This document shows positions 1 through 36,139 of a stretch of DNA of 36,139 bases, in pieces. The position numbers were made by a program, and so were the translations under genes. The first letter of the stretch is position 1, and each line of letters opens with the position of its first letter. This stretch comes from Anaerolineaceae bacterium (GTDB taxonomy: Bacteria > Chloroflexota > Anaerolineae > Anaerolineales > Villigracilaceae). Under the pieces are notes generated by a model. It searched no databases. It saw nothing but the letters and a program-made list of their open reading frames with translations, and was not told where the DNA came from. The DNA is taken from positions 1 through 36,139 of the forward strand of contig VFKN01000056.1 in the NCBI GenBank assembly GCA_009885525.1, read 5' to 3'.

Positions 1-107
1 GTTGAGTTCAATATCGTCAATCATGCTGGTGTTAGTTTACTCGTTTATCTTTGTTCCGGGGGGGATTCAATAATTTCCTGCTCATCCCCGATTTATTGAG
101 ATGATAC

Positions 108-118
108 CACAAATTGCG
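108..118. repeat. Left inverted repeat of the IS630 element
   Basis: The 11 bases cacaaattgcg match in reverse complement positions 1190-1200, inside the last codons of the transposase. Similarity continues with a T-run on the inner side. It is the presumed transposase-binding end. Confidence 0.6.
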
Positions 119-160
119 GTTTTAAGAAACGCGAACCGAAAGATTTGGTAATATCAGGGC

Positions 161-574
161 ATGACCAAACAATTTGACTTCAGGCCAGAAATCGTGGAAG
201 AGATCAACTATCAACGTTACAACCATCTTGTACCTTTAGTTCAACGACGTATGGACGCCATGCGTTTCAAAGCGCATGGAATGTTGCATAAGGAAATTGC
301 AGAAATAATAGGGATTGCCGAAAACACACTTCGAGATTATTTTGAACTGTACGAACAAGGTGGTATCGAGAAATTGAAAGAGATTCACTACTATCAGCCT
401 GAAAGTGAATTGAAGGAATATATTGTATCTTTGGAAGCATACTTTCGAGAGCATCCGCCAGCCACAATCAAACAAGCACAACATGAAGTGGAAGTGATTA
501 CTGGCGTTGTGCGAAGTGAGACACAAATTCGTGAATTTCTAAAAAAAAACTTGGTCTCCGTTGCCGAAAAGTAG
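161..574 (+). CDS. IS630 transposase, N-terminal part (ORF A, helix-turn-helix)
   Basis: This 137-residue product carries a winged-helix/helix-turn-helix DNA-binding region (about residues 30-75, with RFKAHGMLHKEIAEIIGI and an RDYFELYEQGGIEKL segment typical of IS630 N termini). It should bind the terminal repeats. It ends at TAG 572-574, 2 bp before ORF B opens in the -1 frame. Reading the -1 frame from the A-run at 541-549 gives KKKLGLRCRKSR leading directly into ORF B, the normal central sequence of full-length IS630 transposases. The two ORFs are therefore one transposase expressed by frameshifting, or by a recent one-base change. On its own this ORF could make a DNA-binding protein without the catalytic domain. 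Confidence 0.85.
   Translation: MTKQFDFRPEIVEEINYQRYNHLVPLVQRRMDAMRFKAHGMLHKEIAEIIGIAENTLRDYFELYEQGGIEKLKEIHYYQPESELKEYIVSLEAYFREHPPATIKQAQHEVEVITGVVRSETQIREFLKKNLVSVAEK
544..550 (+). other. -1 ribosomal frameshift site A_AAA_AAC
   Basis: In the ORF A frame the codons at 542-550 read AAA AAA AAC, which forms the slippery heptamer A AAA AAC at 544-550. A -1 slip puts the ribosome in the ORF B frame 24 bp before the ORF B ATG, with no stop in between. The heptamer pattern is an established -1 frameshift signal, and A-rich slippery sites are known in IS families including IS630. A stimulatory structure downstream was not identified by eye. Confidence 0.65.
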
Positions 575-576
575 GG

Positions 577-1209
577 ATGCTTCCTGCGAAAGCCGATCCA
601 GATCAGCAGAAAGAATTTCTGGAGAAAGAAATCCAACCTCGCTTAGATGAAGCGCGCGAGGGAAAAAGGCAGGTTCTCTTTATGGATGCAGCCCATTTTG
701 TGTTGGCGCCTTTTCTTGGCTTTCTTTGGTCAGTTATGCGTATCTTTATTCGAGCGCCATCAGGTCGTCAACGTTTCAATGTCTTGGGCGCACTCAATGC
801 AATTACGCATGAAATGGTTACGATTACCAATGATGCATACATTACTGCTCAAAGTGTGTGTGAACTACTGGAAAAGATTGCAACTCTTTATGTCGGCATA
901 CCCATCACAATTTTTCTGGATAATGCTCGCTACCAGAAATGTGCTTTGGTTATGGAAAAAGCCAAAAGTCTCAACATTGAATTGTGCTTCTTGCCAACTT
1001 ATTCGCCTAATCTCAATTTGATTGAAAGAATGTGGAAGTTTGTAAAAAAGAAATGCCTGTATTCCAAATATTATGAAAAATTCCCTGCTTTCAAAGAAGC
1101 AATTTCAAAGTGCTTGGAGGAAACCATGACTACTCACAAATCTGATCTCGATTCTTTGCTCACCTTGCGTTTTCAACTCTTTGAAAAAGCGCAATTTGTG
1201 ACCGCGTGA
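577..1209 (+). CDS. IS630 transposase, catalytic DDE part (ORF B)
   Basis: This 210-residue RNase H-fold domain carries the complete catalytic triad: D37 in LFMDAAHF, D115 in FLDNARY and E150 in NLNLIERMW. There are 34 residues between the second D and the E, the DD34E spacing of IS630. The LPTYSPNLNLIE signature is intact. The ATG at 577 is probably not the natural start, because sequence homologous to the family continues upstream in this frame to the A-run at 541-549. The product is expected as a fusion with ORF A. No premature stop is present, so the element looks functional if frameshifting works. Confidence 0.88.
   Translation: MLPAKADPDQQKEFLEKEIQPRLDEAREGKRQVLFMDAAHFVLAPFLGFLWSVMRIFIRAPSGRQRFNVLGALNAITHEMVTITNDAYITAQSVCELLEKIATLYVGIPITIFLDNARYQKCALVMEKAKSLNIELCFLPTYSPNLNLIERMWKFVKKKCLYSKYYEKFPAFKEAISKCLEETMTTHKSDLDSLLTLRFQLFEKAQFVTA
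1190..1200. repeat. Right inverted repeat of the IS630 element
   Basis: This is the reverse complement of 108-118. It overlaps the 3' end of the transposase gene, so the gene end and the IS end are under joint constraint. Confidence 0.6.
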
Positions 1210-1252
1210 GGTATACAAGCGAAAGCAGCAATTCTCATTATGAAAAATCTAT

Positions 1253-1301
1253 ATCCGTAGATTTAGCAGATTTTTCCTTTCAATCTGCTAAATCTACGGA
1301 T
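1253..1301. repeat. Perfect 20-bp hairpin just outside the IS
   Basis: The arms 1253-1272 and 1282-1301 are exact reverse complements of 20 bases around a 9-base pyrimidine loop. It lies about 40 bp after the right end of the IS. It could act as a transcription barrier, but its length and perfection suggest a small repeated palindrome. Confidence 0.7.
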
Positions 1302-1361
1302 GAAAAAAGCCATACTGAGAGTTGCTGAAGCATACTTTGGAAAGTAATCGGTAATCGGTGT

Positions 1362-1401
1362 AACAAAAATGGACTCGGTCAACAGCGAGTCCATTTTTGT
1401 T
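1362..1401. terminator. Bidirectional intrinsic terminator after kbl
   Basis: A 16-bp perfect stem (1362-1377 with 1386-1401) contains a GC-rich core, ggactcg/cgagtcc, flanked by A and T runs on both sides, with an 8-base loop. It serves kbl on the minus strand (stop at 1437) and would also stop read-through from the IS. Confidence 0.8.
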
Positions 1402-1436
1402 GTTATTAGCGAAGGAATGAAATTATTATAGACGGG

Positions 1437-2615
1437 TTAAATCACGCCCAATTTTTTACCAACATTCTTGAACGCTTCCAAACCTTTATCCAAATCATCT
1501 TTTGCGTGCGCGGCGGAGATCATCACGCGGATGCGCGCCTTGCCTTGCGGAACGGTTGGGAAACCAAGCGCCATGGCGAACACGCCCGCATCGAACAACT
1601 CGCGGCTGAATTGTTGCGCGAGCGGAGCCTCACCCAGCATCACGGGTGTAATCGGCGTTTCACTGACGCCGGTATTAAATCCGAGTGTTTTCATTTCCGC
1701 TTTGAAATATTTCGCGTTCTCCCAAAGTTTATCCACGAGTTGAGTTGAATCTTCGAGCAAGTCCACAGCCGCTAGACAAGCCGCCGCATCGGGCACAGTC
1801 ACCGCGGATGAGAACAGGAACGGGCGTCCGCGCTGACGCAGCCACTCGATGATGACCGCTTTGCCCGCGACAATTCCGCCCACCACGCCAAACGCCTTCG
1901 ACATCGTGCCGATCTCCACATCCACTTTGCCGTGCAAGCCGAAGTGATCCACAATGCCGCGCCCGCCTTTGCCGAGCACGCCTTCGCCGTGCGCATCATC
2001 CACCATCAAAAGAATATCGTATCTCTGCGCGACTTCATAAATATCGGGCAGCGGCGCAATGTCACCGTCCATGCTGAAGACGCCATCGGTCACGATCAAC
2101 GCGCGGCGATATTGACTGAGATTTGCCTTGATCTGTTCTTCCAAAGACTTCACATCATTGTGTTCATAAGGAATAATTTTTGCGCCGGACAAACGCGCGC
2201 CATCAATAATCGAAGCGTGATTCAATCGATCCGAAAAAATCACATCTTCTTTTCCAACCAGCACAGGGATGGTCGCCAGGTTCGCAGTGAAGCCGGATTG
2301 AAAAGTGATCGCAGCCTCCACGCCTTTGAATTGTGCGAGTCGTTTTTCAAGTTCAACATGCACGGTCATTGTGCCTGCAATCGAACGTACTGCGGCGGGA
2401 CCAACACCCATATCATCAATTGACTTCTTCGCTGCCGCAACCAGCGCGGGATGATTTGCCAAGCCCAAATAATTATTCGAGCAAAAGTTCAAAACTTTTT
2501 TTCCGTCCACGGTCAGCCACGCGCCTTGCGGCGAGCCGATTGTGCGGATGTTGTTATACAGTCCCTGTGATTTCAAATTGTCGATCTCTTGTTGAATCCA
2601 ATCAATCTTTGACAT
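1437..2615 (-). CDS. kbl: Glycine C-acetyltransferase (2-amino-3-ketobutyrate CoA ligase)
   Basis: This PLP enzyme of the alpha-oxoamine synthase family interconverts glycine plus acetyl-CoA and 2-amino-3-ketobutyrate plus CoA. It normally acts after threonine dehydrogenase in threonine breakdown, in the cytosol. The 392-residue length is normal for Kbl. Seen in the sequence: NHASIIDG (H133), the PLP-contacting MVDDAHGEG (D206, H209) and the Schiff-base lysine K240 in GTMSKAFG. The start is fixed by AAAGGAG seven bases upstream of the ATG. No tdh lies next to it. AONS (BioF) and related synthases share the fold; [16 protein letters not shown] and overall length favour Kbl. A strong terminator follows at 1362-1401. 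Confidence 0.9.
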
Positions 2616-2636
2616 TTGTTTCTCCTTTAATTTATG

Positions 2637-2670
2637 AGACCTGACAGGTTTTGTAAAACCTGTCAGGTCT
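2637..2670. repeat. Palindrome agacctgacaggt...acctgtcaggtct, also a terminator
   Basis: The 16-bp arms 2637-2652 and 2655-2670 are perfect reverse complements with a 2-base turn, followed on the plus strand by TTTT. It lies between kbl and the upstream gene. The arm acctgtcaggtct recurs exactly inside lipB at 10020-10032, so this is a dispersed repeat and not just a terminator. Confidence 0.8.
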
Positions 2671-2672
2671 TT

Positions 2673-4298
2673 TTATGTTTCAATATCTGCCAGCAAACCT
2701 AATTCAGTCAACGCATCCAATACTTTGGATTCCGCTCCGCTTTTGATGATGACCGCCGTCGGGCTGAGTGCTTCACTCAAAAATTTTCCCGCTTTCGATT
2801 TACGCAACTCTTCCACAATCTCGGGTCGGGTGACTCGTAACACGGTTTGAGTCGTCACCCGCGCCTCGACCCCGTGCGCATCCCATTGCTTGAGCGCCTT
2901 CACCAACGCGGGCGGAACGCTGCCTTTTGTATATTTCACCAGCAATGCCAATAATTGTTCCGCTTTCAAGCCCTGCTGACTGGCCTGCTTCAAAGACTTC
3001 GCAGTGACGTGATATGTGTACTCATCCTGTTTTACATCATCCCATTCGCAAAATCTTGATATTTGATAACGGACTGCGCGCGAAAAATCTCTTGATATAG
3101 TGATTTTTCCATTGGAAGAAATCACCAACTTTCCTTCTTGTAACTTGTAACCCGCAACTTGTAATGCAACGCGGAACGCCGTAAACTCTTTCCCCTCCTC
3201 CGGCGCAGCCAGATCCACTTTACCAAGCCAATGCAGCATTTGAATAAAATATTTAACCAAAGCGCCGTCTACTTGATCCCAATACGCAAATCCGCGCAAA
3301 TATTGACCATCTGATTCGCGCTTGATAAACCAAGAGTCGTAATCACCCGCGGGACGTTGGAAGTCAGGGAATTTTGTTTTCAGGTCGCGCAAAAACGCGG
3401 GCAGACTCCACCACTTGTTTTGCGGAATATCCGCCACCAGATTCATCAAAAACTCGCGCGTTACTTGCGGCTGATTCTGGCGAAGCCACTCACCTTCACA
3501 GATAATCGTGGGAATTAATCGCAGTTCATCAAAGGTTTGCGATTCAAACCATGCGGCATGAAGCATTTTCAATGCATCTTCACGCGAGGCTTCGAGAAAT
3601 TTCTTCACAGATTCGGCTTGCAGTTCGTTCTTTTTTAGGATGTTGGCTGAGGACAATAATTTCTGGAGTGTCGCAGCTTGCTGCGGCTTATCCAACGGCA
3701 AGCCATTGGACTCCAGATTAATGCGCAATGCCGCAAGATAGGTTGTTGCGTCGTCCAAAATATGATCATTCGCTAGAATCTCAAACACTTTTTCAACAGG
3801 TGTTGCAGCACGGCCTAAAGATTCTTCGACCTTCTTTCCTATTTCTTCTTTTTCCCCGCCTTTCATATCTTCGCTGATCATTTCAAACATATCATCGGGG
3901 ATGTAGCCGAATTCCTGCGCGCCTTTGTCTGTATCGAAAAATGCTTTTTCAAGCAAGCCGCGATAAAAGAGAATCTCGGCAGCGGAAATGGGCTTGAGAT
4001 GCGGGTGTTCCCGATCACGGCGGGCTTCGCCCATTTCGCGGATCTCGCCGTGTTTACGGGCGAAGAGCGCCCACTCAATTTTGCCGTTGGATTGGATGAG
4101 CGCCGTCAATGCGGAGCTCGCGTTTGGCGGGAGAATCTCAATCGTTTCGCGCACCGCATCCGCGTCAAGGATGGCTGCGCAGAGTTCTTCGGAAGCCGAA
4201 TCAACATCGCGGGATTCCAATTCCAGCCCCCAGAATCCAGCTACGATGTGGAGATGTCCAAGATCATGTTTTTGAAGTGAGGCGAGAAGATCAGGCAT
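2673..4298 (-). CDS. XPB/Ssl2-type helicase-associated domain protein
   Basis: This 541-residue protein contains no Walker A or B motif, so it is not a helicase by itself. The C-terminal 100 residues (VPPALVKALKQWDAHGVEAR, then TQTVLRVTRPEIVEELR and LSPTAVIIKSG) resemble the helicase-associated (Helicase_C_3 / XPB-Ssl2 N-terminal-like) domain found in uncharacterised proteins of actinobacteria and Chloroflexota. The N-terminal 400 residues are mostly helical with no motif I recognise. A nucleic-acid or transcription/repair role is inferred from the domain only. No Shine-Dalgarno is visible; a TAGAAT box ends 6 bases before the ATG, suggesting a leaderless message. The next gene on this strand is kbl, separated by the palindrome at 2637-2670. 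Confidence 0.6.
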   Translation of the reverse strand: MPDLLASLQKHDLGHLHIVAGFWGLELESRDVDSASEELCAAILDADAVRETIEILPPNASSALTALIQSNGKIEWALFARKHGEIREMGEARRDREHPHLKPISAAEILFYRGLLEKAFFDTDKGAQEFGYIPDDMFEMISEDMKGGEKEEIGKKVEESLGRAATPVEKVFEILANDHILDDATTYLAALRINLESNGLPLDKPQQAATLQKLLSSANILKKNELQAESVKKFLEASREDALKMLHAAWFESQTFDELRLIPTIICEGEWLRQNQPQVTREFLMNLVADIPQNKWWSLPAFLRDLKTKFPDFQRPAGDYDSWFIKRESDGQYLRGFAYWDQVDGALVKYFIQMLHWLGKVDLAAPEEGKEFTAFRVALQVAGYKLQEGKLVISSNGKITISRDFSRAVRYQISRFCEWDDVKQDEYTYHVTAKSLKQASQQGLKAEQLLALLVKYTKGSVPPALVKALKQWDAHGVEARVTTQTVLRVTRPEIVEELRKSKAGKFLSEALSPTAVIIKSGAESKVLDALTELGLLADIET

Positions 4299-4304
4299 GG
4301 ATTA

Positions 4305-4310
4305 ATTCTA
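4305..4310 (-). promoter_or_regulatory. -10 box (TAGAAT) six bases before the start codon
   Basis: On the minus strand TAGAAT is followed by 6 bases and then the ATG at 4298. This puts the expected transcription start on or next to the start codon. No convincing -35 box is seen. Confidence 0.35.
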
Positions 4311-4384
4311 TCATTGTGCAAGGCTTGCGGAATTAGGTAAACGGTCTTAAGATGTGTAAATCTTAACGCCAAAAGGAGAAAGTC

Positions 4385-4882
4385 TTGAATACTTTAATGA
4401 TTGTGTTACGCTGGTTGCATATTTTTTCGGGTGTATATTGGGTCGGCGCGGGCTTGATGACGACTTTTGTTGTCAGCCCTGCGGTTGTGGCTACAGGGGA
4501 TGCGGGAAAACAGTTCATGGGTCACTTGATGACGAAGACAAAATTTCCGCTTTCAATGACAGTCGCCGCTGTGACGACTGTGGTCGCAGGCATAATTTTG
4601 TATGCGATCAACGCTCACACTCCGGGCTGGGAATCTTCAAGTACCGGAATTGCATTTGGCATTGGCGGGGTTTTTGGTATTGCAGCGCTTGTGTTCGGCA
4701 TCATGATTCCCAAATTAAATCAAGAGATGGGTAAACTTGGCGCACAAATTCAAGGCAAACCCACACCGGAACAAGCCGAAAAAATGCAATCACTCGGTAA
4801 GCGGCTTAAGACCATTTCATATACAAATGCTGCTTGTGTAATTACGGCAGTGACATTGATGGCAATTGCGCGGTTTCTGTAA
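4385..4882 (+). CDS. Four-helix membrane protein, CopD/DUF2269-like
   Basis: This 165-residue integral membrane protein has four predicted membrane segments (about residues 6-30, 52-75, 86-106 and 145-164). The N-terminal RWLHIFSGVYWVGAGL has a histidine in the first helix, the pattern of CopD/DUF2269-type proteins that may bind haem or copper. The function is unknown. The start is a TTG, chosen because AAGGAG (4373-4378) is 6 bases upstream; the next ATG, at codon 5, is less well placed. The short cytoplasmic loop before the last helix is charged (TPEQAEKMQSLGKRLK). The gene is transcribed divergently from the helicase-associated protein and ends at a strong hairpin. Confidence 0.75.
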   Translation: MNTLMIVLRWLHIFSGVYWVGAGLMTTFVVSPAVVATGDAGKQFMGHLMTKTKFPLSMTVAAVTTVVAGIILYAINAHTPGWESSSTGIAFGIGGVFGIAALVFGIMIPKLNQEMGKLGAQIQGKPTPEQAEKMQSLGKRLKTISYTNAACVITAVTLMAIARFL

Positions 4883-4889
4883 TTCTATA

Positions 4890-4930
4890 ATAAAAGAGAT
4901 GGTCACTTCATAAGTGACCATCTCTTTTAT
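4890..4930. terminator. Bidirectional terminator between convergent genes
   Basis: A 19-bp perfect stem (4890-4908 with 4912-4930) has a 3-base loop and A/T-rich ends on both sides. It separates the convergent membrane-protein and lipid-kinase genes, and its right arm ends 2 bp before the lipid-kinase stop codon. Confidence 0.85.
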
Positions 4931-4931
4931 G

Positions 4932-5855
4932 TTAACCTTTCACTACCCTCAATGCTTCCGGCAATACTTCAACGCTTATTTTTTTCAAGTTGCTTCCAAA
5001 ACTGGTGAAGACCTCGCCGTCGGCGTGGATATAAAGCGGCAAGTCGGATGTGAGCGTAAGTTTTTTGAACTCGCCCATGCGGATCTGTTCGAAGCGCATG
5101 TGTGTGCCGTTCATAAATTCCGGCACGAGGCGGAACATCATGCCGCGCGAGACTTTGTTTACGATGACATATTCCAGTTTGCCGTCATCGTGTTTTGATT
5201 CGGGGGAAAGCATAAATCCGCCGCCTTCGCGTGGACCGTTACAGAGTGTGACCATCAACGCATTGACATCCAATTGTTCTGTATCCGTTTCTATTTTCAT
5301 CTTCGCGGGATTGTGATTAAGAATAATAGTTTGAATCACCGCAGTGAGATACATCAAAAAACCTTTGACGATGGGAAGTTTATGCGAGCGGATGGTCACC
5401 ACCGCGTCAAAGCCAATGCCCAATGTATTATCAAAATATTCCTTGCGTCCATGCTCATCGGTGAGTAAAGCCATATCAACGGCTTGAACATTTTCCGCTT
5501 TGAGCATATGCGCCAGCGCGTACGCGGATTTTTGGGTAATGCCCATTGACCATGCAAAGTCATTCCCCGATCCAATGGGAACAACACCCATGATCGGGCG
5601 CTTTTCCGCGGGGACTTGCATCAGCCCGTTCATCACTTCGTGCGCTGTTCCATCTCCGCCCATTGCGATGACCATATCGCAGCCTTCTTGCGCGGCTTGC
5701 CTGGCGAGCTCGATTGCGTGCGTCGGGTAGACTGTTCCGCTCCAGGTGAGTTCACCTTTGAATTCCTGCGCGATGGGGCGCAGGTCATTGGCGGTCTTCC
5801 ACGCGCGTCCCATATCCGCCATGGGATTGAGAATGAGTTTTACTTTACGGGGCAT
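4932..5855 (-). CDS. Diacylglycerol kinase-family lipid kinase (YegS/DgkB type)
   Basis: This soluble 307-residue kinase belongs to the DAGK catalytic family and phosphorylates diacylglycerol or a related lipid with ATP. Seen in the sequence: N-terminal LILNPMADMGRAW, the nucleotide-binding GGDGT at 66-70 and PIGSGNDFAW (GSGNDF, 95-100). The C-terminal half is the usual beta-sandwich with FDNTLGIGFDA and IHADGEVF. The length is typical. GGAG lies 7 bases before the ATG. The substrate (DAG, sphingoid base or other) cannot be told from the sequence. A GAF-GGDEF gene lies 73 bp upstream on the same strand. Confidence 0.85.
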   Translation of the reverse strand: MPRKVKLILNPMADMGRAWKTANDLRPIAQEFKGELTWSGTVYPTHAIELARQAAQEGCDMVIAMGGDGTAHEVMNGLMQVPAEKRPIMGVVPIGSGNDFAWSMGITQKSAYALAHMLKAENVQAVDMALLTDEHGRKEYFDNTLGIGFDAVVTIRSHKLPIVKGFLMYLTAVIQTIILNHNPAKMKIETDTEQLDVNALMVTLCNGPREGGGFMLSPESKHDDGKLEYVIVNKVSRGMMFRLVPEFMNGTHMRFEQIRMGEFKKLTLTSDLPLYIHADGEVFTSFGSNLKKISVEVLPEALRVVKG

Positions 5856-5928
5856 GAATATCTCCTATTTATAAAAATATCCCGCAGGTTTGAAAATTCA
5901 CCAATCTGTGGATTATTTCGGGTTATGT

Positions 5929-7194
5929 TTAATTTTCCCGCGAACGGATCGCCACTACATCCAGCGGACCGGTAGATCCTCTGGCGACAACATAAGTGCC
6001 GCGATGATGTTTTTTACCTTGATACAAAGCCGCATCCGCTGCGCGTAAAAGGTCGCCTGCATTGCGGGTGTGGATCGGGTAAACGGCAATGCCAGCTGTA
6101 ATGCCCAACTTCATTTGCTTATTATTAGGGAATGAAAATTTGTAGGCTTTCATCAATTCAAGGATCTTGCGCGTGACAACCTCGGCGGTTTCCAGATCGG
6201 CATTGCGCATGACGAGGGTCAACTCATCGCCGCCGTAACGCGCGAGAAAATCCGTTTCACGCATATTATTCGCGAGGTAATTAAAAAGCGAGTAAAGGAC
6301 TTCATCGCCGATGACGTGACCAAAAGTATCATTCACGTTTTTGAATCCGTCCAAATCCATCATGACCACGGCAAATTCCGATTTCATGCGCTTTGCGTAG
6401 CGGATCTCTTCTTCCAGCCGCTCATCCAGCGCGCGGCGATTGGGCAGCCCGGTGACGCTGTCGGTGTTGGCAAGATCCTTCACAACCTTATGCAGCCGCG
6501 CATTGGATATTGCTACAGATGCCTGATCCGCCAGCAAGCCGAGCAGGCGCAACTCCGATTTTGAAAACTCGCCGATTACGGAGCGCGAGAGATTCATCAC
6601 ACCCACAATCGAATTGTTTGACTTTAGCGGAATGCTGATGATCGAACCCACCCACTCTTTGGATACATTTTTATATAAAGGACTGGCAGAGATATCTTCA
6701 ACAATAATCAGTTCCCCGCTGTTTACTGCTGAATTGGTGATCCCATTTACGCGCGGCGCGGAAAGTGGCTGGTTGACCACGCCATCTGCATTTAACGACG
6801 CGCCAAAACCCAGTTTTCCATTTGAATATAAATAGATATGCGCCGCGCGCGCTTTTTTCACCAGGCGCATTGCCTCGTTGACAACTGCATTCAAAACGGT
6901 CTGCAAATCAAGACTGGAGGTTAGATTCAAACTGAGATTTTTTAACGCGTCGAGTTCATCCGCCTGCTGCTTCACCATCGTCATTAACGAATGCTTCGAG
7001 ATGATTTCCTGCGTAAAAGTTTTGATCTGATTATTTTTTGAACGGGGGTAGGGCGATGAATCCGCGGCTTCAATTAAAGCCTGAATCAACTTCAATATCC
7101 CCTCTTTGTCCTCAGGTGGAATTGATGTATCCCGGTCTATGATCTTCCATGCTCGATTAAAAATATCGCTTCTGTCTTTACGGTCAGCGTTCAT
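5929..7194 (-). CDS. GAF-GGDEF protein, probable diguanylate cyclase
   Basis: With the ATG at 7194 the protein has 421 residues. A helical N terminus is followed by a GAF sensor domain (about 80-235) and a GGDEF domain (about 245-410) that would make cyclic di-GMP. The signature is GGDEL (321-325) instead of GGDEF/GGEEF. The RxxD product-inhibition site is present (RETD, 312-315), and DLDGFKNVNDTFGH is intact. No membrane segment is seen, so sensing is presumably cytosolic. An earlier in-frame ATG at 7239 would add 15 residues; 7194 is preferred because AAGGGA is correctly spaced before it, whereas the GAGGG before 7239 is almost touching the ATG. Confidence 0.85.
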   Translation of the reverse strand: MNADRKDRSDIFNRAWKIIDRDTSIPPEDKEGILKLIQALIEAADSSPYPRSKNNQIKTFTQEIISKHSLMTMVKQQADELDALKNLSLNLTSSLDLQTVLNAVVNEAMRLVKKARAAHIYLYSNGKLGFGASLNADGVVNQPLSAPRVNGITNSAVNSGELIIVEDISASPLYKNVSKEWVGSIISIPLKSNNSIVGVMNLSRSVIGEFSKSELRLLGLLADQASVAISNARLHKVVKDLANTDSVTGLPNRRALDERLEEEIRYAKRMKSEFAVVMMDLDGFKNVNDTFGHVIGDEVLYSLFNYLANNMRETDFLARYGGDELTLVMRNADLETAEVVTRKILELMKAYKFSFPNNKQMKLGITAGIAVYPIHTRNAGDLLRAADAALYQGKKHHRGTYVVARGSTGPLDVVAIRSREN

Positions 7195-7261
7195 TACATC
7201 CCTTTTGCTACAAACATCGAAATAACGGCCAATGGTCATGCCCTCAAATAAATATCGGGCT

Positions 7262-7267
7262 ATTATA
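7262..7267 (-). promoter_or_regulatory. -10 box TATAAT upstream of the GGDEF gene
   Basis: A consensus TATAAT on the minus strand lies in the divergent intergenic region, 22 bases before the first possible ATG (7239). The -35 region is poor. Confidence 0.4.
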
Positions 7268-7336
7268 CGACCTTTTTTATCTCAAAATCATCTGTGTTAG
7301 AATCGAAAATACATCACTTTTGTAAGAGGTTCCCCC

Positions 7337-8140
7337 GTGCCAGATTCAAATAAAAATCAGGATAAACCCGCGCCTGCCACTCCCCTCAATCCACGCCAAC
7401 GCGGAATTATCGTCGGCGCCTCGGGTGGGATCGGCGCGGCGCTTTCCCGTAAACTTGCCCGCGAGGGATTTTCCCTTGCGCTTGTAGACCGCAACAAAAC
7501 AGCCCTGCAATCCTTATGCGATGAGATTAATAAAAACGCGGGAGAAACCCGTGCCCTCATCTATGAACACGACATCACCAAATATGATTCTATCCCCGAT
7601 ACTTTGCGCCGCGTCATCGCTGACCTCGGCGGAGTCGACACGCTCGTCTACATCGCCGGCGTGATCCACTTCCCCGCGCTGGATGAATTCAACTTCCCCG
7701 AAGATTACAAAATGGTGCAAGTCAATCTGCTCGGCGCAATGGCATGGATGAGCGCCATCGCGCCGCTCTTCCAAAACGCAAAGAGTGGACAGATCGTCGG
7801 CGTGTCCTCGGTTGCCGGTGACCGCGGAAGAATCGGCAACCCCGGCTACAACGCCTCCAAAGCCGGGTTGACCAACTATCTTGAAGGGCTGCGCAACCGC
7901 CTTACACGTCACGGTGTGAATGTGCTCACGGTCAAGCCGGGCATGGTCAAGACTGACATGCTCAAACTGCCGGGCGCGCCGAAACCCGTTCTTGCAGTGG
8001 AACCTGAGCAGATCGCCGACCTGATCTGGGATGGAATGAAGAAACGCAAACAGACGATTTACGTCGCGGGCATTTGGAAGTGGATCATGCTCGTCATCCG
8101 CCACATCCCGTCTTTTGTTTTTAGACGGCTGAATTTTTAG
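7337..8140 (+). CDS. Short-chain dehydrogenase/reductase, DprE2-like
   Basis: This 267-residue classical SDR carries the NAD(P)-binding GASGGIG (27-33), the NAG-equivalent YIAGV and the catalytic S158, Y171 and K175 (YNASK), with the normal 13-residue S-Y spacing. The C terminus is a basic hydrophobic tail (IWKWIMLVIRHIPSFVFRRL) recalling that of DprE2, the keto-ribose reductase of the mycobacterial decaprenyl-phosphoryl-arabinose pathway. The next gene resembles DprE1, its partner oxidase, so a two-step epimerase acting on a polyprenyl-phosphate sugar at the membrane is inferred. The start is GTG, with AAGAGG at 7324-7329. Confidence 0.75.
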   Translation: MPDSNKNQDKPAPATPLNPRQRGIIVGASGGIGAALSRKLAREGFSLALVDRNKTALQSLCDEINKNAGETRALIYEHDITKYDSIPDTLRRVIADLGGVDTLVYIAGVIHFPALDEFNFPEDYKMVQVNLLGAMAWMSAIAPLFQNAKSGQIVGVSSVAGDRGRIGNPGYNASKAGLTNYLEGLRNRLTRHGVNVLTVKPGMVKTDMLKLPGAPKPVLAVEPEQIADLIWDGMKKRKQTIYVAGIWKWIMLVIRHIPSFVFRRLNF

Positions 8141-8144
8141 TTAG

Positions 8145-8200
8145 CGGACTCCAACGACTCCCGTCGTTGAAGATCCAAAGTCTGGAGACTTTGGAGTCCG
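8145..8200. repeat. Branched palindromic repeat between the dprE2-like and dprE1-like genes
   Basis: Outer 10-bp arms (8145-8154 and 8191-8200) enclose two further hairpins, caacga/tcgttg (8152-8157, 8164-8169) and ccaaagtc/gactttgg (8175-8182, 8187-8194). The outer arms share bases with the inner ones, so a three-way junction and alternative folds are possible. It fills most of the 79-bp gap between two co-directional genes. Confidence 0.65.
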
Positions 8201-8219
8201 ATACCCCTGGTAAGCCAAA

Positions 8220-9620
8220 ATGAACATTACAAAAAACTTCACTCAACTTGAAAACTTCGGACACTCACTCAATGCACCGGCGTACCTGCTAACCGTCAAC
8301 ATCCCTGAAGAAATTCATGCGGCCTTCGACCTCGCAAAAAAAATGGGGATCACTGTCACAGCGCGCGGAGCAGGGCGCAGTTACAACGATGCCGCGCTCA
8401 ATGGCGGCGGCATTGTCTTGGATATGTGCGGCATGAACGCCATCACGCGCTGGGACAAATCCACAGGTCTCATCACCGCGCAGTCCGGCGCCACGCTCGA
8501 ACAGATCTGGCAAAAAGTGGAGCCGGATGGCTGGTGGCCGCCTGTCGTCTCCGGCACAATGAAGACAACTTTGGGCGGATGCTTAAGCGCGAACATTCAC
8601 GGCAAAAACAATTTCAAGATGGGCCCCTTTGGCGAACACGTTATTGAGTTCGATGTCATCCTCCCCACCGGCGCGGAACTGACCTGCTCACCCAACAAGA
8701 ACGGCGACCTCTTTCATTCGATCATCAGCGGGCTGGGAATGCTTGGCATTATCACTTCTGTCACCCTGCAAATGAAGCGCATGTATTCCGGCTTACTGAG
8801 CGTGGATGCATTCCCCGTTAAAAATCTACATGAGCATCTCAGCGCTCTGCAAGACGGCGCGCCCAATTACGACTACATCGTCGGCTGGCTGGACGGACTC
8901 GCGGGTGGAAGTTCCCTCGGGCGCGGACAAATCCACGCCACGCGCTATCTTCACGAAGGCGAAGATCCAAATCCGTGCGAGACGATGAAGATCGAAAAGC
9001 AAACGCTGCCGCCGTATATTTTCGGCGTCTTCCCAAAATCCATGCTGCATTATTTCATGGCGCCTTTTATGAACAACCTCGGCGTGTGGGGCGTCAACAC
9101 CGCAAAATATATCGCCTCGCTGCGCAAACACACCTTCCGCCAATCTCACGCCGCCTTCCATTTTCTTTTGGATTACGTCCCCGGCTGGGAATTTTCCTAC
9201 GGCAAAACGGGACTCATCCAATACCAATCTTTTCTACCCAAAGAAAGCGCGGAATCTGCGTGGACCGAGATTCTTCGCCTTTCACACAAATTGAGTCTAC
9301 CCGCGTATCTCGGCGTCACCAAACGTCACCGCCCCGATAATTTTCTACTCACTCACGCCGTGGATGGTTTCTCGCTCGCCATGGATTTCAAAGTGACCAA
9401 CAACAACCGCGCGCGCCTCGGCAAAATGCTGCAAGAGTTCGACAAGATCGTCCTGCAGGCAGGCGGCAGATTTTACTTCGCAAAGAATAGTGAAACCTCC
9501 GCAGAAACAGCGCAAGCGTTTTATGGCGAAGAAACAATTGAAAAGTTCAAGAAGTTAAAAAATCGCTGCGACCCAAATGGGCTGCTGGAATCAGATTTAT
9601 ACAGAAGAATATTCGGGTAA
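8220..9620 (+). CDS. FAD-linked oxidoreductase, DprE1-like polyprenyl-phosphoribose oxidase
   Basis: This 466-residue oxidase has a VAO/PCMH-type FAD-binding domain and a C-terminal substrate cap. From memory of M. tuberculosis DprE1 it aligns along its length: ARGAGRSYNDAALNGGG, SANIHGKNNFKMGPFGEHV (HGKN 127-130), GLGMLGIITSVTLQM, and near the C terminus GGRFYFAKNS, keeping the active-site lysine as K422. The cysteine that benzothiazinones modify in DprE1 (C387) aligns with A387 here (FSLAMDF). DprE1 oxidises the 2-OH of decaprenyl-phosphoryl-ribose; the substrate here is inferred, since arabinan is not established for Chloroflexota. Sugar-1,4-lactone oxidases share the FAD domain but not these motifs. 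The partner reductase is the gene just upstream. Confidence 0.75.
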   Translation: MNITKNFTQLENFGHSLNAPAYLLTVNIPEEIHAAFDLAKKMGITVTARGAGRSYNDAALNGGGIVLDMCGMNAITRWDKSTGLITAQSGATLEQIWQKVEPDGWWPPVVSGTMKTTLGGCLSANIHGKNNFKMGPFGEHVIEFDVILPTGAELTCSPNKNGDLFHSIISGLGMLGIITSVTLQMKRMYSGLLSVDAFPVKNLHEHLSALQDGAPNYDYIVGWLDGLAGGSSLGRGQIHATRYLHEGEDPNPCETMKIEKQTLPPYIFGVFPKSMLHYFMAPFMNNLGVWGVNTAKYIASLRKHTFRQSHAAFHFLLDYVPGWEFSYGKTGLIQYQSFLPKESAESAWTEILRLSHKLSLPAYLGVTKRHRPDNFLLTHAVDGFSLAMDFKVTNNNRARLGKMLQEFDKIVLQAGGRFYFAKNSETSAETAQAFYGEETIEKFKKLKNRCDPNGLLESDLYRRIFG

Positions 9621-9678
9621 GGATAATTTTTTCGCCCGCCTAATTACCCATTTACCTAATTACCTGTTTCCGTGCCCA

Positions 9679-10416
9679 ATGATTATTGAAGATTTAGGTT
9701 TAATCGAATACGAATCCGCATGGAAATTGCAGGATGAGTACGTGGCGGAAATTGCAGAGGGAAAACGTCCGCCCACGCTGTTATTACTTGAACATCCCCA
9801 CGTTTATACATTTGGAAGAAAAGGTCAATCTGAAAATTTATTATGGGGAGAAGAACAGTTAAAACAAAAAGGTGTTTCTGTCCACTGGGTTGATCGCGGC
9901 GGTGACGTGACTTATCATGGGCCGGGACAGTTAGTCGGCTATCCGTTAATTCCACTTAATCCCATAAGACCCGACAGGTCTCAGGAAGAATCTTCCAATT
10001 TGGAAGACAACACTGTGAGACCTGTCAGGTCTGACTATGTCGGCTATGTGCGCAGCCTCGAAAACATGCTCATCATCACATTAGCAAGATTTGGAGTTAT
10101 CGCCGGACAGCGTGAGGGAAAAACGGGCGTCTGGATTCAAGCGGATGTTCATTCACGATGCATACATTGCAGCCCCGAGGATAGGAAAAAACCCGCGAAG
10201 CTCGCCGCTATCGGCGTCAAAGTGGATGCGCGCGGAGTAACCCGTCACGGCTTCGCGTTGAATGTAAATCCAGATATGGAATACTGGAATGGAATCATCC
10301 CCTGCGGATTACCCGAACCGGTTGTCTCGCTCGCCGATCTGCTCGATCCCATCCCCGATATGCAAGCAGTGAAAGAAGAAATCTCCAAAAACTTTCTTCA
10401 GATTTTCAGAACGTAA
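9679..10416 (+). CDS. lipB: Octanoyl-ACP:protein N-octanoyltransferase
   Basis: LipB moves octanoyl groups from acyl carrier protein to lipoyl domains, the first step of lipoate synthesis. The 245-residue protein shows RGGDVTYHGPGQLVGYPL, the catalytic lysine K174 (AKLAAIGVK) and the catalytic cysteine C209 (IIPCGLPE). The ATG at 9679 is chosen because MIIEDLGLIEYESAW is the normal LipB N terminus; upstream in-frame codons overlap the previous gene and a T/A-rich repeat. Two insertions are visible. CIHCSPEDRKKP before the catalytic lysine is a form I recall from Chloroflexota and cyanobacterial LipB. Residues 97-118 are a foreign 22-codon palindromic element. No lipA is nearby. It is convergent with mutL. 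Confidence 0.9.
   Translation: MIIEDLGLIEYESAWKLQDEYVAEIAEGKRPPTLLLLEHPHVYTFGRKGQSENLLWGEEQLKQKGVSVHWVDRGGDVTYHGPGQLVGYPLIPLNPIRPDRSQEESSNLEDNTVRPVRSDYVGYVRSLENMLIITLARFGVIAGQREGKTGVWIQADVHSRCIHCSPEDRKKPAKLAAIGVKVDARGVTRHGFALNVNPDMEYWNGIIPCGLPEPVVSLADLLDPIPDMQAVKEEISKNFLQIFRT
9967..10032 (+). repeat. 66-bp palindromic element inserted in frame in lipB
   Basis: The ends are 15-bp inverted repeats with one mismatch: agacccgacaggtct (9967-9981) and agacctgtcaggtct (10018-10032). A central hairpin tcttcca/tggaaga lies at 9991-9997 and 10001-10007. The length is exactly 22 codons, coding for a Pro/Arg/Ser/Glu-rich stretch with no counterpart in ordinary LipB at this surface loop. The right arm is identical over 13 bases to the intergenic palindrome at 2637-2670. 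Confidence 0.8.
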
Positions 10417-10458
10417 CAAGTCCGTTTCTCTCCGTGAATCCGTGGCAGAGTCCGCTTA

Positions 10459-12249
10459 CTACCTCGCCCCTCTCCTCCCAAACTGCTTCTCCAAAGTATC
10501 CACCGACAAATGGATCATCGTCGGTCTGCCGTGCGGACAAGTTCTTGGCGACTGGCAATTTTCGAGGTCATTGATCAACGCGCGCTGTTCTTCATTTGTG
10601 AGCGTCTGCCCGCCTTTGACGGCGAGACGCTTACACACACGCGCGGCGAGTTTCGCCTCGATTTCACTCTGCAGCGGAGTTTCATCTTCCTCGAAGTCTT
10701 CCACCAGCGCACGCAGCGCGGATGCGGGATCACCGCCGGCAAACAAAACCGGCATCGCGCGCACTTGAAATGTATTCGTGCCGAATTCTTCCACCTCAAA
10801 GCCAAAATGATTCAAGAATGGCAATTGCGGCATCAAAGCCTTCGCGGATTGTGGCGGCAATGTCACAACCTCTGGCGAGAGCAAGGATTGTGATGGGATT
10901 TGTTTTGTGCCATGCTGCGCCATTAATTTCTCAAATAACACACGCTCATGCGCCGCATGTTGATCGATCAAATACAATCCATCCGGACCTTCCGCCACAA
11001 TATACGTCGAGCCGATCTGACCGATCAATCGTAAAAGCGGAACGCCGCCGAAAGAACGATTTTCGATTTCCGATTTCCGATTTACGATTTCATCTTGCGG
11101 CTGACCACTGATAACTGATGACTGGTCACTGTCCACTGATAACTGATCACTATTCACTAATAACTGATCTTCATGCGCAATCGACCAATCAATCCCCACT
11201 TCCCTTCTTTCCGTTGGCACATTGCGCGAGCCCCACAATTGCGGAGAGACCGAAGCAACCGGTGTATACGCCAGCAGCGCCTTACGCGCGGAGCGTTGCA
11301 CGAAACTGAAAATTTTGTCCTGACTCTTAAAGCGAACTTCCGCTTTTGTCGGATGCACATTCACATCCACATCTTCAGGCGCGACCTCTAAAAATAACGC
11401 CGTCAGCGGATAACGGCCGACCATCAACAGCGTGTGATAGGCTTGCAGCAATGCAGTGGTTAAAGAAAATTCCTGTACCCAGCGGCCATTAACAAAGAAT
11501 GTGATTTCCCTGCGGTTCGAGCGGGTCAGCGATATCGGACTGATAAATCCTGTAAGAGATAAACCATCTTCCATTGCCATCACTTCGAGCATTTGCTTGG
11601 CAACATCCACGCCGTATAACGCGGCGAGAATGGAACGGCGATCTCCATCACCGGCGGTTTGCAATGTGATCTGTTTGCCGTCCGTCACTTTGAAGCGCAC
11701 ATTCGGATATGCCAGCGCATACCGCGTGACGAGAGAATCAACGGCGCGTTTTTCGGTCACATCGGCTTTCAAGAATTTCAAACGCGCGGGTACGTTATAA
11801 AATAAATTTTCCACGCGCAGCACTGTCCCAACCGGCGCGCCGACTTTTTCAACTTTGCCAAAAATGCCGCCATCCACTTTTATGCGCGCGCCTTCTTTGG
11901 CAGCAGCAATTCGAGATGTGATCGTCATCTGCGAGATGGAGCCAATCGAGGCGAGGGCTTCGCCGCGGAATCCCAAAGTGGAGATGCGAAAAAGATCAGC
12001 GGATTGAGTCAACTTCGAGGTCGCATGACGCGCAGCGGCGAGTTCCAATTCATCCGCCGGAATCCCAAATCCATCATCGGCAACTTCGACGAGCGTGCGT
12101 CCCGCATCCGCGATTGAAATCGAAATATTTTTTGCGCCCGCATCCAAAGCGTTTTCGGTTAATTCTTTAACCACAGAAGCGGGGCGTTCCACAACTTCAC
12201 CCGCGGCGATCTGCGAAGAGACATCGGAAGATAAAAGTCGAATAGGCAT
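10459..12249 (-). CDS. mutL: DNA mismatch repair protein MutL (endonuclease type)
   Basis: With the ATG at 12249, MutL has 596 residues. The N-terminal GHKL ATPase shows KELTENALDAG (E29, N33), VADDGFGIP (D58), RHATSKL and GFRGEALASIGS. The C-terminal nuclease domain has DQHAAHERVLFE, the metal-binding DQHA(x)2E(x)4E motif, together with CKRLAVKGG and CPHGRPT, so this MutL should nick DNA as in bacteria lacking MutH. The linker carries a 114-bp repeat-derived segment (11056-11169). A TTG at 12270 in the same frame is an unlikely start. There is no Shine-Dalgarno; TATAAT lies exactly 6 bases before the ATG, suggesting a leaderless transcript. No mutS is nearby. Confidence 0.93.
   Translation of the reverse strand: MPIRLLSSDVSSQIAAGEVVERPASVVKELTENALDAGAKNISISIADAGRTLVEVADDGFGIPADELELAAARHATSKLTQSADLFRISTLGFRGEALASIGSISQMTITSRIAAAKEGARIKVDGGIFGKVEKVGAPVGTVLRVENLFYNVPARLKFLKADVTEKRAVDSLVTRYALAYPNVRFKVTDGKQITLQTAGDGDRRSILAALYGVDVAKQMLEVMAMEDGLSLTGFISPISLTRSNRREITFFVNGRWVQEFSLTTALLQAYHTLLMVGRYPLTALFLEVAPEDVDVNVHPTKAEVRFKSQDKIFSFVQRSARKALLAYTPVASVSPQLWGSRNVPTERREVGIDWSIAHEDQLLVNSDQLSVDSDQSSVISGQPQDEIVNRKSEIENRSFGGVPLLRLIGQIGSTYIVAEGPDGLYLIDQHAAHERVLFEKLMAQHGTKQIPSQSLLSPEVVTLPPQSAKALMPQLPFLNHFGFEVEEFGTNTFQVRAMPVLFAGGDPASALRALVEDFEEDETPLQSEIEAKLAARVCKRLAVKGGQTLTNEEQRALINDLENCQSPRTCPHGRPTMIHLSVDTLEKQFGRRGAR
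11056..11169 (-). repeat. Repeat-derived segment inside the mutL linker
   Basis: Two simple-repeat types lie back to back in the region coding for the interdomain linker. One is a degenerate cagttatcagtg/gatcagtta tandem (about 11112-11169), the other a tandem of aaatcgg-type heptamers (11056-11089). Together they span 38 codons without a stop and code for a Ser/Asp/Gln-rich, then Asn/Arg/Lys/Glu-rich low-complexity stretch. Confidence 0.65.
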
Positions 12250-12255
12250 AAGCGG

Positions 12256-12263
12256 ATTATAAT
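12256..12263. promoter_or_regulatory. Symmetrical -10 element ATTATAAT for mutL and the HAD gene
   Basis: Plus-strand TATAAT (12258-12263) is followed by 6 bases and the ATG of the HAD gene at 12270. Minus-strand TATAAT (12261-12256) is followed by 6 bases and the ATG of mutL at 12249. One palindrome can thus serve both genes and place both transcription starts at the start codons. No good -35 box is visible on either side. Confidence 0.55.
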
Positions 12264-12269
12264 CGCCCA

Positions 12270-12902
12270 ATGCGATTCACTACGATTTTTTTTGATCTCG
12301 ACGATACGCTTTATCCGTCTCACGCGGGGCTTTGGCACGCCATCAAAGAACGCATGAACGATTACATGCGCGAGCGGCTGCAAATTCCCGAAAAAGATAT
12401 TCAGCAGTTGCGCGAAAAATATTATCTACAATACGGAACCACCACGCGCGGATTACAGGAACACCACAACATTGACACACAGGATTTCCTGGCTTACGTG
12501 CATGATCTGCCGCTCGAAGATTATCTCACCCCGAATTCTATTCAACGCTCGGTGATCGCATCCCTGCCGACCCGCAATTTTGTTTTTACAAACGCCGATA
12601 TTCCCCACGCCCAAAGAACGCTGACCGCACTCAATCTGCACGACCTGTTCCCCAACATTATTGATGTGAACACCGTCGCGCCGTATTGCAAACCGATGCG
12701 CGAATCATTCGAGATCGCCATGAAGGTCGCGGGCGAAGACGACCCCTCACGCTGCGTGATGATCGACGATCTTGCGCGCACCACCCGCGCCGCGCATGAA
12801 GCCGGTATGTTCAGTATTTTATATCACGACGAATACACAGCCAACGACGCCGACGCGCATTTCACAGACTGGGGAAAATTGATAGATATTTTGGAGACAT
12901 AA
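12270..12902 (+). CDS. HAD-superfamily pyrimidine 5'-nucleotidase-like phosphatase
   Basis: This 210-residue HAD hydrolase carries all four motifs: FFDLDDTLYPS (nucleophile D9 and acid D11), FVFTNAD, the lysine in YCKPMRESF, and MIDDLART. The helical cap between motifs I and II fits the SDT1/pyrimidine 5'-nucleotidase group, which dephosphorylates UMP/CMP or related nucleotides in the cytosol; the substrate is inferred from overall resemblance only. There is no Shine-Dalgarno, and the ATG lies 6 bases after a TATAAT shared with mutL. A small membrane protein gene begins 5 bp after the stop and is probably cotranscribed. Confidence 0.82.
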   Translation: MRFTTIFFDLDDTLYPSHAGLWHAIKERMNDYMRERLQIPEKDIQQLREKYYLQYGTTTRGLQEHHNIDTQDFLAYVHDLPLEDYLTPNSIQRSVIASLPTRNFVFTNADIPHAQRTLTALNLHDLFPNIIDVNTVAPYCKPMRESFEIAMKVAGEDDPSRCVMIDDLARTTRAAHEAGMFSILYHDEYTANDADAHFTDWGKLIDILET

Positions 12903-12907
12903 TAATT

Positions 12908-13150
12908 ATGGAAGAAAACAAAGCCGTCATCGGCGCCTTGATCTTTATCGTTATGGTCATCGGCGCGAACTTCATCATGTACGGCATCGCGCGTGGATGG
13001 GCAAAGCCGGGCAACAAGAATTTTTTAGAAACGCTCGGTCAATCCTTTAATCCCGCGCAGAAAAAAGATGATGCGATGGATGAACTTCACCGTAAACTGG
13101 AAGAACTGGAAAAAGGTAAGAAAACAGATTCGGGGGAATCTAAACCCTGA
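12908..13150 (+). CDS. Small single-span membrane protein with a coiled-coil tail
   Basis: This 80-residue protein has one membrane segment (about residues 7-27, AVIGALIFIVMVIGANFIMY) followed by a charged helical tail with heptad-like MDELHRKLEELEKGKK. I do not recognise the family. The GGAG of the last HAD codons lies 11 bases before the ATG, so translation is probably coupled to the upstream gene. The function is unknown; it could be a membrane-tethered scaffold. Confidence 0.65.
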   Translation: MEENKAVIGALIFIVMVIGANFIMYGIARGWAKPGNKNFLETLGQSFNPAQKKDDAMDELHRKLEELEKGKKTDSGESKP

Positions 13151-13212
13151 TTCTTACAAAAATCGTACAAATTATTCAGCAAACATTAATCCCGTAATGG
13201 TATCTTTAAACA

Positions 13213-13243
13213 AGTGACTGCCACCTTTAGGTGACTGTCACCT
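13213..13243. repeat. Imperfect palindrome agtgac...gtcacct upstream of the S41 protease
   Basis: Arms 13214-13226 and 13229-13241 pair at 11 of 13 positions, and aggtgactgtcacct (13229-13243) is itself a near-perfect palindrome. Related sequence (agtgac ... aggtga.tgtcac) forms the hairpin after the last gene, at 35993-36026. Confidence 0.55.
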
Positions 13244-13262
13244 CAAAAATTTGGAGGCTTTT

Positions 13263-14588
13263 ATGAATAAAATGTTAAAGTATGTTTTTCTTGTGCTAGT
13301 CGTGATCACATTCACGTTGGGCGGGTTCGCCGGCGGGTTTGTCGCCGGACACCTCATGCCTTTTAATGTCCCAGGCTTGCCTGCATCCCCCACCCCCTCG
13401 ACAGTCACATCCGCGCCGCCGACCACCTCGCCAGAGCAGCAATCCGCTACGCCCGCAAATATGCAGGTGCTCTTCTCGCCGTTCTGGGAAACGTGGAATC
13501 TCGTCCACAAGAATTTCGTGGACCAACCCGTAGACGATACCGCGTTGATGCGCGGCGCGATCACCGGCATGATGCAGGCGCTCGGCGACCAGCATTCCTC
13601 GTATATGGATCCTGAACAATTTAAGGAAGCAAACTCCAGCCTTGCGGGTTCCTATGAAGGCATCGGCGCGTACGTGGATACCACCGCAAAATATCTTACG
13701 ATCACAAGCCCCATACCCGGCTCTCCCGCCGAGCGCGCAGGGCTTAGACCCGGCGACCAGGTTGTCAAGATTGACGATGTGGATATGACCGGCGTGGATG
13801 GAGAACTCGCGCGCAGAAAAGTTTTAGGTCCTGCAAACACAACCGTCCACCTGACCATTTTGCGCGAAGGCGAACAGAGTTTGCTCGAGTTCAATATTAA
13901 GCGCGAGAAGATCGTAATCAAATCCGCGACGGGCAAAATGCTCGATAACAATATCGCCTATATTCAAGTCACCACCTTCGGCGAAAATACCACACCCGAA
14001 TTACTGGATGCGCTCAACACATTAATGCCTCAGAAACCGAAAGCCATCGTCCTTGACCTGCGCAATAACGGCGGCGGCTATTTGCAAACGGCTGTTGAAG
14101 TCACGTCACAATTCGTGGATAAAGGCGTTGTCCTTTATGAAGAATACGGAGATAAGACCCGCACCACGTTTGAAGTCCAAGCGGGCGGCTTGGCTACGGA
14201 CACAAATATCCCGATAGTTGTGTTGATCAACGAAGGTTCCGCTTCCGCATCCGAGATCGTGGCGGGCGCGATGCAAGACCTCGGGCGCGCCAAACTGGTT
14301 GGAACGGTTTCGTACGGCAAAGGCTCCGTTCAAAATTGGATTCCGCTCACGGGCGAAAATGGCGCGGTAAGAATCACCATCGCCAAGTGGCTGACCCCGA
14401 ATGAACACACCATCCACAAAATTGGTTTAACTCCCGATGTGTTTGTGGGCATGACCGCAGACGATTACAAAGCCAAACGCGATCCGCAGTTGGATGCGGC
14501 TGTACAAACGCTGCTGGCAATGCTCAGCGGCAACCCAATCCCAACCTCGGTGCCGACCTCAATACCCACACCAATTCCGACACCATAG
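13263..14588 (+). CDS. Carboxy-terminal processing peptidase (S41 family, PDZ)
   Basis: This 441-residue serine protease cuts near C termini of extracytoplasmic proteins. Residues 5-30 form a signal anchor, then comes a Pro/Thr/Ser linker (35-65), a PDZ domain (about 130-215) and the S41 catalytic domain. The serine-lysine dyad is S328 (NEGSASASEI) and K353 (SYGKGSVQ), at the family's 25-residue spacing. DLRNNGGGYL is intact. The last residues are a Pro-Thr-Pro-Ile low-complexity tail. The start is the ATG at 13263, with GGAGG 5 bases upstream, instead of an upstream TTG at 13251. Confidence 0.92.
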   Translation: MNKMLKYVFLVLVVITFTLGGFAGGFVAGHLMPFNVPGLPASPTPSTVTSAPPTTSPEQQSATPANMQVLFSPFWETWNLVHKNFVDQPVDDTALMRGAITGMMQALGDQHSSYMDPEQFKEANSSLAGSYEGIGAYVDTTAKYLTITSPIPGSPAERAGLRPGDQVVKIDDVDMTGVDGELARRKVLGPANTTVHLTILREGEQSLLEFNIKREKIVIKSATGKMLDNNIAYIQVTTFGENTTPELLDALNTLMPQKPKAIVLDLRNNGGGYLQTAVEVTSQFVDKGVVLYEEYGDKTRTTFEVQAGGLATDTNIPIVVLINEGSASASEIVAGAMQDLGRAKLVGTVSYGKGSVQNWIPLTGENGAVRITIAKWLTPNEHTIHKIGLTPDVFVGMTADDYKAKRDPQLDAAVQTLLAMLSGNPIPTSVPTSIPTPIPTP

Positions 14589-14602
14589 TTTTATGTTTTA
14601 TC

Positions 14603-14640
14603 GTCATTGCTTCACCGCAAAGTACGCGGCTCGCAATGAC
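14603..14640. repeat. Hairpin gtcattgc...gcaatgac
   Basis: Outer arms 14603-14610 and 14633-14640 are perfect over 8 bases, with an inner ccgc/gcgg pair. It lies between the S41 protease and the zinc peptidase and ends 7 bp before the latter's Shine-Dalgarno. No T-run follows, so a repeat element is more likely than a terminator. Confidence 0.55.
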
Positions 14641-14659
14641 ATAAAGAAGGAGACATTCT

Positions 14660-15355
14660 ATGTTTTTCAACTCGACTTACTTTATATACATGATCCCCGC
14701 CTTCATTTTGATGGCGCTGACATCCTGGTACGTGAAATCCGCATATAACAAATGGAGCAAAGTACCCACCTCCAGCCGACTGACCGGCGCACAAGCCGCG
14801 CAGCGGTTACTATCCACGGGCAGCATGTATGGTGTGCAAATTCAAGGCGTGGCAGGCGATCTCACCGATCATTACGATCCGCGCAACAAAACCCTGTATC
14901 TTTCATCGGGTGTTGCAAATGTTGCCTCTGTCGCTTCGGTTGCGATTGCGGCGCATGAACTCGGTCACGCGATGCAGGATGCGGAGGAATACTTCCCGCT
15001 GAAATTCCGCTCCGCGCTGGTGCCGATTGTTAATGTCGGCTCGAACCTCGGCTGGATATTAATCATGATCGGCTTATTCCTGAACTTTACCCAACTCGCA
15101 TGGCTGGGCGTGATGGTCTTCGCGGGCGGAGCGGTATTCGCGCTGGCGACTCTCCCCGTGGAATTCAACGCGTCCTCACGCGCCAAGGAATTGCTCTCGC
15201 GCACGGGCATCATCCAAACCGATGAAGAACGCCGCGGTGTGAACGCGGTCCTAAACGCCGCCGCGCTGACCTATGTCGCAGGTCTGATCACCGCCATTTT
15301 ACAGCTGCTGTATTATGTCTCAATTGTCGGTGGTTCAGGGCGGCGAAGAGGATAG
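14660..15355 (+). CDS. YugP-type membrane zinc metallopeptidase
   Basis: This 231-residue membrane protein belongs to the neutral zinc metallopeptidase (YugP) family. It has an N-terminal membrane segment (7-25), the zinc motif HELGH (H99, E100, H103) at the end of an alanine/valine-rich helix, then two or three further membrane segments (about 122-170 and 205-225). The TLPVEFNASSRAKELL segment between the last helices is characteristic of the family. The substrate is unknown. GAAGGAG is correctly placed before the ATG. It follows the S41 protease on the same strand, 71 bp downstream, and ends at a strong terminator. Confidence 0.88.
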   Translation: MFFNSTYFIYMIPAFILMALTSWYVKSAYNKWSKVPTSSRLTGAQAAQRLLSTGSMYGVQIQGVAGDLTDHYDPRNKTLYLSSGVANVASVASVAIAAHELGHAMQDAEEYFPLKFRSALVPIVNVGSNLGWILIMIGLFLNFTQLAWLGVMVFAGGAVFALATLPVEFNASSRAKELLSRTGIIQTDEERRGVNAVLNAAALTYVAGLITAILQLLYYVSIVGGSGRRRG

Positions 15356-15389
15356 ATTGCGCAGGGACGTTTTCTTGTAACTTAAACAC

Positions 15390-15430
15390 AAAAGGCTTTG
15401 GAAAGATGATAAATCTTCCAAAGCCTTTTT
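15390..15430 (+). terminator. Intrinsic terminator after the zinc peptidase
   Basis: A 13-bp GC-containing stem, aaaaggctttgga (15390-15402) with tccaaagcctttt (15417-15429), ends in a T-run. It lies 35 bp after the stop codon. Confidence 0.8.
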
Positions 15431-15471
15431 ACATAGCCGCATAATTATCTCGTTTTACACAGATCACAATC

Positions 15472-15568
15472 CCGAAGGGATGGCATGATTTGTGCCATAG
15501 AACCATGACACCCCTTCGGGGTTATCGTGCTGGCTTTTCACAAATCTATAATCATGCCACTCCTTCGG
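15472..15568. repeat. MITE-like palindromic element with ttcggg hairpins
   Basis: Imperfect inverted arms, ccgaagg..tggcatgatt..tgtg at 15472-15494 and its reverse complement at 15539-15568, enclose a central hairpin acccc/ggggt (15510-15522). The centre (catgacaccccttcggggtt) is nearly identical to the reverse complement of 21381-21400, so this is a dispersed element. It fills the gap between a plus-strand terminator and the minus-strand ABC gene. Confidence 0.6.
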
Positions 15569-15594
15569 AGTGAGTTCTGCGTGACATCAGTTAT

Positions 15595-17562
15595 CTAAAG
15601 TTGAACCCGCTCGCCACGAAACTGAGTTTCAAATAATTGCGCATACAACCCGTTGATAGCCAGCAATTCATCGTGTGTGCCGCGCTCGACAATTCGTCCG
15701 CGATCCATCACCAAGATTAGATCGGCGGCGAGGATTGTACTTAAGCGATGCGCGATGACAATGGATGTGCGTCCCGCCATGACGCGCTTCAACGCATCTT
15801 GAATGAGGGATTCGGATTCGCTGTCGAGGTGACTCGTGGCTTCATCCAAAACGAGAATGCGCGGGTCTTTCAAAATGACACGTGCCAGCGCAATGCGCTG
15901 TTTTTCCCCGCCGCTGAGTCGATACCCGCGCTCGCCGACGATCGTGTCATAACCATCCGCCAGGCCGATGATGAAGTTGTGGATGTTTGCGGCTTTGGCG
16001 GCGTTTTCAATTTCATCCTGAGTTGCGTCAATTTTTGCGTAGGTCAAATTGGTGCGGATGGTGTCGTGGAAAAGATACGTCTCCTGCGTGACCATGCCGA
16101 TGGCGTGCGAAAGCGAATCAAGATTCACTTCGCGCAGGTCGTGACCATCAATGCGGATCGCTCCGCTGGTGGGATCATACAAACGCGGGATGAGATATGT
16201 GACAGTAGTTTTCCCTGCGCCGGATGGACCCACCAGCGCGACGAGTTGCCCCGCGCGCGCCGCGAAGGAGATTCCCTCGAGGGCTACGACTCGCGCCTGG
16301 GAAGTTGTATCCACATCGGGGGAAGAATCAACGGCGCGTTCTTCCTGACGATTTTTCTTAACGAGTGTCTGTGGTTTATCGTCTGTCGTCTTTCCTGAAA
16401 TTACGGTTTTGACATCGTCCATTCTGCCGTAGCGTTTTACATCTTTAAGCAATTTGGATTCATCGACTTGATAGTTGAAAGTGACATCGTCAAATTCAAG
16501 CGAGCCTTTGACATCATGAAATGCAACCGCGTTTTCTTTCTCAACAATATCCTGCGGAAGATCAATGATCTCGAAGACACGCTCGAACGAAACCATGCTG
16601 GTTGAAAATTCAACGGGCGCGCCGGCGAGTCCTTGCAGCGAGCCGTAAAGCGAACCGAGATATGAACCGAAGGCGACAATTGTCCCAACCGTGAACGCGC
16701 CGGTGATGACGTAGTAACCGCCAATGCCATAAATCAGCGCCGTGCCGACTGCGCTCGCAAGCCCAAGCATGACGAAGAAACTCGAGCCGATGACCGCGCG
16801 TTTGATGCCGATGTCGCGCACGCGCGCGGCGCGTTCACGAAAACGGTTTTCTTCCTCTTTGCTGCGCCCGAATAATTTGACCAGCAGCGCGCCGCCAATG
16901 TTGAGAGTCTCGTTCATGTGCGCGTTCATCTGCGCGTTGATATCCATCCCTTCGCGGGCAATGTCGCGCAATGAGTTGCCGATATAGCGCGCGATCAAAA
17001 AGAAAACGGGCAGGACGATGATGCTGGCGAGAGTCAATCTCCATTCAAGTGAGAACATCACAACCGAGATTGCAATCGCTTGCATAAGGTTCGTGACGAT
17101 GCCAACGATGGTGTTGCTGATCGCGTTCTGCGCGCCAATCACATCATTGTTGAGGCGCGACATCAACTCGCCGACTTTGGTGTTGGTGAAGAAGCGCAGC
17201 GACATCCGCTGCAGGCGCGAGAAGAGTGAAGAACGCAGATCATAAATCACGCCTTCACCGACAATGGAATTGAGTCGGCGTTGAATAACGTTGATGCCGC
17301 CGCTGAGAATAGGCACAAATAAAAGCGCAGTCGCAAAAAGCGTTAATTTGTTGAGGTCTTTGGATGGCAGAATGACATCAATTAAATAGCGAAAGATCAG
17401 CGGCGAGACGAGGCTCACCGCAGTGCTGAAAATAATCATGAATAACATCCCGCCGATATGTCCCCAGTAGGGCTTTGCGTAATTGAGCACGCGCAGGAGC
17501 AGTTGTTTGGTTACTTTGGGTTTTTCATCGCCTGAGCGCATGGCTGAATACCAGTAATGCAT
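15595..17562 (-). CDS. ABC exporter half-transporter (fused permease and ATPase)
   Basis: This 655-residue exporter has six membrane helices (about residues 35-300) followed by an ATPase domain with Walker A GPSGAGKTT (445-453), signature LSGGEKQR (549-556), Walker B ILVLDEATS (569-577) and the H-loop IAHRLST. It should work as a homodimer or with an unlinked partner exporting a lipid, drug or peptide; the substrate cannot be read. Between the first ATPase strand (LEFDDVTFNYQ, ending near 366) and ALEGISFAA (from 427) lies an insertion of about 55 hydrophilic residues where only a few are usual. GGAG lies 8 bases before the ATG. No other transporter gene adjoins it. Confidence 0.9.
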   Translation of the reverse strand: MHYWYSAMRSGDEKPKVTKQLLLRVLNYAKPYWGHIGGMLFMIIFSTAVSLVSPLIFRYLIDVILPSKDLNKLTLFATALLFVPILSGGINVIQRRLNSIVGEGVIYDLRSSLFSRLQRMSLRFFTNTKVGELMSRLNNDVIGAQNAISNTIVGIVTNLMQAIAISVVMFSLEWRLTLASIIVLPVFFLIARYIGNSLRDIAREGMDINAQMNAHMNETLNIGGALLVKLFGRSKEEENRFRERAARVRDIGIKRAVIGSSFFVMLGLASAVGTALIYGIGGYYVITGAFTVGTIVAFGSYLGSLYGSLQGLAGAPVEFSTSMVSFERVFEIIDLPQDIVEKENAVAFHDVKGSLEFDDVTFNYQVDESKLLKDVKRYGRMDDVKTVISGKTTDDKPQTLVKKNRQEERAVDSSPDVDTTSQARVVALEGISFAARAGQLVALVGPSGAGKTTVTYLIPRLYDPTSGAIRIDGHDLREVNLDSLSHAIGMVTQETYLFHDTIRTNLTYAKIDATQDEIENAAKAANIHNFIIGLADGYDTIVGERGYRLSGGEKQRIALARVILKDPRILVLDEATSHLDSESESLIQDALKRVMAGRTSIVIAHRLSTILAADLILVMDRGRIVERGTHDELLAINGLYAQLFETQFRGERVQL

Positions 17563-17701
17563 TTGTAATCTCCTAGTTGATTGGTCTTTTACTACCTGAC
17601 AAACGACTATAAGACCATTCGACTAAACGCGCAACTGGAAGAAGGGGGAGGTATTGAAATTCGTACCTCCATAGGATCTATCTTAATCCGCAGCAATCAC
17701 G

Positions 17702-17730
17702 TTGACAAATGCCATCTACCATAGTAATAT
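17702..17730 (+). promoter_or_regulatory. Sigma-70-type promoter of the tRNA gene
   Basis: TTGACA (17702-17707), a 17-bp spacer and TAATAT (17725-17730) lie 19 bp before the tRNA. The -35 box and spacing are consensus. Confidence 0.75.
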
Positions 17731-17749
17731 TTGCGGCGCTCTCCAACCC

Positions 17750-17821
17750 GCCGAGGTAGCTCAGTGGCAGAGCAGGGGACTCATAAGCCCTTGGTCGGGA
17801 GTCCAAATCTCCCCCTCGGCA
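17750..17821 (+). tRNA. tRNA-Met(CAT), with atypical bases
   Basis: The cloverleaf is visible. The acceptor stem gccgagg/cctcggc (17750-17756, 17814-17820) and D stem gctc/gagc are perfect, and the anticodon CAT is at 17782-17784 with T33 and A37. The T stem gggag/ctccc is perfect, and A is at the discriminator position (17821). CCA is not encoded. Oddities are an A31-G39 mismatch closing the anticodon stem, C instead of T at position 55 (T-loop tccaaat) and C in the D loop where T is usual (agtggca). There are not three G-C pairs next to the anticodon loop, so it is not an initiator. It is elongator Met; Ile2 with a modified C34 is possible. Confidence 0.85.
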
Positions 17822-17919
17822 CTCACGGGGCAGAATAGAATGATTAATGCTATGTAAATAGTCAGAAAATTTTATTCAATTGTTAAGGTACCAACGCTAC
17901 CGAAACGAATTGCCCCTTC

Positions 17920-17956
17920 AATCAAAGTCCCTGCCATCAACGCAGGGACTTTGATT
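17920..17956 (+). terminator. Terminator-like hairpin after the tRNA
   Basis: A 15-bp perfect stem, aatcaaagtccctgc (17920-17934) with its reverse complement (17942-17956), is followed by TT. It may end the tRNA transcript 100 bp downstream, or face the minus-strand mltG message. Confidence 0.65.
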
Positions 17957-17986
17957 TTAACTTCTCTACCGTACAAAACCTTTTTT

Positions 17987-18055
17987 GGACGCTGAAAAAC
18001 GCTGATTTCGCTGATGAAAAAGAAAAATCAGCGTTTTCTGCGTTCATCAGCGTCC
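17987..18055. repeat. Nested palindrome built from cgctga/tcagcg units
   Basis: Outer arms ggacgctga (17987-17995) and tcagcgtcc (18047-18055) enclose aaaacgctgattt (17996-18008) and aaatcagcgtttt (18025-18037). A third alternative pair is cgctgatgaa/ttcatcagcg. Several competing folds are possible. It sits just after the 3' end of mltG and may also end its transcript. Confidence 0.7.
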
Positions 18056-18082
18056 CACGACGTGAGTCAGAGGCTTTTATTT

Positions 18083-19192
18083 CTATTCTCTGCATCCATT
18101 CGCAATGTGTTCTTCAAAAGTCACTGTGAAGTTGTGATAGCCCGAGTTGTCGCATTTTGCTTGAAAAAAATAATATTGCGACTCTGCAGGGAAAGCCACT
18201 GCCTGCAATGCAGTCAAGCTGGGATTGGCTATTGGCGCAGGCGGCAAGCCGGCATAGATATAAGTATTGTACGGGGAATCGAATTTCAGGTCATCCAAAG
18301 ACAATGGATTTTTCCACCAGGTTTGCATCATAGAATCATATCCAAGCGCATATTGCACGGTGGGATCGCTGCCGAGCGTCATGTCGATTTTCAAGCGGTT
18401 GTAGAAGACCGATGCGATCAATGGCTGTTCATCATCTCGAATCGATTCGCGTTCGACAATGGATGCAAGTATCACGGCTTGATAGGTGTTCAAACCTTGC
18501 GCTTCAAAACCTGCGCGCATATCGTCGGTGATGTGCTGGGCGAAGTTCCGCGCGATGAGGTCGAGCAGCTGGTCAACGGTTGTGGTGCGCGGGATGGTGT
18601 AAGAATCGGGGAGGAAGAAGCCTTCCATCGAAGCGGGGGCAAAATCGAGGTTGGGAATTTGGCGCGGAGTTTGCGCGGCGCGGAGAAATGCTTCGGGAGA
18701 AATATCCAGCCCGGAGGTGGGCAATGAATCCGCGATTTCTTCCATCCGCCAGCCAGGAAGAATCACGAAAGTAATATCAGCAGGCGTCGAATCCTGTAAG
18801 GCGCGGGCAATCTCAACGATCGAAAACGCGGGACTGAGCGTGTAATCGCCGGATTGAATACTGAGGTCGAGACCGGTGTAGACGAGATAATCGAGGAAGG
18901 CTTGCGCATTGGAAATGATGCCCGCCTGCGATAAACGATCCGCAATCGAAAACGCGGATTCATCTGCTGAGATGGGGAATGCTTGTTCGACGCCATTGGG
19001 GTCGAGCGGCTTAATGATCTCATCGCCATATAAAATTAATTTCGTGGAATATTCGATGCGCTGCGTAACGTTGAGATGATTTGCGGGCGGGCCATACATC
19101 AACGATGCGCGCGCGGGAATATAGCCGATGAAAAGATAAACACCGGCGAGGATGAGCAGAATGATAAATGTGATTACGAGGAAACGACGCAT
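18083..19192 (-). CDS. mltG: Endolytic murein transglycosylase
   Basis: MltG cuts nascent peptidoglycan strands at the membrane. The 369-residue protein has one N-terminal membrane helix (4-24), a LysM-like region (about 75-135) and the YceG catalytic domain. The likely catalytic glutamate E247 lies in LASIVERES, followed by GSDPTVQYALG and SPYNTYIYAGLPPAPIANP, both family signatures. Its presence implies a peptidoglycan wall or at least retained murein enzymes. ruvX lies upstream on the same strand, the common pairing of the two genes. No Shine-Dalgarno is seen; the ATG is preceded directly by eight C residues, and 91 bp of simple repeats separate it from ruvX. Confidence 0.92.
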   Translation of the reverse strand: MRRFLVITFIILLILAGVYLFIGYIPARASLMYGPPANHLNVTQRIEYSTKLILYGDEIIKPLDPNGVEQAFPISADESAFSIADRLSQAGIISNAQAFLDYLVYTGLDLSIQSGDYTLSPAFSIVEIARALQDSTPADITFVILPGWRMEEIADSLPTSGLDISPEAFLRAAQTPRQIPNLDFAPASMEGFFLPDSYTIPRTTTVDQLLDLIARNFAQHITDDMRAGFEAQGLNTYQAVILASIVERESIRDDEQPLIASVFYNRLKIDMTLGSDPTVQYALGYDSMMQTWWKNPLSLDDLKFDSPYNTYIYAGLPPAPIANPSLTALQAVAFPAESQYYFFQAKCDNSGYHNFTVTFEEHIANGCRE

Positions 19193-19309
19193 GGGGGGGG
19201 AAAGGATGAATTATGAATTATGAATTATGAAGGATGAGGGATGAGGGTGAAAATCGTGTTTACGTATTTACTTGTTTACCTGTTTACTTATTTACCTGTC
19301 TACGATTTT
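19193..19309. repeat. Simple-repeat cluster between ruvX and mltG
   Basis: From mltG outward there are a G8 tract (19193-19200), three copies of a tgaatta heptamer, two ggatgag units, then a tttac-based tandem (19258-19301) bounded by aaaatcgt (19250-19257) and acgatttt (19302-19309). The last part overlaps the ruvX 3' end and supplies its final codons. Confidence 0.65.
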
Positions 19310-19706
19310 CCAAATATGATTGAAGGATTACAACTGCCGCAAATGCATCCTGATGTCCGGCGCGTTTTTTGCGTGAGACGCCGAGTTGAATTCTTGCGGA
19401 GCGGGCATCTTGCGTACTGAAGGATTCATCCCATAGTTCAACGGGAATATTGGTTTGGTTTTTGAGTTCATCGGCGAAACGTCCCGCGCGCCTGCCGGCG
19501 GGATTTGGGTTGCCGTCTTCGTCAAACGATTGCCCGATGACAATTAATTTCACATCGTTCTGCGCGGCAAGTTCCGCAACCTGCGCGGCATCAATGGCGC
19601 GCGAGATGTGTTCAATAACTTTTAGCGGGCTGGCAATGGTGGCGGTTTCGTCGCTCATTGCAAGTCCGATTCTTTTTTCACCGTGATCTACTGAAAGGAT
19701 TCGCAT
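19284..19706 (-). CDS. ruvX: Putative pre-16S rRNA nuclease RuvX (YqgF)
   Basis: This 140-residue RNase H-fold protein of the YqgF family is implicated in 16S rRNA 5'-end maturation and has also been described as a Holliday-junction resolvase. Seen: SVDHGEKRIGLA with catalytic D7, LIVIGQSFDEDG, VELWDESFST and HQDAFAAVVILQSYLE. The C-terminal residues RRQVNK are encoded by the tttac-type repeat, so the original stop was probably lost or replaced by repeat insertion. The start ATG is preceded only by a weak GAGAG. mltG follows and a baseplate-J-like gene precedes it on the same strand. Confidence 0.93.
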   Translation of the reverse strand: MRILSVDHGEKRIGLAMSDETATIASPLKVIEHISRAIDAAQVAELAAQNDVKLIVIGQSFDEDGNPNPAGRRAGRFADELKNQTNIPVELWDESFSTQDARSARIQLGVSRKKRAGHQDAFAAVVILQSYLENRRQVNK

Positions 19707-19717
19707 ATTTTTCTCTC

Positions 19718-19785
19718 AACACAAAGGACACGAAGTACACTAAGTTTTTAAAGCGTTCCTTTGTGACCTTTGTGTCCTTTGTGTT
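19718..19785. repeat. Inverted repeat aacacaaaggacac / gtgtcctttgtgtt
   Basis: Perfect 14-bp arms lie at 19718-19731 and 19772-19785. Additional cctttgtg copies beside the right arm (19758-19765, 19768-19773) allow slipped folds. It fills almost all of the 90 bp between the baseplate-J-like gene and ruvX. Confidence 0.65.
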
Positions 19786-19796
19786 TAATTTTTTAA

Positions 19797-21284
19797 TTAC
19801 TTCACTTCCACCGAAACATTGAACGGGATCAGCGGCATCCATTTCCACCATGCGGGTGTGGTCGTGATCTCGGGCGGCTGGCGCGAAGATATTTTTTTCA
19901 CCAACAAATTTTTCACGGCGGCGGGTTCATGTCCGCGCACGATGGAAAAAATTTGTAAAGTATCCACTTGCTGAATTAGCGTGCGCGTGACTTCAACATC
20001 AAAATGCGTAACGCCCGCTGAGTCTGTTTTGGGTTCGCTGCGCGTTTTGAATTTTGCTTCGCTCATTTGTTCAAATCCATTTGGAGCGGATGAGTTCAGC
20101 GCGGCAAGTGAAAGTTGATTTAAATCTTCGGCTGAAATATATCGCGCTGAAAATTCAATTTTCATATTTAACGTCAACGTCTTGCCGGGCATTCCTGCGG
20201 CTGGCGCAAAAATCTCATCGACAATATTTGCAACCTCAAAAGTATCCAGCAGCAACATATCATTCGATGCGGTCTGCGCGCGCATTTTTGATTCCGCGTC
20301 GCGGCGCAAATTATCCAGTGTGGATTCGCGCAGCCTTGCGCGGTCATCGTCGCTTGCGCCAGTTTGCTGCATATCCGCTCCGCCGCTGATGGGGTTTGGA
20401 TTGGTCACCGTCAACGAAAGTCCGAGCATGCCATCCACCATTGTGATCGCGCCCGCGGGCACATTTCCGCTCGCGCCCGCTTCGTAAGATTCAATCGGCG
20501 TGTCCACAAATTTATTTTCCGTTCCAAAAAGCGTATCGTGCAGCGTGACAAACCGAACGTGCGATTCATCCGCTGTTGCAATGATCGTTCCGGCGGGAAT
20601 ATTCAATTCGCCCTGACTTAAATTCGTGAAGCGCGCAATTCCCTGCGACTTTGATTTCGGCACCGAGATCGTGCCCGTGATCGCAAGCGATTGTTCCGCG
20701 CTGACGGTTGCCGATAATTTCCGCGCGGGGATCGCGCCCGTGATCGATACCAACGTATTGGATTCACTCGCGCTAATCGGAATGACCACGGATTGCGTCC
20801 GCGTTTCGGGATACACCACCACGTTGGCGCGCGGCGCGAATAGGATCGCAATCGCCAGGACCGCCGCGACTCCAAATGTGAACGCGATGATTCTTCCCAA
20901 CAGAGATGTGCGCCACGCGGATTCTTTCTCATACACCGAATCTCTCACCGCGCGCAGATTGCGGCGCGGCGGCTTGGGGATGTGCTGCTCGCGCGGAATT
21001 GACTCCGCCCACGCAACCCGCTGCGCCAGAGATGTGGATTTGAACACAGGGATGCCAAGCGATTCCGCGTCGCGTCTCACTTTGATGCGACGTGTCACTA
21101 ATCCCAATTGCGCGCCGAGCGAATCGGCGTGGCGCTGCAAAACTTTCAAGTCCAATACGCGCAGGGTGACTTTTTCGTATTTGGGCCAGATCAGCAAAAT
21201 GCGCGGCGTCTTCGCCCACGATAATTTATCGCGGACAGAGATGAGGTCATCGTGAGATTGGAGGGTGATGATTTTTGTTTTCAA
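19797..21284 (-). CDS. Membrane-anchored baseplate-J-like protein
   Basis: The 495-residue protein has a cytosolic N-terminal domain (1-95; TPRILLIWPKY then LKVLQRHADSLGAQLGLVTR, Rossmann-like pattern), a linker, one membrane helix (about 131-150) and an extracytoplasmic beta-rich region (160-495). The latter resembles baseplate J/gp47, with GIARFTNLSQGELNIPAGT and a tail of repeated sandwich domains. Similar proteins occur in Chloroflexota and Patescibacteria outside any phage or secretion cluster; the function is unknown. No other tail or contractile-system gene is in the window, so a phage origin is unlikely. The start is TTG with no clear Shine-Dalgarno. It is followed by ruvX and mltG on the same strand. 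Confidence 0.7.
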   Translation of the reverse strand: MKTKIITLQSHDDLISVRDKLSWAKTPRILLIWPKYEKVTLRVLDLKVLQRHADSLGAQLGLVTRRIKVRRDAESLGIPVFKSTSLAQRVAWAESIPREQHIPKPPRRNLRAVRDSVYEKESAWRTSLLGRIIAFTFGVAAVLAIAILFAPRANVVVYPETRTQSVVIPISASESNTLVSITGAIPARKLSATVSAEQSLAITGTISVPKSKSQGIARFTNLSQGELNIPAGTIIATADESHVRFVTLHDTLFGTENKFVDTPIESYEAGASGNVPAGAITMVDGMLGLSLTVTNPNPISGGADMQQTGASDDDRARLRESTLDNLRRDAESKMRAQTASNDMLLLDTFEVANIVDEIFAPAAGMPGKTLTLNMKIEFSARYISAEDLNQLSLAALNSSAPNGFEQMSEAKFKTRSEPKTDSAGVTHFDVEVTRTLIQQVDTLQIFSIVRGHEPAAVKNLLVKKISSRQPPEITTTPAWWKWMPLIPFNVSVEVK

Positions 21285-21374
21285 GGGCGTGAGTAGACAG
21301 GTAAATAGGTTGATATAAATGATTTATCGCTGACACTAAAAGGGTCAAATGATTCTAGAAGATTGCCAACGTAT

Positions 21375-21400
21375 TGCGACAACCCCAAAGGGGTGTCATG
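21375..21400. repeat. Copy of the catgacacccc..ggggtt hairpin
   Basis: The reverse complement, catgacacccctttggggtt, differs at one base from the centre of the element at 15472-15568. It forms an acccc/ggggt hairpin and overlaps the stop codon of the cysteine desulfurase gene, which it could terminate. Confidence 0.6.
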
Positions 21401-22547
21401 AGCGTAATGTTCGCGCTTTATTAATCAATGATGGCAAAGTTTTCAAGAAAGAATCAATATGTTCAGGCGTTGAATCGACGCCGAGGGTGATGCGTAATGA
21501 GCCGAGCGCCCAATCTCTTTCAAAGCCCAGTTCGGTGATGACTTCGCTGGGTTCGGGGTTGCCGGTTTTACACGCGGAGCCGGAGGAGCAGGCGAAGCCC
21601 GAAGCATCCAGCATTTGCAATAAGAGATTGCCGTCCACGTCTTTGAAGACGAATGAGGCGTGATTGGGTAAACGATTTTCAGGATGACCAGTTAATTTCG
21701 AATCGGAAACTTCTTCGAGCACGCGCCCGATAATTTGATCGCGTAATGGTTTGACGTGTGCGATTCTCTGCTCGCGTTCTTCGGCGGTGAGGCGCAGCGC
21801 TTCGGCGAAGCCGACAATATACGGGACATTTTGAGTCCCTGCGCGCAAACCGTATTCCTGCCCGCCGCCGGTGGTGTGCGGGACGAGTTTCGTTCCTTTG
21901 CGAACATATAACGCGCCCACGCCTTTTGGACCATAAAATTTATGCCCGCCAAGTGACATCAAATCCACGCCGAGAGATTCGATGTTCACGTCAAGATATG
22001 CGGCGGCTTGAACGGCATCGGTATGGAAGATGATATTGTTTGCCTTCGCAATTTTCGCAAGTTGAGCAATGGGATTGATCGTGCCGATTTCATTATTTGC
22101 GTACATCACAGAAGCGAGCGCGGTTTCATTGCAGACGGCTTTGCTTAATGATTCGGGCGTGACCATTCCGTGCTGATTGACTTCGAGCCATTCAAGCGCG
22201 AAGCCGTATTCTTTTTCGAGTTGCAGCGCGGTTTTGCTGACGGCGTGATGCTCGGTCTTCGAGGTGAGAATCCACTTTGCGCCGCTGGCATTTCTCCGCA
22301 TCAGGGCTGCGCCGCGCAGCGCGAGATTATCGGATTCTGATCCGCACGAGGTGAAGATGATTTCATCCGCGCGGCAGTGTAATATCGAGGCGACGGTCTC
22401 GCGCGCTTCTTCAATCGCAGTCTCGGCTTTTTGTCCGTAACGATGCACAGAGGATGGGTTGCCAAATGATTCGCGGAAATAGGGAAGCATCGCGTCGAAG
22501 ACGCGCGGATCGACGGGAGTGGTGGCGGCGTAATCAAGATAGTTCAT
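21396..22547 (-). CDS. Cysteine desulfurase (NifS/IscS type)
   Basis: This PLP enzyme removes sulfur from cysteine for Fe-S clusters and thio-modification. The 383-residue protein shows LDYAATTPVDPRV at the N terminus, TSCGSESDN, TEHHAV (H100-H101), the PLP lysine K203 in GGHKFYGPKG, and the sulfur-carrying cysteine C326 in SGSACKTGNPEPS, with a second cysteine at C320. The long loop and this motif mark group I. The stop lies inside a small hairpin repeat. TATAAT lies 7 bases before the ATG and there is no Shine-Dalgarno, so a leaderless message is likely. No iscU, iscR or mnmA is adjacent. Confidence 0.92.
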   Translation of the reverse strand: MNYLDYAATTPVDPRVFDAMLPYFRESFGNPSSVHRYGQKAETAIEEARETVASILHCRADEIIFTSCGSESDNLALRGAALMRRNASGAKWILTSKTEHHAVSKTALQLEKEYGFALEWLEVNQHGMVTPESLSKAVCNETALASVMYANNEIGTINPIAQLAKIAKANNIIFHTDAVQAAAYLDVNIESLGVDLMSLGGHKFYGPKGVGALYVRKGTKLVPHTTGGGQEYGLRAGTQNVPYIVGFAEALRLTAEEREQRIAHVKPLRDQIIGRVLEEVSDSKLTGHPENRLPNHASFVFKDVDGNLLLQMLDASGFACSSGSACKTGNPEPSEVITELGFERDWALGSLRITLGVDSTPEHIDSFLKTLPSLINKARTLRS

Positions 22548-22554
22548 GAGAGGG

Positions 22555-22560
22555 ATTATA
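22555..22560 (-). promoter_or_regulatory. -10 box TATAAT seven bases before the cysteine desulfurase start
   Basis: Consensus TATAAT on the minus strand ends 7 bases before the ATG (22547), which places the expected transcription start at the start codon. The -35 region is weak. Confidence 0.5.
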
Positions 22561-22606
22561 GCAAAGTATTTTGCCGGATGTTACAATAATGGAAACGAGG
22601 TGAAGC

Positions 22607-23611
22607 ATGAGTGACTTTCTCAATTTTTTAAATACAGCAGAACTTGAAGCATTAACAAAATTTCCCGGCATCACACGTTTGCTGGCGGGGAATATTATCG
22701 CGGCGCGTCCATTTGATGTTGTGGATGATTGCTTGAAAGTGCGCGGCATGGGCAAAAATTTACTCGCGCGAATGCAATCCACTTTTGAATCTGAGGATCT
22801 CAACACCGAAAAAGCCATGGTCACTGTGGAAGAAAACGCGCAGCCGGCTTCCATCGAAAAGAGTCAGCCTGCGCATGAAGAACCAAAAACTGAAGAGAAG
22901 CCATCCTTCCTTGAGCGTTTGGGAATGGCATTTGTTAATTTCATGCGCGCGCTGCTGAGATTGATTCTCACACTTGCATTCATTATCTCAATCGGCGCGC
23001 TGATCTATTACGGGCTGCCGTATCTCAACGAGAAATTGATTGTGCCGGTGGAGAAGAACACCGCGAGTATTCGCAACCTCGAAGCGCAGGTTGCGGATTT
23101 GCAATCACAACTTAATGCGGTGAATTCACACATTGATGCAGTTGAAAAGACAATCGAGACTCAAACCGCGAGTATTGCCAAACTCGAAGAAATACAATCC
23201 GCGCTTGAAAAGGAATTTACCACGCAAAACAACAGCGTGATGATCGCTTTGAAGCGCGAGATCATGTTCACGCGCGCCATCGAAATGCTTTCCCGTTCGC
23301 GCTTATTTCTCTCGCAAAGCAATTTTGGTCTGGCAAAACAGGATGTACAATCCGCGCGCGACATTCTCGCGGAACTAAAAATCGACGCCCCCGTATATCA
23401 ACAACCCGCGCTGGATTCGATCCTTACGCGGCTCGACTTCGCCCTCGGAAATTTACCCACATTCCCCGTGATCGCCGCCGACGATGTGGATATCGCCTGG
23501 CAATTGATGATGATGGGCTTGCCCGAATCCGCAGCGGATGTAATTCCGACACCCACGTTTACTTCCACGCCCACGCCACTTTTGGAAGTGACGCCGACAT
23601 CTACGCCGTAA
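22607..23611 (+). CDS. Helix-hairpin-helix, membrane and coiled-coil protein
   Basis: The 334-residue protein has an N-terminal pair of helix-hairpin-helix-like motifs (about 8-60; LTKFPGITRLLAGNI and LKVRGMGKNLLARM), as in ComEA-type DNA-binding domains. An acidic linker (62-100) follows, then one membrane helix (115-136) and a coiled coil (147-208, LEAQVADLQSQLNAV). A helical domain (to about 300) resembles HemX-type proteins, and the end is a Thr/Pro tail. The HhH part should be cytosolic and the coiled coil outside; a DNA-to-envelope tether is inferred, not shown. GAGGTG precedes the ATG correctly. It is divergent from cysteine desulfurase and followed 12 bp later by a small membrane protein. 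Confidence 0.65.
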   Translation: MSDFLNFLNTAELEALTKFPGITRLLAGNIIAARPFDVVDDCLKVRGMGKNLLARMQSTFESEDLNTEKAMVTVEENAQPASIEKSQPAHEEPKTEEKPSFLERLGMAFVNFMRALLRLILTLAFIISIGALIYYGLPYLNEKLIVPVEKNTASIRNLEAQVADLQSQLNAVNSHIDAVEKTIETQTASIAKLEEIQSALEKEFTTQNNSVMIALKREIMFTRAIEMLSRSRLFLSQSNFGLAKQDVQSARDILAELKIDAPVYQQPALDSILTRLDFALGNLPTFPVIAADDVDIAWQLMMMGLPESAADVIPTPTFTSTPTPLLEVTPTSTP

Positions 23612-23623
23612 AGGTTTTTAGAA

Positions 23624-23926
23624 ATGATATATATTCCTTACTTTCTTTTTGTAACTGTAATCTGTGTTTTATTGTGCATACCGGGAGTTCTGCTCAATAT
23701 CTGGTTATGTAAAATAGGTGTGAGTCGTGATTCAAAAAAAACGATCATCGTACTCACTACATTCTTTTTTACTTTTCTCCAGCCATTCTTTTATGAAGAT
23801 ATGTCATTGTGGGAATATGGTGCAATCCTGATGGTGTTAACTGCATTGGCAATTCATTTTTCGGACATTGTTGAAACCATGAAGCATGGAAAATGGTGGT
23901 GGAAAACAGAAGAGAAGGCGAAGTAG
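23624..23926 (+). CDS. Small three-helix membrane protein of unknown function
   Basis: This 100-residue hydrophobic protein has membrane segments at about 3-28, 41-58 and 63-82, ending in the charged, tryptophan-rich GKWWWKTEEKAK. The first helix (CIPGVLLNIWLCKIG) recalls Pmp3/YqaE proteolipids, but the rest does not fit, so no family is assigned. It begins 12 bp after the HhH protein and shares its terminator. Base composition is more AT-rich than its neighbours. Confidence 0.6.
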   Translation: MIYIPYFLFVTVICVLLCIPGVLLNIWLCKIGVSRDSKKTIIVLTTFFFTFLQPFFYEDMSLWEYGAILMVLTALAIHFSDIVETMKHGKWWWKTEEKAK

Positions 23927-23940
23927 TATTCAGTCTCCAT

Positions 23941-23981
23941 AAAATAAAAACTCCGAGAGAATATCTCGGAGTTTTTATTTT
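23941..23981. terminator. Bidirectional terminator between convergent operons
   Basis: An 18-bp perfect stem (23941-23958 with 23964-23981) has a ctccgaga core, A and T runs on both sides and a 5-base loop. It ends the HhH unit on the plus strand and the rpmH-jag operon on the minus strand, overlapping the jag stop codon. Confidence 0.88.
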
Positions 23982-24870
23982 ACTTCTTCGGCAGGATTAC
24001 CACTTTGCGATGCGGCTCTTCGCCAGTGCTTTCGGTGGTCACATTGGGATGTCCGCGCAGTTCGATGTGAATGGCGCGGCGCTCGCTGGAGGTCATGGGT
24101 TCGAGCGTGGCTCTGCGTCCTGTTTTGACGACCTGCTCCACCATGCGTTGAGCAAGCTGCTTGACCTGTTTTTCACGGCGGCTGCGATAGCCTTCCACAT
24201 CCACAACCACCTGCACCCATTGCTGCGTCTCTTTGCCGACGATCAGCGAAGCAACGTATTGGAATGCGTTCAAAGTTTCGGCGTGGCGTCCGATCAGCGC
24301 GGTGAGGTCATCGCCGCGCACGTCCACGTGAATGGTACGGCGGTCATCGGCGCTGGTCTCGTCATAATGCGCGGAAACCTGTGCCTTCATGCCGAGGTGG
24401 TAGATCAACTTGGAGACGATGGTTTCAGTGGCATCCAACAGCGGGTCGTGCTCGGTACGTTCGATATTTTTCGGCGCAGGGGATTCCTCCTGCGCGGGTT
24501 GTTTTTTCTCGGCTGGTGCAAGAGGCGTCGCGGGTCTGGCTTCCTTTTGTTCTCTGGGTGCGCGCGGCTCTTTAGGCGCAGATTCTTTCCGCTTTGCAGG
24601 AGCAGGCTTGTCCTGAGTTTTATCGAAGGGCTTGTCCTGAGTTCGTTCAACGCGTTCGGTTTTCGGCGCAGGAGTATAAGGAACGGGGGGCGGATTCACC
24701 GAGAGGCGCACGCGCACCTGGCGCCCGCCGAGTCCGAATAATCCTTTACTGCCAGAATCCAACACTTCAACAGAAACCGCGTCTGCGGTGAGTCCGAGTT
24801 GATTTAATCCCTGTGCAAGGGCTTCCTCAACGGTCGGGGCGATAATTTCAAGTGTGGTTTGCTCACTCAT
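23980..24870 (-). CDS. jag: RNA-binding protein Jag/KhpB
   Basis: The 296-residue protein has an N-terminal Jag_N domain (1-57, GSKGLFGLGGR), a long Pro/Lys/Glu linker (58-140), a KH-II domain (about 147-225) and an R3H domain (226-292, with SSERRAIHIELRG). KhpB binds many RNAs together with KhpA and affects cell division and elongation in Gram-positive bacteria. The KH loop reads GRHA where GxxG is expected, so its last glycine is replaced. The linker contains two copies of TQDKP from a repeat. It is the last gene of the rpmH-rnpA-yidD-yidC-jag operon, 9 bp after yidC. GGGAG lies 5 bases before the ATG. Confidence 0.9.
   Translation of the reverse strand: MSEQTTLEIIAPTVEEALAQGLNQLGLTADAVSVEVLDSGSKGLFGLGGRQVRVRLSVNPPPVPYTPAPKTERVERTQDKPFDKTQDKPAPAKRKESAPKEPRAPREQKEARPATPLAPAEKKQPAQEESPAPKNIERTEHDPLLDATETIVSKLIYHLGMKAQVSAHYDETSADDRRTIHVDVRGDDLTALIGRHAETLNAFQYVASLIVGKETQQWVQVVVDVEGYRSRREKQVKQLAQRMVEQVVKTGRRATLEPMTSSERRAIHIELRGHPNVTTESTGEEPHRKVVILPKK
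24606..24641 (-). repeat. Tandem gcttgtcctgag repeat inside jag
   Basis: Two exact 12-base copies (24606-24617 and 24630-24641) are 24 bp apart, separated by ttttatcgaagg. On the coding strand they give two TQDKP peptides eight codons apart in the disordered linker. The sequence resembles a dispersed intergenic repeat type I recall from Chloroflexota. Confidence 0.6.
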
Positions 24871-24879
24871 GGTGACTCC

Positions 24880-25686
24880 CTATTTTTTTTTGCTGGTGGT
24901 TTTTTTGTCGCCGCCGGGGATCAGGCTGCTCCAATTGGCGCGGCCCGTTGCGGCGTATTGAACAATACCCAATATGTTGCTGGTGATAAAATAGACCGCA
25001 ATACCCGAAGGAAAGGTCAACGCAAACCAGCCGAGCATGAGCGGCATCATCAGCGACATCTGTTTTGATATCATTGCGCTTTGATCGTTGGGATTGGTGG
25101 AAGTGGGCATGGTCAACTTGGATTGAACATAGGTGGTCAACGCCACGATCAATGCAAGCAGCGGGAAACCGTGCGGAAGGAAGGCAACGTCAAACGGCAG
25201 CGAAATTCCCTCGGGACGCCCCAGATCCATCCATAAAAATTTACTATTAAGCGGTATGATGTTTTCCACAACCTGAAAGGGATACATTGTGCGCGCGAGG
25301 CTGAGCATATCAAAGGGTGTGACAGAAAGCGCGCGCGTGATGCTTTGATACAAACCAATGATGATCGGGAACTGCACCAATGTTGGCAGGCAGGATGCGA
25401 AAGGATTGATCCCGCGTTCTTTATAAATCCGCATTTGTTCCTGCGCGATTTTTTCCTTATCCTTGGCGTATTTCTTTTGAATATCCTGCCATTCTTTATC
25501 GTTCTGTAATTCCTGCATGGCTTGCGCGCCTTTGACTTGCGCCGCATTGAGGGGCCAGGTGATCACTTTGATGAGGATGGTAAATAAAATGATCGCAAGA
25601 CCAAACATGTGCGGACCATGACCAAGCGCGTCATAGATCCACAATAAAAGGTTGGTCATCGGTTGGATGATAATGGTATCCCACAT
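24880..25686 (-). CDS. yidC: Membrane protein insertase YidC
   Basis: The YidC/Oxa1 insertase puts proteins into the cytoplasmic membrane with or without Sec. The 268-residue form has about five membrane helices and lacks the large periplasmic domain of Gram-negative YidC. Seen: LAIILFTILIKVITWPLN, a charged cytosolic hairpin (NDKEWQDIQKKYAKDKEKIA), CLPTLVQFPIIIGLYQSITR and the last helices around LMLGWFALTFPSGIAVYFIT. The C terminus is basic (KKTTSKKK), which helps ribosome binding in such proteins. AAGGAA lies 8 bases before the ATG. Its operon neighbours are a PQQ-propeller lipoprotein upstream and jag downstream. Confidence 0.93.
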   Translation of the reverse strand: MWDTIIIQPMTNLLLWIYDALGHGPHMFGLAIILFTILIKVITWPLNAAQVKGAQAMQELQNDKEWQDIQKKYAKDKEKIAQEQMRIYKERGINPFASCLPTLVQFPIIIGLYQSITRALSVTPFDMLSLARTMYPFQVVENIIPLNSKFLWMDLGRPEGISLPFDVAFLPHGFPLLALIVALTTYVQSKLTMPTSTNPNDQSAMISKQMSLMMPLMLGWFALTFPSGIAVYFITSNILGIVQYAATGRANWSSLIPGGDKKTTSKKK

Positions 25687-25698
25687 GGGTTAGTTTCC

Positions 25699-26775
25699 TT
25701 ATTTTTCTGGCGTGAAGGTCCAGGCTTGCTTGCCGTCTGCGTCATACGCGGCTAGAGCAAACTCGGCTTGATAAGGCGCAACGAGGATAAAGGCACCCGA
25801 AGCAACAGGCGCGGTGTAAAGATTTCCACCAACGGTTTTTTCCCACACAGTTTTTCCTTCGCGATCCAAAGCGATGAGATTGCCCGCTTCTGTTGCGACA
25901 TAGATCTGGTCGCCGTGCAAAAGCAGGCTCGCCACTACTGCATCGTTTTTCTTCGTGGCGTCCCAATTTTGCTTGCCGCTGGCAATATTTAGCGAGAAGA
26001 TGTTACCTTTCAGGTCGGCATAATATAGTGTTTCGCCATCCAGAACAGGCGAGCCCCAAATCCAATTTTCGGCTTTGGCAACAGTTTTCTGCTTACCGTT
26101 GGGTGTGATGAATTCAACGGTCGAAGCAAATGAACCAACATATACGCCGTCACTTGCAACGGCTGGGCTACTGGGAGCAGCGCCGCCCAAATCCACGCTT
26201 TTGTCCGTATCATTGGCGGGGTCAATGATGTGCATGTGGTGGTCGAGGGAGGAAACGTAAAGTAGATTGCCATCTGTGGTGGGCGCAGACCATAACGCGC
26301 CGCCGAGTTCAATCGGGTCAGCGGCTTCTTTTCCGTTCATGTCCAGGATGTATAGGAAACCGTCTGTGTTGGGAGCATAAATTTTATCATTGAAAACAAG
26401 CGGGGAAGCCTGCCACGCGGCTTTGTTATTGGTGAAAGGTACCGCCCAATTTTCTTTTCCGGTTGCTAGGTCAAGGCTGAAGAGCGGGTGGGTCGTGCCT
26501 GCACTGCCGATCAAGAGTTGACCGTTGGAAACCAATACCGGTGTTGCATAGAACATTATTTCGCTATTGACTTCGGCTGGATATTGCCAGACTTGCTTGC
26601 CGGTCTTTACATCAATGGCATAAACGAATGAGCCATTGGAGAGGTAGGCGCGTTCCGCATCTGCGGCGAGTCCGTGCCAGTTATTGGAGGGAACGCCTCC
26701 TCCTGTACATGCGCTTAGGATCAATGACCCAAGCAACGCAAGTAGTGAAATCACTATCAATCGTTTTGTATTCAA
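25699..26775 (-). CDS. Lipoprotein with eight-bladed PQQ-type beta-propeller
   Basis: The 358-residue protein has a lipoprotein signal with lipobox LSAC (C23), then eight repeats of the PQQ/quinoprotein-like type (xSPxV...VYAIDxxTGKxxW). It is therefore a propeller anchored on the outer face of the cytoplasmic membrane. The overall shape recalls BamB, but the usual Bam partners are not here and equivalence is not claimed. It lies between yidD and yidC, 12 bp before yidC, and is probably cotranscribed with the membrane-insertion operon. An assembly or chaperone role at the insertase is inferred from position. The start is TTG, with AGGAGT upstream; a hairpin at 26798-26822 precedes it. Confidence 0.82.
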   Translation of the reverse strand: MNTKRLIVISLLALLGSLILSACTGGGVPSNNWHGLAADAERAYLSNGSFVYAIDVKTGKQVWQYPAEVNSEIMFYATPVLVSNGQLLIGSAGTTHPLFSLDLATGKENWAVPFTNNKAAWQASPLVFNDKIYAPNTDGFLYILDMNGKEAADPIELGGALWSAPTTDGNLLYVSSLDHHMHIIDPANDTDKSVDLGGAAPSSPAVASDGVYVGSFASTVEFITPNGKQKTVAKAENWIWGSPVLDGETLYYADLKGNIFSLNIASGKQNWDATKKNDAVVASLLLHGDQIYVATEAGNLIALDREGKTVWEKTVGGNLYTAPVASGAFILVAPYQAEFALAAYDADGKQAWTFTPEK

Positions 26776-26797
26776 TTTTGTATTACTCCTGATTAAG

Positions 26798-26822
26798 CGT
26801 AACCGGATCTCATCCGTTACGC
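26798..26822 (-). other. Hairpin between yidD and the propeller lipoprotein
   Basis: Arms gcgtaa(c)cgga and tccgttacgc pair around a 5-base loop with one bulge. There is no T-run, so it may be a processing or attenuation site within the operon and not a full terminator. Confidence 0.4.
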
Positions 26823-26835
26823 GGATATGGCAAGT

Positions 26836-27135
26836 TTATTTCACGGGATCATACCCGCCGGGGTTGAACGGATTGCAGCGCAAGACACGCCACACTGCCA
26901 TGAGAGAACCTTTCAGCGCGCCGTGTTTATAAATGGCTTGATAACCATAATGTGAGCAGGATGGATAAAAGCGGCAGGTGTTCGCTGGCAACCCGGGTGA
27001 AATTACCATTTGATATAAACGAATCAAAGCCAGCACAAGAATGCGTGGCCAATTGACGAGCGTTCGCGGCAGGTCGCGTAAACGAACTTCGTCTGAATAA
27101 TCGTGCAAATGGAGTTCTTGTTCTTCAGGATTCAT
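26836..27135 (-). CDS. yidD: Membrane protein insertion efficiency factor YidD
   Basis: This small amphipathic membrane-associated protein is thought to help YidC. The 99-residue form shows the whole signature: [29 protein letters not shown], and [20 protein letters not shown]. The start at ATG 27135 overlaps the end of rnpA by 11 bp, the usual coupling. A longer reading frame to 27195 would lie wholly within rnpA and is rejected. The N-terminal [16 protein letters not shown] is an acidic extension of about 20 residues compared with the shortest YidD proteins. Confidence 0.92.
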
Positions 27136-27475
27136 CCGCGGGGAGGATTTGTGCGCGGCGAAGGAGGTAGACGAGCGCGGCGCGGGTATCTTCAAGGGTG
27201 GCGGTGACCAGCGCAGCGCGCGCGATCAGCGTCATATCCCAATGGGGGGCGAGAGAACCAAGCAGCGGCCGCATGGCTTCACGTATAAGCCGCTTGGCGC
27301 GATTACGCTGAATTGCGTTGCCTGTAGTCTTGCCTGCACTAACGCCCACGCGCACATGCAAGGATGTGTCGTTGGCTTGTGCAACTAATACAACAAGCGG
27401 ATGGGCATAGGACTTGCCAGTTTGCCGCACCCGCTTGAAGTCTTCAGATCGGGTCAGACGAAATTTTCTCTGCAC
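27125..27475 (-). CDS. rnpA: Ribonuclease P protein component
   Basis: RnpA is the protein subunit of RNase P, which trims the 5' end of tRNAs. The 116-residue protein begins [19 protein letters not shown] and contains the RNR motif [18 protein letters not shown]. The start is GTG, supported by GAGG 6 bases upstream; the nearby ATG is out of frame. It follows rpmH by 42 bp and overlaps yidD. Confidence 0.95.
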
Positions 27476-27517
27476 CCGTGCCTCATTAGATTTCCGCGCA
27501 ATAAAACGCGCAGATGC

Positions 27518-27688
27518 CTACCAACGAACGCGCTTGACGTGTTCGTTCATTTTCACTGTGAGCTTATAGCGGCCGCGCAAACGGCGGCGCTTGAGTACGG
27601 CACGACCATCGGCCGTGGACATGCGTTGTCTGAAACCATGCACGCGCATGCGGCGGCGGATTTTGGGTTGGTATGTTCTTTTTACCAT
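27518..27688 (-). CDS. rpmH: 50S ribosomal protein bL34
   Basis: This short gene codes for 56 residues: [19 protein letters not shown], then [20 protein letters not shown]. This is a clear bL34, with about ten extra C-terminal residues ([10 protein letters not shown]) beyond the usual 44-46. It heads the operon rpmH-rnpA-yidD-lipoprotein-yidC-jag. A consensus promoter lies 73 bp upstream, and AAGGAAG lies 8-9 bases before the ATG. dnaA, often divergent from rpmH, is not here. Confidence 0.95.
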
Positions 27689-27760
27689 TCGAATACTTCC
27701 TTATGTAAAGATGATTGCAATCCCCGTTCAGGGAGTTGACTGTTCATTTAGTGGCGCGAA

Positions 27761-27790
27761 ATTATACCCTAATGATTCCGATTCGGTCAA
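27761..27790 (-). promoter_or_regulatory. Promoter of the rpmH operon
   Basis: On the minus strand TTGACC (27790-27785), an 18-bp spacer and a perfect TATAAT (27766-27761) drive toward rpmH, leaving a leader of about 65 bases. Confidence 0.8.
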
Positions 27791-27820
27791 TTTGCATTCG
27801 GGCGGTTTTTATTCTCATTC

Positions 27821-29065
27821 CTATGAAACCAGCCTCAATACCGTTTGCAACAGTACGTTCGCGCCGTTGAGACAATCTTCCCATTGTGTGAATTCGCGCG
27901 GCGCGTGGCTGGCTCCATCCACTGAGGGGACAAAGATCATACCGATGGGACATACATCCACCAGCGATTGCGCGTCATGGATCGCGCCTGAGGCAAGGAT
28001 TACGCTGGATAAGCCCAAATTAGCGCAAGATTTTTGAAAGGTTTGCTGAATATCCGCGCTCATCAAATTGGGCAGATGTTTGCCAAGCGGCTCGGATAAT
28101 AATTTTAGCCCGAATTGCTCTGCCTTTTCATTTGCCAATTGCATCAAGACGTTATCCAATCTGGCAAGCTGATCTGCATCGGGCGAGCGGAATTCGAGTA
28201 AAAGGTCGGCGCGCGCGGGCACGATATTGGATGCGCCTGGAGCGAAATCGATTTTGCCGACGTTGGCAACGCAATTCGGGAAATCGCGCATCACGGCTTC
28301 CCGCGCAGAGAGAATGAATGAGGCGGCTCCCTGCCCGCTATCAAGGCGATCCGCCATCGAGGTGGAACCCGCGTGATCGGCGCGACCGATAAAACTCAGG
28401 CGGTACGATCCATAACCGACAATGGCAGAAACGATCCCGATATTTATTTCCGCGCGTTCCAAGCGCTTGCCTTGTTCGATGTGTAATTCGAGATAACCCG
28501 CAAGCGATTTTTTTTTACGGTGCGCTGAAAACAGCCCTTCTTCAGTCAATCCTGCGCGCGCCAATGCTTGCAGAAAATTTTCGCGTCCGCTGTATGGCTT
28601 TTGCATATCCTCATCACGTAGATGACCAGCCACAGCACTGCTTCCAAACAGGCTTAAGTGCGTACCTTCTTCATCTGTAAAATCGATTGCTTCCAAATTA
28701 ACTTTGAGATTGATTCCGCTTTCGTTGATGGTTCGCAGCACTTCAAAAGCCGCCATCACGCCCAGCGCGCCGTCGAACCGCCCGCCGTTGGGTACAGAAT
28801 CGAGGTGAGAGCCGAAGAGCAGCGTGGGTGCGTTTTTATCGCCGCAAAATAAAAACGCGGAATGATTGCCCGCGCCATCCGTACGGAATTCAAATCCCGC
28901 ATTTTCCACTTCTGCGCGAAACCATTTGCGCGCGGCAAGATGCGCTTCGCTAAATGTCGGGCGGTTCAGGCCGCCATCGCCGGTGGAACCAATGGCTGCC
29001 AGTTGCTCAAATGCGGCCATCATCCGCTCGGAATTAACGCGGAGTTTTGAAAACGATTCGTTCAT
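27821..29065 (-). CDS. M20-family amidohydrolase (hydantoinase/carbamoylase type)
   Basis: This 414-residue binuclear zinc amidohydrolase belongs to the N-carbamoyl-L-amino-acid hydrolase / allantoate amidohydrolase / beta-ureidopropionase group. Seen: GSHLDSVPNGGRFDGALGV with metal ligands H87 and D98, FTDEEGTHLSLFGSSAVAG (E132/E133), ELHIEQGKRLE, and HAGSTSMADRLD in the lid domain. Which carbamoyl or ureido substrate it uses cannot be told. GGAGA lies 9 bases before the ATG. It stands alone between the signalling operon and the rpmH promoter, with no hydantoinase or pyrimidine-degradation gene nearby. Confidence 0.85.
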   Translation of the reverse strand: MNESFSKLRVNSERMMAAFEQLAAIGSTGDGGLNRPTFSEAHLAARKWFRAEVENAGFEFRTDGAGNHSAFLFCGDKNAPTLLFGSHLDSVPNGGRFDGALGVMAAFEVLRTINESGINLKVNLEAIDFTDEEGTHLSLFGSSAVAGHLRDEDMQKPYSGRENFLQALARAGLTEEGLFSAHRKKKSLAGYLELHIEQGKRLERAEINIGIVSAIVGYGSYRLSFIGRADHAGSTSMADRLDSGQGAASFILSAREAVMRDFPNCVANVGKIDFAPGASNIVPARADLLLEFRSPDADQLARLDNVLMQLANEKAEQFGLKLLSEPLGKHLPNLMSADIQQTFQKSCANLGLSSVILASGAIHDAQSLVDVCPIGMIFVPSVDGASHAPREFTQWEDCLNGANVLLQTVLRLVS

Positions 29066-29097
29066 TGTAAAAGTCTCCTATCTCGCAATCAAAAAGC

Positions 29098-29131
29098 AAA
29101 AAAGGAGCCGAGCGGACTCGACTCCTTTTTT
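29098..29131 (-). terminator. Terminator of the signalling operon
   Basis: Stem 29098-29112 with 29117-29131 (ggagccgag/ctcgactcc, one mismatch) is flanked by A and T runs, 13 bp after the response-regulator stop. Confidence 0.8.
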
Positions 29132-29143
29132 ATTGGCAATACT

Positions 29144-29863
29144 TTACGCTTTTTCACGTTTGTAATCGACAAACCTGTAGCCCACGCCGCGCTCGGTGAG
29201 AATATATTTCGGGTCGGCAGGGTCTTTCTCCAATTTCTGGCGCAGGTAGTTGATGTACAGGCGGACGTAATGCGGCTCGTCGCGATATTCGTAGCCCCAA
29301 ACTTTTTGGAGCAGCTGGTCGTGTGAAACCACCCAGCCCGCGTTTTGCACCAAATGGAAAAGCAGACGATATTCCGTCGGGCGCAGTTTAACAAGTTTGC
29401 CTTCGAGCCAGATTTCGCGGCGGTCAAAATCTATTTTGAGACGTTTGTCAATTTCGAGCAGACCATGCATGGAACCGCTGATGCCTTCTGTGCGACGCAA
29501 GACCGCCTTCACACGACTGACAAGTTCCCGCGTACTGAATGGCTTGATGATGTAATCATCCGCGCCGTGTTCGAGTCCGCGTACGCGGTCATCTTCTTCG
29601 CCTTTGGCGGTCAGCATAATAACGGGGACCGTGCTGATCTCGCGGATGGTTTCAAGCACTTCAAAACCATCGAGGTCGGGCATCATCACATCCAGTAGGA
29701 TGAGATCAGGCGTCACATCCCGCATTTTTTGAATGGCTTGCTTGCCATTAAACGCTTCGCTGACTTGAAACCCATCATGCTCGAGATTCATGCGGATGAA
29801 GCGCACCATGCGTTCTTCATCATCCACCACCAGGATTCTGCGGCGCTCAACTGCTTCAGGCAT
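29144..29863 (-). CDS. OmpR/PhoB-family response regulator (orphan)
   Basis: The 239-residue protein has a receiver domain with D14, D15, the phospho-acceptor D58 (LLDVMMPD), T85 and K107. It is followed by a winged-helix DNA-binding domain (about 135-235; [37 protein letters not shown]). No histidine kinase gene is adjacent. It is the last gene of an operon with a Ser/Thr kinase and phosphatase and starts 4 bp after the previous stop. GAGGG lies 8 bases before the ATG. Input from the Ser/Thr system or from an unlinked histidine kinase is possible. Confidence 0.93.
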
Positions 29864-29867
29864 ATGA

Positions 29868-30110
29868 CTATTCCCTCACAAAACCGATGACTTTCTCTTC
29901 CTCGGTACTTTCCATAATCTCGATAAAACTTATTTTTACAAGGGGCCAGATGACCCTGGTTACATTGCTGTCAATGTAATGCAGATCCTTGCCGTCCTTC
30001 ATACGCGGGTTCGAGACGATGATGATGTTATCGGTGGGCTTGGGGATTTCTTCTATCTCCCCGGCGATGGAGGCTTCTCCAGCAACGTGCAAAATAACAG
30101 TGTAGGCCAT
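29868..30110 (-). CDS. Conserved-looking 80-residue protein of unknown function
   Basis: I do not recognise this family. The protein is acidic and appears beta-rich ([20 protein letters not shown], then [20 protein letters not shown] and [17 protein letters not shown]). It has no membrane segment or cysteine. It lies between the FHA gene (20 bp gap) and the response regulator (4 bp gap), so it is part of the operon. A small adaptor or binding domain is a guess from position. Confidence 0.7.
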
Positions 30111-30130
30111 ATCTAACTCTCTTTCTTTTA

Positions 30131-30646
30131 CTATGCGTTTTTTAGCAGGACTTGGATCTTCAGTTTTCCAAGCGCGACGATATCGCCATGATTGAGCTGT
30201 TGCTCCTCGTTGGGCGAAAGGCGTTTTCCGTTAATAAATGAACCGTTGGCAGAGCCTAGGTCCATAAAGATCATGCGGGTGCTATCACGTTTAATGATCG
30301 CATGCAGGCGCGAGACGCCGGCAGCGTAAGCCTGATACTGGGAAAGGTCAATATCTGGCATAATAGGCTGGCCTTCGCTGATACGTCCGAGTGTGAATTC
30401 ATTTTTGACGGAGAGGGGGATCACCTGCCCAGTATCCAATAAGTGCAAACTACCCCATGCGTCCTTACCATCAAAGGGTTGATATTTATCATTCTTGTCA
30501 ACATCACTACCAACGGCTTTTTTAAATTCAGTGGTTGATATATTTTGAGTTGTAAGGGTGTCCTTACCGGCCAGTTGGGCGCCACACTCGGCGCAGAACA
30601 TGGATCCATCCATATTGGGGTGTTTGCAATTAGAGCAGAGGATCAT
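30131..30646 (-). CDS. Zinc-ribbon plus FHA-domain protein
   Basis: The 171-residue protein has an N-terminal zinc ribbon (C4, C7, C18, C21), a polar linker rich in Thr/Ser (about 27-60; TLTTQNISTTEF) and a C-terminal FHA domain (about 75-168) with LGR, the phosphothreonine-binding SRLHAIIKR and LGSANGSFINGKRL. FHA domains read phosphothreonine, so it is the likely reader for the kinase of this operon, and the TT-rich linker a possible phospho-site. Its ATG overlaps the stop of the J-domain/vWA gene by 4 bp (ATGA). Zinc-ribbon/FHA pairings occur in Ser/Thr kinase clusters of several phyla. Confidence 0.88.
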   Translation of the reverse strand: MILCSNCKHPNMDGSMFCAECGAQLAGKDTLTTQNISTTEFKKAVGSDVDKNDKYQPFDGKDAWGSLHLLDTGQVIPLSVKNEFTLGRISEGQPIMPDIDLSQYQAYAAGVSRLHAIIKRDSTRMIFMDLGSANGSFINGKRLSPNEEQQLNHGDIVALGKLKIQVLLKNA

Positions 30647-32127
30647 ATTTTCTTCTCCTTTGGTCCGCTCAGCAAGAGCGCACGGGTGCTGTATTTAATG
30701 TTTTTTTGGTTGCCACCGGCGCTCCAGTTTTTCATCTTCTCAAGGTTGTCCGCTTCAAATAGAACCGTTTTGGCTAATGAGTTTTCACCCTGGGAAAGTA
30801 AATGGGTCGCAAGGTTGTTAAGACTGCGCGCGGCAGTATCAAAATCACCGTCGTCGACTGCGGTACGCGCACGGTCCTGCATTCGATATAAGGTAAGGCG
30901 CGAGAGGGCGCTTAAAATGCGAATGGGCGGCGGCTCGGTGGAGGATTCTTCGAGAACTTCGCGGGTGAGATTCAATCGCACGGGCGGGACCGGGGTCGGA
31001 TGCGCAGCCATGAGCATTTTCAATGAACCGTTTAATAGCGTGGATAAGTCTGTCTTCAAAGCGGAAGGGTCAACTACAAATTCAAAAATAACATGCAAAG
31101 GTGTATCCCGCAAAACCGGGCCCAGTTTCATGGGAGACACAAGATCGATCGTGCCAACATCGGGCTGTAACCTAAATGCATAGTTGATCTTAATACCTTC
31201 GATCTCTTTGAATTCAAGGATGACGTCATCAATATAGGTGCTGATTAAGGCGTTGAATTTATCCACGAGCAGGCGTTGAATATCCTTGGGTTTGGCAATA
31301 TAGGCAGATGAGCCGCCGGTTTTACTGGCAAGCGCGTCAAGAAAAATATCGTTCCATTCATGGCCAATACCCATGCCGCTGATACCGATATTTTGGGCAG
31401 CGGCTTCATCAGCAAGTGCCAGACATTGCTGCTCATCTCCGTATGTGTTTCCATCGGTCAACAGGATAATATGGTTTACGCGTAAAGGAGTCAATGCCCG
31501 GCGAATTTCGGTGAGCCCGGCTTTTAATCCGTTAAAAATCTCTGTTCCACCTGATGTTTTAATCATCTGGATGTTGTTTTCTTGCTTCTTAAGTTCAAGA
31601 TTAATTGCAGCGGGAATAATCACTTCGGCGCGGTCACTAAAAGCAACAACGCTCAACACATCTTCGGGGCGCAGGCTGCGTAATAATTGAATTGCAGTCG
31701 CCTTGACCATATCCATCTTGTCGCCCTGCATGGATGTGGAACGGTCAAGCACGAGGCAGATATTCAGCGGTGGGGCTGGGATTTTTTTTGTCTCTTCGCG
31801 CGCGCTAACATCAAGCAGGGCATAGATCAACTGCGGTTCATTTACTTTTACAAGACTCGGACGGCTGAAAATAATTTCGTGATTTACAACCGAGTCATCT
31901 TTAATTACAGGCGGCAGGGTGGCATCGTATAAATTGCGGCGTTTGGGGTTTGCAAGAACTTCGTATGCTTGTTGTATACCAAGGAATAGTTCAGTTTCGC
32001 CGGGAGCTTCATTTTTATCCGGGTGCAGACGCTGCGCCAACTCGAAGTAAGCGCGCTTTATATCTTCTTGTGAAGCATCCCGGAAGATACCGAGCATGGC
32101 GTAATAGTCCAGCTTGTTAGCGGGCAT
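30643..32127 (-). CDS. J-domain and von Willebrand A fusion protein
   Basis: From the ATG at 32127 the protein has 494 residues. Residues 5-70 are a J domain with helix II, HPD (35-37) and a normal third helix, so it should recruit DnaK. After a linker comes a vWA domain (about 120-300) with an intact metal-binding MIDAS site: D128-x-S130-x-S132, T195 and D225. A beta-rich region follows, then a C-terminal helical region. No membrane segment is seen. The vWA part resembles TerY/YfbK-like cytosolic proteins. A TTG at 32136 could add three residues. It follows PP2C directly and overlaps the FHA gene. Confidence 0.85.
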   Translation of the reverse strand: MPANKLDYYAMLGIFRDASQEDIKRAYFELAQRLHPDKNEAPGETELFLGIQQAYEVLANPKRRNLYDATLPPVIKDDSVVNHEIIFSRPSLVKVNEPQLIYALLDVSAREETKKIPAPPLNICLVLDRSTSMQGDKMDMVKATAIQLLRSLRPEDVLSVVAFSDRAEVIIPAAINLELKKQENNIQMIKTSGGTEIFNGLKAGLTEIRRALTPLRVNHIILLTDGNTYGDEQQCLALADEAAAQNIGISGMGIGHEWNDIFLDALASKTGGSSAYIAKPKDIQRLLVDKFNALISTYIDDVILEFKEIEGIKINYAFRLQPDVGTIDLVSPMKLGPVLRDTPLHVIFEFVVDPSALKTDLSTLLNGSLKMLMAAHPTPVPPVRLNLTREVLEESSTEPPPIRILSALSRLTLYRMQDRARTAVDDGDFDTAARSLNNLATHLLSQGENSLAKTVLFEADNLEKMKNWSAGGNQKNIKYSTRALLLSGPKEKKI

Positions 32128-32128
32128 G

Positions 32129-33052
32129 TTATCCAATCATTTGCGCAAGGATAACCGTGATGTTATCGGGGCCGCCGGCAATGTTCGCGGCTTCCACCAT
32201 ATTCTGACAGGCGCGCTGTAAGTTGGGCGCATCGGTAATGGCGCGGTGGAGATCCTTTTCGTCAACCACGCCCCACAATCCGTCGCTGCAGATCATTAAG
32301 TAACCGGTTTGTGGGAAGGGAACGGTGAAGATATCCGCTTCGAGAGCCTCGCCCTGTCCGAGCGCGCGGATTAAAACATTGCGATGCGGAAAATTCGCGG
32401 CTTCATCCTTGCTGAGATGACCCAGTTCCTCGAGCCGCTTGACTAGTGAATGGTCACGGGTGATCGGGTCCATTCTCCCATCGGGGAAAACAGAATAAGC
32501 GCGGCTGTCGCCGATATGGGCTATGGTCACTTGCTGGCCCAGAACAAGCGCAGCAGTGACTGTTGTTCCACTGCCAGGTGCTTCGCGCTGCACATATTGG
32601 TGTGCCTCACTGATCGAGGTTTCCATCAATTCCTGCAGTGATTCTTGCAAATTCTGGGTTGGCAGGTTGAATAAATAGGAATGAAATTTTTTCATAATAT
32701 TGCCACCCATGATGCGAACTGCGGCGTTGCTTGCCACTTCGCCGAACTGGTGCCCGCCCATCCCATCTGCGACGATATAGATACCAAAGGGGATGCTCTC
32801 GGTGCTGCCAGCCAGTGTTGCAGTAAGCGCAAGCACGCTGTCTTCGTTATGTTCGCGTTGTTTTCCAACAGACTGCCCAACTCCGGCCACGAGCTGTTTC
32901 ATTTCATATTTCAAGCTTTGGCTATTAATGATATCGTTGATCTGCATATCTGAAAGCGGCGCGGTTGTAGCAACATCAACCGGGGTTGCCTGTTGCACAG
33001 GTTCCGGTTTTTTCTCAGTTTTACCAAACAATTTTTTAAAGAAATCAGCCAC
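32129..33052 (-). CDS. PP2C-family Ser/Thr protein phosphatase
   Basis: The 307-residue protein has a 55-residue N-terminal extension (basic, then Pro/Thr-rich) before the PP2C catalytic domain. Motifs are complete: REHNEDS, YIVADGMGGHQFGE, HIGDSRAY, RDHS, CSDGLWGV and GGPDNITV, giving the acidic metal-binding residues. It should reverse the action of the kinase upstream. The start is GTG with AAGGAG 5 bases before it; this Shine-Dalgarno follows directly on the kinase stop codon (11 bp gap). Confidence 0.93.
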   Translation of the reverse strand: MADFFKKLFGKTEKKPEPVQQATPVDVATTAPLSDMQINDIINSQSLKYEMKQLVAGVGQSVGKQREHNEDSVLALTATLAGSTESIPFGIYIVADGMGGHQFGEVASNAAVRIMGGNIMKKFHSYLFNLPTQNLQESLQELMETSISEAHQYVQREAPGSGTTVTAALVLGQQVTIAHIGDSRAYSVFPDGRMDPITRDHSLVKRLEELGHLSKDEAANFPHRNVLIRALGQGEALEADIFTVPFPQTGYLMICSDGLWGVVDEKDLHRAITDAPNLQRACQNMVEAANIAGGPDNITVILAQMIG

Positions 33053-33063
33053 AGGAGCTCCTT

Positions 33064-34917
33064 TTACGCAAATAGGGCATAGACGTGATGGTCTGTTGAG
33101 CCAAAATAAACAATATCGTCAAAAACGATGGGCGAACCGGTAATGGCACCTTGCGATTCAAACTTCCAACGCAGGCGGCCTGTGCGATATTCAAGACAAT
33201 ACATATTGCCGTCCACAGAGCCGCAGTAAAGCGAATCTTTATAAATAACGGGCGAACTGCTTACTTGGTTTTCAGTGTGAAAACGCCATACTTCCTTGGC
33301 GGTATGCGCATCAATACAGTAAATAAAACCATCCACCGAACCAACAAAAATAAAATCATCCGCGAGGGCCGGGGATGAAACCGTGCCTTTACCCAGACGG
33401 AATTTCCAAATTGGCCAGCCATTCTTCATATCCAAAGCATAAAGATGGCCATCCAACGAAGCGACATATACAGACTGTCCTTTTGCGACTGGCGAAGAAG
33501 TAACAGCGCGTTTCGCCTGGAAACGCCATTTCATTTCACCGCGAAAATCAACAGCAGAAACCATGCCAGATTCATTTCCAAAGTAAATCAGGCTATTTTC
33601 TATCAACGGCGTGGAGTGAATCGGCGCGCCTGTTGAATGTTTCCAGATTGCACGCCCCGTATTCACATTGACCGCGTGCATATCGTTATCATCCGAGCCA
33701 AAGAAGACATGGCTTTCTGAAATACGCGGCGAGGAATAAATTTTTCCTTCCGTGTAGTATGTCCACACTACTTTGCCTGTGCGCTGGCTGATTGAATGCA
33801 AACGCTGGTCTTCGGAGCCAAAAAATATATTACCGTCAAAAACCAGAGGGCGTGTAACGATGCCCCCATCGGATGGATATTTCCATTGGAATTTTCCATC
33901 CGCCGCATTTAAGGAGTACAGGTTATTGTCGTAACATCCAATATACACTGAGTCTTGGTTTAATGCGGGCGCTCCACGAATTTCGTCTTCGCACTTAAAA
34001 GACCAAAGTGGTTTTACACCGCTGCTTGAAATAGGTAAAGCCGATGTGATCTTGGAGAGCGCGCCCGTCTTACGTGCCACATTCATCAACGCGTCTTTCA
34101 TTACTGAAGCGCTGGGAAAACGGTCGGAGGGATTGTATTGTAAAGCAGTGTTGACCACGGCTTCAATCTCAATTGAAATATTAGGGTTGATCCGCCGCGC
34201 GGGTCGCTCGGCAAAAGAGAAGGGCGGCTCAAGGCGGGGATCGCGGCGCGTCAATGCATGGTGCAGAGTTGCGCCAAACGAGTAGATATCCGCAATGGGC
34301 GTAGCCTCACCTCGATATTGCTCGGGCGGAGAATATCCCTCGGTACCAATCATCGTTCCTTTTTGGCCGCTTTGGAAGGTTTTGGCAATGCCGAAATCCA
34401 CCAACACTACATCCCCATTCTGATTGATCATCACGTTGGATGGTTTCATATCACGAAAAATGATCGGGTCAGGCTTATGCGCGTGCAGATATGCCAGCAC
34501 ATCGCAAAGTTGGATCGCCCAGCTGATGATCTGATCTTCAGGTAGAAAACCATTCGTATCTGCGATAACGGTTTCGAGATCTTTGCCGTGGATAAATTCC
34601 AAGACCAGATACGAGCGATCATCCTGAGTGAAGTAATCATAAATGCGCGGAATCGCGGAATGATTAAGCGTGGCGAGTATATTCGCTTCGCGCTCAAAGT
34701 TCTCCACGATGTTCTGGCGCACAAGTGGATCTGGCGCGGAGTTGATCATTTCCTTAACCGCCACCAGTTTCACCACATTCGGGAAGTGCAAGTCGCGGGC
34801 GCGATAAACAGAACCCATCCCACCTACACCGATTACGTCTTGAATGCTATAACGCTTAACAAGTGTGATGCCAGATTGAATTTGCTGGCGTGGGGTAGAA
34901 TTACCTTCCGAGTCCAT
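33064..34917 (-). CDS. Soluble Ser/Thr kinase fused to a beta-propeller
   Basis: The 617-residue protein has an N-terminal Hanks-type kinase (about 23-285) and a C-terminal PQQ-type propeller (about 305-617) with eight recognisable repeats. The first strand (PLWSF) can close the ring. Kinase residues: GVGGMG (30-35), K55 in VAVK, catalytic D156, N161, DFG (174-176) and GTEGYSPPEQ (191-200). The catalytic loop reads FRD instead of HRD. Unlike PknD/PknB-type sensor kinases there is no membrane helix between kinase and propeller, so both should be cytosolic. It is the first gene of the six-gene operon behind a consensus promoter. No Shine-Dalgarno is visible directly before the ATG. Confidence 0.93.
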   Translation of the reverse strand: MDSEGNSTPRQQIQSGITLVKRYSIQDVIGVGGMGSVYRARDLHFPNVVKLVAVKEMINSAPDPLVRQNIVENFEREANILATLNHSAIPRIYDYFTQDDRSYLVLEFIHGKDLETVIADTNGFLPEDQIISWAIQLCDVLAYLHAHKPDPIIFRDMKPSNVMINQNGDVVLVDFGIAKTFQSGQKGTMIGTEGYSPPEQYRGEATPIADIYSFGATLHHALTRRDPRLEPPFSFAERPARRINPNISIEIEAVVNTALQYNPSDRFPSASVMKDALMNVARKTGALSKITSALPISSSGVKPLWSFKCEDEIRGAPALNQDSVYIGCYDNNLYSLNAADGKFQWKYPSDGGIVTRPLVFDGNIFFGSEDQRLHSISQRTGKVVWTYYTEGKIYSSPRISESHVFFGSDDNDMHAVNVNTGRAIWKHSTGAPIHSTPLIENSLIYFGNESGMVSAVDFRGEMKWRFQAKRAVTSSPVAKGQSVYVASLDGHLYALDMKNGWPIWKFRLGKGTVSSPALADDFIFVGSVDGFIYCIDAHTAKEVWRFHTENQVSSSPVIYKDSLYCGSVDGNMYCLEYRTGRLRWKFESQGAITGSPIVFDDIVYFGSTDHHVYALFA

Positions 34918-34978
34918 TGGCGAAGTAATATTTCTTGTTTCCAGAGAATTCTCCTACTCGCTCTGATGCGAATACTGA

Positions 34979-35007
34979 ATTATAGTGCGCAGTGATAGGA
35001 ATTGCAA
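34979..35007 (-). promoter_or_regulatory. Promoter of the kinase operon
   Basis: On the minus strand TTGCAA (35007-35002), a 17-bp spacer and TATAAT (34984-34979) predict a leader of about 55 bases. The -35 box lies in one arm of a small palindrome (ttgcaaaccc/gggttgcaa, 35002-35024). Confidence 0.75.
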
Positions 35008-35028
35008 ACCCTTACGGGTTGCAATTTT
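35001..35028 (+). repeat. Hairpin ttgcaaaccc ttac gggttgcaa followed by T-run
   Basis: Arms at about 35001-35011 and 35016-35025 pair with one bulged A and are followed by tttt. It could be a terminator-like repeat upstream of the DapA-family gene. It contains the -35 box of the opposite promoter. Confidence 0.5.
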
Positions 35029-35085
35029 ATATGCAATTTGGCTCTTCGGGAAGTCCACATCTTTTTCAAAAAAGGATTTTACCTC

Positions 35086-35988
35086 ATGTCTGATATACAT
35101 CCGCTTGCAGGAGTTTATGCAGCCGCTGTTACCCCGCTAACTTCCGCTTCAAAACTTGACCTCGAATCTGTTCCCCTTCTTCTCCGAACGCTTGCAGCGC
35201 GCGGATGTCACGGCGCGCTGCTCTTCGGCACGACCGGCGAAGGACCATCCTTCTCTCCAAAAGAACGCGAAACGCTGATGCGTTCCGCGCGCGTGTTTCG
35301 TCAACAGTTGCCAAACTTCCGCCTGCTGGTTGGGACTGGCACACCGAGTCTTGCCGAAAGTATCGAATTAACCAAACTCGCATTTGATCTTGGTTACGAA
35401 GGCGTTGTTGTCGTGCCCCCATATTATTTCCGCAAAGCGACGGACGAAGGTCTGTTCAACTGGTTCAGTGAACTCATTCGCCAGGCTGTTCCCTCCAAAG
35501 GATATTTGCTTGGATATCACATCCCCGGCACCGCGGGAGTTGGCTTTTCATTGGATTTGCTTGCGCGATTAAAAGACGCGTTCCCGACCCAATTCGCGGG
35601 CATCAAAGATTCCTCCCACGATGAATCTTTTGCCAGCGCACTCGGTCAGCGCTTCGGAAAGGGTTTGCTGGTGCTCAACGGTACTGATTCACTTTTCCAT
35701 CATGCGTTGAAAAACCATGCGCAGGGAGCGATCACCGCGCCCGCAAATTTGATCTCCGAAGATTTACGCGAAGTGTGGGATTTGTATCAAGCGGGCAAAA
35801 ACCCAACCGAAGCACAGGAACGCGTCACGCATTATCGGCACATCCTTGAAAAATATCTACCTTTCCCGCCAATCTTAAAAGCGCTTATGCACCGTTTATA
35901 TGAAATGCCGCGTTGGGCCGTCAAGCCGCCCTTGGAGGATGTTAGTGAAAATATGCTTGAGCAGGCGCTAAAAGAAATTGAGGCTTAA
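35086..35988 (+). CDS. DapA/N-acetylneuraminate lyase superfamily aldolase
   Basis: This 300-residue (beta/alpha)8 barrel is of the class that forms a Schiff base with a pyruvate-type substrate. Seen: GVYAAAVTPLT, FGTTGEGPSFS (T49, T50), VVVPPYYF, Y144 in LGYHIPGTAG, and the Schiff-base lysine K174 in AGIKDSS. In true dihydrodipicolinate synthase the tyrosine motif is usually YNVPxRT; here it reads YHIPGTA. A 2-keto-3-deoxy sugar acid aldolase or other member is therefore as likely as DapA. The ATG at 35086 is chosen (AAAGGA about 10 bases upstream, family N terminus) over an upstream start at 35002. It stands alone, ending at a terminator. Confidence 0.85.
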   Translation: MSDIHPLAGVYAAAVTPLTSASKLDLESVPLLLRTLAARGCHGALLFGTTGEGPSFSPKERETLMRSARVFRQQLPNFRLLVGTGTPSLAESIELTKLAFDLGYEGVVVVPPYYFRKATDEGLFNWFSELIRQAVPSKGYLLGYHIPGTAGVGFSLDLLARLKDAFPTQFAGIKDSSHDESFASALGQRFGKGLLVLNGTDSLFHHALKNHAQGAITAPANLISEDLREVWDLYQAGKNPTEAQERVTHYRHILEKYLPFPPILKALMHRLYEMPRWAVKPPLEDVSENMLEQALKEIEA

Positions 35989-35992
35989 AAGT

Positions 35993-36029
35993 AAAAGTGA
36001 CAGTCATTAAGGTGATTGTCACTTTTTTT
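35993..36029 (+). terminator. Terminator after the DapA-family gene
   Basis: Stem aaaagtgacagtca (35993-36006) with tgattgtcactttt (36013-36026), one G-T pair, is followed by a T-run. It shares sequence with the palindrome at 13213-13243. Confidence 0.8.
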
Positions 36030-36139
36030 ATAACTACTTCGACAATGTCAAGTTACCCTGTACAAAAAGCGATAATGTGGCATAAATAGGGGAATGAGAC
36101 AAAATGCACGCCAAAAGACTGGGGCATCCCGCTTGAAGA

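Follow-up and report, generated by a model that had tools for sequence, protein, structure and literature searches.

A conserved palindromic -10 box between divergent mutL and pyrimidine 5'-nucleotidase genes is a putative shared promoter of two leaderless mRNAs

In Escherichia coli, bidirectional promoters initiate transcription in opposite directions from start sites that are most often 18 bp apart, with distances of 10 and 23 bp also common and small variations allowed (PMC12825309, PMC10268837). The opposing polymerases are mutually exclusive at these promoters, and low basal activity keeps competition between them small (PMC12825309). Shared -10 elements are established in the literature, in line with the original prediction for the locus described here, which had treated divergent transcription from symmetrical -10 elements as already known in bacteria. 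A second described system is that of bacterial leaderless genes, which carry a TANNNT or TATAAT box some 12 bp upstream of the start codon; Chloroflexi are named with the pattern TAtaaT, and the table lists 4 of 12 Chloroflexi genomes at 4.7% (4.0-5.7) (PMC3160421). In the archaeon Pyrococcus furiosus, one symmetrical TATA element drives RNA synthesis both ways in vitro, from starts 49 bp apart (PMC6640164). The terms "leaderless" and "start codon" do not occur in the main text of PMC12825309 or PMC10268837, and "divergent" and "bidirectional" do not occur in the main text of PMC3160421. Among the titles, abstract openings, and selected passages of openly licensed literature, we found no description of back-to-back leaderless genes with one common -10 box, nor any entry on leaderless start sites in Anaerolineae among the papers listed.

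The locus lies in a window of 36,139 nucleotides, the whole stretch of DNA that was analyzed, which is contig C72 of a draft genome (4.10 Mb, 206 contigs) classified in the Villigracilaceae (Chloroflexota). Two divergent genes face away from each other. The DNA mismatch repair gene mutL occupies positions 10459-12249 on the minus strand (TIGR00585, 535.3 bits against a cutoff of 180), and a gene of the pyrimidine 5'-nucleotidase family within the HAD superfamily (here, the HAD gene) occupies positions 12270-12902 on the plus strand (TIGR01993, 184.6 bits against a cutoff of 142.9). Both are predicted to be leaderless. Their ATGs are separated by 20 bp, and the octamer ATTATAAT sits at 12256-12263, 6 bp from each. 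The plus strand thus reads CAT (12247-12249, the mutL start on the minus strand), AAGCGG, ATTATAAT, CGCCCA, and ATG (12270-12272, the HAD start). A TATAAT hexamer is present on the plus strand at 12258-12263 for the HAD gene and on the minus strand at 12256-12261 for mutL, and the TATA at 12258-12261 is common to both, such that the -10 hexamers of the two strands overlap in one element. The original prediction had placed a palindrome midway between the starts, with TATAAT, six bases, and ATG on each strand, and this geometry is exact. The window contains a single copy of the full arrangement, CATN6ATTATAATN6ATG, which is absent from all 100 dinucleotide-preserving shuffles. The bare octamer also occurs once, where 0.61 copies are expected, so that ATTATAAT is remarkable only by its position and not as a palindrome in itself.

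On both strands, the TATAAT box ends 6 nt before the ATG, as leaderless placement, with +1 on the start codon, requires. From the position of the box, we predict +1 at 12249 for mutL and at 12270 for the HAD gene. Extended mechanically, the mutL open reading frame (ORF) runs on to an in-frame TTG at 12270. This alternative start is not conserved, because the 36 aligned 20-bp intervals, among them that of the window, contain the TTG in only 12 cases, while the ATG is in the same place in all 36. Neither gene has a Shine-Dalgarno sequence, as had been claimed for the window, where inspection by eye agrees; among 37 relatives with a short intergenic gap, Shine-Dalgarno-like 4- and 5-mers were found 4 to 16 nt before 0 of 74 starts, an absence that is partly automatic since the box fills that region. 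In 37 relatives with two separate boxes, Shine-Dalgarno-like 5-mers were likewise found at 0 of 74 starts. We also observed an ORF of 80 codons that begins 5 bp past the HAD gene and is preceded by GGAG (12890-13150). It has no Pfam or NCBIfam match and is probably the Shine-Dalgarno-led second gene of an operon whose first gene is leaderless.

To place the interval in an evolutionary context, we scanned genome contigs for relatives of mutL and kept the best 80 of 268, most of them from metagenome assemblies. In 74 of these, a divergent HAD gene was adjacent and measurable. The other six were dropped from the counts below because the HAD match begins more than 1 kb away (L018, L033, L074, and L083), because there is no HAD match (L052), or because the match starts at residue 4 and lies more than 1 kb away (L076); all six carry TATAAT-N6-ATG upstream of mutL. 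The 74 pairs fall into two forms of equal size. In 37, the gap is 20 bp (n = 35) or 21 bp (n = 2), and the octamer is ATTATAAT in every one, as in the window, with linkers that drift. Across the 36 aligned 20-bp intervals (35 relatives plus the window), entropy is zero at all eight positions of the box. At 11 of the 12 linker positions it ranges from 0.98 to 1.80 bits, with 0.49 at the HAD-side position adjoining the box, and there are 33 distinct linker pairs. The linkers, or discriminators, at 12264-12269 (plus strand, HAD side) and 12250-12255 (minus strand, mutL side) are therefore variable in sequence and nearly fixed in length: spacing to the HAD start is 6 nt in 37 of 37 short-gap relatives, and spacing to the mutL start is 6 nt in 35 and 7 nt in 2.

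In the remaining 37 pairs, the gap is 27 to 172 bp, and nearly all of them have two separate boxes. Here the HAD gene has TATAAT at 6 nt from its start in 33 loci and at 7 nt in 3, with no exact box in 1. For mutL, the hexamer is at 6 nt in 32 loci and at 5 nt in 1, and the 4 loci that lack an exact TATAAT have TAAAAT or TAGAAT at 6 nt instead. Because the two-box loci keep hexamer and spacing for each gene separately, each gene's own TATAAT-N6-start is the conserved unit. The palindrome is the outcome of packing two perfect TATAAT-N6 boxes into 20 bp with four bases in common. The original prediction of one -10 box serving two leaderless genes is thus strongly supported by the comparison of relatives. 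Its reading of the box as a symmetrical element calls for one refinement, since longer-gap loci mostly retain the hexamers and not the symmetry.

The shared and two-box forms are intermingled in the phylogeny. On a tree obtained by a quick search from joined MutL and HAD proteins (75 sequences), at least 14 changes of form are needed, 10 of which are forced by strongly supported branches; a quick tree of MutL only also requires at least 14, with 7 forced. A single clade for the shared form, with the group set by gap length when the tree was already known, was rejected on the quick tree (p-AU = 5e-63). If only fusion is allowed, 19 origins are needed, and if only splitting is allowed, 15, counts that do not settle the direction of change. 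In three sister pairs (L009/L010, L016/L038, and L053/L055), one member is distinguished from the other by an insert that lies between the TATA cores. Between L009 and L010, only 3 of 180 HAD-side bases and 2 of 120 mutL-side bases differ. Judging from these comparisons, the two forms have interchanged repeatedly in evolution. The route was probably deletion between the TATA cores, which would act as short direct repeats, flanking a hairpin in some loci; a loss of this kind would leave a correctly spaced box at both genes. A TATA-to-TATA deletion would yield the exact N6-ATTATAAT-N6 arrangement in 30 of the 37 two-box loci.

Scattered two-box loci (L008, L010, L012, L013, and L020, at about 2930-3000) carry a related hairpin, TGCCTGCAAATTG...CAATTTGCAGGC, between their boxes, and by eye a related hairpin is also present between the -10 boxes of L021, L029, L035, and L038. 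The hairpin may function as an operator or facilitate deletion. Its likeness across separate branches, as judged by eye, suggests that the two-box form is old in the hairpin-bearing clade and that fusion came later. We considered a mobile-element origin of the insert by searching nine genomes for the exact pattern GCAAATTG-N(0-16)-CAATTTGC, from which the inserts of other loci deviate. The genomes of L010 and L008 (G155 and G156) have one match each, which is their own insert; the insert is therefore single copy in both, and a mobile-element origin was rejected for these two loci. Six of the nine genomes, including that of the window, have no exact match, and counts for the reversed pattern were 0 to 2 across the nine. 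The genome of L035 (G161) has five exact matches versus one for the reversed pattern, although the insert of L035 itself is not an exact match, and the short GCAAATTG-CAATTTGC palindrome is possibly a dispersed site in that genome.

The combination of hexamer and spacing is not confined to mutL and its neighbor. In the genome to which the window belongs, TATAATN6ATG occurs at 86 sites versus 22 for a reversed control, and 26 of the first 30 of these sites open ORFs of at least 90 codons. In a 418-kb sample restricted to ATGs with open frames of 100 codons or more, TATAAT was found 9 times at a spacer of 6 and 6 times at a spacer of 7, versus counts of 0 to 3 for every other spacer in the 0-24 range. 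When one mismatch was tolerated, the counts at 6 and 7 were 15 and 11, and the other 28 spacers averaged 2.9 (range, 0 to 7). Among 319 roughly called genes, 29 have the box before some possible start (chance matches included), 4 of which also have a Shine-Dalgarno-like match; such a match was present in 96 genes, and 198 had neither signal. On these counts, TATAAT-N6-ATG is a genome-wide leaderless signature, with +1 predicted on or next to the A of the ATG because the box ends 6 to 7 nt before the start codon. Neither a TTGACA-like element at 16 to 18 bp (2.46 matches versus 2.19 to 2.73 at control spacers) nor an extended TG (1 of 26) was enriched in this leaderless set. The same genome also contains a divergent leaderless-type pair in the two-box form (L177/L178; G000:C16:9199-9250), with a gap of 46 bp and TATAAT 6 nt upstream of each ATG.

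We then asked how often the strict double pattern, CATN6ATTATAATN6ATG, recurs. It is present at three places in the genome of the window and, among 100 family genomes, at a total of 25 sites spread over 23, versus 1 for the reversed control; two-box forms, genes starting with GTG, and spacers of 7 nt escape the pattern, and 77 of the 100 genomes lack it. Of these sites, 22 lie between divergent genes, in pairs of five kinds: 15 are mutL/HAD pairs, and 7 are others in which each side has 150 codons or more. The latter, with names from Pfam for one locus per kind (L097, L003, L084, and L094) and by reading for the rest, comprise a methyltransferase with an aminoacyl-tRNA editing domain (L097, L098, and L099), a methyltransferase with a PAPS reductase (L003, from the genome of the window, and L093), a sub-threshold M23-peptidase match with DnaG primase (L084), and a creatininase with an RsmF-type rRNA methyltransferase (L094). 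The other three sites (L002, also from the genome of the window, L090, and L103) are not such pairs. At L002 (1480-1526; G000:C93), ATTATAAT serves a leaderless-type gene, tRNA-editing-like by eye, on one side. On the other side, the nearest ATG opens only 15 codons, and a longer ORF, threonine aldolase-like by eye, lies farther on behind AAGGAG, so here the box may be shared between a leaderless gene and a leadered one.

Altering the linkers changed the outcome. In the same 100 genomes, linkers of 5 nt on both sides gave 0 sites (control, 2) and linkers of 7 nt gave 2 (control, 1), one between ORFs of 501 codons (cut by the end of the locus) and 484 codons (L156) and one with ORFs of 15 and 296 codons (L157). 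By these counts, linker length matters for the double arrangement. A gap of 14 bp gave no sites and a gap of 22 bp gave one, with ORFs of 451 and 388 codons. The pattern CATN5TATAATAN5ATG, with predicted starts 18 bp apart, gave 13 sites versus 5 for its reversed control, and 2 of the 10 loci examined had long ORFs on both sides, representing one pair that occurs twice. These two loci (L158 and L159, 1501-1523), from two family genomes, have a 17-bp gap with TATAATA and a predicted start-site distance that matches the one in E. coli, flanked by genes that by eye are radical-SAM-like and MobA-like.

Set against the rest of the phylum, the strict pattern was found in 9 of 12 family genomes versus 1 of 139 others. 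That single site has ORFs of only 65 and 50 codons, and the 139 genomes also give one reversed-control site. We also examined 24 mutL loci of Chloroflexota that do not belong to the family (L132-L155). They showed no HAD match in the upstream DNA examined, which mostly spanned 1.5 kb (321 bases in L135 and 556 in L144). None of the 24 has TATAAT 5 to 8 nt before the mapped mutL start, which is uncertain in 6 of them because the alignment does not begin at residue 1.

Taken at the level of sequence, ATTATAAT is very probably a bidirectional, essentially -10-only promoter that fires two leaderless mRNAs, with 21 bp between their start sites. The housekeeping sigma factor would engage the octamer in either orientation, and RNA polymerase would begin each transcript at the A of the ATG or beside it, as predicted from a -10 box that ends 6 nt upstream. 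The mutL mRNA would run leftwards and the pyrimidine 5'-nucleotidase mRNA rightwards. Because one polymerase footprint covers both sites, the two initiations would be mutually exclusive at any moment. We found no TTGACA-like hexamer at the canonical sigma-70 distance of 16 to 18 bp upstream in either direction. A hidden -35 element was sought as the best TTGACA match at spacers of 15 to 19 within the opposite gene. For the HAD promoter, shared (n = 38) and two-box (n = 37) loci gave best matches of 2.32 and 2.24 (P = 0.49), and for the mutL promoter 3.29 and 3.46 (P = 0.41). Since the matches are equal in the two forms, we saw no -35 signal beyond coding constraint. Promoter strength may be low, given that no -35 element is detectable here and that the leaderless set of the same genome is at background.

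A palindrome between divergent genes could also be the operator of a dimeric regulator, with the real promoters elsewhere. In favor of this, the 8-bp box is perfectly palindromic and shows no variation in 37 of 37 short-gap loci. However, relatives with longer gaps usually lose the palindrome (e.g., GGGTATAATCG) and mostly keep TATAAT plus 6 nt on both sides, so the box does not resemble an operator whose symmetry is being preserved, and elsewhere in the genome many genes are preceded by this hexamer at this spacing. Already disfavored by the two-box relatives, an operator is highly improbable. It is also hardly probable at all, and to our minds least so, that the box serves only one gene, in which case the other would depend on read-through or on an internal site and the symmetry would be incidental. 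Near-symmetrical -10 boxes are indeed common by chance, at 0.61 ATTATAAT expected per window, but hexamer and spacing are conserved on both sides, wider gaps usually come with a box for each gene, and a single read-through transcript cannot supply both genes because they are divergent.

Somewhat more weight, while still quite improbable, falls to transcription from farther upstream within the opposite gene, in which case TATAAT would be a translational or structural element of the leader. The constant 6 nt to the start codon would also suit a ribosome-binding element, and mutL has the alternative in-frame TTG. Yet the hexamer is the -10 consensus itself, and TA-like signals some 12 bp upstream of start codons, TAtaaT of Chloroflexi among them, are interpreted as leaderless promoters in PMC3160421. 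Moreover, a promoter scan of 11900-12620 returned 0 matches to -35/-10 promoters where 0.6 were expected by chance, a scan that is blind to -10-only promoters, and codons of the opposite gene carry no extra -35 match in shared relative to two-box loci.

If the shared-promoter reading is right, the start signals of both genes fit into 20 bp in which nothing but the central box is conserved, which is close to a minimal divergent promoter. The mutL/HAD case suggests how two promoters can fuse with neither being lost. The many natural conversions between the forms, such as the near-identical L009 and L010, are ready-made pairs for testing promoter sharing, including competition, noise, and coregulation. 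We tentatively combine these strands, in a reading to which we give somewhat less than an even chance: back-to-back leaderless pairs in this family would repeatedly fuse their -10 boxes by deletion between TATA cores, and may separate them again, leaving the two genes to compete. If true, mutL and a nucleotide-pool enzyme, along with four or more further kinds of gene pair, would be driven by a -10-only divergent promoter of 20 bp that lacks any additional control sequence. Under fusion, the two genes would compete for each polymerase, and mismatch repair would thereby be tied to nucleotide cleanup. In E. coli, YjjG cleans up odd pyrimidine nucleotides; a link between mismatch repair and the removal of such nucleotides is only a thought.

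Compared with known systems, the two-box relatives are ordinary divergent pairs with separate promoters, from which the shared form differs in that its two -10 boxes overlap in one 8-bp element. The P. furiosus element also works in both directions, but it relies on archaeal TBP and TATA, its starts are 49 bp apart, and its divergent RNA is antisense rather than a second leaderless mRNA (PMC6640164). The locus resembles the bidirectional promoters of Warman, Grainger, and colleagues, in which one -10 region is usable in both orientations, start sites lie on either side of or inside the shared -10 element, and opposing polymerases cannot bind together (PMC12825309, PMC10268837). Unlike the promoters described there, it has a perfect TATAAT on both strands, predicted starts that coincide with start codons, and a predicted start-site distance of 21 bp rather than 18, 10, or 23 bp. 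In turn, it shares with the leaderless genes of PMC3160421 the same signal in the same place. The mutL/HAD arrangement is therefore a new combination of two known things, bidirectional promoters and leaderless genes.
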